A DNA stretch of 64,000 nt from Bryopsis sp. KO-2023 (Eukaryota; Chlorophyta; Ulvophyceae; Bryopsidales; Bryopsidaceae). Position numbers and translations under genes: made by a program. The notes below the pieces were generated by a model. That model was not told where the DNA came from. It searched no databases and saw only the letters and a list, made by a program, of their open reading frames with translations. The DNA lies in contig BSYQ01000003.1 in assembly GCA_030272585.1 (NCBI GenBank), forward strand, positions 4,030,001 through 4,094,000. Reading direction: 5' to 3'. This document shows, one piece after another, positions 1 through 64,000 of this stretch; position 1 is the first letter of the stretch, and each line of letters opens with the position of its first letter.

Positions 1-838
1 GTAGTGTCTGAATTTGCTGGCTTGGTGGGGAATTGGCGACGAGAAAAGGGAAAATGCAACAAAAAAGCAAAGAAAAGAGTAATAAGCAACAAATGAGGAT
101 GCCATGGTTGTGTTTTTCCGTTCAAACCCGAAGGGTGGTGATTTTCGTTTCATACTTCTCTTTCTTTTTCTTTTCTTTTAATTCGGAATTGAAGGAACTG
201 TTTTGTAATTGAGGGTGTGCAATGACAAGGAAGCATGTTTTTGTTGTTGGGTTTTTGTTGTTAGTTCGTTTATTTGGAGGGAATTGCCCTGTGAAAAAAC
301 AGGGGGAGGAAAAAGTACAAGAAGGGCAATAAGAAAGATCAGGATTTGTGACTAGGAGGGGGGGTCTGCCTGTTTCAAGACGAGGTCTGTGAAAACCTTT
401 TTTTTCGCCAGCCTGCGCTTTGCAGCGGCATACAGGATTATTCGACTTTTGCAATCTGAGTGGATGCAAATTTCCTGACTGATATTCCTAGACAGTACCA
501 ACTTCGTCTGGTGGCACACACAATGGAAAAGCGTTTTCCTTAACACATTGTGAATGTAAATTCAGAAGAAACCCAGACCATTGTATACAGGGCACACAAG
601 CTGCCATCCACTGTTTAATTATTATCAGCTGACTTATGTATTTTCCATACTTCAGAATTTAATTTCCAGAAAAACATGAAACCTCACATCCAACGGTCCT
701 GTGAGGCATTCCCGCACGAATTCTGTTTGTTTGTTTTTCTCGTTTTTTCTGGCATTCGTTTGGGGTTGAGGAAGACGTCCCCAGGGACGTCACCCCCCGA
801 AACTCGACATCCCAGAACAGTTCGGCCGGGAAAACGGT
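1..838. other. No confident gene; 5' flank of the TBC1D19-like gene
   Basis: AT-rich, low-complexity DNA. Short open frames exist on the minus strand (for example 352-546), but they show no family motif, and I could not link them to other exons by matching splice sites. A gene ending or starting outside the window cannot be excluded. Confidence 0.4.
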
Positions 839-3112
839 ATGGACGACGATGATGAGCAGCGTGCCGTCTTGGCACTCAAGGAACTCTCCAACACCGACGA
901 AATCGCCAAGATGCGGAACGCGGCAAAGGTAGCGTTGCATTGAGAAACCGAAAGACGTCACGCAACCGTTCAAAACGATTCCATGAAACTGTTTTATTAA
1001 CTTGGGAAATCCGATTCGAGTGTGCAGATTCTCAGTTTCATGATCGTTGATTTTTCAGGAGTGTTTGCTCAAAGGGGGGACAGCGGACGTTGAAGATATT
1101 ATGAGCAGGGTCAGAGAGGCACTGGTAATGGCATTTCTTTGAAATAAAATGGCAATTTTTTGCACTGGGATGGAGTTAAGAATATTAAGCACCAGAGATG
1201 CATATTAGTCATGTGCTTGTTTTTTTAATCCGGAAAGTAAAAGCAATTATCCTGTTAAAAATGCATGTCGGTTGAAATTAGTGCAGTGATCCTGCTGAAA
1301 ATAATAATGAAATCAGAAAAAAAATAATAAAATAAAAATAAAGTAAAATAAAATAATGATGAAATGATGAACGGAGATGGTCACTTTTTACGACTCTTTT
1401 GCTGAAGGATCTCCAAGGGTTCAAAACAAAGATAGAGAATTTTGGATTCAGCTATGCAAGGGGACTGGGCGTTCAGCATGCGAAGTTCGCCAGCCAGGGA
1501 TGCCTGCAAAAAAGATCACACTCCGAACAGGAAAAATCAAGTAAGCATGCACCCTAATTTTTAAAGGATTTTTTTTGTTTTTTAGTTTTTTTTATGTTTT
1601 TTTAAATGAAACTTGAAAGATGGAAAACATATTCTTTATGTTTCCTCTTAAGGACGTGGCAGGAGGATCGTTTCTTTACAGCAAGCAGTTTGTTTTCTTT
1701 TTTGTTTTATTATCCAAGCGGGATGGCCATCATTTCGATAAATGTTTTGGGATGTTTGGCCAGGTTGTACTCAGAGAACGAATTCCGATCATGAACATAT
1801 CTGGAAGAGACTCTTGATGGACAGACTGTGTGCCCTTCGAGAAGCGACGGGCGTTCCTTATGTCAGACCACCCAGGCGCCCAGAAGAGGCCGAAAGACTG
1901 CGATTGCAATGTAGGAATACACAGGCCATGGCCGCCTCGAAATTAGTTGTGGAAAGGAATCTGTGTTTGTTTGATTGACACCGATCATATCGCCTTGAAA
2001 AAAACCTTTTTCGCAAGAAGGGGGGCAGCACCGAACAACAGCGTTCCAATATCAAAACATGTATGATGTAGCATAAATACGGAACTATGGATTATCGGAG
2101 GAAAAAAATAAATCTCGTTTATTTGCCTGCTCTCAAAGTTGTCTGGTTGAAGTGTGTGTGTGTCGGGGGGGGGAGTATGAGTTCTTGACAGGCGTTTTTT
2201 TAATTATTGTTTTTGGGGGTTATTTTGGGTTCCAGCGGCAGGACATACAAGTGCACAGCGAATCGGCGAGATGGATTCCCCTTTCAGCAGCCCAAGAATA
2301 TCATTGGTCACCTCGTTCTTGTATTCCGGAGAAGACTTTTTCCATGCTCTCATGGACATCGGCAAAATTTTGCGAAGGAATGCTAGGTGAATACGGCGAC
2401 TCACTCTTTTTTTTCCAGAAATTGAAAAAAAAATTAAATTAAATTGAGTGAGAATTGACGCGCTTTTCCATAAGATGTCAGTCAATGTGTCATGCGAATG
2501 TTACGATGATTAACATTGTTGAGTATATGCATGTTAATGTGCATGCAAATGCACATGCACATGTCACGATGATTAACATGTTGAATATATGCATGTCGAT
2601 GTGCATGCGAATGCACATGCAAATGACGATTTGCCTTCAGTGTTCCGATCAATCAGGTGAGCCTTCTTCCCCAAAGACGACCTGATGATTCGCCAGAAAA
2701 CAAACCTCCATCGGATACCCGGAGCAATCCCTCAGAAAATGGCGAAAGCTTCAGGACGGTGAAGAAAATGATAGACGTGCCGACCAGAGCTGAAATGGCC
2801 AAATTTCTCAAGGAGCTGTCGATCGAAGAAAGACACGTATGTATGTGTTTGGTCACCACCCAGTTCAGCATGATGGGGTGGCTTTCGCTTTCGACACCCA
2901 TATCCCAAGGTGCACCTCTGTCTTGAATCAACGTTATGTTTTCTGTTTTTGTTTTTCTTGCTTTTGGGGAAAGAGGGGGGGGGGGATGGAGATTTCTAAT
3001 TAAGGGAGGTTTTCATAGCTAGATGTTTTTGCTTTTCTAACTAGTTCTCAAGGTTTAAGACGGCCAATCCTCTCGGCCTTGCAGTTTGGTCACCATCCGT
3101 ATGCCTGTGTGA

Positions 3113-3149
<37 letters not shown>

Positions 3150-5045
3150 GGAATGGAGTAATACATCCACTGGGGTGCTGTTTTTAACAAGAAGGTTGGG
3201 TTCTTTTGTTTGGTTTGCATTCGCAGCTCGGTGTGGATGACTTGGTGTGCCCGTGGTTTAGAGATCAGCACAACTCCAGGAGCCAGAAAGTGCGCGACAA
3301 GGGAAGCATCGTGGAATGCTGGAAGCTGGCGAGGTTCGGGGTGCCGAATCCGCTCAGGCCGGACATTTGGAAGATAGCTTTGGGACTGCCATCCACCACA
3401 AAGGCGTAAGAACTGGTGGTGGTTCAGCTTTTCCACATGCAATGTTCTCGATTTGCATGTAGCTTAATTCCCCTGTCAGTCTGTTGGGACGTTTGATAAA
3501 CCGGGTGTGAAGATGAAAAAAAGGGGGCTAAACGAGACTTCAATGATATGGTATAATGGTATAATATGCATTTGGAAAAATAATGAACAAAAAGATTTGA
3601 ATATGTATATTAAAAGAAATCATTGAATGGCAATTTATCAAATTTTGTGGTTTTTCCACCACAGGGATCACCAGTATTTTGAAAGCTTGTGTGAGAGCGT
3701 CGAAGAGCAGGAGATGCTAACGGATCTGCTGGTACTGATAAATCTTGCTCATTTCCCATGAGTCTGACCAAAAGAAACCCTTCGATTCAGAAATTGGGCA
3801 TAGGCTGTCCTAGCAAACAGAGCCAATCTTCCAGGAAGTTTCATCCTTCGTTGCAAGCACTAATGAAGCCTCCCAGAATTGAAACACCATTGCTGTGTTG
3901 CAGATAGAACACGACCTCCAAGTGTTGAGTGGATCCCAGCATTTTTTCCCTTTCGAGGAAACCCTTCGATCTGTGCTGTTAGCCTTTTCCAGGGACCCAG
4001 CGATCGGTCAATGCTCCAGCATTCCCTCGGTGCATTTCATCAACGCTGGAACAGACGAGACTGACATGCAGTACCCCCCATCGGGGGTGCTCCCATTCAA
4101 GGGATTGATCATGCTGGCTGCCCCTTTATGTATGGTGTATGACGATCCCACCGATGTTTTCGTGGTATGGTTTGGTATCGACTTATTAAAAAACTTTGAT
4201 GTTATTTTCTGGTGGGGATTTTGAAAAGCGTGGCTTACTGTGTTTGGGGTGTTCTGTATCTGGACAGGTTTTTCGATCGATGTACTGTAGGTTCTGGAGC
4301 AGACTGATGTCATTCTCTCTGGAGGGCCTGCCACAGCCATCGTTGACAGGACTCTGCAATATCTTCGAATCTTTCATTCTGGTACGCCGCATTTCCCCCA
4401 ACACATCCACACACCTACTTTTGCTCTTTTTTTCCAGTTAAAAAAGCGCTATTCTGTGTGTGCCTCGACCTTCCTGAAGTCTTATTTTGATTTTGTGTGG
4501 CACATGAAGCTGACGTTTGTTATTGAAACAGTTCGATATTGAAACGTGGCATTTTTCGACAGGAAATTGACCCAGAGGTGTACCATCACTTGCATTTGCT
4601 TGGATGTCCGGCACTGCAGATTGCATTCCCATGGATTTTTGGTGCATTCGTTGGGTATCTTTGCATCGAAGAGCTGCTGCTGCTGTGGGACAGACTGCTG
4701 GGCTGGGATTCATTGGTTATTCTCCCAGTTCTGGCAGCTGCGGTCATGACTTTCAGGCAGGCATTTGATCGATCCAGCTATCTTGTATCAGCAAAACGAT
4801 TCGATGCATATGTTATGTTACTCATCATCTTATCCCACCGACAGGGCAACTCCACATTATCATTGCACCCTGTTCTTTCCTTTTTTTGTCCATCTTTTCA
4901 TCCACTCAGGACGAATGCTTGTGTTGGATTCAGGCGGAAGCTGCTGTTGGATGCCAAAACTGCAGACGACCTGGAAGAGATCATAGATGACTTGAGCCAC
5001 ATAAAGATCATTCCTTTGCTCCAGTCAGTCCTGGCGGTTGAGTGA
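839..5045 (+). CDS. TBC1D19: TBC1D19-like TBC-domain Rab GTPase-activating protein
   Basis: Twelve exons join in phase: 839-928, 1059-1124, 1408-1540, 1764-1910, 2236-2386, 2641-2836, 3227-3405, 3665-3731, 3904-4164, 4268-4381, 4563-4756 and 4934-5045, about 569 residues. TBC domains stimulate GTP hydrolysis by Rab proteins, so a role in vesicle traffic is inferred. Seen in the sequence: an entry motif (RFGVPNPLRPDIWKIALG), then LPFKGLIMLAAPLC, then FPWIFGAFVGYL and LLLLWDRLLGWDSLVILPV. The closing segment, ending in DLSHIKIIPLLQSVL, matches the TBC1D19 type rather than generic TBC proteins. Length is near that of animal TBC1D19 (about 526). The start follows from the ATG at 839 (MDDDDEQRAVLALKEL) and a phase-0 first exon. 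The last intron seems to use a GC donor. The family assignment comes from recalled motif similarity, and the substrate Rab is unknown. Confidence 0.86.
2498..2625. repeat. 63-bp tandem repeat, two copies
   Basis: Copy 1 begins at 2498 and copy 2 at 2561. Both carry the core ACGATGATTAACAT, a TATATGCATGT block and TGTGCATGC/AATGCACATGC blocks. The repeat is rich in self-complementary GCATGC and ATGCAT words. It lies in intron 5 of the TBC1D19-like gene and ends just before the exon-6 acceptor at 2640. Confidence 0.8.
3113..3148. repeat. (GT)n microsatellite
   Basis: An uninterrupted run of about 15 GT units in intron 6 of the TBC1D19-like gene. Confidence 0.9.
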
Positions 5046-5356
5046 AAGGAAGAACGCTGTTGTTAGTCTTTGGGAGTTGTGGACGTAGGATATTCTGTTT
5101 GTAAATTGACCCCTCCACTGTTAGAGATCCTCCACAGCCTGGCTTGTTCAGCCCAATTCAACACTGACAGAAGTCCCTCCATCAAAATTTGACAGCCGTC
5201 CTCACTCAGCGAAAACTGCGAGTGGGGCACAGTTTCAAAGACATCACGCTCAGGCATTACAGCGTTACATATGTAAAACTTTGAAAGGAGTTGATGAAGT
5301 GAGCGGTGCAAGAAAGCTCACAGGGAAACCAGATGGACGTTGTTTGTGAGGAGGTT
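5046..5356. other. 3' flank of TBC1D19-like gene
   Basis: Non-coding on the plus strand after the TGA at 5043-5045. A minus-strand open frame (5063-5311) has a protein-like look, for example FSLSEDGCQILMEGLLSVL, but no recognised family. It might be a last exon of the doubtful minus-strand gene to its right. Confidence 0.35.
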
Positions 5357-6043
5357 TTACTTTATTTCTGGAAGGGGGATGGGGGTTGACGGAGCGTTAT
5401 ATTTATGCATGCTACTTGAGAACCATGAAGTGAAAAAGCGAAACTTGCCCAGCATTTGCACACGTTTCTGACTTGTTGACTGGGTACGCGTGGTGGCATC
5501 CATGTCTGACATACTGAGGCGTTGGTTGGACGAAGTGGGGGTGTCCACCACAGGGAGGCAGTTCGAAAAGGTGGAGAAAAAATAGGAAACGAAAAAAATT
5601 CGGAAAATTAGGGTTCCAGGTGGCTTTGCCTTGTGAATCATGTTGGGCACATTAAGACGAATAGACGCAATTGATGTGTCAACATCTACCAATCCCTGCG
5701 CCGCCACCCACCCACGCACGGGCATGCATCGTTGACCTTCCGTCGCCCCGAAACAGAAGTTGCTTGTTGAACACCAAAAAGGATCCGAACAAACCTTGTA
5801 GTTCTTGACGTGTTGCTGTTGGTGTTCGCGACGATATCTTTCGTGGGATGTGGCCACACCATGGTGTTCTATTGTCTTGAATTGTTTTGGCAGCGCAACG
5901 ATTGATGCACGCGCGCAGGCTGCACGAATTTTACGCAAACGCACCAAACACAATGGCATTGCTGCTTCAAAGGATATAAACTTGGGACATCTTGCTTTGT
6001 AGATCTTACAAGACATATTGTTTAAAGCCAAACTACGAATCAA
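5357..6043 (-). CDS. Possible small minus-strand gene, unknown product
   Basis: A 228-codon frame is open across this stretch but is probably interrupted by introns. The best piece begins MPLCLVRLRKIRAACARA and ends HVKNYK just before a GTTTGT donor near 5796; its basic, Arg/Ala-rich start resembles an organelle-targeting presequence. A second protein-like piece lies around 5640-5700 (LVDVDTSIASIRLNVPNM). I cannot name a family, and the exon structure is unresolved. It would be divergent from SPEF2. Much of the open frame may be chance. Confidence 0.28.
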   Translation of the reverse strand: MIRSLALNNMSCKIYKARCPKFISFEAAMPLCLVRLRKIRAACARASIVALPKQFKTIEHHGVATSHERYRREHQQQHVKNYKVCSDPFWCSTSNFCFGATEGQRCMPVRGWVAAQGLVDVDTSIASIRLNVPNMIHKAKPPGTLIFRIFFVSYFFSTFSNCLPVVDTPTSSNQRLSMSDMDATTRTQSTSQKRVQMLGKFRFFTSWFSSSMHKYNAPSTPIPLPEIK

Positions 6044-6551
6044 TATTGTCTATCTCGAACTTCAAAACCAGAGTTCCACCAGAGTTTCAAAAAGTTGGAT
6101 GTTAAAGGTCCCTTATTTTCGTGAGTTTTACTGTCTGTGAATATTCCTGAGTTTTATAAGTTGGATGAGCTCGTTTTGCTCGTTCTGAAAACACAGATTT
6201 ACACTTCCAGTGGTATCTCTTATCCAATTGCACAGTGGGTTTTCGAGTCTCGGTGCACATTAAAATCAAATGAGAACACTGAAACATATTAGACATCCAT
6301 CATCTATTACGCAACACTGCTATTGTAGAGGTCATTTTCAACTGTTGAGGACTCTGAGCCAAGTCCAACAAAACACCAGTCGATTGGCCAAAGAGTATTT
6401 TCAGAATATGTTGGGAGAAGCAGTGCCACCCTTTTGGAATAATGAGAAGAGCGAGTGCTCAACAAAATGCTCATCGAATTTATCTTCACCACAATTGATT
6501 GGAAAAACGTGGGTTACAAAATGAGTTCCGAAAATTTGATTCCATCGCCAA

Positions 6552-9500
6552 ATGCTACAGGATTTTGCAAATGGATATGCTTTCGGGGAGCTTTTGCACA
6601 AATGCGGACTTCAAAGGAATTTCAAATACATTGCAAACAGTGCAGCACCTCAAACCATGATCGACAACTATGCAAGGCTGCAGGTACTGCACCCAATTTG
6701 TTTGAGAAAATGTGAAGCTTCAAGGACAGTGACCATCCCCTCAGGGACTGAACGATACTTCTGAAACAATCAGCCAACCTTTTTGGAGCTCGGCATTCAA
6801 TTCGACTCCAGAACGGCGAACAAGTTGATTCGGGAGGAGAAGGGTGTCGCCCCAAGGTTGCTCTACTCTTTGCGTCAAGTGATCAGGGCTATGAACACAA
6901 ACATGCAGGTAAGGCTCCAATATATCAGGTTTCATTCGATGAGAGTGTCGATCGCTTTAACACTCAAAAAAATTCCATTTCCACAGAAAACGGACAAAAC
7001 AGGTCCAACGAGTCGAACCCTTGGAGTTTCTATGAAGCCATCCAAAGGTTTGATTGAGGCAGAGTCCTACCGAAGCATCAGAAACTCGTACCGCTCCAGC
7101 AAGCGTAGGTCAGTGATCTGGAACTGGACTCGGCAGTTTGAACATGTCTGCAACAAAGAATCGTCTATTGAAGGTCGATCCCACGTTTTTTTCCAGGCTC
7201 TTCGAGTCGCTGCTTCGAGATTATGCAGACCACCCAAACACGCTCATGGAAAGGGAACATCTATCAAAATTTGACGAGAAGATGCTTGATCAAATCCATT
7301 CAAACTATGAGGCAAACTTACAAGAAAAACAGGATTCAATGTGTCGTCAAAAGTTGCAACATGACGATACGTATGGAAAACTCCAGAGCTCAAGATTTAT
7401 GAAAAAAGAACAAGGGAAACGAGACAGGGCAATCCATATGCAATGTATTAACAAAAAGGTTGGTTCAATGTTGTTCTCTCTGCAACGTCAATATAAATAT
7501 GATATTGCAAGTACTGCATCCAACAATGGCTTTTCCAGATTACGATGGAAAGGGATGAGTTGCGGGTGGAGCTGTCAATCGCCAGCCGCCGCCAACAGCG
7601 TTTCGAAGACAAGAACAGACTTGCTAGGATTGAAGTTTCAGAAGGCATACACACCTTTGAAGACACCATCCAGAGAATGTCAGGGAAACCCACAAAGTCG
7701 AAGGATGCCTCTGATCCACTAAAAGCGACTCAGGTAGGATGAGTGTACTCCAATAGAACTGACACCACACATTTCCTGCAAACAGAACCTGGTAGGTTGA
7801 GTGAAGAAACATTCCAATCAATTTGATCAATCATTCTTTTAGTTATAAAAGCTTGTTGTTTTTGTTTGTTTTGCAGAAGTATATGTCTTCTCTTACTGCC
7901 AATCGTTGCCAGTCTGAAGCTTTACGCAAGGAGCGGGAGGCAAGGCGTCAACGTGTGCTGCTGGAACAAGAGCAAGCAGCAATCGAAGGAGAGAAAAAAT
8001 CGCGTAAAACGGCATTTGTGGACACTTTGAACAGATCCAGTGTCGAAGAGCAGGAGGTGAGCAAGAGGTTGTGGCAAATTCAAAGGGAGGCCCATGTGAT
8101 GACGGAAAACCGCAAGTTGAGGGAAGCACAATATGCCAAGCGTAGACAAGAGGATTGGGAGGAATGCATCCGCAGAGAGAAAGAAAAGTGGAGGTGGGTA
8201 CCATTCAAAATCAATCTTTTTCTGCTCGTTTAACTCTCTAGCTAAGATACTCACGTTCAGGTCTTGACTGTACAGAATCATCAAGGAGCATTATGAGGAT
8301 ACAGTGCGAGTTGAAAACGAGGCACGCCGTGCAAGAGAGTCGCTTGTGGCGGAAAAAGAAAGAAAAAAACTTGGAGATGTATGTCGTGAAATGGCATGGC
8401 AGATAACAAAGATCAGCGAGCTGGCGGCGGACTATCGGGAAACTATGGATGCTTTGGTCCCGCGGAAAGAGTATCGTCAGTGGATGGCGTTGTTTGTTGC
8501 AAGTGCGACTCCCTGCTACTCAATCTCCAATCGCTCCTATCCTTGGTCAGAGTGTTGGACCTAAATGTTTTCTGACAATCCGCAGATGATCCCAGCCTAA
8601 ACATTGCACGCCTGAGTGGCAGAGAGTATCCTTTCGATGCTCAGGCGGTCATAGACGAAGCAGCCATCATCGACTATATGGAATGCCAAGGAGAATGGGA
8701 GAGCAACACAACGATTGGCCGCAACCATTTCCTCGGAGACATGGTCGCCAGGCTTCTCTCGGTTTCCTCCTTCAATCAAGTTGAAACTCAAAGCGCCGAT
8801 ATAGATCTGAGGCTGAAGCTAGCAATCATTGGACCGCCCTTTGCTGGATCAACAGCAGTGGCAAGTGCATTGGCGGAGGAGTTCAACCTGTCTGTTATCG
8901 AGGCTGAGAAGGTTGCAGCCCAGCGCGCCAAGGAAAATAATCAAACAGGTGCAGTCAGCTTCTGAACTTGCTGTTGTATGTTTGTAGCGGCACTATGGTG
9001 GAGACAAAAACACTGAGAAGAACGGCTGTCTGATGCAGATCCGCTGCAAACGAAGTTAGAGAGTGGTGACAGCCTTGAAGACAGCGATATAACGTCGGTT
9101 CTCGTAGCAGCTATGAGTGAAGCTCAGAATAAGGGCGTGCCTGAGGAGGAATCTGGAGACAAAGAGGCAACCCCAATTCAAGTAAACATGCGTTTCATCC
9201 ACGAAAGCTATCCTGTTGGTTGTGGGGAGTATTGATTTTGATTGTTGCCACAATGCAGGGTGTAATTCTTGATGGTTTTCCGTGCTCCCGTGCTCAAGCC
9301 ATGCTCTTCGAAAAACAATTGACCGGCGTCGATGTCGACGCGGAGAAAGAAATGATTGCTGATGTCTCACGACTGGCGCCGCCACCGCCACAATATCTTC
9401 CAGACCCAGATCGTGAACTTATCTCTGGATTAGACGCCGTCATTGTATTGAAGGTTGAGGATGAAGACATCCTTCCAAAACGGGCGCTGGGAAGAAGGAT

Positions 9501-12500
9501 CGAAGAGGAAACCCAGCAAATGCAACATTTGGATAACGAAAATCCTGACACAAAAGAAAATCCAGGAGAGGCAGAAAGTTTGCAGGTGGGCGTTTGAACA
9601 TGCACATGCTCTATTTTGTTGTGTTCTTGCGAATTGTGATAGAGATGGTAGCGCGAAACAGGAGGTATTCGACCCTGCAAATGCAGCCATTCAAGTGCAA
9701 TCAAGGCTGGCCACATACTCCAGCAAGTCGCAGGATCTGAGCGACTGGCTGCACCGCTTCCGACTGCTGGTGCATCATGTTGATGGGTCCCTTCCACTTG
9801 AAGAAGTTTGCAAGCAAGCAAAGGAGCACGTGCAGAGCTTGGTTGTCGCAAAAGATGCCGCGGATAAAACAGCAGCCAACAGTTTAGCAGCGCAAAAAGC
9901 AGCAGAGGTGAGCAGCTTATAATGATATCAAAATTTTCAACTAATTGACGATACAAACTTCGCCCAGAAGTCCAAATTTTGTAATTGGTGTGTGATAGAG
10001 TGCAAAGTCTGCGCGGGAATCGGCAGAAGTTGCGATGCAAGCGGCAAGGACGACTGCGAGGGAGTTAATCATGACAAAGAAGGCACAGCTGTTATCTGCT
10101 CAGGAGCTTGGGGCAGGAGATGAAGCAGATCCTATCCTTGCAGAAGAAGTGCTTAAAGAATGCACAGAGAAGTTCAAAGCCGGGCAAGGTTTTGCAAAGG
10201 AGGCAGCCGAAGCTGCACAGCGAGCCGTGGAATCGTCTGAAGAAGCTACGAAAGCGATGAATGATATCGAATCATTATCGTCTGAGAGCGCAGTGTGCGC
10301 AGAAACCAAGGATAGAATTGAACAACTAGGTGCGAATCAGAACAGATTCACCCCATTCAAAATGTGGTGTCTGTGTGGTATTGATTGATTATATATATAA
10401 TGTAATTTGATGTTTGTTTGTTTGTTTGGTATTGATTGACAATCCTGTTTGCCAGTGAGTACATTGATGCAATCGTCTACGCAAGCCCAAGAGGAGGCTT
10501 CCCAAGCACAAGCCGCATCCCAGAATGCTCTGGACGTCATAACCAGAGCGAAAGATACTGCAGAAACGATGGACACAGAAAATATGGAGGAAGCTGTTGC
10601 TACCTTCTCCCAGCAGGAGGAGGAGGAAGCTCAACAACCAAGATCAAACGACCCTGTCAAGCTTACACCTGATCAATGGGAAAGGGAAACTGTAATTGCA
10701 CTCCACAAGAAGTGGAAGGTATGTTTGCTGACACCCTATGCTTCTTGTTTCATCTCATCCTGTTGTGAACCGTTTTCTTTTTTTCTTGGCGTGATTCAGG
10801 TCGTTGAATCCTCTTATTTTGAGGGCCTTTCGCTGCTGTTCTCCAACCTGCGTGAAGAACGATCCAACTGTTTGGAACACTATATTTCTCTACGACGCTC
10901 ATTCACGGCTTTCGTCGACCGAAGCGATGAAAGAAATAGTCAGCTCGTCACGTTTCAAGGCGAGTACAATGCGATCGAGACTGATTTACGAGAGAACGAG
11001 TCTGTGAAGGCAGAGTGGTCGCTCCGAAGCGATGAGCTCGTTTGCGACATGTGGGACATCTGTGATAGCAAAAAGGAAGAGAGCACCACCGAAATGGAGC
11101 GCTTAACAAACAGCGAGTTCTTAACAGAAAACTCTGCTATCTTCGAGTCCCTGTTCATCGAAGCCTTGCAGCTGGAGCTGGATAGGTCAGTTCGAGGAGA
11201 GCTAGCAGCCACAGATTGCCAGATTTTGTTCACGGAGCCCTCACTGACGACATTCCAGTTTTGCAGATTCCTTGATACACTCCTGTTCATGAGCGCCTAC
11301 GCAAGGACGACGTACAAGCTTCCCCCTCCACAGAATTTCCCATTCGGTCGCCCAGATCTTTTATCTGACGAGATACCCGAAGGCTTAGGAAGTGCGCTGG
11401 ATCCCAAGAGTGGCCTACCGGTGCCCAGCTGGCTGGCTGAAACCGAACAGAAACTCCCGAGAATGTTTCGTGCGTGCAGGCTCGCCCTCGCTGCAAGAGA
11501 TGCTGCTGTAGATACTGTGGCTCCCAAAGATGCCTCTGATGCACCACCGCCCAAAGGGAAAAAAGACAAGAAGGACAAAAAAGATAAAGCTCCAGAGGTG
11601 TCGGAAGAAGAGCTCACGGAAGAGCAGAAAGAAGCACTTAAAATGGCAAACAAATTCGTGGAGGAGTGCGTACAGACGGAAAGCGATCTACAAGAGCTCA
11701 GGTATAGACCATCGTCCGTACGGTCACTTACTGAGCTTGCTTTTGCCTTTCTATTACACGATGATGAAGTTGTCTTAAACATGCTTAGATTGAAACAACT
11801 CGTCGACCGAGCTTTGGTCCACACGAATGAGCTCGGCGAGTTTCACAAGTCCGCTAGAGAACATTGCGAAACTTGCATCGAGAAGCGATACAACGCGGAG
11901 TGCAGTTCCACATCCGCCCTCGCAAAGATCATCAAAGCAGCCATAGCGTCAGGCGATAAGCTATCACACGAACTTCAATTTGAGGTGAACTCCCTTCGCA
12001 AAATCTGTTTGAACAAAGAACTATGCACGGAGCCGCCTTTTTGACGCTTCAGTCTTCTATGATAGGGCGAGGACTTGGTGGTCGACGATGGTGTTGAGGT
12101 TGTCGAACGAGGCGAAACACACTCCGCAGCCGCCGCCGCCCCTGACAAAAGGTCGTGGAGCGGTACCTTGACGGATGAGCAACTCGACGCATTGACCGCG
12201 AGCTTCTCTTCTCTGTCTCCAAGCGGATACATGAAAGTGTCAGAAATCGCTGACATCATTGCTGAAAAATCGATGGAAGCAGGAGACTGCGGGTGGACTG
12301 AGCTTGATTTTAGGAACCTGAGGGAAGCGCTGCGGAGTTTCGATGTTGACCAAACCGGCTATGCCGATTGGCGAGAAGTCATAGTGACGCTGCTTGCAAT
12401 AGAACACAGCGAACTGTCTAACGTATCAGCAGACGTTTTGGCTGCTGCTGCTCAGGTGAGTTGGGGTGGAAACACTGAGTTTTTTCAAGGACGCCGATAT

Positions 12501-13101
12501 GCATGTGCCTGTATTCCATCAGCATCTCTTTCTCTTTAACGAGAAAAAAAAATATATAACGCCTGAGAACCTTTGCTTTTGGTAGGAACTATGCCGGTGC
12601 GCCGAGGGCACAGGCTCTTTGACGAAAGACGCCTGGATGAGCTCGCATCTTTGGTTCGACAAGAAATGTGGCCATCAGTCGAGCATGCGCAACATCTTGT
12701 GGAATATCTTTGTGAAATCGGACAACACAATGGACCCTATGACTGCCTTGCTTTTCCTCTGTGCGGATCGCAATGATGCAGAAGGGGTTCGAAAAGCATT
12801 CGCTGTGATTTCCCGCTCCACAGATCGACACGTGAGAATAAAACCAGCAGATGTGTTGGTGATGGTCTACCCACAAGGCCGAGAACTGACAGAGGATATA
12901 GGCCTGGAGACTTTCTCTGATGGTCAGATTGAGGAAATGATCAAACAAGTGAACGGCGACGATTCTGACGCCAGCGAGGTGAGTTTCGAGGAGTTGATGA
13001 ACAGGGAAGCGACCGCATCGGTGGCAAGAATGTTGATCTCCCGATATTTGGCGAAAGATGCCTTCGTCCAGGCCAGGAAAACACCAACGGTCCGAGATTG
13101 A
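6552..13101 (+). CDS. SPEF2: SPEF2/CPC1-like flagellar central-pair protein with adenylate-kinase-like domain
   Basis: Sixteen exons join in phase: 6552-6683, 6774-6908, 6987-7108, 7197-7458, 7539-7733, 7877-8193, 8276-8502, 8586-8948, 9039-9181, 9259-9585, 9662-9907, about 10008-10329, 10456-10718, 10800-11984, 12072-12452 and 12586-13101, about 1,711 residues. SPEF2 (Chlamydomonas CPC1) is part of the C1 central-pair projection of motile cilia. Seen: an N-terminal CH-like segment (FANGYAFGELLHKCGL, then ANKLIREEKGVAPRLLYSL), a charged coiled coil with DHPNTLMEREHLSKFDEKML, an adenylate-kinase-like domain (LAIIGPPFAGSTAVASAL and GVILDGFPCSRAQAM), an alanine-rich coiled coil, and a C-terminal region with GTLTDEQLDAL. 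The P-loop lacks the usual lysine, so kinase activity is doubtful. The true start is uncertain: the ATG at 6552 sits in a truncated CH-like domain, so an upstream exon may be missing. Human SPEF2 is about 1,820 residues. Confidence 0.9.
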
Positions 13102-13524
13102 ATAGGCAATTCGGTTGTTTGTGGTTGTTTGAAAACGATTCTTTTGGAACGAATCTGATTTTGAAAAACCTGAAGGGGGAACCTCACAGATTTTATGCGA
13201 GAATATCGAACAGATGAGAATTCAGAGAACACTTGACCTGAATGACAAAAAAGCGGACTCGATCAAAATTTCAATTCAACACATCAAAGCGTTGCCCTCG
13301 TCAGACCAGCCTCCCCCACACAACCCCAATTTTTTCCAAACCACCACCCGACCACAAAACTAAAATTAAAGGAAACATAAAAAGAATCCCACTGATTTCT
13401 CGAAAAGGACCCCCAAAAATAAAATTCTTGATCCAACCTATCGAATCACCACCACCGCCGCCGCCGCCGTCTCTTGCTTGGCAAAAGGTTTTGACAACAG
13501 CTGCCGATTGAAGCAATGGCAGCC
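13102..13524. other. Convergent 3' flanks of SPEF2 and L11
   Basis: About 420 bp between two convergent stop codons. It holds pyrimidine-rich DNA and a (CCG)n-like run at about 13447-13470. No gene seen. Confidence 0.6.
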
Positions 13525-15118
13525 TCACTCATCCAGCACGGTGATTCCCATGTTACGGGCTGTTCCTTGGACAGTGTTCATGGCAGCCTCGATAGTATGG
13601 CAGTTCAAATCCGGCAATTTGGTCTCTGCAATCTCTCTCAGTTGTGCCTGGGTGACTTGGCCAACTTTCTCCTTTTGAGGGTTTCCTGAACCCTTGTCGA
13701 CTCCTAAAAGAAGGCACCCAAAAAAAAAAAAGTGGATATCCTGACCTAAAGAAGTATTCAGCAGAAAGTTGAAGTCTGCTTGACAAAGATTGTCAAAAAT
13801 GATCGAGGATAGTATGGAGCCACACTTACCGGCAGCCTTTTTCAACAAGAATGAAGCTGGAGGAGTTTTCATGATGAATGTAAAGCTTCGATCCTGAAAT
13901 GCATATACAAATGAAACTCTCAGCGGTTATCCATAGTCTTTTGGCACAAATTCCAGGGGGGTCGGGGGGAAACAAACAAAATATCAAAATAAAAATATGT
14001 AAATGTACATGTTTTCTTTTTTCTTTTTCTTTCTGGTAATCACGGTTTCCATTCCGAAGAATTGGAAAATAAACAACTCTGGACAAAGAATTGGAAAACA
14101 AACAGCTCTGGGGCCAAGATTTGGTTTGATAATCCAAACTCGAAGAAAACACCAACATAGATCAGGGACTGATTGGACTGCAATCTATGCCTCTTTCTAT
14201 TTCTAGGTTGTAATAGAATGAACCTTCGACAATTTTTCCCAGAGTAGGATAAATTTCACCAAGGGAAAGAATGTCACGATTATGGGGAGCCCAGCTTATT
14301 ACTCTTTGCTGTGACATGGGTTATGGTCACTCATTTGGGCAGAGGACGGATATATTCTACCCTGTGCGCAAGACTTCAACCAAAAAAAAAATACTAATAA
14401 TAATCCAGGGCATTTAGGTTTTTGTGCTCCATTGTCTCACCGCATAGACGGTGATTTCGACAGGGATAACTTGCCCAGCCTTTTCCGCCGTGGCGGCATT
14501 GTACTGCTTGCAAAACTGCATGATGTTTACACCCTAAAAAACAAACAAACATCAGAGACAAACTCATTCATCGAATAATTCGTTTTCGAGTTTTTTGCTT
14601 TTCTTAGTAATTTTTCAAACCGATTATAAATCACCACGAACGAAAGTTCTCTTGATTTCAAACAGAAAAACCAGCTTGGCTAAAATCGATAATCCACTGT
14701 TTTTCTCCATTGTCCGGCAGCTTCGCACCTGGGCTCCCAAAGCTGGTCCGACTGGAGGTGCTGGGTTAGCTTTTCCAGCCTCCAGAGCCAGAGAAATTTT
14801 TCCAGTGACTGCAAACAAGACACAACAAAAATCAGGCAACATGAGTCTCTGCTACTTTTGCTGTTCTGAACAGCAAGTTTGTGTAACTCCACTGCATCCC
14901 CCACCCTTGGCAGCCATGGTGGTGACCCGTCTACTTCCGCTCGTGGAGCATGGCCGACTTGAGATTCCGGCATTGAACAGCGGTCTCCTGTCGGCACCTC
15001 CAGCCCTCTGGCCGCCAAAGGGACTTCGGAGAGCCCGGGAAGTCGCAGAACTCTGGCAGACAGACGCGGCTCCACGCGTCGCTCCCGGACAAGAAACCGA
15101 CATCATCATGGGGGCCAT
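13525..15118 (-). CDS. PRPL11: Plastid 50S ribosomal protein L11, nuclear-encoded
   Basis: Five exons in transcript order: 14905-15118, 14729-14808, 14441-14533, 13830-13893 and 13525-13703, 209 residues. L11 binds 23S rRNA at the GTPase-associated centre. The mature part has all family blocks: [69 protein letters not shown] and [19 protein letters not shown]. The KLPDLNC..TIE.AM signature matches plant plastid L11 better than mitochondrial L11. About 67 residues precede it, rich in Ser, Ala, Arg and Gly and ending RRVTTMAAK, like a chloroplast transit peptide. It is divergently placed 338 bp from GCP6 and convergent with SPEF2. This gene is the main evidence that the organism has a plastid. 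Confidence 0.94.
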
Positions 15119-15456
15119 CGCGAACAGAGACGAACGAAGAGGGAGGGGTCTGCGCGAAACTGGAGGTAAACTTCTCCATCGGAAAAATGTTTCACTTTAC
15201 GTGCACGTGATCGACGCTTAATGCGTCCATGACCGACCACATGGGCTCTAAGGCTGACGTACCTTGTGCTTTTCTCTGCGCTGTCGCCTCCGATTTTGCG
15301 CCATTTCGGTGGGGACGATTTTGGTTTCTGGAATTTCTGGACGTCACCTGGCGTCGCGACATGAGCCCGAGGCTGACATATTTTGAGCCGTTTGCGATAG
15401 GCGCTCCCTGACACCCTGCGCGATCCTCTGTGCGTCCGGACTGAGCGTTCGAAAGC
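15119..15456. promoter_or_regulatory. Divergent intergenic region, plastid L11 / GCP6
   Basis: 338 bp between two oppositely directed start codons, GC-richer than the flanking introns. A shared promoter is inferred from position only; I could not assign a TATA box. Confidence 0.35.
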
Positions 15457-18400
15457 ATGAGCGTCTCCCCTGCCAACGTGAGCATCGTGCAATCCGTGCG
15501 GGACTTCGTCGAAGCTCTCGACGCGAGTTCGACGGTTGTTTATCGAGATGAAAGCGAAAAACGTCTGCGGCTGCAACGTCTTTTCGAGAGCGCATACGCA
15601 ACATTTCTGGACTGGAACGAGGTGAGCGAGGTTTTCTCTGTCTTTCTTTTTGTGGGGAGGAAAACGTGCGTGGGTTGAAAGTCGTCGAATCGAGTTTGCT
15701 GTTATTTTTTCAAGACTGAGGTGTCAGACATCGACGAGGAGCGGCGTGCGGAGTTCGTGGAGCTGAGCGTCGCGAAGGTAGGGAAGGGCCTCGTTGCATG
15801 GTTGCTTATCCAGAGTGATGCAGCTCAATCAATCATGGTTTGGTTTGGTTTGAAATATTATTTGAGTGAAATGAATCCTGTTCTTTGGCTGTAGTGTGTG
15901 TTGGGGAAGCAACAAACCAAACGGGGGTGGGAAGCTTCCAAGCTTCAGGACCAGTGTGCATCTCTCAGGAGGTCAGAGAACAAATTCCATCAACTTTCAA
16001 AACAGATTGAAAATAAAATGCCATTTTCACATCCTCCTTTCATCCCGAATCATTGACATAACCATTGGCCCCGCACAGAAAGTGGGCTGACTAATACTTC
16101 CCCCTCCCAACAGATTTACGCATTTTCCAGGTGCAGCACGGTGGATTTGCATGTCGATCCGAGCGGGATGGCCCCTTTCAACCAACACCATATCATTCCC
16201 CTGGCCAACTACGATGGAATTCTGTCCCTTTTGATCGGCTTGGAAGGCTCTGCACCTCAACAAGCCCCTAGACGTGGTGCTCCCATGCATCAGCATCATG
16301 GACTGCCAGAAAAGACTGTGGGCGATGGTGGGGATCATGATGGCAATGGGTGGATATCCTCTCGATTGTTTTCCGTGCCAGATGAAATCGATGTTCAAAA
16401 CTGGACGACGTATTGCGAAGATGTTGGCAGCGACCGGATCGGGAATTCCGCAAGCAATGGGCTGTGGTGGGGGAAGCTCCGAGGGAAGCCTGTGTCTGTC
16501 CACCCTCGCCTGTGGGATTTCGCAGGTATGCATCGCTCAAAAAAATCGAAAGAAAGTGATCAATAACTCTGTCGACCTTGGGATTTATACATGGGAGAAA
16601 GACTGGAGTGTTTTCTCGACCGGTCCTGTCGCTCAGGCATGCCAATGGCAAATGATATCTTTTGGGGGGTTGATCGTTTGCAGTGTTGGCCATTCAATTA
16701 TAATCAAATGAGCTGTTTTTCTTGCGAACTCTGAGAAGCACGCTCTTGATCCTGCAGATCAAATCAAAAATCGTGGCGATCGGGATCCAGTGGATAATTC
16801 TGACAACTGCTGGGCACCCAGAGGCAGCCATCCTCTCAAGGTGGAAATGGAGCCAGGCCAGGGCACCATGTTCAGCATCGCTCATCGAGACGACAGCGTC
16901 AATTCAGAGAGCGATGTGATCGTGGCAACGGACCATCTGCTGCAAGCCAGCCCTGACAAAGAATCTCTGCTGCCGGACCTCCCGACCGAGCGAGGGAAAG
17001 ATAGCATGGAACAGGAGCTGGTGTCCATTGCCCTGCAAGCTTTGGAGGGCATCATGCCTGCTATTGCGTATTTGGAGGAGGAACTGCCTCGATCGACGCA
17101 TCCACAGGCGATCAGCATGGCTAAGCTGGTAAAAAGAATCTGCAGGTGTGCATGTGCGTACGATACTTTGGTTTTTCTTGGTTGACCAATATTGGAATGG
17201 AATCTTGATGTAAATCAGTCCATATCCGCCACATGCAAAGGTTAGGGTAAGGTTAGCACGTTTCTGTGGGAAGGTAGGTCCAATTTTTATAGCTATTTTT
17301 GTAGCATTAATTAATGGATGTCTGGGCATTTGGTTGAGTTGGCCATGTGATTTCCTGCAGGGCTGGCCGATGTCGATCCAAGCTCCAATCGTTCATCGGA
17401 AACTACCTCCAGCCCCGAGACCATGTCATTCACAACTTACCAGCGAGGCGATACGTGGACCCCGTTCATTTTGCATTCGCCTCCGCAGTTCAAACGGTTC
17501 TCCGTTGGCATTCGGCAGCTCTGCAGCATTTGATGGAATCGGTGAAAGATCGACGGGAACAAGAAGCTATGGAGAAGGTGGGCCCTGGCTTGGGATGGAC
17601 CACCCTGCAGGAGAGCTTCGTGGACAGGACTCAGAGGCTGGTTGGAAAGAGAATGACGGGGAAAACCAACCGCTCCGGTGCTGGATTGGGGGGCTTCGGG
17701 GAAACGTTCAACGAAATCTTTGGGACTGGGATGGCGGGCACCACCAGGCAGCCTTCAGCAGGAGAAAGGATTGCTGGAATGCCAGATGTGTACGGACATG
17801 GACCGGGGGGTAAGCATCCTGAGCGTTATTGTGAGTGCTTGTCTGGATGTGTGGTGAAAAATGACATAGATAATTTGGAAGTTCTCTACGCAATTGTGTT
17901 TTTTTTTTAACTTAGGATTGACGTTTGGGTGTGGTTTGGGTGTGCCAGAAATAGATGCCACTTTGGTTGAGCTGGTCCTGCACACGGAAAGAATTCAGCA
18001 TCAGACTCTGACCCTTGCGTCGATATGTGGGTGTTATTTTGGTGCTGGGAATGATAGGGAACGAATGGACGTCGATGGGGGCTGCGAAATGATGGAGTGC
18101 GACATGGAGCTCCCGGAAAGCTCGGAGCTTCTGGGACTTCTGTACACAGAATTGCTGGAGGCTGACAACATTATGGGGCCCATGATCAGGTATCGATTGC
18201 TTGCTTTGTTCAACCAAAAAAACGACGAGTGAAATGGGTGTAGAACCGGGACAACGGAACTTGTTGCTGCCCAAATGTTAGTGCCATTAATAGCACGTGA
18301 ATGGTTGGGAGTGGGTGTGGCTGAAAAGGTACCTATTCACATGTGCCTTTCAACCGTATTTGCAATATGTCCGCCAATGGTTGTTCGATCCCCAACCGCC

Positions 18401-21400
18401 CTCCCAAGCTTTCCTGCACCCCAAGCTGTTCGGCCGAACCGACAGAGTTCCTCTGTGGGAAATCCTTCCCGCAGCTCCCCCTGCGTTTCTCAAGCAAGTC
18501 CATGGCATGTTCACGGAGGCCGGCCAGCAATTGAGGATCTTGCAATCGATGCACATGATGGAGAGTCCGAGGGCGTTGGTCGCTAGAATAAAGGAATTGG
18601 CTGAGCAAGAAACCAGGGAGGTTCAGAGCGTGATAAAGGCCATCGGTGATGAGTGGGGCACTTGTGATTTTGGGTTTGGGGAGGTGGGATTGCAGGAATG
18701 GTCTCAGCTTGGCCAAAGCGATCGATACTTTCCAGTTCCGTTCAGAGTCGATGCGCTCCATGAGGTGGGGAGGGACATGTATTGCAACACCCATGGCTCA
18801 TTCCTTGAATCTGGATTGATGAACAACTCATTATGCTATGGTTTTCTTGACCCTTTGTTTTCCTTCCCCCCAAAAATCGGCAGGCGGTGGAGGGGATGTC
18901 TCGAATGTCCAAAGAACGGTGTGCTGAGGTGGATCGCATGTTGGAAAGGCTGGTGCAAGAGAGGGAGCTTGCCAACCAGATGGCGGAGGCACAGATCCTG
19001 GAGCGTTTCAATGCTCGAATGGTACGTCTGGAGGAGCGAAGGAACGCACGTCAGGCAGAAATTGCAGAAATGCGACAGAAGCGACTGCAGTTGTTGCAAG
19101 AGCAAAAGGATGCTGCTGACATGCTAGCTGCGAAGAAAAGTGTTCTGAAGGCAGAGGTGGGTTTTGGGGTGCCACAGATATATTTGCTGCAGCTCCAATG
19201 TTTATCATTTTTTAAAGCTGTTTTTCTTGTTGTTTGTTTTTTAGGAAATCAGACTGGAGCAGGAGTTGCTGGAGGCTGCTGCCAAAAAGGAACGAGAGCA
19301 GGCAGCTGCAATTTTGGCGGCTGAGTTGGAAGAAGCCAAAAAGGTTGACCGACTGTGCAAAGGCCTCACTGAAGTTTCAGGATTGTAACAAACGAGGGAA
19401 CTGACTGCCCACAATGTACATACAACAGGTGGCATTAGAGGCTGAAAAAAGGGAGCGGTTTCTCGGATGGCAGTCCAGGCGGTGGAGTTTGAATGAATCT
19501 CGACTGGCAATGCTGAAGAAAACGTCAGAGGGCTACAAGGCAGAGCTGAAATTGGTGCCAAGAAATTCCCGCCCCAAGACTCCAGTACTTCCTCCAGTGA
19601 GTGAGCTGAAAGAGACTGCTGAACCGAAAGCAGATGATGACCAGCCCACAGCAGGGGCGATGGACATAGATGATGGTCCAGAAACATCCGGGCGTGCAGC
19701 TCCGACACTCACTGAAAGAACGAGCAACAAACGATCGAAATGGAGCCCTGCTGGGGACTTTCGAAGAGCAGCCGGTGTTCCTAGCGGTGCATCGCAAGAC
19801 TCTGGGGCCAATCTGTTCTACCATGACCAAAGTGAGCAGAGATCCCCATTGCCACGTCGGGTGGGGTCCTCCGGCAGCCCTGGGCTAGATTGGGGAGCAG
19901 TTGTGGATCCGAGGCCGCCAGCAGGTGTTCCAAGCTGCAGAGAGCCTGCACAAGCGCTTGGCCATGCAAAGAGTGGGGAATCTGTGGCTGGCACTGAAGT
20001 GGGGGTGAGAACGTCACCATCTAGAGCATTTTCTGACTCGAATCGAACGACGAGGTCCAGATGGAAGGTGGATTTGGAAAAATTAGAGATCGTGCTGGAG
20101 GAAGTGGAGGTCGATGAGCATTGGCTGCTGGGCGGCGAGGAATCGCTGGTGCCGGTGTCCGCCATCATCGATGCATGTGTGTCACAAACGATCATATCTC
20201 AATATAGGTGAGCAGGGGCTGGTGTTGCTAGTCAATACCCAACGATTCTCTCCTTTTTCAAGTTTTTTCACTCCCTGGCTGTATTGTGTTGGGTTGAATG
20301 TGTGTGGGCGTGTGTTTGAAATATTTGCAGGTGTGTCAGTCATGCTTGCTCGCAAATTTTCCTCCGTGAACTGGGCTTCATGCAGCTCTGCGCGGTGATG
20401 CGAAAGTACTTCTTTATGGGATCTGGGGACTGGGCTTGGAATCTCACCGACAGATTGTGCACTCATGCTTTGGAGCATGGCCACTTCTCACACAGGTGCC
20501 GACACGATGTCAGGATACTGCTCCAAACATCAAGTTTGAATGTTTTTCGATGATCGCACATTTTTGAGATGAGATGAATTGATAGTGGAAAAAAAAACAA
20601 TCCGATCCCAGCCCCGCACACGCACAAAACCTCCCAGAAAAAAAAATGAGATATCATTTTTGAAAAATTGAAGGGGTTCGTCTTTGGATTGTAGGTGTGT
20701 CAATATCAACCAAGCATAGAAGATAATTGCTGCTATTTTTTTTAATAAAGAAGTTCTGTGAACCTCTTATTGATATTTCCTTTCATTTCATTTCTCATTT
20801 TTTAGACCTTTTCTTGTTGTTTTTTTTCTTGGGGGGGTGTACCATTTGCAGTCATTTGCACTGGATCATGTCCCGGGCTTTCCAAGAATCTTGTCAGGAT
20901 GACGACGAGGCTGCCGATAAATTGCAAATGCGTCTGGACTCCACCCGATCCCTCAAATTCCAAAAAGCATCCATGGATTCGGCATCAGCATCCATCTGCA
21001 CGACCTCCCTCATGTTGGGCAACCCTCAATCCGACACCTCTCATGTCGACATCAGCATCGACAGGGAAAAAGCCTTGGATGTCGTGGTTCTGCAATATCC
21101 TGTCGAATGGCCCATGAGTTTGATTTTGACTCAGGAAACCATGTCGCAGTATGCAGATTTATTCTCTGTGCTGATGAGGGTGAGGCAAGTTGCTTGGTGG
21201 CTGGAAAGGATATGGTGGAGGTTTCGGGATTACGAAAAGGAGCAGGCGAAACGGACTGTTACCCCCTATCACGTTCATAACCGTGTCGTCTCTGTCCGAC
21301 TCTGGCATCAAGTGAGAAAAAAAATTGGCTTGACCTATCAGTGAGATCTGTGTTTGCCATTATTCATGTCCGCTCAAGAATTTTTCTTTTCCAGTGGTTA

Positions 21401-22122
21401 TTCCATAGATGAACTGCCATCGATGTCCAGAGAAAGAAGATGCCCAGTCGATGTCTGTTTGACTTGGATTTGGTTTGGCCTTCCAGGATGCCCACAAATT
21501 TGTTCAAAATCTGCTTGGTTTCATGCAACATCAGTTAGTGAACAGCCATTGGGATGAGTTCGAGGCGGATGTCAGGATATCAGGGACCAGCTTGAGGAAA
21601 TTGCAAGAGGCTCATGCTAAGTACCTGGATTCTGCGGCTTCCAGCTGTTTCTTGTCCAGCCTGTCCTCCCGAATCAGAGTGGTAAATTCTCACAGAAGCC
21701 GTTGTTTGATTGTGTCGAAAGAGAACCTCAAGGGAGGAAAACAGAGTGTTATGTGGATCAAATCGTTCGGACGATGGTGTTGCTTTCTTGGTGAAGTAGC
21801 ATTTGTTGTTGAGTCACCTGATGCTGTGAATGACTGCTTTCAGGTTATCGATGTGGCTCTTCAAAACATTTTGGCATTCTGTTCAGCGCTGGATAGAACT
21901 GTGGATGTAATGGAGGATGGGGAGCCTGCCATTATTCAACTCTTGTCGGTCGACTCGATATGGGACGAAGTGAGGAAGCATGCATCCGATTTCGTGAAGA
22001 GGGGGCGGGCGCTGTATCGGCTGCTGAAATACAGAGCAAACAGGGGGGAAATGGGGGAATTGTTCGTTCTTATGACTTTCAATTCGTATTATCAAGAGAG
22101 GTCCACAGAAAGACCAACATAG
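15457..22122 (+). CDS. TUBGCP6: Gamma-tubulin complex component 6 (GCP6)
   Basis: Fourteen exons join in phase: 15457-15621, 15715-15777, 16114-16525, 16758-17145, 17361-17809, 17916-18189, 18329-18764, 18884-19156, 19245-19343, 19429-20207, 20331-20495, 20852-21311, 21487-21681 and 21844-22122, about 1,478 residues. GCP6 is a core scaffold of the gamma-tubulin ring complex that nucleates microtubules. Seen: the grip1 region with AFASAVQTVLRWHSAAL and YLFTCAFQPYLQYVRQWLFD; a long insertion holding a coiled coil (RLEERRNARQAEIAEMRQKR) and a low-complexity acidic/Ser/Pro part; then the grip2 region with LRELGFMQLCAVMRKYFFM, LQYPVEWPMSLILTQETM and FMQHQLVNSHWDEFEADV. The large central insertion separates GCP6 from GCP2-5. 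The C-terminus ends in LFVLMTFNSYYQ, as expected for the family. GCP5 is the main alternative but usually lacks this insert. Confidence 0.88.
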
Positions 22123-22594
22123 TATTCAATCGATTGCGGATGGATTTCTTTTTTTTTTTTTGGTTCGATGGGGGATGGGTTAGTGGATGGGGGAAAGCGA
22201 AAAGAATTTTAGTAGGGGGTGTTGCACCTGGATTGTTAGAAGTGCTATGTTGATTTTCAGTTTGTATCTGCCCCCCCCCCCCCCCCCCCCCCCTCTCCAA
22301 GCACTTTTCAAGAAATAGAGTCCAATTCCTTGTGAATTACAAGATAAGTGAACAAAATAAATAGAGTACTCATCTCTATGAACACAGTGTTGTGCCTTGT
22401 CCCTTTGTTCCGGAATGAATTCATTCTACACGAGGTAAACAAAAAACCTTTCTGGTTCTTTTCCCCATAAGCTACTGACATAAAGGGAAACCCCTCCACC
22501 AAATCGAACCTCTATGACTCTGCATTGCTTGGACTTGTACGATGTTGAGGCAAAAAAAAAATCGAATGAAGCAATACGAAAACTCGAACGACCC
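22123..22594. other. 3' flanks with C23 homopolymer
   Basis: Non-coding between GCP6 and the convergent secreted-protein gene. It contains an uninterrupted run of 23 C at 22271-22293. No gene seen. Confidence 0.6.
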
Positions 22595-23260
22595 TCACAT
22601 GCTGAGGCATCCCCCATAGAATCGCTTCTCATTTTCCCGCCACCAGCAAACCTCGTCAGTCTGAACAACATTGTCACCACAGGTTACGGCTCTCAGGATT
22701 TGGCCTATGGCATCCCCCAGCACGTTTCCCACGTCCTCGGCGGTCGGCAAACCCCTTGTAAGAGAGCTGAAGTCCAGGCATCCCTCGCTGTCCAGCGCTT
22801 GGCGCGAGGCCTGTTGCTCTGCCATCCTGACGGTTTCAAGGAGCGATGGCCCTCGAGCCTGCAACCAAGCGTCTGCGAGCCTCTCGCTGTCCCCGTCAAG
22901 CTGATTCCTGAGCGTATTCGATATGGCGTCGGTTACAAGACGACCCGTAGCATCCGCCTGCTCTTCCGGGGTCGTCGCACATTGTTCTGCTGCCACTCTG
23001 CTCTCCGAGATGGAAATCGCCACCGCTATAGAGAGTCCAGCAACGTCACTCGATGTCGTCAGCTGATCTTCTTCGCACAGCACGACAGTACTGAGCGCCA
23101 TAGAAACTGCCCCGGTCAGGACTTCGGCTGTTGCCGAAGTGGATTCACTTTCACCGCGGGCCATATCCAGGCAAGCCTGGACCTCGCTTGGGGCCTGGGC
23201 GGCCGCCACCCCAATAAGTATGCAGCAAGCCAGTAGTACTCGTTGATAGTAAGAAGCCAT
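22595..23260 (-). CDS. Secreted cysteine-containing protein, unknown family (copy A)
   Basis: A single exon of 221 residues. The start at 23260 is set by a clear signal peptide (MASYYQRVLLACCILIGVAAAQ). The mature part is rich in Ala, Ser, Glu and Thr, with seven scattered cysteines, no membrane segment and no lysine-rich stretches. It is clearly paralogous to the gene at 23526-24314: shared blocks are AVAI(S/A)ISESRV, AWL(Q/E)ARGP, GLPTA(E/T)D(V/L)G and FYGGCLS/FFGRCLS. It stops straight after the last shared cysteine and lacks about 40 C-terminal residues present in copy B. Being intronless is unusual beside genes with 5-16 exons. I do not recognise the family. An extracellular-matrix, scale or wall role would be a guess. 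Confidence 0.82.
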   Translation of the reverse strand: MASYYQRVLLACCILIGVAAAQAPSEVQACLDMARGESESTSATAEVLTGAVSMALSTVVLCEEDQLTTSSDVAGLSIAVAISISESRVAAEQCATTPEEQADATGRLVTDAISNTLRNQLDGDSERLADAWLQARGPSLLETVRMAEQQASRQALDSEGCLDFSSLTRGLPTAEDVGNVLGDAIGQILRAVTCGDNVVQTDEVCWWRENEKRFYGGCLSM

Positions 23261-23525
23261 TGTTGTTAGCAGTCGGTATTAGTGGAGCGATTTCGAAGGA
23301 AGTCGCGTTTTTCAAGTTGTTTGCTGGTGTCGAAAGAGTGAAACTGTACAATATCATTGCACATATCGCAGCGAAGCAACGAAAGAGTGTTCGTCTGTCT
23401 GCCATAAAGTATGCCTCACACGTGTGAAGATATTGGGACTGTCGAATCGAATCACGTGTCCCGAAAGCCACCAATAAAAAAGCTTGCTGCTGCAGAAGGA
23501 AGCATAAACTTGAAAAAACTGCTAG
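23261..23525. promoter_or_regulatory. Shared intergenic region of the divergent secreted pair
   Basis: 265 bp separate the two start codons. It contains a 10-bp palindrome CACACGTGTG at 23417-23426 and a second CACGTG core at 23453-23458 (G-box/E-box-like), followed by CCAATAAAAAA about 50 bp before the plus-strand ATG. A two-way promoter is inferred from position; the motif meaning is known from plant bZIP/bHLH sites, not tested here. Confidence 0.4.
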
Positions 23526-24314
23526 ATGGTTTCAACACGCTTCGAATTCGTTCTATTGGCCGTGGCTCTTCTGAGCGCCGTTGCAATTGGGCAAGAGCCT
23601 GGCGAGGATGTGGATGAGTGCCTGGCCACTGCGTTTGCGGAAACAGACCCTAACTCGGCAACAGCTGATGCTCTATCAAACGCTTTCGCAAACGCCCTCA
23701 GCAGGGTTGTACAGTGCGACGAGACTGAAACGGGGCCGGGAGAATCCTCAGGGATATCTGTGGCAGTTGCAATAGCAATCTCGGAAAGCAGGGTGGTCGG
23801 ACAGTCGTGCTCAGCCTTCGTTGAGTCGCAGGCGGATGTCACGAGTCGTTTCTTGACGGAAACGCTGTCTGAGGTACTTCGTGACGAAGTTGAAGGGGAC
23901 TCTGAAGTTCTGGCCACCGCCTGGCTTGAGGCTCGTGGCCCTGATATCACAGAAGCAGTGAGGGCAGCTGAGGTGGAGAGCGAGATATCAGCTTTCGACA
24001 GCAATGGATGCTTGAATTTGGTGGCGCTGTCTGGAGGACTGCCGACCGCAACAGATTTGGGAGAAATTCTGGTGGACGCCGTCAATCAGATCACTCGCGC
24101 CATCAATTGCCGCGACAACATTGTCGAAAGCGAGGATCCCTGCACATGGAATGAGCTACAGCGATCGTTCTTTGGTAGATGCTTGTCGACACAACAGGCG
24201 ATCTCGGAGGCGGACAGATGTCGGGAGCAATTCAGGTCCTGTCAGCGGTATCAACCAGACCAGAGAAGCCGACGTCAATGCTTGACCACGCTTCGCGACT
24301 GCCTGAGAGGTTGA
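23526..24314 (+). CDS. Secreted cysteine-containing protein, unknown family (copy B)
   Basis: A single exon of 262 residues with signal peptide MVSTRFEFVLLAVALLSAVAIG. The mature part matches copy A along its whole length. All seven conserved mature cysteines are kept, in contexts DECLA, VQCDE, QSCSA, NGCLN, INCRD, DPCTW and GRCLS. An added basic tail has four more cysteines (DRCREQFRSCQ and RQCLTTLRDC), a paired pattern suggesting a small disulfide-linked helical tail. Repetitive Ala-rich helices such as NSATADALSNAFANALS are visible. No enzyme motif or membrane anchor is seen. Function unknown. The paralogy and the signal peptide are direct observations; secretion is inferred. Confidence 0.84.
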   Translation: MVSTRFEFVLLAVALLSAVAIGQEPGEDVDECLATAFAETDPNSATADALSNAFANALSRVVQCDETETGPGESSGISVAVAIAISESRVVGQSCSAFVESQADVTSRFLTETLSEVLRDEVEGDSEVLATAWLEARGPDITEAVRAAEVESEISAFDSNGCLNLVALSGGLPTATDLGEILVDAVNQITRAINCRDNIVESEDPCTWNELQRSFFGRCLSTQQAISEADRCREQFRSCQRYQPDQRSRRQCLTTLRDCLRG

Positions 24315-25415
24315 TGGGGGGCATTCATATTTTTTTTCCATCAATGGTCAAGCTGAGAGTATTCATTGTCTGAATAGCCAATATCAGACTTTTCTTCTAT
24401 TTCCTGTAGTTCAGCGGTCTTTGTGACTGTTTCGTGTAAAACGACGTTTGCTTGAAGTTGATGCTTTCGACTCCCAACTGATTGTGTGAGACCAGCCTCG
24501 AAAGTACATGTGTTGAATCTCTTCGCTGAAGAGGTGCAGAACTGGTGATTATGTGCATGAAATGTGCAAAAATTCAAGTTATAATTTACGAAAATTATAT
24601 CCACCATACATCTACTCAGCTGATGCTTATTCTTCTCAATTCAGATGAAGGAAGAGACTGAACAATAGTTGTTGGTGTTGGCCTCTTTGTTCATCCTTTC
24701 CCTTCAAGTTTGCAAGGAAGCTGATAATGAAAAGTTATGTATATACACAAGCCTCTGTTTCTGCATTGCATTCTCACAATGAACTGTTTTATAAGGTTCT
24801 CCATACAACACCAATTACTTTAAAGCATTTCTTGGTAATGGTACTCCATGGTGGGGCAAAACAAAATGACAGGTGGGATGGAAATCATGATGCCAGATGA
24901 AATGATCCAATTCAACACAATACGATTGAAATGTATCCACATGCACATTATTACATGCACATTTCCTCTGTTCCGCACAACGGCGAAACAAGATATACTG
25001 TCCCAATACTAACCCAAACACCTACTCTTGAAAACACACCAATCCACACCCAACATCTCTCGGATGTTCCCCACGGGTGTCTTTTCTACCCCATAAACAA
25101 ATTGAAGCTACATCATCTTTTTTTTTTCCTCATGATTATTCAATAAAAAGGCAAGTAATAATTTTCTCCAGTTTTTTGCCCTTAAAACACTTATTCTCAC
25201 CTGTGCAGGTGGCTGAAAAAATCTCCAGATTTTTCAGAATGAATTCGAATATCTGCATGAATTTGTTTTTTTTACGTCGAAATCGTAACGATATTCCTCC
25301 ATAAATTTCTGTTTTAACCTCGTCATGATAGCTTAATCTTGAAAATATACACTGAGGCAGCGCTCAGAAAACAGACCCTTTCTGGGTCTGTAATAATCAT
25401 GGGGGCAATGTAGAT
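24315..25415. other. Intergenic, no gene seen
   Basis: About 1.1 kb of AT-rich DNA between the secreted gene and the expansin-like gene. Open frames are short, lack motifs and have no matching splice partners. Confidence 0.55.
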
Positions 25416-27030
25416 CTAGAGCGGGTATGCAATTTTCACAGCATCCACACAAAGACCTTGGTCCCAGTCCAATGGATTGATGAACACAATCGAGTGTGCA
25501 TCCTCCAGTGTCTGTTCGCTACCCTTCAAAAAATCATCAACAGAAACCACCTTGAGATGAAGGTTGGCTCCATAATCTTTCGACACCGTCTTCAAATCCT
25601 GGATTTTCACTGGATTGAAGAGCCCCTACGCATGCACACAGAATCACTCAAATACCCGACATCAAGATGGGAGGCAAAATAATATGCATGAATGCACAAT
25701 TTGCTCCAATATGAAGGACCTCCCCCCTTCAGTCTGTCTCACCTTCTTTCCGAAAAGAGAAATCTGGAAGTCAGGAATTCCCCAAGACTCTTTAACCCAG
25801 AACTCCAACTCAGTGGCACCCTTGAATTTGGTGGCCCCTCCAACCATAGCAACGCCTCTCCTGGCGCTGACATTGGTGCACCATCCAGGACCCTTAGAGA
25901 AACCTTCCGCATTCAGGGGGACCCAAGGAATCAGGCCACCATCGGCGAACCCGTTCTTGAATTTCCCCTCATACACAGACAAAGTGTTCTTCTTCTCGAC
26001 CGGTGCAACCGGTGCTGGCTTTTTGGTCTTCTTGGCACCCTTGGCTGCTTTGACAGCCTTAGCTTTGGCTGCTGCTTTAGCTGCTTTAGCTTTGGCTCCT
26101 TTCTTTGCCTTTCCGCTGCTCTTGGTTTTCTTTGTTGGGTCGACGGAGGTGGAGAGCTCCGGGGTTTGGAGGGGGCTGGTCTTGTTGACATCATGATCGC
26201 AGCTGACCTTTCGGTATTTAAGTGCGATCACACCCCAGATCTGGCCTGAAAGCTGCAGTTCAATGAGAATTCGGTCAGATGGTTTCGTTCAATGCACCGG
26301 AGACTATTCATAGCCCAAAACAGATGGAGCCCTCAGAGAAAGACCACTCCACAGATTGATTTGCACTCACTCTTTCGAAGGCGTAACGAGACAAGTCAAA
26401 GTGGTCCATATCACCACAGCACCACTGGTGGTTGTGATCACATGGGCACGTGTCGATGATCTTGACGACGATGGACATATTGGGGTCTTTGCACACGTTG
26501 GGCATGCTCCTCTTCAATTCGCTTCCATATCGATCATACATGTCCATGGGGTGACACTTCACTTCGTAGCACTGCCTGTGGTGTCGCAGCGTGCGAATTA
26601 GTTCAGCGATTTTTGCCACACGGGGGGAAATCAATGTCGGAGAATACTAAATACGCGTCTGCTGTGACATACCCGCAGGACCCCTTGTGGTCGGGGTGGA
26701 CATCAGGCATGGCGGCGATATTCATTCCGAGTCCGACGTTTGGGTCCACTCCCCCATATCCACAGCTGCCGTGGTGGATAGCGTCGTAGAAAGTTGCACG
26801 ACCTAACCGCCAGTCCTCAGCTTTTCCTTGTCCGACAATCGTCGACGCAATGAAAAGCATCCACAGGAACGCGAAGCGCTACACAACAGAATATCCATGC
26901 GTCAAACGCAGCCCGAGTGGGAACGATCGCAGAGAAAGGCTTGGATCAACAAGACTGGCAACTGTGTCGAGCGAAAGTGCTGCAAGCTCACCGGCGCCGG
27001 CGACGCGATCTTCTGTTCGAAGCTCGCCAT
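25416..27030 (-). CDS. Expansin-like protein with Lys/Ala-rich linker and an unrecognised C-terminal domain
   Basis: Five exons in transcript order: 26992-27030, 26673-26878, 26371-26575, 25743-26252 and 25416-25625, 389 residues. The N-terminus has a hydrophobic signal (RFAFLWMLFIASTIVGQGKA). Expansin domain 1 follows, about residues 36-185: ATFYDAIHHGSCGYGG, GSCGQCYEVKC, IIDTCPCDHNHQWCCGDMDH with the HFDLS motif, and YRKVSC at its end. Next is a linker of about 55 residues built from Lys/Ala units (AKKGAKAKAAKAAAKAKAVK), like a histone H1 tail. The last 160 residues (from NTLSVYEGKFKNGF to VDAVKIAYPL) look like a beta-sandwich but do not clearly show CBM63, the usual expansin domain 2. Ordinary expansins are about 250 residues. 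Expansins loosen cellulose walls without hydrolysis; that role here is inferred from domain 1. Confidence 0.82.
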
Positions 27031-28127
27031 TTTTTGTCTTGCAACTAAAACTTATGCGAAGGAGGTCGAACGGGAATTTATTTCCCTCGTAGCAGCCTCC
27101 GAAGCAGTAAAACAATTTTTCGATAGCAGTTGGTTGTTGAAAATATGCTTGAGCGTTTGCGGAAGAATTATTTGTATCACCCCCCCAGGCAAATCTGCGG
27201 TCGAGCAGCACACAGTGGACATCTTACGAAATCTACTTCAAATCCACCACAACGGCCGCCCGATCGATGTTGATCTGCATGCCACCGCCGACGAATTGAG
27301 ACGCGCGATACCACTTGCTCCTCACTGGGGTTTGGGGCGCCAGAGGATCGTTTCCATTTTTTTCAAGTGGTTGCAACAAGGCGATTTGCCCTCATGAACA
27401 CAAACGCACTGTGTTATGAGGAATACATGCCTACACGGAAAGGATATAACGATATATATTATGTATCTCTTCCAAGAACAGTCAGAATTGCACCTCCAAA
27501 GAGGTCGAATCGAAAGATATCTTTCGATTCTCGGATCACGTGCGGGAAGAATTCATTGACGAAGGAGCCATCTCAGCAGCACGGATACAAACGAAGCATT
27601 TCGTTTTGCTGCAGGGGTGCCGTTTTGTTGGGGTTGGTGAAGTTGCATGGCAGCACCATGTCTCCGGATTCTTGTGCGAGTACTGTACATCATAATCGTC
27701 TGATCTAGCGTTCGGATGCTGCCACAATAAACCGCCCTCCCCCAGCCCCAAGACGCACAAGAATCAGTTATCCTAACTTGCTGAGGTTAATTTGCGTTTG
27801 ATTTTGGTGGGGATACATCTCACTCTTGTTGCTAGGCTTTCTTATAGTACTTGTTTGGAGTGGTCTTGAGTTCTGCCATGACAGAATTTGATTTCTTTGG
27901 TGGTGGTGGATGTGAAAGGAAATCAAAAAGGAAAGCGGGCCAACACCACCTTTCATTCTTCCCTTCTCACAAAGATCCAACAAATTCTCCTTGACACAAT
28001 AAACTAGCAAATGTGAAGCGAATGAACCAAACTCCCCTCCTTGTCACAATGCTCCAGTTCTTTTCCTCTAATATATATATGTCAAGCCAACAGCAACCCC
28101 CCCCCCACACACACATCGCTTCCCCAC
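27031..28127. other. Intergenic, no gene seen
   Basis: About 1.1 kb between the expansin-like start and the SCO1 stop, both on the minus strand. Open frames on both strands lack motifs. The first few hundred bases are the presumed expansin promoter. Confidence 0.5.
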
Positions 28128-30580
28128 TCAAGACTGTGCAGTGGCTTTCAATCCTGTGTACTTTGGATGATCCTTTGAATATTCTTCATGCTCCCTAGCC
28201 CAGTTTTTGATGTGCCCTTGCATAGACTTCGCTAAATCCTTGGCCTCGTTGTTTTTCCCATAAAAGGTCACGAAGTCCCCCTCTGGATTCACCAGATACT
28301 GACACGAAAACACAAACAGATAATCACCACACATGTTCCATACGTATAACATGCCCCCCCCCCCCCCCTTTTCCTTCAACACCACGGATTTCGAAAGATT
28401 CTTACCATCAATTATAAGTTGAGTAGATGCACAATAGCAAAAGTAGTGCCCTTGTCAGGGTATCAGGCAACTCAGAAATTCAACAGAACATGAGCAGAAA
28501 AGTCCCCCACCATGATTATGGAGTGGTCGACCAGATAGTCTCCTTGGTATTCATCAGCCTTCACATAGTAAACCCTGTAAGCTTTTGCCGCCTTTTCCAC
28601 CTGAGCCTTGGAGCCAGTCAGTCCGATCAAGCGGGGGTGAAACCCAGAATCGGGGTCCTTCAAGTAGCTGTTCAAAAAATCAACCGAAACGAAAATTTTT
28701 AGCAATCAGCAGCACAGGAGCACGTACAGGTGCCTAACAAATATTAAAAATGAAACTAAAATCAAAAAAGAAAATCGCGTGGAATCCAATGGATGTATGA
28801 AAAAGGCAAGGGGAAATCGTTTTGTAACGGCAAGGATTTTTGATTTCAGCCACAGTGCTCAGTGGAGCTGCGGACCTTTTCACTTGCTTCACCGAGTCCC
28901 TTTCAGGATCGACCGAAATGAAAACTGGCTGCACTGCTGCCCCACATTCCTTCTCTGGAAAAAAAAAACAACAGCATTTTTTGCTTCGCTTCCAGCCGTT
29001 GATAGCGATACCCCAGAGTCCACAACCTTCAAAGCTGATGTTCAAACCCTTGTCTTTTGAATTTGGGTCGTTCAATACTTAACTGCTTGAACAAGATATA
29101 AATTTCAAGTCTATTTTTTTTTTATGAATTTTGAATCAATGCGCTCTGAGGTGTGATTCAGACACATCATCTTTCAATATTGAAAATGAATTAGAACATC
29201 CGGATAGCTATTGCACAGGCCCTTCCCCACTCCAACCAGAAATTGTTGACCTCAATCAAACATCATTCAACAATTTCGATTGATTGGGTTGATTCCAGCA
29301 ATTGTTGATCTCAATCAAATATCATTCAACAATTTCTATAGATTGGGTTGATTCCAAGACATGGCTTCCTCCATACCTATCATGCGAAGGGCTTCGGTGA
29401 GTTTCTCAAGCTCATCTGGGCAGATATCTGGACAATGAGTAAATCCAAAGTACAGAAGAGCAAACTCCCCCAGTAGATTCTTCTCTGTGAATTTTTTGCC
29501 GTTGTGATCTATCAGCTGAAAGGGACCCCCCATCGCCGTCTTCCCGTAGGACTGATCTTTGGTTTTGAGCAGCTCTGAGGAGCGCAATAACATGGTGCTC
29601 ACTCACAACAGAGGAAAGAATGCATGATCCCAAATTTTTTTATGTATATATATATATACACACATTTATACGGGCTAAATCACCACGTTGTGGACGGCCT
29701 TCGTTGGGCAAGTTTGCCTCATGTAAATTACACATTCATTCATATACGTTTTTCCATCCATCCAACCGCCGCTATCTTCAGAAAGCAGTTGAGGGTTGAG
29801 TTAAATCAACCGTCAGAATCATGAGAAAAAAAAACAAATCAGATGAAGGATTTTTTTCATCCATGTTTGTTCTTCCAGGTAGTCATAGACGGAGGGGAAC
29901 CTACCATCAATTTTTTTCTGCTTGGTCAAATTGTGATAATACAGGAGAGCTCCTCCGGTTGCCAAAGTGAGTGCCAAGCTCAAATAAGACACTGGCTGAC
30001 ACAAACAAACACAGGAAGCTTTCATGACTGGAAAAAAAAAAATGAAAAGTAACCCAGCAGAGATATTTTTCTAATCCTTCACTGATTCCTTTGATGACCC
30101 CAGCTGATGTCAGACATGCCAACTGAGCAGGTGCTAATCTTTTATATTCATCAGCATTCTTTCAAATTAAAGAGCCATACTTCACACGGTAAAGTGGCAG
30201 GATAAATTTACATTACTAAAATTTATATTTAAATTTACATTATTAATTAATTTATCCTGCCACTTGAGTTCCGTTAAGCACAGGCTTACCCCTCTTCTAG
30301 CAAAGCGAGACTTCGCCTCCCCAGACAGGGCCCTGTATTGTCCAGTTAACCAAGGAGATGCAACGCCACCGCCTCTGAAACATCTCGCCTGCGTTTACAG
30401 GCATCGAATCAGTGTCCGATAATCACAACAGGTTTACCAGCGAAAAGCTTAGCGGATAGACAGACAGGCGAGCACCCAACCAGCCTTCGTCGCAGCGGAT
30501 TCCACCACTGAAGTGGAACAGTGGGAGATCGCCTCGGATCCGGTCGCGAGACGCTGGAATACGTGAGCTGCACGGCGCAT
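28128..30580 (-). CDS. SCO1: SCO1-like mitochondrial copper chaperone for cytochrome c oxidase
   Basis: Six exons in transcript order: 30476-30580, 29905-29995, 29377-29574, 28876-28954, 28511-28667 and 28128-28298, about 266 residues. SCO1 delivers copper to the CuA site of COX2 from the mitochondrial inner membrane. Seen: a basic presequence ([17 protein letters not shown]), one membrane helix ([20 protein letters not shown]), the thioredoxin-like fold with [20 protein letters not shown] holding the CxxxC copper ligands, [27 protein letters not shown] and the histidine ligand in YLVDHSIIM, ending with [14 protein letters not shown]. All three metal ligands are present. Exon 1 uses a weak GTGCTC donor and is the least certain part; an in-frame ATG at 30637 could extend the start. 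It is divergent from FolD. Confidence 0.93.
29241..29358. repeat. 59-bp tandem repeat, two copies, each with a small hairpin
   Basis: Copy 1 is 29241-29299 and copy 2 is 29300-29358, differing at a few positions. Each contains AATTGTTGA and its reverse complement TCAACAATT about 17 bp apart. They lie in SCO1 intron 3 (transcript order), close to the donor of exon 3. Confidence 0.85.
30192..30265. repeat. Foldback element with perfect 17-bp inverted arms
   Basis: AAGTGGCAGGATAAATT at 30192-30208 is exactly reverse-complemented at 30249-30265. The 40-bp centre is almost pure A/T and repeats AAATTTACATTA. It lies in SCO1 intron 1 and could be a tiny MITE or the remnant of a terminal-repeat element. 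No clear target-site duplication was seen. Confidence 0.85.
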
Positions 30581-31065
30581 GGAAACGATAACTCGTTCAC
30601 AGTTGAAGTTCAACGCAGGACCACCCACTTTCCACACCGAGGCTGCGCTTTCGCATCTTCATTCTGGCAGGGCCCCTCGATCACGTCATACACCATAACC
30701 ATCCCCAATCAATCGTGAATAAACAGCGTAACGAAACACGACACGATTACGCGTGGAGAAGCCGTCAAAAAGTGACCTCACCGGTATCTGGTACTCGCTC
30801 GATTCGACAGTGCGTTCACGATTACATGGCCATTCCTTTGCCCGCCGCCCGAGTTCAATTTTCCACCTCCAAGCGAGAAGCGTGCACGTATCGCGTCTCG
30901 GCATCCTTTCGTCGACGACCAGCGCCGACACATAGACTTCGTTTGCGAGCGACTGCTGGAGTTGGTAATTGCTCTATACTTGGAAATGTTCGTTTCTGAG
31001 TCGAACAGGGTTCGCTTGTTGGGGTGGTGAGACGCTACAGTTGCGTTGTTTATGGGATAGGTTCC
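30581..31065. promoter_or_regulatory. Divergent intergenic region, SCO1 / FolD
   Basis: 485 bp between two oppositely oriented starts, GC-richer than nearby introns. A promoter role is inferred from position only. Confidence 0.35.
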
Positions 31066-33218
31066 ATGGCTGGGTTGATCGACGGGAAGGCCACTGCCAA
31101 AACGATCAGGGAGGAGGTCGCGGTCGAGGCTGCGGAGCTCAAGGAAAAAACTGGAACGGTGGGGGCATATGTATCATTGTCGATGGGGTGCATTGAGAAG
31201 CTGTTGCATGATTCGTGGATTGCATTGATCGTGGGGATGTCAGACCTGGGGAAATCTTAACAATTGAATTCAGGAAATCCTTCCCCCTGAACTACTTAGC
31301 GGTGCAAGGAGGATCTCACAAAACAACTCCAAACTCTTGCTTATATTTTGACGTTCATTGTTGCTAAAATTGGAGGGTTTTGGGGTGATATCTCAAAGGC
31401 ATGAGGTTGCTGGAGCATTGCATCAACTGAATCAATTTGATTTGATGGAATGGCAGGTTCCTGGATTGGCTGTGGTTTTGGTGGGGACTCGACGAGATTC
31501 CGAAACGTATGTTCGCAACAAGGAGAAAGCTTGCGCTGAGGTTGGGATCAAGTCCATCGGAACAAAGCTGCCGGAGGATGTATCCCAAGAAGAGCTCATG
31601 AAAGTGGGGGTGGATGCGTTTTTTCTCTTTTTTTTTCCTCTGTCGAAATATCCATGCGTTTTCATCGTTTTTTTTTTTAGAATTTGCATGACATTCCACA
31701 GCATCCCATTTCGTTGATTTTGTGATCATCAACTCACAAAATATTATACTCTCAACTCTGAGAGTTCAACTCTCAATGAACATTCCACAGTTGTTAAGAT
31801 TGGGACAAAGACATTGCAAGTTTAAAAAAAAAAAATGGACATCCAGCAGAGACCTTGATGCCATTTTCGAATCCTAATTTGAAGCGTTTCATGTATCAAA
31901 ATCGCCGGCAATTCATGTATCAAAATCGTTGGCAATTCATCTATCCACCGATCGTCTTTTTCGAACAATAAACCAAATGCATTAATTCGGAGCATGTCTG
32001 CAGTCAGGTGGTTCAAGACTACAACGCAGATCCCGACGTGCATGGAATTTTGGTGCAACTCCCCCTCCCTGGGCACATCAATGCCGAAGAAATTTTGGAT
32101 GCCATTAGCTATGAGAAAGATGTGGACGGCTTCCACCCCATGAACATCGGCTTGCTCACTCTGAAAGGGAGATCGCCTCTTTTCGTGTCTTGCACACCCC
32201 AGGTGAGGGGTTTGAATCCATTTCAGGTCCATTTATTGCTGTTAAGAGAACTGGGCCGATGTCGAGAATTTGCACATGGGTGAGGCTAAGGGGTTCCCCA
32301 CCGTCGATGCAATATGTTTGAAAGGAAACAAATGGGCAGGAGGGAGAAGGGTTTTTTGATGCTGTTTGTTGATGGATCAACATAAACGTCTGTTGAGAAT
32401 TAATGGCACTGTGGATGTTATTTGTAGGGATGCGTGGAGCTTCTGGATCGATACGAAGTCCCCATTTCTGGAAAGAGAGTCGTGGTCATTGGTCGGAGCA
32501 ACATCGTGGGGACGCCTGTTGCGCTGCTCTTGCAGCACAGGGATGCCACGGTGACGATCGTCCATTCCAGAACCAAAAACGGGGAGGAAATCTGCAGGGA
32601 GGCAGACATCGTGATTGCAGCGTGCGGCAAAGCTGAGATGGTGAAGGCGGACTGGATCAAGGAGGGTGCCGTGGTGGTGGATGTAGGAATCAATGCTGTC
32701 GATGTGAGTCCATCATAACTGACCCGAATGAGTAATGCAGGGTGAAAATCTTGGATGGTGGGAACCAGGAGGAAAAACTTGATAAGTTTACGATCGCTTG
32801 TTGGTGGTGATTTGCTTTCTGAATTGGATTTTTTTTCTGGGTTTGTTGTGGTAAGTTTTTCTGATTTGAGATTTTTCAACACCTCACAACAGGTGCTTGA
32901 TAAATTTCATTAATTCTTGCAAACGCCCCAAAAATAGGTGGTGAGGTTGTATGTGGAGGTGATAGTTAGTGTTGAAAAATGGAAGCTTCAGATAGAGACA
33001 GAGAGACAGATCGGTTTACCAGAGCGACCTCACTAATGCTGTTTCGATTGTAGGATCCGAATGCTAAGCGGGGCTACCGCCTCGTGGGAGATGTCGATTT
33101 TGCCGAAGTCTCCAAGAAGGCTTCCTTGATCACCCCGGTGCCCGGAGGCGTCGGCCCAATGACCATCGCCATGTTGTTGCGAAACACTGTGAAGGGTGCC
33201 AAAAGAGGATCATCATGA
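31066..33218 (+). CDS. FOLD: Bifunctional methylenetetrahydrofolate dehydrogenase / cyclohydrolase (FolD type)
   Basis: Five exons join in phase: 31066-31158, 31457-31603, 32008-32202, 32428-32703 and 33054-33218, 291 residues, the usual FolD length. The enzyme interconverts 5,10-methylene-THF and 10-formyl-THF in one-carbon metabolism. Seen: [20 protein letters not shown] with the catalytic Tyr and Lys, [32 protein letters not shown], the NADP-binding block [20 protein letters not shown], and [18 protein letters not shown] near the end. The ATG at 31066 gives [18 protein letters not shown], the normal cytosolic start without a transit peptide, so cytosolic location is inferred. Confidence 0.95.
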
Positions 33219-33400
33219 GGTGCTGTCCATGACTGCCACCGCTGACAATCAACCCTCAAGACCTCTACCTGATTGGGATAGATTTGCTGAAGAGATCTAT
33301 GGGATTCAAGTGCCAGGCCTGGGACACCCGACAGAGAACAAAATTTTACAAGCATAACCTAAAGTAGCCTACAGGAGAGGTTCCTTGGGATTTCGTGGTT

Positions 33401-33964
33401 TTACGCTCGATTTCGACGCCCCTTTTTGTTACCAAATTTGGGTCTTTTTTTTGCTTCGTCCATCGAATTGTCGTCATCCTCGAGATGCTTTCGCAGCTGC
33501 TCGATCCTTGCGACGAGAAAAATCTCGTGGTCCCGCTTCAACCGCTTCTTGTACACCTTGGTGTTTCCATTGCTCCGACTCTTTTCATGGTTCACGGTCG
33601 CCGGATCTCCCTCAAAATCGGGCACCCACAATCCCCTTCTCTTGAATTCGGCCGTCAACTCGTCCAACTCCTCGACCAACTCCTGAACCGATCGTCGGTG
33701 GTTTTGCCTCTCCTTCTCGTGCGACTTAGCATCGTTCCCCATGTCTGGTGGCGGCTCCATTGGAGGGCTCTGATCGTGTTGGAAGCCAGAACATATGGGG
33801 TCTAAGAAAAGGAAAAAAGATACATGAAGGATCGAGTGCTTTGAGTTGATAAGGAGTTGCAAGGCTCCATCAACTGTGGGAAGATCGCTTTTTCGTGCAC
33901 GTTGCATTTTTGGCGGATCGAATCTTGTCGAACAGTTGGCAAGAAAACAAGATAGAGACCCCAT
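33401..33964 (-). CDS. Small basic protein, unknown
   Basis: An open frame of 187 codons. The C-terminal 120 residues look genuinely protein-coding: a charged helical segment (QNHRRSVQELVEELDELTAE), RGLWVPDFEGDPATV, a second helix (DHEIFLVARIEQLRKHL) and a lysine/arginine-rich tail ending KKGRRNRA that could be a nuclear signal. The N-terminal part around MQRARKSDLPTVDGALQLL may be a separate exon, since a TTTTCTTAG acceptor lies near 33802. No family recognised. It is divergent from TASH3. Confidence 0.5.
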   Translation of the reverse strand: MGSLSCFLANCSTRFDPPKMQRARKSDLPTVDGALQLLINSKHSILHVSFFLFLDPICSGFQHDQSPPMEPPPDMGNDAKSHEKERQNHRRSVQELVEELDELTAEFKRRGLWVPDFEGDPATVNHEKSRSNGNTKVYKKRLKRDHEIFLVARIEQLRKHLEDDDNSMDEAKKRPKFGNKKGRRNRA

Positions 33965-34714
33965 CTGCGAATATGCGTCCCAACTTCACTCCTAGGAGTT
34001 ACTCGTTTTGAATTGACCCAGTTTTATCTCAGCCCAAGAGATCCCATTCATATCAGCATGAGCATTAGAAATCCAGAAAGGAAAGGTTGGGTGGAAGTGC
34101 TGAAGGGGCTCAAAAATAAGCAGGATTTGGCCATTTGAGATACAATCACAACCTTGTTCATTCCTTTGTCCTGAAACCACAGATCGAGTGCCCATTACTA
34201 ATAATGGAAAAGTGGATCTGGGATTTTTGCCGAAGGCCACCTGCCTGTTCATTTAAGTAATCGTGTTGAGATCGATGTTCGTTTGAAATTTGTGCTGCAG
34301 ACCACCACCAACCAAGCAAAAAGGATCTGCTTCTCTCATTTACACAGGAAACAGGCCACATGAGGGTTTTGCTTAATTCCATCCCTCAAGAAAAAAAAAA
34401 TGAGAAAGAAATGAAATCACTTCACGATTACATCATCATCATTTCTCACGCAAACCACACCTCGTTCTTTAATTTTGGAAATCCAACGGTGACGCACGCT
34501 GTACTTGGCTCATCCTTCCGTCAGAAACCGATCGAAGGGGGAACGTGGGGGGTGTGTAGCGTTCTGTGCAGAAAAACAGCCAATAGATTTTCTTTTTCTT
34601 TTTTTTGTGCCCGTTTCCCGATACACCTCGTCGACGACTCGTATTCACGATAGTTCGATAGCTCACGTTGTTTTTTGGGGGGGCCTCTGAAAGGCGAAAT
34701 CTTCGCCCAAAAAC
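33965..34714. other. Intergenic region upstream of TASH3
   Basis: 750 bp without a supportable gene. The right half is richer in G and C and probably holds the TASH3 promoter (inference). Confidence 0.45.
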
Positions 34715-37700
34715 ATGGCGAGGAATAGGAGTGCTACACCTGCGTACACAGGCCCCGCGCTCAACACTTATGCAAAAGGACGACTTCCCAAAGACGAAGT
34801 GCGTTGAGATCTTTCGCTTACGTTCTTGAAGCGTTTCTTTCCTATCGTGGGCGATCTCTTGTGACGTTTTTCTTCTCGTCGTGATATTCGTTGTTTTACT
34901 TCGAGTTTTATTAATTCCGTTGAGCGAGTTGTGTGGAACTGCCTCCCAGGATAATAGCTTCGATTCGCTGCTGAGCGTTCTAGGTGAGTGATGGTGGTTT
35001 CGCCCTTTGGTGAGAAATATATATTAGGTTTTGTGGCTGTCTGGCACCAAACCTCTTCCCAAAACTAAAACATCAACCCACTCCTGTTTCATCCCTGCTA
35101 AAACTTCCCCCCATGATTTTCAGCACAATGGTTTCATTCTCGTTTTTCCCCCTCCAAAGCATCCAGGGGCATAATCCAAATTCACCTTCATTTTTTTCGG
35201 GAAGAATAAAACTCATGGAAATACTAGCACTTTTTTTTTTCGCTCCCTCCATGTTTTACGATTGTGCATGCACGCACCTTATTTGTTTATTTTGATTTTT
35301 TTACTTTCGTGCTGAAGGCTCGGGGGCCACCAAGGATGAAAAACACTTGAAGCAACTTTTGTTAACCACCATGCCTAGAATAGCGGTGTATTCTGGGCAC
35401 TCGGAGTCTGTGATCGAGCCGCTGGTGAACCTGGTGAAAGGTTTGGCGGAGTCCAAAAAAGATCACAAAAGACTCGTCCGCCAGATTTACTACCTGTTGC
35501 AAATGCTGTTGGGATTGGGGCAAGCTGGGAGTCCAGGCGCAACCTCTTCAGGTTGGCTATCTATCGTGGCTCGTTTTTTTCTGTTAAGTCATGATTCTTC
35601 ACGACAAAGAACATTATATGAACATTAAACATACAAAGAAAATGATTGAAACATCAGGGATGGGATGGGATGATGCATAAATGGTTTGCAATCTTTCTAC
35701 CGTTCCTTTTTTTTTCAGTGATTTTCTTTTTTACGGAGCTGTGAATGCCAGCCACTGTGGATTCCTGATGAAATTTTAATTTCTGAAGATAAAAACAAAA
35801 CGAAACAAAACAAAACAGAAAGGAACTAGAAAATTGAGCAGCAATGACGCCGGCCTCAGACTAAACATAGATGCGAGTCAGACGCATTGCCTGCCATCAT
35901 TGAACATGGTCCATTCAACAGTCTTTTCTTGTGATAGATCAGCAAATGAATGCATCCACCATTGATAGAGGGGCTATGAAAGATGCTTGGTCGGTGCTGG
36001 TGAAGCCAAGCGGGGATTTGGCTCAGCAGCGGGTTGCGCTTCGAGTCATGGCTGCTATCGTTCGAGCTAACAGGCAATCAAACGTAGCAGGTGAAATCTG
36101 AAAATAATGTATTTTTTTTTCCAAGTGGGGGTTGAAACACTGCTGTTCGGGAAAAGATTACCTTTCCTGCAGCAACAGTCTGGTTTTTGACCAGGGTAAA
36201 AACTGTAATGCCTGAAAATGATGGGAAAAAAAGGAGATGTGGAGGGGGGAGGGGGGAGGGGGGGGGGATTTTGGGGGGGGGAAAATCCAGGTCCCTTGGA
36301 ATAAGGCCAGAAAGAGCGCAAACAATTTTGGGGTGTAAACCCTTGCTGGTTATGCCCCTCTTTCCGTTTTGGCCTTGAAGTGCCATTTTTGTTTTTTTAG
36401 AGAAGCGTCCCTTCGCTGATCATCTGGCTCAAACGCTTGCAACAATCTTGAACAAAGATTTCCAAGTGGAAACCAAGCAAAAGGCTCGGATTCTGTTCAA
36501 GGCCAACAGTCAGAAAGCGGGGGACACATCGAAGGAACTCCATTTCCTGCAGTCTGGGGCCTTGAGTGCTGTCAGAGTGGCGCTGTCTCCTGGAGGAAAA
36601 AGGCGATTGGCTCCGAGGGGTTTCCCTATGCTGGACAGCGATAATGTAGTAGCTGCAAGGTGAATTTTCCTGGTGCTTTTTGATAAATTTCCTCCCAAAT
36701 CTGCTACAGCTGAAAACAAGATCAGCTCCTCGGAATTATATATATATATGTACATATATATGTAAGCGTTATGCTTCAAAAAGGTCGTGCTCTGACCCTC
36801 GGTAGGGAGGGGGTTCCAGTTTTCGTGCATAATAAAAAAACCAAAAGAAAGCAAAAATGGAAAAAAAGAAAAGAGAAATGCTGCATGGGTCAGCGACTCT
36901 GAATTTCGTTGAGATTGGCTGGGGCAGGCACGGGACTCATCGGATTGCGAAAATGGGTGCAGGCATGCTTTGGCGCTCGCAGCAGAGCTGGCAGAAAAAG
37001 ACTCGAAACAGTTTGAGAAGGCCGTCGGCCCACACCTAGCAGCCAGCATCACGCATTACGCTGCGGAAGGTATGCCCGCTGCTCAAAGACTGTTAATAGT
37101 TCTCGGATCGGCTCGCCTTTGGGATAGATTCAAAATCTGGAGTGTGGTCAGCTGGCTGTTGGTGGGATTCTGTTGAGTTTGCTCTTTTTGGTGAAGTATG
37201 TGAGCTGACCTGGTGGCTGGCTTCGATCAGGTTACTTACACCCTGCCTCTGAGTCATCGTCGGGGACGTCTGGTGCTGTGAATGGAGAGGTTGGGCCTTT
37301 GACTTTGACGGACAACTTTGCTCGGGTGTACCTTTCAAGGGGATGTGGATCGGTGGTGCATGACCTTGGTGAGCCTCTTGGAACAGAGCTCTGGCTTCAT
37401 AACCCCCCCCCCCCCCCCATATCAATGTTATGCATAAACAAAGCTTTTCTTTTCAACAGATGTTGGTTTTCAGAATTAACATAGTTATATTGAGGGTGGC
37501 ATTCTGGAGTCCAAAACTACCATGGCAGGGAAAAGAGTCACCTGAATAAAAAACAAAAAGGTCATTTTGATTTTTGTGCATATTCTTGGACCCCTTAACA
37601 AGAAAGGGTTGAAAATTTTTCACAGGTATCTCCAAAGCTAAGAATTCCCCCTTCTGGAAAGCTCTTGTGCTGTTGGCTTGCAACGACCCCTCGGAGCTGG

Positions 37701-40700
37701 TGGCGAACGAGGCAATAAAAACGCTTGTGGGGGCACCTCCTGCAAAAACGATCGACCTGAGTGTGAGCGGAAGACAAAGGTGTGCCATGCGTAAGGTTTC
37801 CTCCGTGCATGTCTGACTGGTTTACCCTCCCAATGAACTTAAACTGGAATCGCTGGTGGAGAATGCTCTTTTTCGTGAAATTATGTCGGCTAGAACACCT
37901 GTCCAAAGGGTTTCCGCTGAAAGGGTTTTGGCGGGGTGTGCTTGTGCAGGAAAGAATTCAAGGTGGATGAAGATGCTGAGAGGATCGAAAAGATTGTTCG
38001 CTGGAACGCTTGGCAAACCATCGTGAAAGACAAGCCCCCTCCTCCACCGGGAGAAGAGCTGGACCCCAAACACACCATCCTTTCCAAAATCGTTTACCGA
38101 TTGAGGAGGGCCATAACTTCGGGAGCTCAACCAGCGCTGTGTGGAGCGAGCAGATCTGCTGGTAAGCCTTCAAGGAATATGTTCAAAATGGTAATTGTAT
38201 TAGGGTGGCCCAATTTTTTTTTCTTCCTAAAGTAGGGAAATGTTGCATATTTGACAACATGCAGTTGCTGTGTGATTGTTTGAGGGGGAAGAAAACAATA
38301 GACCCGCTGCCGGTGATGGAAGTGCGTGGCAGTTTTTATGCCTATATTTGCTAATCAATCTCGTTTGCGACTTAATGAAGACCATTAACTGTTGTGGCTT
38401 TTTTTCTTTTACCACAAAGTTTACACATGACAAAAAATCATCTGCTGATGAGCTGTTTCCTGTGTGTTTTTTTTCGTCCCGCAGCGGAGGTCGCCCGAGC
38501 CAGAGGTTATGCTACCTCCACAAATCAAAAGAATGCGCACAAAGTAAAATCGGCAGCCGATATCATGAACCCGCTGAGGGATGACCTCATGGTTCTGGCC
38601 ACCAGCTCTTGGCATTACAATGCTGCTCAGCAGAGCATTGCATTGCATGCGTTGATCTGGCTGCAAGGAATCGATGGAGGCCCCCTGACTCCTCCAGTGC
38701 TGACTCAAATCTTGAGCACCGGGGATGGATGGTCGCAAGAAATGCTGTCAGAACTGCTCCAGACATTGTTTCAAAGGCTCGTCGTCGAACCAGAAATGGC
38801 CACCTACATCCTTGGTGTGTGTGTGTGTGTGTGTGCGCGCTTCGAACTATTGAAATAAGAAGATAAGATCTCCTCCAAAATGTTATAGCACACTGTGCAG
38901 AATACTGCGGAAAAAAAAGTTGGTGTTTATCCAGGCAGTTATTGCTTCTTTTTTTCCCTCAAAAAGGATGTTGCTTCGAGGCTGATTTGAGCTCTGTGGG
39001 AAAGTTTTCAACTGGATTTGAGGATATTCATGGCATAATTGTTGTGACATTGCTTGTTGGGTGTGGGTAGATTGTGTGAATGCTCTGGTGGCTGGCAATC
39101 CAAGCAAGATCCGTCCTGTGGAGATTGTCGACTTCTGGTCACAGAGCTTCGAGCAGGCAAACAAAACGATGGTTCTCAGGGCTGCTCTTCAATTCTTGGA
39201 AGCACCCCTGCCACCCAGAGTGTCTGGAGTTACAGGTACTAAACGATCAGAAATAAAAAATGAATTTAAAAAATGAGAAAAGGATGCATTTTCAAGGAAT
39301 GCGTTGATCACGTTGCAGATTGTTTTCAGACACTTTTTCGGTGCTTAATTGATTCTGCTGACCACCTCCCAGAAAAGAAAGCAGAAAAAAAATGATCTTG
39401 AAAAGTTGAGGAATTCTCCAGCCCTGGATTAGAAACTCTCCCTGGGTGTCAAAAACATAACATCCCAGTGAACCACCACGGAACAATTGTGGGTAGTGGT
39501 ATCCTATACTGATGACTGTGTGTGAATTAGGCGCAAACCCTGTTGCTGTCGCACATTCCACGGAGGAAGCCACAGCATGGAGAAAGTTGCGCAGAATCGC
39601 TACCTGGTGGTTGGGCGAGGCCGCCAATTTTATCACGGACGAATACGTGTGGGAGGAATTCACCCCGATCCTAGCCAACGGATACGGCCTGGGCACGTCA
39701 GACGTGATCGCGATGGAGTGCATGCGGAACCCTCTCTTGATCACCACGATTTCCTACCTCCAGCAGGCACTCATGACAGGACCTTGGGGGGTGCGGCTGG
39801 CCACGGCGAAATCTCTCACAACGATTGCCTTGAGGTCCGGGGAGCCGTTCCGCATCCAAATTTACAGGATTTTTAAAAACGCCCTGGCGGGGGACAAGAA
39901 TCTGCCTGGGTCGGATCCCTTTGGCCTTGCTGTCATGTTGAAGCCGATCGTGGATCTTTTGGATGCGATGTATTCCGGGCAAGAGGTGGTGGAGGGGTGT
40001 CTTGCGAAGTGGGGTGGGAGCTTGGATGAATGGCCGGAGGGGGCAGCGCTGTCGCTGGAATTAAGGTGCGGTGAGAAGAACTATATGTTGCACTCCATCT
40101 GGACAGGTTGGGGAGCTTTTTCTCTTACCTCGATCGGCATGGTTTGCGACGTGACGGTGTCTGCTTTGTGCATGGTTTACTAACATGAGGAAATCCTGTT
40201 TCTGATCTCTTGTAGGCACAACATGCTCCTGGCTGAGGTCCAGAAACACTGCACGGTGCCGGATGGGGAGACCTACTTCCCTCTAGGGATCAAGAGTCAA
40301 AAGCTCTTGCTGGGGGAGGAAATCGCGATGACCAGCCGACAAGACACTCTGGATTTCGGCAGGCCCGATCTCGACCGAATCGACGATGACATGCATGCGA
40401 GCGGCAATCAAGCATACATGGATCATCAGAGCGAGAGCGACATATCCAGTTCGGACGATGGATTCGTGTACCCCAGACGACCTCAACCCGAAGCTGGGGT
40501 TTCGTTGCGGCATTTTGCAGAAGGGAATGCCGAGGTTCAGGAGCCGGAGAGTATGCCGAGCACGAATGATGATTTTGGTGGATTCAATGCTGGGGAAAGC
40601 ATGTTTCACAGCGTCCCTGAGAGCGAGGCTCAAGGTTACGAGGAAGAGGCGAGCGGGGGTTATGCGGATTGGGGACAGTATGATCACGATCCGGTGACTA

Positions 40701-41174
40701 CAGAAGAAGCTTCAGGTAAGGGAAATGACCCAAAACCCTGGAATGGACCACGATGTGTTTGTGCTGGTGAGTTTCTGACCCTGAATGGCTTGATTGGCTG
40801 CAGGGGAGCAAGCAGGGGGAGGGTTCTTTTCTCAGAACTCAGCCATCAGCAGCGTTACCAGTCCTGAGGAAATCCCGTATTTATCGGAGCAGCCGCAGCC
40901 AGACCAAAACGGTTATGCAGGGGAGCTCGATTTACGGCAGCAATCTGCAGAAATTTACCAAGGGAACAGTCCAGGATCGACTCAAGTGTTGCAACCCTAT
41001 GAAGCATCGGTCATGTACGATTTCACAGCTGAACTGGATGGCGAGCTCTCCGTGGTGGTCGGGGATGTGATAGAAATTCTGGAGGAAAGGGAAGGGGGGT
41101 GGTATTTGGCCAGGCTTGGAGATCAGGAGGGTTTGGTGCCGTGTTTGTATGTTGCAGAGCAGCCAGGTCTGTAG
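34715..41174 (+). CDS. TASH3: TASH3/TSAUCER-like large subunit of the TPLATE (TSET) endocytic adaptor complex
   Basis: Fourteen exons join in phase: 34715-34798, 34950-34983, 35318-35551, 35938-36090, 36401-36659, 36963-37069, 37231-37368, 37626-37779, 37950-38161, 38485-38814, 39071-39235, 39531-40065, 40216-40715 and 40804-41174, about 1,091 residues. TASH3 is a beta-adaptin-like subunit of TSET/TPLATE, which drives clathrin-mediated endocytosis at the plant plasma membrane. Most of the protein is HEAT-like helical repeats. Diagnostic blocks match plant TASH3: WWLGEAANFITDEYVWEEFT, RNPLLITTISYLQ and SLTTIALRSGEPFRIQIYRI. An acidic, disordered stretch follows. The C-terminal 60 residues are an SH3 domain (ASVMYDFTAELDGELSVVVG, then GWYLARLGDQEGLVPCLYV), carrying the ALYDY-like, W and P..Y features. 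The Arabidopsis protein is about 1,200 residues and has the same order. Confidence 0.9.
36241..36282 (+). repeat. G-rich tract with G-quadruplex potential
   Basis: Several runs of 4-9 G separated by one to four bases, on the sense strand of TASH3 intron 4. Confidence 0.75.
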
Positions 41175-42649
41175 TGTTTCGTCGGGAGGGAGGGAGAGGG
41201 GGGGGGGGGGGGTATAATGTTCCTCTTAATAGAGAATTCAGTGGATCAGTGCAGTGGGTGATTTGAATGTACTCTTGGTCATACATAGTGCGATCGGAAG
41301 TGGAGGTTCAGAGGTGGTCTTGGGGGGAAACGGGGAAAGAAAGGTGTGATTCTTTTAACAAATCAGAGGGTGAAAAAAAAATACAAGCTCAGAAAAAGTG
41401 GAGGGAGGGGGGGAAAATCAATCAAATTTTGGCTATAAACTTGATTTGCTCACCATTTGTCGTCGTCTTTTTTCCCACAACATTTTTTGGGGGGAGGAAG
41501 AGGGGGGTCTGTCAAAATTTGCTGGCTGGGCTCACGCGGACATAACACTTGAAATTCTCCTGTTGAATCGGTCTGATGTGGTTGGTTTAAGGCTGTTGTA
41601 ATTAGGGCTGCTTGTTCTCAAACAATTCTCGAAAATATCTGTTTGGGTTCTGATTAAATTTGGAAGGTAACGACTTTGGGAAGGGAAGGGACTGATCACT
41701 GAGAAAGCAGGGGGAATTAATTGCAGTGCAATTATTCGATCCAAGAAAAAGCAAAGACGCAAGGAGGTTGTGTGTTCTCGACAAAAACCCAACCGGAAAA
41801 CATTTGGCCGGAGAGCTCCACACAGCGCTGGTAGTCTTGGAGGGGGGAGCAAATCAAATCAGCCTACTGGTACCTACTGCATATTTTTTTTTGGCCCTTT
41901 TTTTGGCCCTTACAAAAACCTGACTGGAAAAATGTAGGGCCACAAAAGGGCCAAAACGATTTCTTAAAAGATATATTTTTTTATTATTATTATTTTGTGG
42001 CCACATCCACCCAAAGTTTAATAGGATTGGCGCCACATCCAAGAAAACAATCGACCATACCACTCCCAACCAGCAGAGACAAATCAGGGTTATGTTGCAA
42101 ACATTGTTAGTTGTATCATTGAATTTGGGGCCACAAAAGGGCAATAGCAACGTGAAACAGGCAAATTTAGAGCCAATTTTGGGCCAGCGAGATTGGAAAA
42201 AAAACCTCACTGTTGCTGGCTTTGAGGGGGAAAACTTTTAACAACAGAAATCAATTTTTTGGTGGTTGAGAATTTGGAAGCAAGGGATTACCTTCGTTTT
42301 GTTTTTGGGCGATTCTCCTCCACAATGTAATTTATGTTTGTTTGTTTGTTTGTTTGTTTGTTTTTGGGCTGAAGTGGGTTGCATCATCGTCCAAGCCTAG
42401 GTGGATGACGATAGATGTGCAAGAAATGGAGTTGATGGTCAGGTAAGCATCACGAGAAAAAAACACCTGTGAGGAAAACAAAATGGGCCCTTTGTCGTTA
42501 CTGGCAAACAAGAAGTAATTTGCTTTCAGAGTTTAAAAAAGGAGAGGCCAATAGTTGAAGAAAAAAATACTAGTAACTGGAACGCACGAGGTTCAATAAA
42601 CGTTACAAGCACACGTTTGCAGCCCACGTTATTTCCGATAAGTTCTGCG
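41175..42649. other. Intergenic region with low-complexity DNA and short inverted repeats
   Basis: About 1.5 kb. It holds a G15 run (41198-41212), a hairpin made from GGCCC-T7-GGCCC (41893-41909) and GGGCCACAAAAGGGCC (41937-41952), a further GGGCCACAAAAGGGC copy at 42128-42142, and a (GTTT)n run at about 42334-42362. No coding region supported. Confidence 0.6.
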
Positions 42650-45121
42650 ATGTTCGCGCGCGAGCTGGAGAATCGACAAAGAAAGTTCGAGAGGGAGGCG
42701 AAAGACCGCATCTTGTTGGAAAGGAGGAGGTTGGAAAAGATTCGAAAGGAAAAGGAAACTGCGAGGAAGCTGGAGGAGAGGATGCAAGAAGAGCACAGGT
42801 TGAAACGTATCGCAGACGAAGCAGCGAGAGAAGCGGTGAGCCCAGCGTGTTTTTCTTTTTCGTCCGTTTCGATACTCTACGAATTCACGGACCTTACGCT
42901 TTCAAGCTGCAGCATTGGGTGTCACCGTCAATTTTTTCTGGTCCACTCAGGTTTCAGTAGAACAGGAATCCTAGAATTAGAATTCTTCAAAGTCCTGCAC
43001 TTTCCACAAAAAACAACAACATTCTTTTCACTTCTTTTTTGAAAAGAAAATCCTATCACAACCAAGTGTCGAAGTTTTTGCACTGGAGAGGTGGAGGTGT
43101 CTGTTGCCAAACCTCAAAATGTGAAAGTTTGAAAGGGTCATAAAAAGACGCTATTCTGAGAAGGAGCCCTCCTGCCGTTGTGACAGGAAGAGGAAAGGCA
43201 GCAAGCTGTCAGAGAATCAAATCGTGGAGTTTTTTGGGAAAAACGATATGTAGCTGTACCAATTCCTGACAGCATGGGTGCCGAGAAAGGAATCAAGCGA
43301 GTGTCAGACAAGGTGCAAAATTGAAAACAAAAAGGAAAAAAAGGGAAAAGGAGGGGAGGGGGAAGGGAGAGGAGAAGAGAAAGCTGTTTCGTGTTTTTAC
43401 CCTTCCTCCACGTTTTTAGAGGAATGCCTCCTTTCTTGCGCTGTGGCTGGGTGACTGTTGGTTGACCGTTGGCTTGATTTTTTTTGCGGTGATGGCCAGA
43501 TCTTGTTGCCCTCATCGGTCAGCAATGACCTGATGGACCAAGGCTCCTCCAGAAATGGGGCCATGCTGTTCGAAGTGGCGACACCATCCGGGCGATCGAC
43601 TCACGCTGGACTCCTCGAATTCACAGCTGCCGAAGGCACTGTCGGGTTGCCGAGAAAGGTTATCAGATCTCTGTGGGGTCCTGAGGTGAGGAAAACATCG
43701 CCAACTGTCAAAAACTCCAGCCCTTATGGTTTCCAGTGTGTGTGGTGTAGTTTTTGATTCATATGCAGTTCACTTCACGTGTGTGTGTGGGTTTTTTTAA
43801 CCAGGGGGAGTGTTCTGGGACTGTCACGGTGTCGTACAAGCGGCTGGAGGATGGGAAATATGCCCGCTTCCAACCGGTCAGGTATGGTTTCCATGAGGCC
43901 ATCGGAGATGAGATGCGGAGTGTGTTGGAGGGGGCTCTGATGACTCACTGCACTCTGACGGAAGGAGATTACCTGGAGTTGCACCATAATGGTGTCTTGC
44001 ATGAGCTCAAGGTATGTGTGAAGAGGAATCTGGCAGACAAGCCATATCGGAGCCAGCTTGCCCTCGATTAGATAAAAATCACTGGCAACATGTATGGGTT
44101 GAAACAAAAGCGCAACATGTCCAATTCATCTGTTAAGTTTTTGTGGATATTTTTTTTCGGTGGTAGAGTTTCGTGTTGCGATATTTTTTTGCCATAGGTC
44201 GTTGAGCTGGAGCCTCGCTCCGCTGTGAGCGTGATGGACACTGATCTCGAAGTCGATGTAACGCCTTCGGAGGAAGTGGAGGCTGCCATCAAAGCGGAGG
44301 AAGAAGCTGCCAGGGCTAGGGAATTGGAAAGAGCTCGCCTGGAAGAGGAGGCCAGACAGCTGGAAGCTGAACAGCGAAGATTGGATGCCGAAGAGGTCAG
44401 TCCATCGTAACGAGGGTGGCTAGCATATTTCGGACAGTGTTCCAATGTAAAGAGGGCTATCATGTAAGTGTGGGTGTGGCTATGTGATCACCAGGCTAGA
44501 AGAAGTGCAGAGGAAGCTGCTGAGCGACAGCGTTTCGCTGAGATGAAAGCTCGATCTCTTCCCGCTGAAGTGGATGAAAATTCCCCCCAGCCGAAGATGT
44601 TATGTCTTGTCCGAATGCCACAAGGCAGCAGACACCAACGGAGATTCCGACTCGAGGAGCCTCTCTCTCACATTTTTGATTTCGTCGATGCTCAGGTCCG
44701 CACCGTCCCCAACCCATGGCATCTGCTTCATGTAGTTTGGAATGATGCACCTTTCGAAACCCATTTTCTTGTTACTTTTATCATTTATCCAAGGTTGTGG
44801 GTACAATATGGGTATGATGCATGGTGTTTCTTTGAAACGTTGTGTAGGCATTTCGGGGAAAATGAATGAAAATTACTTCAATTTGAAAATATTTTGAAGA
44901 TGATACCCACATTCACTCATTTATTTTTATGTTATTTTGTTATTTATTTGGTTTTCTGTCGATTATAGGGAGGTGGTGGCTACTCAAGCGGGTGTTATCG
45001 GCTCGTCACTCAATTTCCTCGCAGAGTGTTTTTACCCAGTGGCACTGGGTCTATCCACGATGCTGGTCTGACTCAGTCTCAAGAAGTCCTCCTTGTGGAA
45101 CCCATCCAGGAAGAATCGTAA
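42650..45121 (+). CDS. UFD1-domain protein with C-terminal UBX domain (Cdc48/p97 cofactor)
   Basis: Seven exons join in phase: 42650-42835, 43187-43312, 43500-43685, 43805-44011, 44198-44395, 44495-44695 and 44969-45121, about 418 residues. The order is: an N-terminal charged coiled coil (MFARELENRQRKFEREAKDR); a UFD1 N-domain (KRVSDKILLPSSVSNDLMDQ, HAGLLEFTAAEGTVGLPRKV, then YLELHHNGVLHELKVVELEP); a second Glu/Ala/Arg-rich coiled coil; and a UBX domain (LVRMPQGSRHQRRFRLEEPL, FDFVDAQ, YRLVTQFPRRVF with the FPR signature). UFD1 and UBX domains both bind ubiquitin/Cdc48 partners, so a role in ubiquitin-dependent extraction is inferred. The N-terminal half resembles the plant UFD1-family protein called PRLI-interacting factor K; the UBX end is the unusual part, and I know of no common named gene with this exact order. 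Confidence 0.86.
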
Positions 45122-46014
45122 CGAGTGCCTTTCTTTTTGTAATATTTTTCAATATCTTTTTGGTACATGCTCGTAGTTTGTACATCAGCGACCATTCATA
45201 ATTTCCTTAACGTGTTTTTTTTTCTTCAGTTTTTTTTATTTTTTTGGTGTGCTTGACGGAGTGCATGTTCAATGAATGTTTGTAGATAAGGGGGATATGT
45301 CTTGGTGAGAGGTTTCCAGGGCATTGTTGAATTAACATGTGGATGTTTTCGAAACAAGTGGGGGGGGGGGGGGTATTCGTGGGGTAATGGGAGCGCGTGG
45401 TTGATATTTTCTGAACATAGATGGAAAGGTTGTGACAAACAATTTGGGTTGGGAAAAGGAATGTAAGCTCCTGTGTCATACTTCGATTTCTGTTGGGTTC
45501 CTAAAAATGTATGAATAGGCGGGTCCATGTGGTCACATGGCAGACTTGACTGACTCGGTCACATCTTGGGGACCCAAAGAATCCCCCTCTTGAACCAACT
45601 AGATTAGGGTGGTGATAGACTGACAATTGTGCGGTAGTGGCAAGGATACAGGAGGTGAAGATACATTGATTGTTCACCTGTTTCAAGTCGGCCTCAAGAC
45701 TTTCCAGCTCTGAACCAGAAAGGCCTGAATGTTAAGACAATCCCCAAAAACACGAGCAAGAGGAGCATATGAACCTCACAAGTAAAATTCGTCAATCTTC
45801 TCAATTGCTGCTGTCACATCGGGCCAAAAGAGGATGCACAATCCTTGTTTATAGAAAAGAAAAAGGCCTTTCTCGGCCAAGGTGCACAGCATGATTTTGA
45901 CCTTTAACAGGACATTTTTGTGAGCTACCGATTCTACGGTGCAACACTCATGCTGTGAAACGTACCCTTCTCAATAACAAAACTACAGCTAACACTACAA
46001 CATCCCCCTCGAAG
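45122..46014. other. Convergent 3' flanks of UFD1-UBX and MPP10
   Basis: About 890 bp without a supportable gene. Contains a G14 run at 45360-45373. Confidence 0.55.
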
Positions 46015-48567
46015 TCACAACTTAATATGAGCCGACTTTGTTGAAACATCCACGCTCTTTCTCTTTTTGAGCTTCCCGGCCTCCCCCTGTTCCCTTTCAT
46101 CCTGCAACTTGGCGAAAACAGCACGCGAATTCCCGTAATCCACAGAGCCTCCATTATCCACCACCTTCTGCCCCTTCTTCTTCTTGCCCACCGACTTGCT
46201 GAGAGATTTCCTTCCCAGCACAGACGCCTCCCCTCCCTCAGACAGGGCCTTGTTGATCCGTTGGAGTTCCTGCTCCTTGTCTTTGTTTTTGACCTTCCTC
46301 TTGATTTGCTGCCGCAGCCGTTTCCGGTCCTCCCGGGATTTCTCACCCTCCCCTTGAATTTCCCCACCCTTGGCTTTGCTGGAGTATACTTCCTCCGGAG
46401 CTTGCAGCGCCGCTTCAGAGACCCCCATTGGCAAGGCTTCCTCCATCGCTATAGCAGGGACGGCCACCTTGACCTCCATATCCTCCAACACAGGTTTCGG
46501 GGCGAAATGGAAATGGGTCAACGAATCCAGCGCTGCACACACTTGTCTATACAACAGCTTGGCTTCCTGCCGAAGGCGCTCATCCTTGTCGACAACACCC
46601 CCTCCAGTTTTGGCCCTGACGTATTCAGACTCGTACAGCTCCCCCAATCCCTCCTTGGCTTTGGAGTCGTCCAGTTCAATCAATTTCCTCTTCTTTTCAA
46701 TGGGGGGAGGGACCACCCTCACCACGTCGTCAAACTGATGGTCCGCGATTCGCTTCTTGATCATATCTTCCAGCGATTGAGTGGCTTCCTCCGTGGGGAC
46801 AGGAGGCGGCCGGACAGTCGTGTCGAAATCCAAGTCAACCTCCAACGCACTGTTCATCGGACGATCCCCAGCTTTGACTTCTCCCCTCAACGGCCAAGGC
46901 TTCTCAGCAATCGCACTCTCCTCCAACCGTCCGATTTGTTCAGCTAGAGTTTTCGCTTCCAGTTCCTGTTTCGTTTTGTCGCTCAACGCCTCAGGGTGGA
47001 AAGGAGCATTTGGTCGAGGGGGTGGTGCCACCGCTGCTTTCGGAGCCGATTCACGCATTTCCCTCTCCTCCTGAATTTCATCCTGGGACTGGGGCGGTGG
47101 AGGCATCACCCTCGCTTTTTTCACTTGCCTAGGCTGTTTCCGTCCGAAAAAATCATCAAACATGATTTCATCCCCACGTTTCTTTAAAATCGGATCTCCT
47201 TCTTTTTCTTCCTCCTCCTCCTCCTCCTCTTCTTCCCCTGAATCCTGATCTCGCATCGTGACTTCATCCTCCTCCCCCCCAGCGAACATCATTTCGTTCA
47301 ACTCCGAATCGGACTGATGGTCGAATTCCCCCATCGCCCCCCCTTCGTCGTCGTTTTGGCCTTGCTCCTTTGTTTCTGCCTCCTCCACGAATTTTTCCAT
47401 GTCGTCCAACCTCAAGAACTCGTCCTCGGTGGCGAGCAAATCTCTTTCGGATTTCGCCGCCGACTTTCTCGTATCCACATCGTCCTCCACCACGTCCGAA
47501 TCCTCCATGTCTGACTCGATTTCATCTTCAGACTGCTCACTTCCCTGGGAGCCCTGCTGCCCGATCAACAAAAGAAGAGCTTTACTGTGTGAGCATGTAA
47601 AATAAAAAATGTTTTAAATGTTCTAAAAATATCTGAATGTTTTTTTTTTCAAGTGGTTTGAATGAGTTTTAATCCTTCCATTCAGAAAAGGGCAGTTTGA
47701 ATTTTTACCTCCTCGGCATCCTCCCCATCGTCCCGCAACAGACTATCGATTTCTTGTTCGGCGGTTTCCGTCAGCAATTTGGGCTCTTTTCCCATGCGCT
47801 TTATGAGGCGTTTGGTTCTCTTGCTGACCAATTGACCGAAAGGCTCGATTTGACCCCAAATTTGCTCGGCATCGAATCCTCCCACGGACAGTTCTTTGAA
47901 TGGAAGCCTCGAAGCCACTTCCTTCTCGACGGAAGTCGCCGCAAAATCATAGAAAGCTTTTGCTGCGTTTCTTGCAGCCTGTCCAGTGTAACACATACGA
48001 TTGACCATTATTACCACCAGTACCCTCGTTGCAGATCAAAATCATTTGCTGCAGGTTCTGCGGTTCGTTCAAAATTGTTGAAAATATAATTTTGAAGAGC
48101 ATAATAACATACATTTTTGGAACTTTGATCCTTACTGCTGTACATATACTTTTGTTTATTGTTTTTTGTTTTTTGTTTTATTTTGTTCAGTTGCAAGAGT
48201 GATCTCAGGCTTCAGTTTTTAATTCAAAAAAAAAAATGGCATGACAACAAGTGACATTAAAAAAAAGAAAATAAAAAATCCTGGAGATCTTGCAAAAAAA
48301 TTCTTACGAACAGCAAATCTTATTTCAGTTGTTTTTTTAGAGAGCCAAAGGCATCTCATGCTGGGAATGAGCAACCCACCAGCAAATTAAAAATAAAAAA
48401 AACTGTCTCAACAATCGACCAACATGGTAACTCTGGAAACACACACATACCTCAGAGTGCTGGCTTGACGAGGACAAAAATACTTCGGGCTTTTCGATCC
48501 GCCGTATGAAGTCAGACAAAACCTGATCCAGCTCCACGTGCCCAGCGAAAGCATCCAAAGTCGCCAT
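46015..48567 (-). CDS. MPP10: U3 small nucleolar ribonucleoprotein MPP10
   Basis: Three exons in transcript order: 48451-48567, 47709-47978 and 46015-47553, about 641 residues. MPP10 is a nucleolar subunit of the small-subunit processome needed for early 18S rRNA processing, with IMP3 and IMP4. Seen: an N-terminal helical part (NAAKAFYDFAATSVEKEVAS), long acidic stretches typical of the family including a Glu run, DEIMFDDFFGR, then the conserved core with WPLRGEVKAGDRPMNSALEV, LEVDLDFDTTVRPPP, IKKRIADHQFDDVVR, LGELYESEYVR and ALDSLTHFHFAPKPV, and a basic C-terminal tail. Length and domain order match the family (human 681). The acceptor of exon 3 could be 3 bp further upstream. It is divergent from the CDPK. 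Confidence 0.95.
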
Positions 48568-49066
48568 AGCGGGAAAAAAAACACACACCCCCAGAAAGAA
48601 TCTCGCCGCTTCGGCGAAAACTTGGGCTGTTTCGAGTCCGCAAGATTTGAACTTCGCTCGCCGCCATGTCAGTTGTACAGAAACCGCTTAGTAATCTCAC
48701 TTGTTCGCAGTGTCACGTATTTCTGATCACACTGTGACATCAAAGTGGTCAACCCACAGCTCCGTCCCACGATTCGGACTTCTGCGCCCCTTTATCGATA
48801 CCGTCCATGCAATCAATCGGACAGCAACCCAAGTTCGCGCCAAAGTAGGTGTCACACCGCGCGCACCTTCGAAAAAGAAAAAAAATAAACAGCAAAGCCG
48901 TCTCTGCTGCATCATACGGCAGCCGCGCGTCTGTGGCTGCGCAAAGCCTTGTCCTTGTTACGCTTATCCATCATCCGAAACACACGTGGGAATTCGTTGG
49001 TTTATTTTTCTTTCCCTGTTTTTGAGGGTGCCTCTGTCTTTTCCACAACTTGACGTTGAGTTAAAT
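48568..49066. promoter_or_regulatory. Divergent intergenic region, MPP10 / CDPK
   Basis: 499 bp between two opposed starts. On the plus side the CDPK frame is open upstream to 48701, so an earlier start cannot be fully excluded. No defined promoter element seen. Confidence 0.35.
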
Positions 49067-52000
49067 ATGGTGTCCGTTTATTTGGTGTGCGAAAACAGCC
49101 AGTCGAGCTCCAGAAATGCTACTGGGGGATTGAGAGTCGGACAACGCAAAAACTGGCAAGGAACAGAAGTTGGGTGCAAGCGGAATTCACGGGTGTCGGG
49201 CTCGAAACGACGTCTGATGGTTGACTGCAAGATAGACTATTCGTCTTCTCCGGGGGACTTCGGTTCAGTTCTGGAGAGGCCATCCAAAAGCCCCCTGGAC
49301 GCAACCGAAGTGACGGACGTCTTCGACTATCCACGAAACCTTCACGACAGGTGGCGGAGCGACCTCAGTTTTTTTTTGCAAATCCACACGTCATCCCGAA
49401 TCTCAACACATTGAAGCATTACGTTTTCTGCAGGCATACCTACTTGCGGTAATTCTCTTTTTCAGTATGGACCTTGGGAAGATCGCTTTTTTTTGTAACA
49501 AAAAAAAATACCTTGAGGGTGCGAATTGATCTCACATGATGTGTTCCAAATGTTGAGCAGTTTTGACTCAAAGGTTTCGGTGCTGGTGGTGGTTTGAATC
49601 AGATTTCATGTTGGGGAAATTCTCGGGTCAGGCAGCTATGGCATAGTTCGTCGATGTGTCGATAAAGACACTGGCAGGGAGTATGCGATGAAGGCCATTC
49701 CAAAAACTCCGAAAAAACGGGCGGCCACCCCAAGGTATCTACTAAAGCTTCGAAATGAAGTGGATGTGATGCGGCAGCTCGGAGCCAGTCTCAATGCAGT
49801 TTATCTCGAGGTGCTTCGCTTCAAATTTCAAAATTCAAAAGAAAAATCTCACAGGAATTGTTTGTTATTATTATTCTTTGAGCGGAATTGAATAAGGAAG
49901 AAAACAAATGTGCACAAAAAAGTGGTGATGAAATAATGTCGCTGTTCAGCATGGCAGGCTATTTTCTTTCAACGATCCCGCATTTTATTTTCAAGAACGC
50001 ATCTTCTTTCTTTTTTCCAAACTTGAGCCCTAGGTAACCAGTATGATTTCCTGGGGAATCGACAGTTGTTTTTTCTCCCTCCAAATGCCATATCATGATC
50101 GTTTTATGTTTGTGTTTTTTCAATTTTTTTTTTTTGTAGTCTGTGTATGAAGACGATCTGTATGTTTACCTGGTGATGGAGCTTTGCACTGGAGGACCTC
50201 TTTTGGACAGATTTTCCAAACGAAAAATGACAGAAAAGGATGTCGCTCAAATCACGAGATCTGTCCTCCAGTTCATCGCACAATGCCATGCAAAGGTGCT
50301 TGAATGGAAATGATTTTTTTCTTCTTTCTTTTTTTTTCACTCAGGGCAGTGGGCAAAAGGGTTGGCTGTCGACATCGATGTGCTGCAGTGGGTTGCTCGT
50401 TTTTTAGCATTCTGAGTTCGGCCTGTAGAACGTCCCTGAGAAACACATCAATCCAAAAAAACTGGAGAAACTGAGATGTACATGGTTGATATGATTTTGT
50501 CCCTAGAGCAAAACTTTGAAAAAGCCCTAAATTATGACCAGAAATCTAGTCATTGGATTCTAGGAGTAAGTAATGGGAAAACCGATTCTTCAGTTAGGTA
50601 GTCACTAGGGTAACCTGTATTGCTATGTTCGCTGGCGCCGGATTCCACAATTTCCCTTTTCTGATTTATTTTTCTTTGTGTGTTTGTGCCTTCTTTTTGC
50701 AGGGTATTGTGTACAGGGATGTCAAAACTGATAATTTCCTATTCTTGGATAAATCTCCAAATTGTGCATTAAAAGCAACAGACTTTGGACTGTCGATTCG
50801 TCACTGGCAGGATGAACCCAAGCTCCGATCCAGAACAGGTAACGTGTCGACCGATCCTTCGAGGGGCCTGGGCAAAGATATTTTTTGGAAAAAAAAAGCT
50901 ATTCCTGCATAAAGGCATCTTCTCACCTATACTATTATGATATACAGATAATAGATACTTGAAACAATCAGAGTGCAGAAAAAAGGAAAGAAAATTATTA
51001 ACTCGGTTTATTTTATCTGGAGCGGTGGGGTTTGTACTGGCGCTTCCAGCCCTGATATAATGAATTTGACAACAACAAAAGAATGATAATCCTAGCATTT
51101 GAGTTTGAGTTTTTTCTGGGACCAGGTACGCCAGCATACATGGCTCCTGAAGTGATTCTGCAATCCTACGACGAAAAGGCGGACCTCTGGTCGGTGGGGA
51201 TGTTGACTTTCCAGCTCCTCACGGGCCGATTTCCGTTCTGGAAAGACATCGGCAAAAGCAGCCTCAAACAAGTGTGGCACGATGTGGTCAACAAGACCAT
51301 CAACCTAGACAGTTGGGAGTGGAAATTCACCCTGTCCCGGGGAGCTCGCAGTTTTTTGAAAGGCCTGCTGGTCAGAAATCCAGAGCAGCGATTGTCTGCC
51401 ACAGAGGCGCTTCAGCATTCTTGGGTGATGGCTGGGGGAACCGCCGAGGATCTGCCTTTGAAAGGGAGCGTCGTTCAGCGGCTGCAGAGGTTCGCCACTT
51501 ACGGCGATCTCAAGCAATTGGTGCTCAAGCAGGTCTCCACGGACCTGAAAACGCAAGATGGTGCGTGGATGGCGAATTCGTTGAATCCGGTTGAGAGTGG
51601 TGCTCTGTTCAAGCCGGAAAAACATTTGTGATTTCGTTGCTTGTATGTGTTTTAATGCCTTTTTTTCCTTTTTTTCATCGTTGAGAAAGAGTTGTCAATT
51701 TTTCAACATTGCACCCATATGCATTGCACTTTCTTTCCCTCCTCCCCCCAAAAAAGAACCTACTTTGGAGGGATCTGGATCGAGTGAATTCAAAACCCAG
51801 CATTTAGAACTGTATATGGAGAGAGAACAACCCGCCCCCCCCCCCTCTTTTTTTCTTTTACCTGAATCCCCCCAACTGCAAGCATGCTGTAATTGAGTTC
51901 TTTTGCACCCCTGGCTCGCTTCGCAGAATCCACAGCTGAAGTGCATATTGAAAGGTTTTTCTTTTGTTTTGTTTTTCAGCACCGTGTACTGTTTGTGGGG

Positions 52001-52907
52001 AACTTGAGCGACTCTTTAACCGGCTAGATCTGGATCATAATGGGACGATATCTCGAGAGGAATTGGCCACAGGGCTGCGTGCTCAGGGCTACAACGTGTC
52101 TGATGCCGAGGTTGAACAATTAGTGGATGAGGTGGATGTGGACAACTCAGGCTACATCGATTTCGACGAGTTCATGGCCACTCTTGTCGACTGGGGCGAG
52201 GTAAGAGATCTGGCTGATATTTTTCCAACGGCTTCATTTTCTGTATTTGGTTTGGGCGGGCGGAAGGTATGGCGACCACCCCCCACAAAATATTGAGACA
52301 AATAATATTTCTCTGATATTTCAGGGGTGGTCGCTTCTCATTGGGTTTTCTGAGGATATTGTCGAAGTGAGTGAGTGGCTGAGCTGTGAACTGGGGTGTG
52401 TGTGTGTGTTTTGTGCAGATGTCGAATGGTGATGAGTGGTTGCCTTATTTGGATCGCATATTCACGGGCATGGACAAGGATGGTAATGGGTTCATATCTC
52501 TGGATGAGCTGGTGGATTTCATTCCACCGACAGATCCTAATTCAACTGAAGAAGGTGGGCATTTCTAGATGACGTGGAGCCAAGCGAGTCTTGGTTCATG
52601 GTTTTTGATGCGATTGAATGAAAATTCGTTCAGGCCTCGGGTCAAATTCCTCGAAACAGTTTTTTTTGTCTTATCATCCTTGTTTTCTGACCACCGACCA
52701 GCCATCGAAACGACCAAATGCTTTTTTTTTGCCATTCTGTTGTGATTTGCAGAGAGGGTGGCTGTGGCGAAACGGATGATACGGGAGGCGGACAGGAACG
52801 AAGATGGTATGATTTCCAAGGAAGAATTTTACGAAATGATGATGAACACCGTGGTCGACGATCCGCTTTCGCAATACGACAAGCGTCTCACCAGGCTAAC
52901 CAACTGA
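49067..52907 (+). CDS. CDPK: Calcium-dependent protein kinase (CDPK) with four EF-hands
   Basis: Eight exons join in phase: 49067-49350, 49603-49810, 50140-50295, 50703-50838, 51126-51560, 51980-52200, 52419-52554 and 52753-52907, about 576 residues. CDPKs fuse a Ser/Thr kinase to a calmodulin-like switch and respond directly to calcium. Seen: a variable N-terminus of about 95 residues; the glycine loop [15 protein letters not shown]; the ATP lysine in YAMKAIPK; the catalytic loop [27 protein letters not shown]; an autoinhibitory junction; and EF-hand loops [36 protein letters not shown] and [12 protein letters not shown]. All four loops keep the Asp/Asn ligand pattern and the final Glu. The HRD histidine is Tyr. 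There is no Gly at position 2, so N-myristoylation is not predicted from this start. A stop at 51631 is reached only if the exon-5 donor is ignored. Confidence 0.93.
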
Positions 52908-55142
52908 CTGACTGACTGACGGCAGTGAGTTTTCTTTCAAATGGAAAACAGAACTTGTGTTTTTTGGGGATTTTTCTTGCAAGCAGCAAAAAAAAAAGAA
53001 AAGAAGAAGAAGAAAAAAAAACACACACACAGTACAAGAGCAATGACACACAAAAAAATATATAATTCCTTGCTTTTTTCTCGAGGTTTTATTGTGTATA
53101 TGACTAAGCATGCCCTCACCTAAATTTTTGCGTTCAGCGACCAAAAGAAAAAAGGTTGGTAGGGCATATCGTTGATTTTGTTTTGTTTTCTTATTTCGGT
53201 TTGGTTTGGCTTTGAATCTTTTTCTTTTTTTTTTCAATCGGGTTCTTTTGTGGGGGTTTTGGAAATAGAACAGGTTTTGTACGATTATGCGGTTGGAATT
53301 CAATGGGTCAAGATGAGAAGAACAACTTTTTTTTTCTTTATTTTGGTGCTTTGGGTTTGGATGGATGTGGGTTTGGATTTTGATATTTGTTGTTTCCAGT
53401 TTGTCAGGTTTTGAAATCAGGATTGAATTACGGGGCGAAAGCCTTGTGTTGGCTTTTGTTGTTCAGCAGCGCCTTGTAAATCAAATTCCATTTTGCATGT
53501 ACCACATTATGGACTTGAATTAAATTATTCCTTTTTCCCGAATGTATTCTGTGGAGCAAACTTACAGAATGGTTCTGTTGCCCATTCCAACTTTCTGTCC
53601 CATGAATTTTGAAGTGTTCTGTAATGAGTTGCTCTTCTCCAAAACCACTCTTCTTTCCAAATGGAGAATTCCACTTATATCAGGTCGAAGAGCAATGAAT
53701 GGCCCAAGTACCACTTGTCGAATACAATCATTCCAAGCAACAAGCAACCGAAACTGGTGTAAGCACCACCCGATTCATTCAAATCACTAACCATTCAAAT
53801 CAGAGGCAAACAAAACAAAGGTGATGTTCGCTCCTATTACAATGATCAAGTGTAGTCCCATAAAATCAATTGTGTGAGTATCCGCCAAGCAAATTCAAAC
53901 AAACATTCAAGCATAAATTACAAGCAAATTCAAATCAAAGGTCTAAAGATGCACATCCCAATTCAACCAAAGTCAAATTAGAGGGACATGGTTGTTCCTC
54001 CACAACAACCTTCACAGCCCAAGTCCAAGTTCACACAAAAAGTTTCCTGAAGAAAGTTGGTGAGTATCTGAGGTTGCATCTCTTCCAATCAATTTTTGGT
54101 GGGAAAGTTTTGCTTGTAACTGGAGACTGATTTTTTTGGGTTTCGAGAAAAAACACAGTGTTGGGCTGAGGATTCCGAATAGGCTAAGGGAGACAGTCAG
54201 TTCGTTGGATGTGGTATGATGAGTCATTGTTGTAACTGGTAGTCATAGCTTAGTAAGGGGGATCGGAAAGGATAAGGAGGTGTCTGTGAGAGGAAAGACT
54301 GACTCTTGTAAAAGTTTGGAAGCAACTTTTGTCTCAAGGGTCTCACAACAGCAAATCAGGACCGTATGTGTGCAAGATGTTAATTGAGTGAGGCCAGCCG
54401 CACTTGCTTGTGCATGTTAGCGCAATGTGGTAGTGTGTTCCAGACAGAGCTGGGTGGCTAACAATGTGACTGGAGGAAATTCTGGGTTGTGTTTGGATGT
54501 GGCTGGCAAGACATGTGCTGCAAAAGAATAGGTAGACTATCCTCAAGGTTCGTTCTTATCGCCTTGTCTCCACATTTCCATACGCAGCGCCCGGCCACAG
54601 ACTTGCTCGATCGTCAAAAAGCTCGGCGCCTTTACACAACAATCGAGCTGTTCTCTCCCAGTCACTGTTTCATCCTTCCCAACTGTCGGGCGAAAACGCC
54701 ACTCCTGAGTTAAAACGCCTGCCCAGATCCGTAGTCCCAATAAAGCAACTGTGCTTTCTCAACAAAAAAGAAAAGGCAAAGAAAATCCACCCAAGAGCAA
54801 GGAAATTCACTTTCACAAGAGAAAACGATCTCCCAACATCGATCAATCAAGGGTTACAATGTTTTTCGCAACATAAGTCCCAACCTTTTATCTGGTGCCA
54901 TATTGGAAGAGGCAAAAAGGGTTCAAACCAATCGAACGAGTTGAAGGAGTTACAAATCCTGACCAACACCTTGGGAGGGGGGGGAGTTGGCTGTGGGGGG
55001 GAAATCGGACCCTCCAGTACACATTAGTCCAGATATTGGGATCCTTAGCCAATGTACCGTGGGATTGCCAAATGATCAGCTGCTCCGACAAGACGCCTTA
55101 TTTGTTGCCAACAGACTGGACGAGGGCGCAAATAATTCAAAG
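52908..55142. other. Intergenic, no gene seen
   Basis: About 2.2 kb of low-complexity DNA, T-rich then A-rich, with a short GACT repeat just after the CDPK stop. CAAATTCAAA-type words recur around 53880-53940. Open frames on both strands lack motifs and splice partners. Confidence 0.55.
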
Positions 55143-58100
55143 ATGGGGAAAGGCGACGATGTCACCGAAAAACAACTTGAACGTTCCTCCTCTGGAAACG
55201 GAATGAAGATCACTTTCAAGGTGAGCGCGCGCGAGCGCGACGAGAAAAGAAAAAGAAACAGTCGTTCCAGGAGGAGGTCTGCCCCCATTCCGCGGATCCC
55301 AGCCAACTCGCAGAGCGCAGTGAAACTGGGAATCGACCAGCGAAGGGGGACCTCACACACGCACGAGTCGCGTTTGGAAAAGAAACGTTGCGTTGTTTTT
55401 TTGAACTGGGTGGATTGTTTTGCAGGAGCTCGAGTATCTGGTCCCTTCGAACGTGGAGAAAGGGAAGAAGGCCGCGCTGCTCAAGAATGTGTCCGGCCAC
55501 TTCCTTCCCGGCCAAATGGCTGCCCTGGTGAGTTTGCGAAATTTCATATCCACCTCGAATGACTTATCGAAATCGGAGCGTATCCTTACATGATGCCCTC
55601 CTACCCGCGTGCTCCCAGTCACCGCCGCTGCGCGCGCGCGAACGAAATCCAGACAGTTTGTTGAGATTACGGTTTGTTGAAGGGAATCTCAAGAATATCG
55701 CTGGATTTCCTGCAACATGCGATTAGGCAGGAGGCTGCGGGGATATGCGGAAAGAAACTCTATACGATCCACGTGAAATTGAATCAACCTTTCTTATCTG
55801 CGCGCGTCGAGGCGCAATCGTTCGCGCGTAACTACGACCGTACATGATACAGAAAAACTACACCCTTCATCGTATTTAGTGTAGCCTACACTATTTCCGT
55901 GTACGGCAGAAATTTTAGAAAACAGAAAATAGTGTGGGCCACACTATTTCCGAAATCTACACTTCTAGTTAACGTTTCGGTTTTCCATGAATTAGTGTGG
56001 TCTGCACTATTACTGAGGTAACACTATTAAAAGACCCACACTAAATACGATTGAGGGTGTAGAAAAAACCCGACCAAGATCGTGTTTTCGATCCGACCTC
56101 AAACTTGTCTGATCATTGATATGCCAGTGTATTAAAACGAAAAACCTGATTATAAACCCACTTGAAGAATCTCAAAAAGAGCATCCTCACAACCCCTCGA
56201 TGCTCTTTTCAAGATTCTGTAAGTGGGTCTATGATCAGATCGAGGCTTTCTGATCAAGGACATTACTCAATCACCAATTTTTAAGTTATTATTTTAAAAT
56301 TTCATCTGTTGATTGCCATTCTCGACAAGAATCAATCGAAGAGGGTTGGATCATTGCTGGATGCTGAAGAGTTTTGCTGATTTTTTTTTTTCAATTTTCA
56401 TTTTTCATTTTTTTTATTAATTTAAATTTTATTAATTTTTTCGAATTTCAGATGGGTCCCAGTGGCTCAGGGAAAACGACGCTGCTTGATATTCTGGCTG
56501 GGCGAAAAACCGCCGGAGAAATCAATGGTACGATTCGATTTGCCGCCCACCCTCCCTCACAAATGTTTCTGAGGCGCTATACGGGTTACGTGGAGCAGTT
56601 CGACACCCTGTTGGACATTCTCACTGTCTATGAGATGTTGATGTACACCGCTGAATTGAAGAGGCCAGTTTCGGAGCCCATAGCCACCAAACGAGAGGAG
56701 GTCAACAAATTGCTGGACAAGCTGGCTTTGGACACCGCCAGGAATACCAAGATTGGGAATTCGCTCAATCGAGGGATCTCTGGAGGGCAGGCGAAGAGAG
56801 TCAACGTGGCGATCGCTTTGATCACTCAGCCCAGGGTGTTGTTTCTCGACGAGCCGACCTCTGGCCTGGATTCTTACACCGCGAACGAGGTGAGGTCCGG
56901 GGGGCGGGGAAATATCATGGACGTCTTTCAGAAATTGGGTGAGGGTTAAAACATTGTTTTTATTTATTTTTCTTTAACCTGAAGTGTGTGGGGGGTGATT
57001 GGAGTAGGTGATGACGTATGTTAAGAAATTTACGGAAGATGGCGTGACTATCTGTGCAACCATCCATTCTCCGTCGCCATACGCTTTTGCCCTGTTCGAT
57101 CGGGTCATGATGTTAGTCAGAGGCCAAGTGGTGTTTTTCGGTGACAGAGGTGAGAATCCCTTTGGATTTTCAAAGTCATGACCAATCGAAAATATAGTGG
57201 AAATAAGAAAATAGTAAAATTAAAAAATTAGACGTCCTAGAAATTATGGATTCCCGATTAGACTACTCTGGAAGAGAATTTGTTTTAAAGAATAAAGCCA
57301 TGAAAAAGTTCCTTGAGTTGCATCCGATCCTTCCGAAAAAACCCTGTTCGGGGAGGGGGGGTCTAAAAAAAATTAAAAAAATGTATATACATATACACAC
57401 AAAGAATAGAACAGGGTTACTGGAGACGGAAATTTTGAACAATAATTATGACAGGAGTGGGCGTCTTTTGCGCAGTGGATGGACTAGATTTTTTGATTTG
57501 CCCTGATGTAACTGACTTCGAAAGAACAGAGCAGGATCAAAGAAAAGTGTGTTTTGATGTTTCCAGCTCGGGCCCAGCCATATTTTGAAGCTTTGGCTCC
57601 GGACGCTCGATTGGCAACAGAAAACGAAGCCGAGTGGCTCACTGACGTTATCGTTCAGGCGGACCGCGAAAAGAAAGGAGGAGAACTCGCAAAGTCCTAC
57701 GAGTCCTCAGAATTGAAGAAGGTATATGGAGCTCACTATATTATTGTGTATATAGTATATATATATACATATATGTGACTGCTTCAATCCAGTCATTTCA
57801 GCATCATAAGTGCTGTTTGGAGAATTCTCCAACTATTAGCGACTGTTAACTATTAATTTGATAGTTGTTTGTTTTTGCCCCGTTGTTCACAGGAAAACGA
57901 TGCCGATCTGGAAGGGTTTTTGAAAGAGAAAGATGAAGTCAGCGGTGACACCTTGAAGGAGCTGGCGATCAAACGAGCCACCGTGACTCCATTCTATTCT
58001 GCACTCAAAACGCTCATCAAGGTGGGTGGCTCATTGTGCAAAACATTTTGGTATCCAAAAACTCATCTTTGTAAACTCACTTTCACTTTTTTGCTCAATT

Positions 58101-59541
58101 TTTCACTTTTTTTTATTTTTGCACTTAATTTTTTTGGCTTTCACGCAACCAAACCTAAAAAAACAGGAGAATGCAGGTGATCAGATCAGGCTGATTTTGC
58201 TTTTTTTTTCCTTTGTCAGTATCGGACCACCCGCAACTACAGAAATCCCGAGTTTCTGGGGCCAAGGATCGGAGACAAGGTCATTTTCAGCTTGTTGATC
58301 GGGACGTTGTACTGGGGTGTCGGTGACGATGCCACGGAGTCGAATATCATGAACGTAGCAGCAGTTTTGTTCATGTGGACCACGCTGCCAGCTTTCGGAG
58401 CTGCCTCGTATGTCCCTGCAATCGTCTTGGGTGAGATTACCAAATCTGTCATGATCCATGCCCATTCTTGAAAATTGAGTTGTGGTCCAAAGAATTTCTT
58501 TTTTTTTTTTTGGTTGTTTTTTTCTGTGTCTCTGAATTCTTAACAGAGAATATCGGGCGAATCAAACTCACTTGCTTGTGTGTTTCTGCTGAACAGAGCG
58601 TGCCTTGTTCATTAGAGAGAAAAACGATGGGCTGTACAGAGTTATCACGTATCTCTGTGCAAAAATGGTGGATGAGCTGGTTGTGGCGGGATTCGCAAGT
58701 GCCATATTCGGAATCATCGTATTCATGATGGTCGGCCTGCAAGGAAGCTTCCTTACTTTCTGGCTGGCGTATTTCCTCACCTTGACAAATGGCATTGGTA
58801 AGTTGAAAATGAATTCTGCGGAATGTACTTTGCATGCATGCATGCATCAAAATCCATCAAGTGCATCCAATACATCAAAATGTGTCAAAATGCATGCTTT
58901 GTTTTTCGTCATCTCTTAGTATTTTGACACTGCACAGAAAGACAACCCATATCAGGGATATTGTCGAGTTCAATTGCAATAATGCTCGTTTTGCCTCCTC
59001 TTTTTCAACCCTAAATTTTCCCTGTTTTCCCTGTTTTTTTGCAACAGTGTTGGCGTACTGCGTGGCTGCTTTCTCCCCAAACATGGACGTGGCGAATGCA
59101 GCCCTCCCTACATACGTGGTGACCCTGCTATTTTTTGCCGGATTCTTGTTCCGATTCCATGACATCCCGAAGTATTGGTTTTGGTACTCGAAAATCAATC
59201 TCCTGAGATATGCATGGGGAGCCCTCATGAAAAATCAGTTTGATTCTAAAGATTTCGAGAACCTGACAATCAACGGAGATGGTGAGTAGTGCGCTGTGTG
59301 AGCGTTTTGACAAGCTTAGGGATGAGTCATCCCCAGAAACTTCTGAGTCGATCTTATCGATCTTAATTTTAATTTTGTCCTTTTTTTGCCCCAAACAGAT
59401 GGAAGGGTGGATGTTTTGACATTCTACAGTCTGAACGAAGTCACGGAGGCGTCGTATCTTGGCATCCTCTTGGTTTTTGCTGCTGCCTTCTTTTTCTTGG
59501 CATTCCTTGGGATGACCTTCGTGAAACACTCGGCTCGCTAA
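55143..59541 (+). CDS. ABCG: ABCG-family half-size ABC transporter
   Basis: Ten exons join in phase: 55143-55220, 55426-55527, 56452-56889, 57008-57149, 57567-57721, 57893-58021, 58220-58430, 58597-58797, 59048-59281 and 59399-59541, about 610 residues. The order is nucleotide-binding domain then membrane domain, the reverse order that defines ABCG/WBC half-transporters; these work as dimers. Seen: Walker A GPSGSGKTT, the signature ISGGQAKRVNVA, Walker B VLFLDEPTSGLD, and an H-loop TIHSPS where plants and animals usually have TIHQPS. The membrane domain begins near RNPEFLGPRIGDK and has about six hydrophobic helices, with ERALFIREKNDGLYRV between them and a final helix (SYLGILLVFAAAFFFLAFLG). 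The start is the ATG at 55143. Substrate unknown; export of lipid or wax precursors would fit the neighbouring acyl-CoA reductase but is only inference. Confidence 0.93.
55858..56062. mobile_element. MITE-like element with 24-bp terminal inverted repeats
   Basis: 205 bp in ABCG intron 2. The left end begins CTACACCCTTCATCGTATTT and the right end is its reverse complement at 22 of 24 positions. Inside, several copies of TAGTGTGG/CCACACTA-type words in both directions allow further folding. An A5 run sits on both sides and could be a target-site duplication or chance. There is no coding capacity, as expected for a non-autonomous element. Confidence 0.78.
56145..56240. repeat. Imperfect foldback repeat
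   Basis: Left arm about 56145-56185 (contains ACCCACTTGAAGAATCTC and GAGCATC), right arm about 56199-56240 (contains GATGCTC, AAGATTCTGTAAGTGGGT), pairing with a few mismatches around a loop of about 13 bp. It lies 80 bp after the MITE-like element in the same ABCG intron. Confidence 0.7.
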
Positions 59542-61816
59542 TCGGCTCCCCGCACACACACGCCCAAAAAGAAAAGAAAAAGCATTTGAACGGGTACTGA
59601 CGCACATATCTGATGAAAATTTGGTTACATTGATTTTTGGTGGGGCAAGCGATAGAACGGAAGGCAGAAAAGTGTGAGGGGAGCGAGATGGGAAAGAGTG
59701 TGAGATGGATTGGAGTCAAAATGGACAAGGAGGCTCGATTTTCTCAATCGTTTTTTTCCGGGGGCGCTCCTTGAAGCTTTGTGTTTTTTTGTTCAGCCTG
59801 TATGAGCTGGGTTTTTTTTTTTCCGTTTTTTTTTTCTCTTTTTTAAACGTTTGTTTTTGAAAAATTAGGTCAAGTCTATAGAACTATTGCTTTGGTCGGG
59901 GTTAGGAACGTTTTGACTGATCTTTTCGGACTGCAATACTCGAACACTATTATTACTGCTGTTGTTTGTACAAGCACTCTATTTTCCTTTTCCAAGCACT
60001 CTATTTTCCTTTTCCAGTCATTCCCTTTCGTTAAAGGGGGGGGCATGGTACAATTGCTGATTATCAATTTTGGATATCCGTGGCTAGTACTGTTTTTTTT
60101 TTTCTACTTCAATTATTTCTGTGGGGGCTGCAGACTGGAGGAGAGTTGTTTTCGATTGGGTCCGATGTTTAGATCAGAAATTGAATTGGAGTTTCGTCGG
60201 TGGGGTCATTTTTTGCACACCTTTTCTGCAGGATGCCATCGTTGGTACCTTGCGCCGGATATGTATATTCCAAACAGACTTTTTCATACATTGTGAAGCA
60301 GACAATGCTTGCTTCTTTTTTTTTTTTTTTTTGTAATCCAAACAACTGAACTTGGTACAGTAAATATCCCTGAACGTTTTGCTTTACTTTTTTCGTAAGT
60401 TTTTTGTTCACCCTGTCTTCGAATAACACAACACACTCTCCGATGGTTGTTCGAACAACCATCGAACAGATCCGAGAAACACCATATGAGAATCCCTGCA
60501 AACAAGGTACAAAACCTTCATTGCCAGCAGATAGGGTGCTGCGACCCGGTAGTAGATGGTGGCTAATCTGCATGCATCCTTGCATAATTCAATTTAGAGT
60601 GGGTAAGATGTCATGCAAACTCTGTTCCACGATAAGATGCCTTCGCCAGCCAAAACAAACGCCCCCTGTCTTCTGCTCATCTATCCAAAAAAAAAATTGT
60701 AGTATTGGCTTGGAAAAGATTGGAGGCAGCCAGGAAGTGGGGTCCAGAAATCGGCAGGAAGGTACTTGCAATCCGGGGTTGGGTAGTTATTTTGTTTGTA
60801 TCGAATCGAGTGGTGGAAATTCGCACTGACACTGCTGAATCGAAGGGGGTGCAATGCTGGAAGGGACATCATTCCATAGCCCGCAAACCGGTACTAAATC
60901 TTGGGGTTTTGCTGAGCAGGATTGCGAGAAGCCCTTGGTTGCATTTCTTCTTGCTTGGAGTTGGGTGGCAGTCTGGCACTCTCGATTCTCGCTGCTAAAG
61001 TTGGGTTATACCCACGTAACCTTGCACCAACTCCCCTGGGCCTCTAGAGCCCAGATCTGGGGGGGTTGATCCAGCAATGCGTTTCACCCACAGTGGAGTG
61101 GAAAAAGGCTGCCCACATTACCAGCGTCAAGCAGTTAAATCATCTTATCAAGCTCATTTCTGCTCATTCTAAGAGCGGCTGAATCCGCGTTCGTTCTGAG
61201 AGACTGGGGCACAAAAAAAACAACACAGAACAAAAAAAATCAGACGAGAAATACACCACCAAACCACCCCCTCAATGCGACCTCGCAGAGCAATAGTGTG
61301 AAAGGTGGTCCCTTTCGCGTTTTCCGCATTTCCACCCCCCCCAAAACACCCTCCAAGAATTCCACACAAAATGACGAGACTGCTGCTTATGAGTTGGGAC
61401 AGTGGCCCAATGATTGTGAACTCTCCAAGACAATCTGGTTTGGTACAGCGACCCCGTTTCCTCCACTAGCTTGCACCATCCGTTGAATCGCAACAGGACT
61501 TCTCGGTACAAGTGCCGCAAAGTCCCCTGATAGAAACTCCAACAAGTGGAAAGATTGAGAACGGAAAGCCGACAGGCAATCGGTGAGAAAAACAGCCTTG
61601 CTCAATCCACCGCCGCATCCTTCGGCCTTAACACTTGTTCGTGGGTTGCAACACACCACACCACCACCACCCTCCCCAACTTTCTGCGAAACCTGGCTGG
61701 AATTCGCGCGGTTTGAAAACAAAGGAGCGAAACATACAGACAACCTGGGTGCGTTGTTGTTTGTCCAGCGACCCGCGCTGGCCCGGCATTGAGAATCGGC
61801 TCAACCCGTTGCACTA
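59542..61816. other. Intergenic, no gene seen
   Basis: About 2.3 kb. Contains a 22-bp direct repeat (AAGCACTCTATTTTCCTTTTCC, twice) at about 59972-60016, a 24-bp perfect palindrome at 60441-60464, and a T run near 60320. Open frames on both strands have no motif support. The last few hundred bases are the presumed promoter of the reductase gene. Confidence 0.5.
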
Positions 61817-64000
61817 ATGGAGATGAATGGAGTCGCGCAGCCGCCAGTGGTGGATGAGGAAGCTTTGAAGGGCAAGCTGTCGGTTTGCAAAGCGTTCAAG
61901 GGGGCGAATGTGTTTCTGACGGGCGTGACGGGGTATGTGGGGAGTCTCGTTCTGGAGCATCTGTTGAGAGTGTGCCCGGATGTGAACAGAGTCTACGTGC
62001 TGATTCGTGGAAAGAAAACATTGACTGCGAAAGTCAGGCTGGAAAAGCTTCTCAGCACAGGTAGATCGATTATTTTCCCCAGATTCATTTTATTCCAGAA
62101 AATTTCGGGGGGGGTTCCTCATTGTAGTTATTCGTGGTTGGTTTTACCCCCCCCCCAAAAAAAACTGCAGTTTTGCACATGTTTGAAATATGTATTGCCT
62201 GGATAAGAAAAAAAAGAAAGAAAAAAATGTGGAAAGTTTAATGGTTGGTTTTTTTTTTTTTGCTCAAGAGCTTCTCAAGCATGGTTTGCTCCTTCTTTTT
62301 TTGACAAGTGGAGGGAGCCTTTTTGCTAAAGATCTCAGTCATTTTTATTTTTTTTGCCAAAAAAAAGGTCTTTTCAACAAGCTTTGGGATCGGCGAGATA
62401 TCCTGGAAAAAATCACTCTTCTCGAGGGGGACGTCACTCAAACGGATCTGGGCCTGCATGCCAGCGACAAAGCGGAGCTTGTTGGGAAAGCTAATTTTGC
62501 GATCCACTCTGCGGCCGCCGTAAATTTGGACGATCCCATACAAAAAACTCTGAAAAACAACTACATGTCCACCCGAAACGTGCTGGAGCTTTGCAAACAA
62601 ATGACCAATTTTCGCTCTTATGTGCATGTTTCGACGGCATACGTGAACATAACTTTCAAAAGCGGGGCCACTGTTAAGGAAAAGATATTTCCTCTGATGC
62701 ATGGCGATACGGTGAGCAGTTTTTTGACAAGAAAGCTAATGCTCAAGCAAGTGTTTCATTTGGTGCCCTTCAAATAAACTTATCGTTCGGTAATTTTTTT
62801 GAAACTTTTGAAATTGGGGTGGGGGGAGGGGGCTTGTTTGAGTGAATTTTCAAGGAACCAGGACATCTGGTTTCCTCAGTTTTGTGGAAATTGTCCCAAC
62901 AGTGGAGTTGATGGTGGTGCAGGTGGTGACTCACAAAGACATCGTCCCTGAATTGCTCCGTTTGAACGAGGAGGATGCCCAAATCAAAGCAGACATGGTC
63001 ATGCGGAGATTCAATTTCCCAAACACCTACTGCCTGGGGAAGAGAATGACGGAAGAGCTCGTCAACGACTATTTCAAGAATGGTCTGCCCTGCACCATTG
63101 TCAGACCCAGCTTAATCACGGGAGTGGCAAAGGATCCTTATCCTGGGTACATCGGAAATCTAGCGGGGGGTGCAGGCTTTGCCATAGCTTTTGCTATTGG
63201 GTTTTTCGAGCAGAACAGCATGGCTTGGACCGCTAATGGGGTGTGCGATATCGTCCCTGGAGACCAAGTGTCTTCGGTGGTGTTGGCTGCGGCAGCTTCC
63301 ACCGCTGAGTGTAGAATCAAGGTAATTTTGTCGAGGCGAGAACAGGCCAGTGGATGGTTGAGGTCACTTTTATTGAAAAGGGTTCATCATTCGATTGTTC
63401 CTGCCCCCTTTCCTCCAAGACAGGCTCTTTTTTGTCCCATTTGCCGTCAGGATTTTCTTCATTTCTGGACAAAAAAAAAAATGAAACGTTTTTTAGTGTT
63501 GAGATTTTTTGAGAGTTGTTTTCTTGACCGTGTGAAATTTTCTTCCCCCAATTGAGTAATGCACTGGTTTTGTAGTCCCAATGCAATTTGATGATCTGTG
63601 TTTTTTTTGCCCCTCCCAACATCTTTTTAATTTGGCACAGGATAAGGAGATCCCTATTTTCCACGCCTGCACCACCACAAGTTATCCTTTGAGCAACCAC
63701 GAAATGTATTGTTCCGCCTCCAAGTTTTTCACCAAAGAGCCCCCCCCTTACTGTTTGCTCTGGGGTCCTTATCCCACCACAGATGCCACCTACGAGCCAA
63801 ATGACAGCAAAGTCTACTGGGCCAAAAAGAAAACAGAACTGAAGGTGCGACTTCACTATGAGTAGGAAAACCCCCCCCATAATATCTGAAAGTTGACTCT
63901 TCTTTTGCCGCTCCAAAGCCCCCACCCCCCCCAAAAAAAAGAAAAAAAAACTATATGTATATAAAGTAAAATGTAGCCTATTATAACACATTTCTGTCAA
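61817..64000 (+). CDS. FAR: Fatty acyl-CoA reductase (alcohol-forming), 3' end not resolved in window
   Basis: Four exons join in phase: 61817-62060, 62368-62711, 62923-63321 and 63641-63844, about 397 residues so far. FARs reduce fatty acyl-CoA to primary alcohols with NADPH, for wax or surface lipids. Seen: the NADPH-binding motif NVFLTGVTGYVGSLVLEHLL, VYVLIRGKK, EGDVTQTDLGL, NFAIHSAAAVNLDDPI, VHVSTAYVN, the catalytic Tyr/Lys in NTYCLGKRMTEELV, CTIVRPSLITGV and a Rossmann end near DIVPGDQVSSVVL. The next exon (IPIFHACTTTSYPLSNHEMY) starts the region before the C-terminal sterile domain. A GTGCGA donor at 63845 suggests further exons beyond the edge; without splicing, a TAG follows at 63863. 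Partial at the 3' end. Confidence 0.9.

Follow-up and report, generated by a model that had tools for sequence, protein, structure and literature searches.

What does a gene encode that carries an expansin-like domain, a Lys/Ala-rich segment recalling histone H1 and an unfamiliar C-terminal domain (CTD) in a single reading frame? The gene lies in a 64,000-nucleotide stretch of contig BSYQ01000003.1 of the green alga Bryopsis sp. KO-2023, here called the window, to which the coordinates of its features refer. It runs from 27030 to 25416 on the reverse strand, has five exons separated by four introns, all with GT-AG borders, and encodes 389 amino acids.

26992..27030, reverse strand: exon 1, start codon and the N-terminal part of a signal-peptide-like start
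26673..26878, reverse strand: exon 2, which contributes the hydrophobic part of the signal-peptide-like start (read by eye) and then begins domain 1
26371..26575, reverse strand: exon 3, domain 1 with the motifs CYEVKC, DTCPC and HFDLS
25743..26252, reverse strand: exon 4 (510 nt), covering the last part of domain 1, then the linker and 82 residues at the start of the CTD
25416..25625, reverse strand: exon 5, last 69 CTD residues and stop codon
26196..26818, reverse strand: expansin-type domain 1 (aa 34-169; PF03330 and PF22514), with introns inside
25989..26195, reverse strand: linker (aa 170-238), net charge +16, 20 Lys, no Arg; densest in Lys/Ala at 25989-26132
25416..25988, reverse strand: CTD (aa 239-389), with one intron inside

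The splice sites, the gene and the domain order described in an earlier note on this DNA held up, with GSCGQCYEV, HFDLS and YRKVSC all present in the protein. Exon 4 indeed joins the linker in frame to the end of domain 1 on one side and to the first half of the CTD on the other. The proposed layout stood but the lengths needed correction, to 69 residues for the linker (given as about 55) and 151 for the CTD (about 160). Residues 1-33 include a hydrophobic stretch and, read by eye, resemble a signal peptide, which suggests that the protein is probably secreted; the start region in exon 1 is similar to that of a paralogue (L060, MASF...). Our preferred reading, in which we place about even confidence, is of an expansin-related protein whose CTD binds and whose linker acts as a cationic tether.

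Domain 1 matched two Pfam families above their cut-offs, PF03330 (E-value 1.5e-9, 38.4 bits, cut-off 28.8) and PF22514, the EXPB1 domain 1 (2.2e-6, 28.5 bits, cut-off 27), as anticipated from its motifs. A third Pfam match, to SLAIN (0.023), was under its cut-off and was regarded as chance. When the PDB was searched with the single domain 1 sequence, two weak matches were returned, both beta-expansins (0.016 and 0.55). A domain 1 profile from four paralogues returned six sequences at E up to 1, namely two beta-expansins (0.0003 and 0.0019), Phl p 1 (0.011), EXLX1 (0.056) and, lowest, a papain inhibitor (0.27) and a thioredoxin (0.48). The HFD motif is kept, and at the level of sequence these results identify domain 1 as an expansin-type double-psi beta-barrel. 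No match to domain 1 was seen in viral and prokaryote contigs by a short-pattern method, and its origin was not found.

Across the 91.1 Mb genome (28 contigs), domain 1 had 79 exon-level matches that cluster into 35 to 38 loci (at 5 kb or 2 kb), a few of which rest on a single weak match. Domain 1 genes are strongly multiplied on contigs C4, C8 and C14, with several near-identical copies on C14 and C4. In several paralogues a short tail follows domain 1, and one (L067, C6:172500-176000) has HLALS instead of HFDLS and has thus lost the conserved Asp.

The CTD behaved differently from domain 1 in the same kinds of search. Alone, the studied CTD matched no Pfam family at E up to 10, CBM63 included, and all seven aligned CTDs of the genome likewise matched none, the CBM families held in Pfam and PF01357 among them. 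The earlier statement that the CTD lacks the CBM63 pattern agrees with this result, from a test in which domain 1 was detected in the full-protein search and which had no PF01357 positive control. A PF01357 search of the genome contigs gave no match, but its controls were equally silent. In NCBIfam there was no match for two CTDs, one searched within the full protein and one from a paralogue. Against the PDB, the CTD sequence gave nothing credible (best 1.5, a designed repeat protein), and the four matches of a CTD profile (best 0.22, a tail tubular protein) were judged chance. Viral contigs, phages and, for a paralogue's CTD, prokaryote contigs also returned no match. It is possible that the CTD has a distant relation to a CBM family that lies below the sensitivity of HMMER. 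An AlphaFold model of exon 4 alone, from one sequence, had a mean pLDDT of 36.9, too low to inform on the fold. To the eye, the CTD alignment has a spacing of short hydrophobic strands that may suggest a beta-sandwich. We infer a carbohydrate-binding beta-sandwich that would take the place of CBM63, and the CTD would be a lineage-specific, probably carbohydrate-binding domain.

The CTD is unfamiliar to the databases searched, as had been noted, but it is not a one-off, being common to the alga's own expansin-type loci. Eight CTD loci were found in the genome, and seven of them follow a domain 1. The eighth (L053, C8:3080500-3085500) is a lone CTD fragment with no domain 1 detected in 5 kb; it resembles the CTD of L062 and is likely a relic of duplication. 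With the studied CTD as query, the copy at C15:904k was best (38% identity, 1.4e-14), followed by weaker relatives at C8:2981k (0.0035), C8:3082k (0.018), C7:855k (0.052) and C6:3778k (0.21). The C8:2981k CTD had firm links to C6:3778k, C7:855k and C6:173k (7.7e-16 to 3e-30), was tied at about 1e-4 to 1e-3 to C6:1889k and C15:904k, and scored the studied copy only at 0.095. The copy at C6:1889k (L062) has a frame break in the first half of its CTD. The seven CTDs aligned over 169 columns, 8 of them invariant, including 2 cysteines, and the intron within the CTD has the same position in all seven loci (by eye). As judged from their sequences, the CTDs of these seven loci are homologous.

Trees of domain 1 with 19 rows rejected a single clade of CTD-bearing genes (p-AU 0.00426), as did trees of 17 rows from which two long rows had been removed (p-AU 0.00196). 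The tree used 19 of 30 entries, with 11 near copies or incomplete sequences left out (L022, L023, L024, L027, L031, L034, L037, L039, L041, L046 and L057); L064 and L069 contain two genes each and contributed one row each. Since the CTD-bearing genes do not form one clade, the CTD is probably old and was lost several times, although some doubt is left because branches are long and many forks weak, 11 of 16 being open in the 19-row tree.

The studied copy is divergent within this family, which counts against the preferred reading. Its CTD has 2 cysteines, whereas none of the other six has fewer than 4, the missing pair being gone on both sides, and the end branch of its domain 1 measures 0.61 compared with a median of 0.15. 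Both features might mean that the gene is decaying, with a CTD that no longer folds, or the gene could be mis-modelled, with a transcript that lacks the linker; we consider this very improbable. The frame is intact through all five exons and their GT-AG introns, the common intron position is shared, and the motifs are retained. The two cysteines that the other six CTDs keep were lost jointly, which suggests one disulfide lost as a unit and not random decay. The second half of the CTD is shorter in the studied copy and in the C15 copy (L051) alike, hence its length is no sign of decay. As to mis-modelling, the linker-coding DNA contains no donor of the form GT[AG][ATG][GT], two of which occur elsewhere in exon 4.

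The linker of this expansin-related protein is set apart by its charge. Its 69 residues include 15 Ala and 4 acidic residues besides the 20 Lys, and its net charge of +16 compares with -4 for domain 1 and -1 for the CTD, both near neutral. The longest stretch with at least 70% Lys plus Ala covers 48 residues (aa 191-238; 19 Lys and 15 Ala). Because homology flanking the linker on both sides fixes the frame, this tract is not a wrong-frame artefact. The earlier description of the linker as histone-H1-like held for its Lys/Ala composition and failed for the linker-histone domain, since PF00538 did not match at Pfam E up to 10; the one PF00538 match in the genome is elsewhere, at C4:5346920. A genome search with 65 linker residues at E up to 1, in which two candidates were scored, found the studied gene alone. 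An H1 origin of the linker was rejected on these two results, of which the linker search is a weak negative because low-complexity sequence is handled poorly. Neither a CBM63 match in the CTDs nor the Lys/Ala linker in a second gene, which together would have spoken against the layout first proposed, was seen in these searches.

The two domains are constant across the CTD-bearing paralogues and the linker varies, from 32 to 467 residues, as cut by eye from open frames, so that the short ones may be incomplete. Five of the six paralogue linkers are Pro-rich, 32-50 residues long and close to neutral (net charge -3 to +1), which argues that linker charge is not required by the architecture. In L051 (C15:903500-909500, reverse strand), a Ser/Thr/Pro/Lys-rich linker of about 467 residues with a net charge of +22 lies between domain 1 and the CTD and shares an open frame with domain 1 and the first half of the latter.

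It is possible, if doubtful, that the Lys/Ala linker is a neutral low-complexity spacer produced by slippage of AAR-GCN codons, in which case domain 1 and the CTD would do the work and the charge would have no role. This is consistent with the imperfect tandem repeats of 27, 12 and 9 bp in the linker DNA and with the freedom with which the paralogue linkers differ in length and composition. The synonymous codons of the Lys/Ala stretch are mixed, however (11 AAG and 8 AAA; 7 GCA, 4 GCC and 4 GCT), which speaks against fresh expansion, and repeats that are short and imperfect beside mixed codons make a slippage origin plausible but not recent. The absence of Arg and the mere 4 acidic residues also keep the linker strongly cationic, and the far longer L051 linker is likewise net positive, both of which argue against a neutral spacer.

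The alga is a bryopsidalean chlorophyte, a siphonous ulvophyte, and not a streptophyte: an LHCII exon of the genome is identical at 118 of 119 residues to the siphonaxanthin LHCII chain 8hlv (Bry-Lhcb1), whose source organism we take to be Bryopsis corticulans. The multi-repeat LHCI chain 9vfj ranked above 8hlv by summed score only. The chlorophyll a/b-binding family had 107 exon-level matches in the genome, a large light-harvesting set. In passages of PMC7550628, the walls of Bryopsidales are described as having fibrils of (1-3)-beta-xylan or (1-4)-beta-mannan with little cellulose, absent or very low uronic acids, and galactans that are both sulfated and pyruvylated; the galactan of Bryopsis plumosa is linear and 3-linked, with sulfate mainly at C-6 and partial pyruvylation. 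Pectin, proposed earlier as a linker target, is therefore unlikely and was set aside, and a sulfated, pyruvylated galactan would be a plausible acidic partner.

According to the preferred reading, the CTD, as a beta-sandwich in place of CBM63, would bring domain 1 to the wall fibrils, and the flexible polycationic linker would retain the protein by charge in the sulfated, pyruvylated galactan matrix. Domain 1 would then loosen contacts between fibril and matrix, either without cutting or by slow cutting. A more far-reaching and tentative proposal is that the CTD is the founder of a new CBM family that replaces CBM63 in siphonous green algae, combined in this gene with a polycationic tether. 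If true, the tether would fix a loosening domain of the expansin type to a gel of polyanions, and algae with (1-3)-beta-xylan or mannan and sulfated galactans in their walls would have a second way of targeting expansins, outside walls of cellulose and pectin.

The action of an expansin domain on walls like these bears on a live dispute over a catalytic role for expansin-like proteins (PMC13415917). Domain 1 may itself be an enzyme of the GH45/expansin fold that slowly cleaves a glycan, the alga's xylan, with the CTD as a putative substrate-binding module; we think this unlikely. The HFD motif is retained and the fibrils of the order are, in the same passages on Bryopsidales walls (PMC7550628), (1-3)-beta-xylans or (1-4)-beta-mannans, but the xylan of the published xylan work and the (1-3)-beta-xylan of the alga may differ in linkage.

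Next to the expansin gene lie two related open frames arranged head to head with each other, at 22595-23278 (reverse strand) and 23526-24314 (forward strand). They are 46% identical, have signal-peptide-like starts and gave no Pfam match at E up to 0.01. Contig C9 carries 8 of the 11 genome matches to this secreted-looking family.

Expansins were counted in PMC11547041 only if both domains were present, and among the five chlorophytes sampled there, two-domain expansins were reported, in the parts available, for two (Volvox and Coccomyxa), with domain 1 but not CBM63 in the other three. The main text of that survey, as far as available, makes no mention of Ulva, Bryopsis or Caulerpa; two Ulva species have one expansin each, as stated in an excerpt of PMC9266709. 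Surveys that require domain 1 plus CBM63 would miss the Bryopsis genes. Among the matches listed, titles and the starts of abstracts on expansins of Bryopsis, Bryopsidales or Ulvophyceae do not describe the layout, and neither do those listed on lysine-rich linkers together with expansin, none of which has the word expansin; the genes may already be catalogued in print. The genome of one siphonous alga contains 35 to 38 loci with domain 1, no CBM63 detected and a different second domain in seven, which makes it testable how an expansin domain acts on walls with mainly non-cellulose fibrils.

Domain 1 of canonical expansins was found in the studied protein and CBM63 was not, in a Pfam search without a PF01357 positive control, and its sequence would class it as an expansin-related protein. 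With histone H1 tails the linker shares Lys/Ala composition alone; unlike H1, the protein has no linker-histone globular domain, and its signal-peptide-like start points to secretion. The domain 1 region also matches the bacterial EXLX1-type expansins (NCBIfam NF041144) at 2.1e-8, at 33.7 bits against a cut-off of 100 and in two stretches, the better of which covers profile positions 48-99 of 194. Plant expansins carry the motifs GSCGYG, CYE.KC and HFD in domain 1, similar to those of the studied protein, and their two domains are linked by a short joint. With plant EXPA and EXPB the protein has in common a signal-peptide-like start, domain 1 and a two-domain plan, whereas the Bryopsis proteins have a long, variable linker and, with no CBM63 detected, a CTD of about 150-164 residues that matches no family. 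Single-domain expansin-like proteins and loosenins also have domain 1 without CBM63, and to this the studied protein adds a second conserved domain and a linker.
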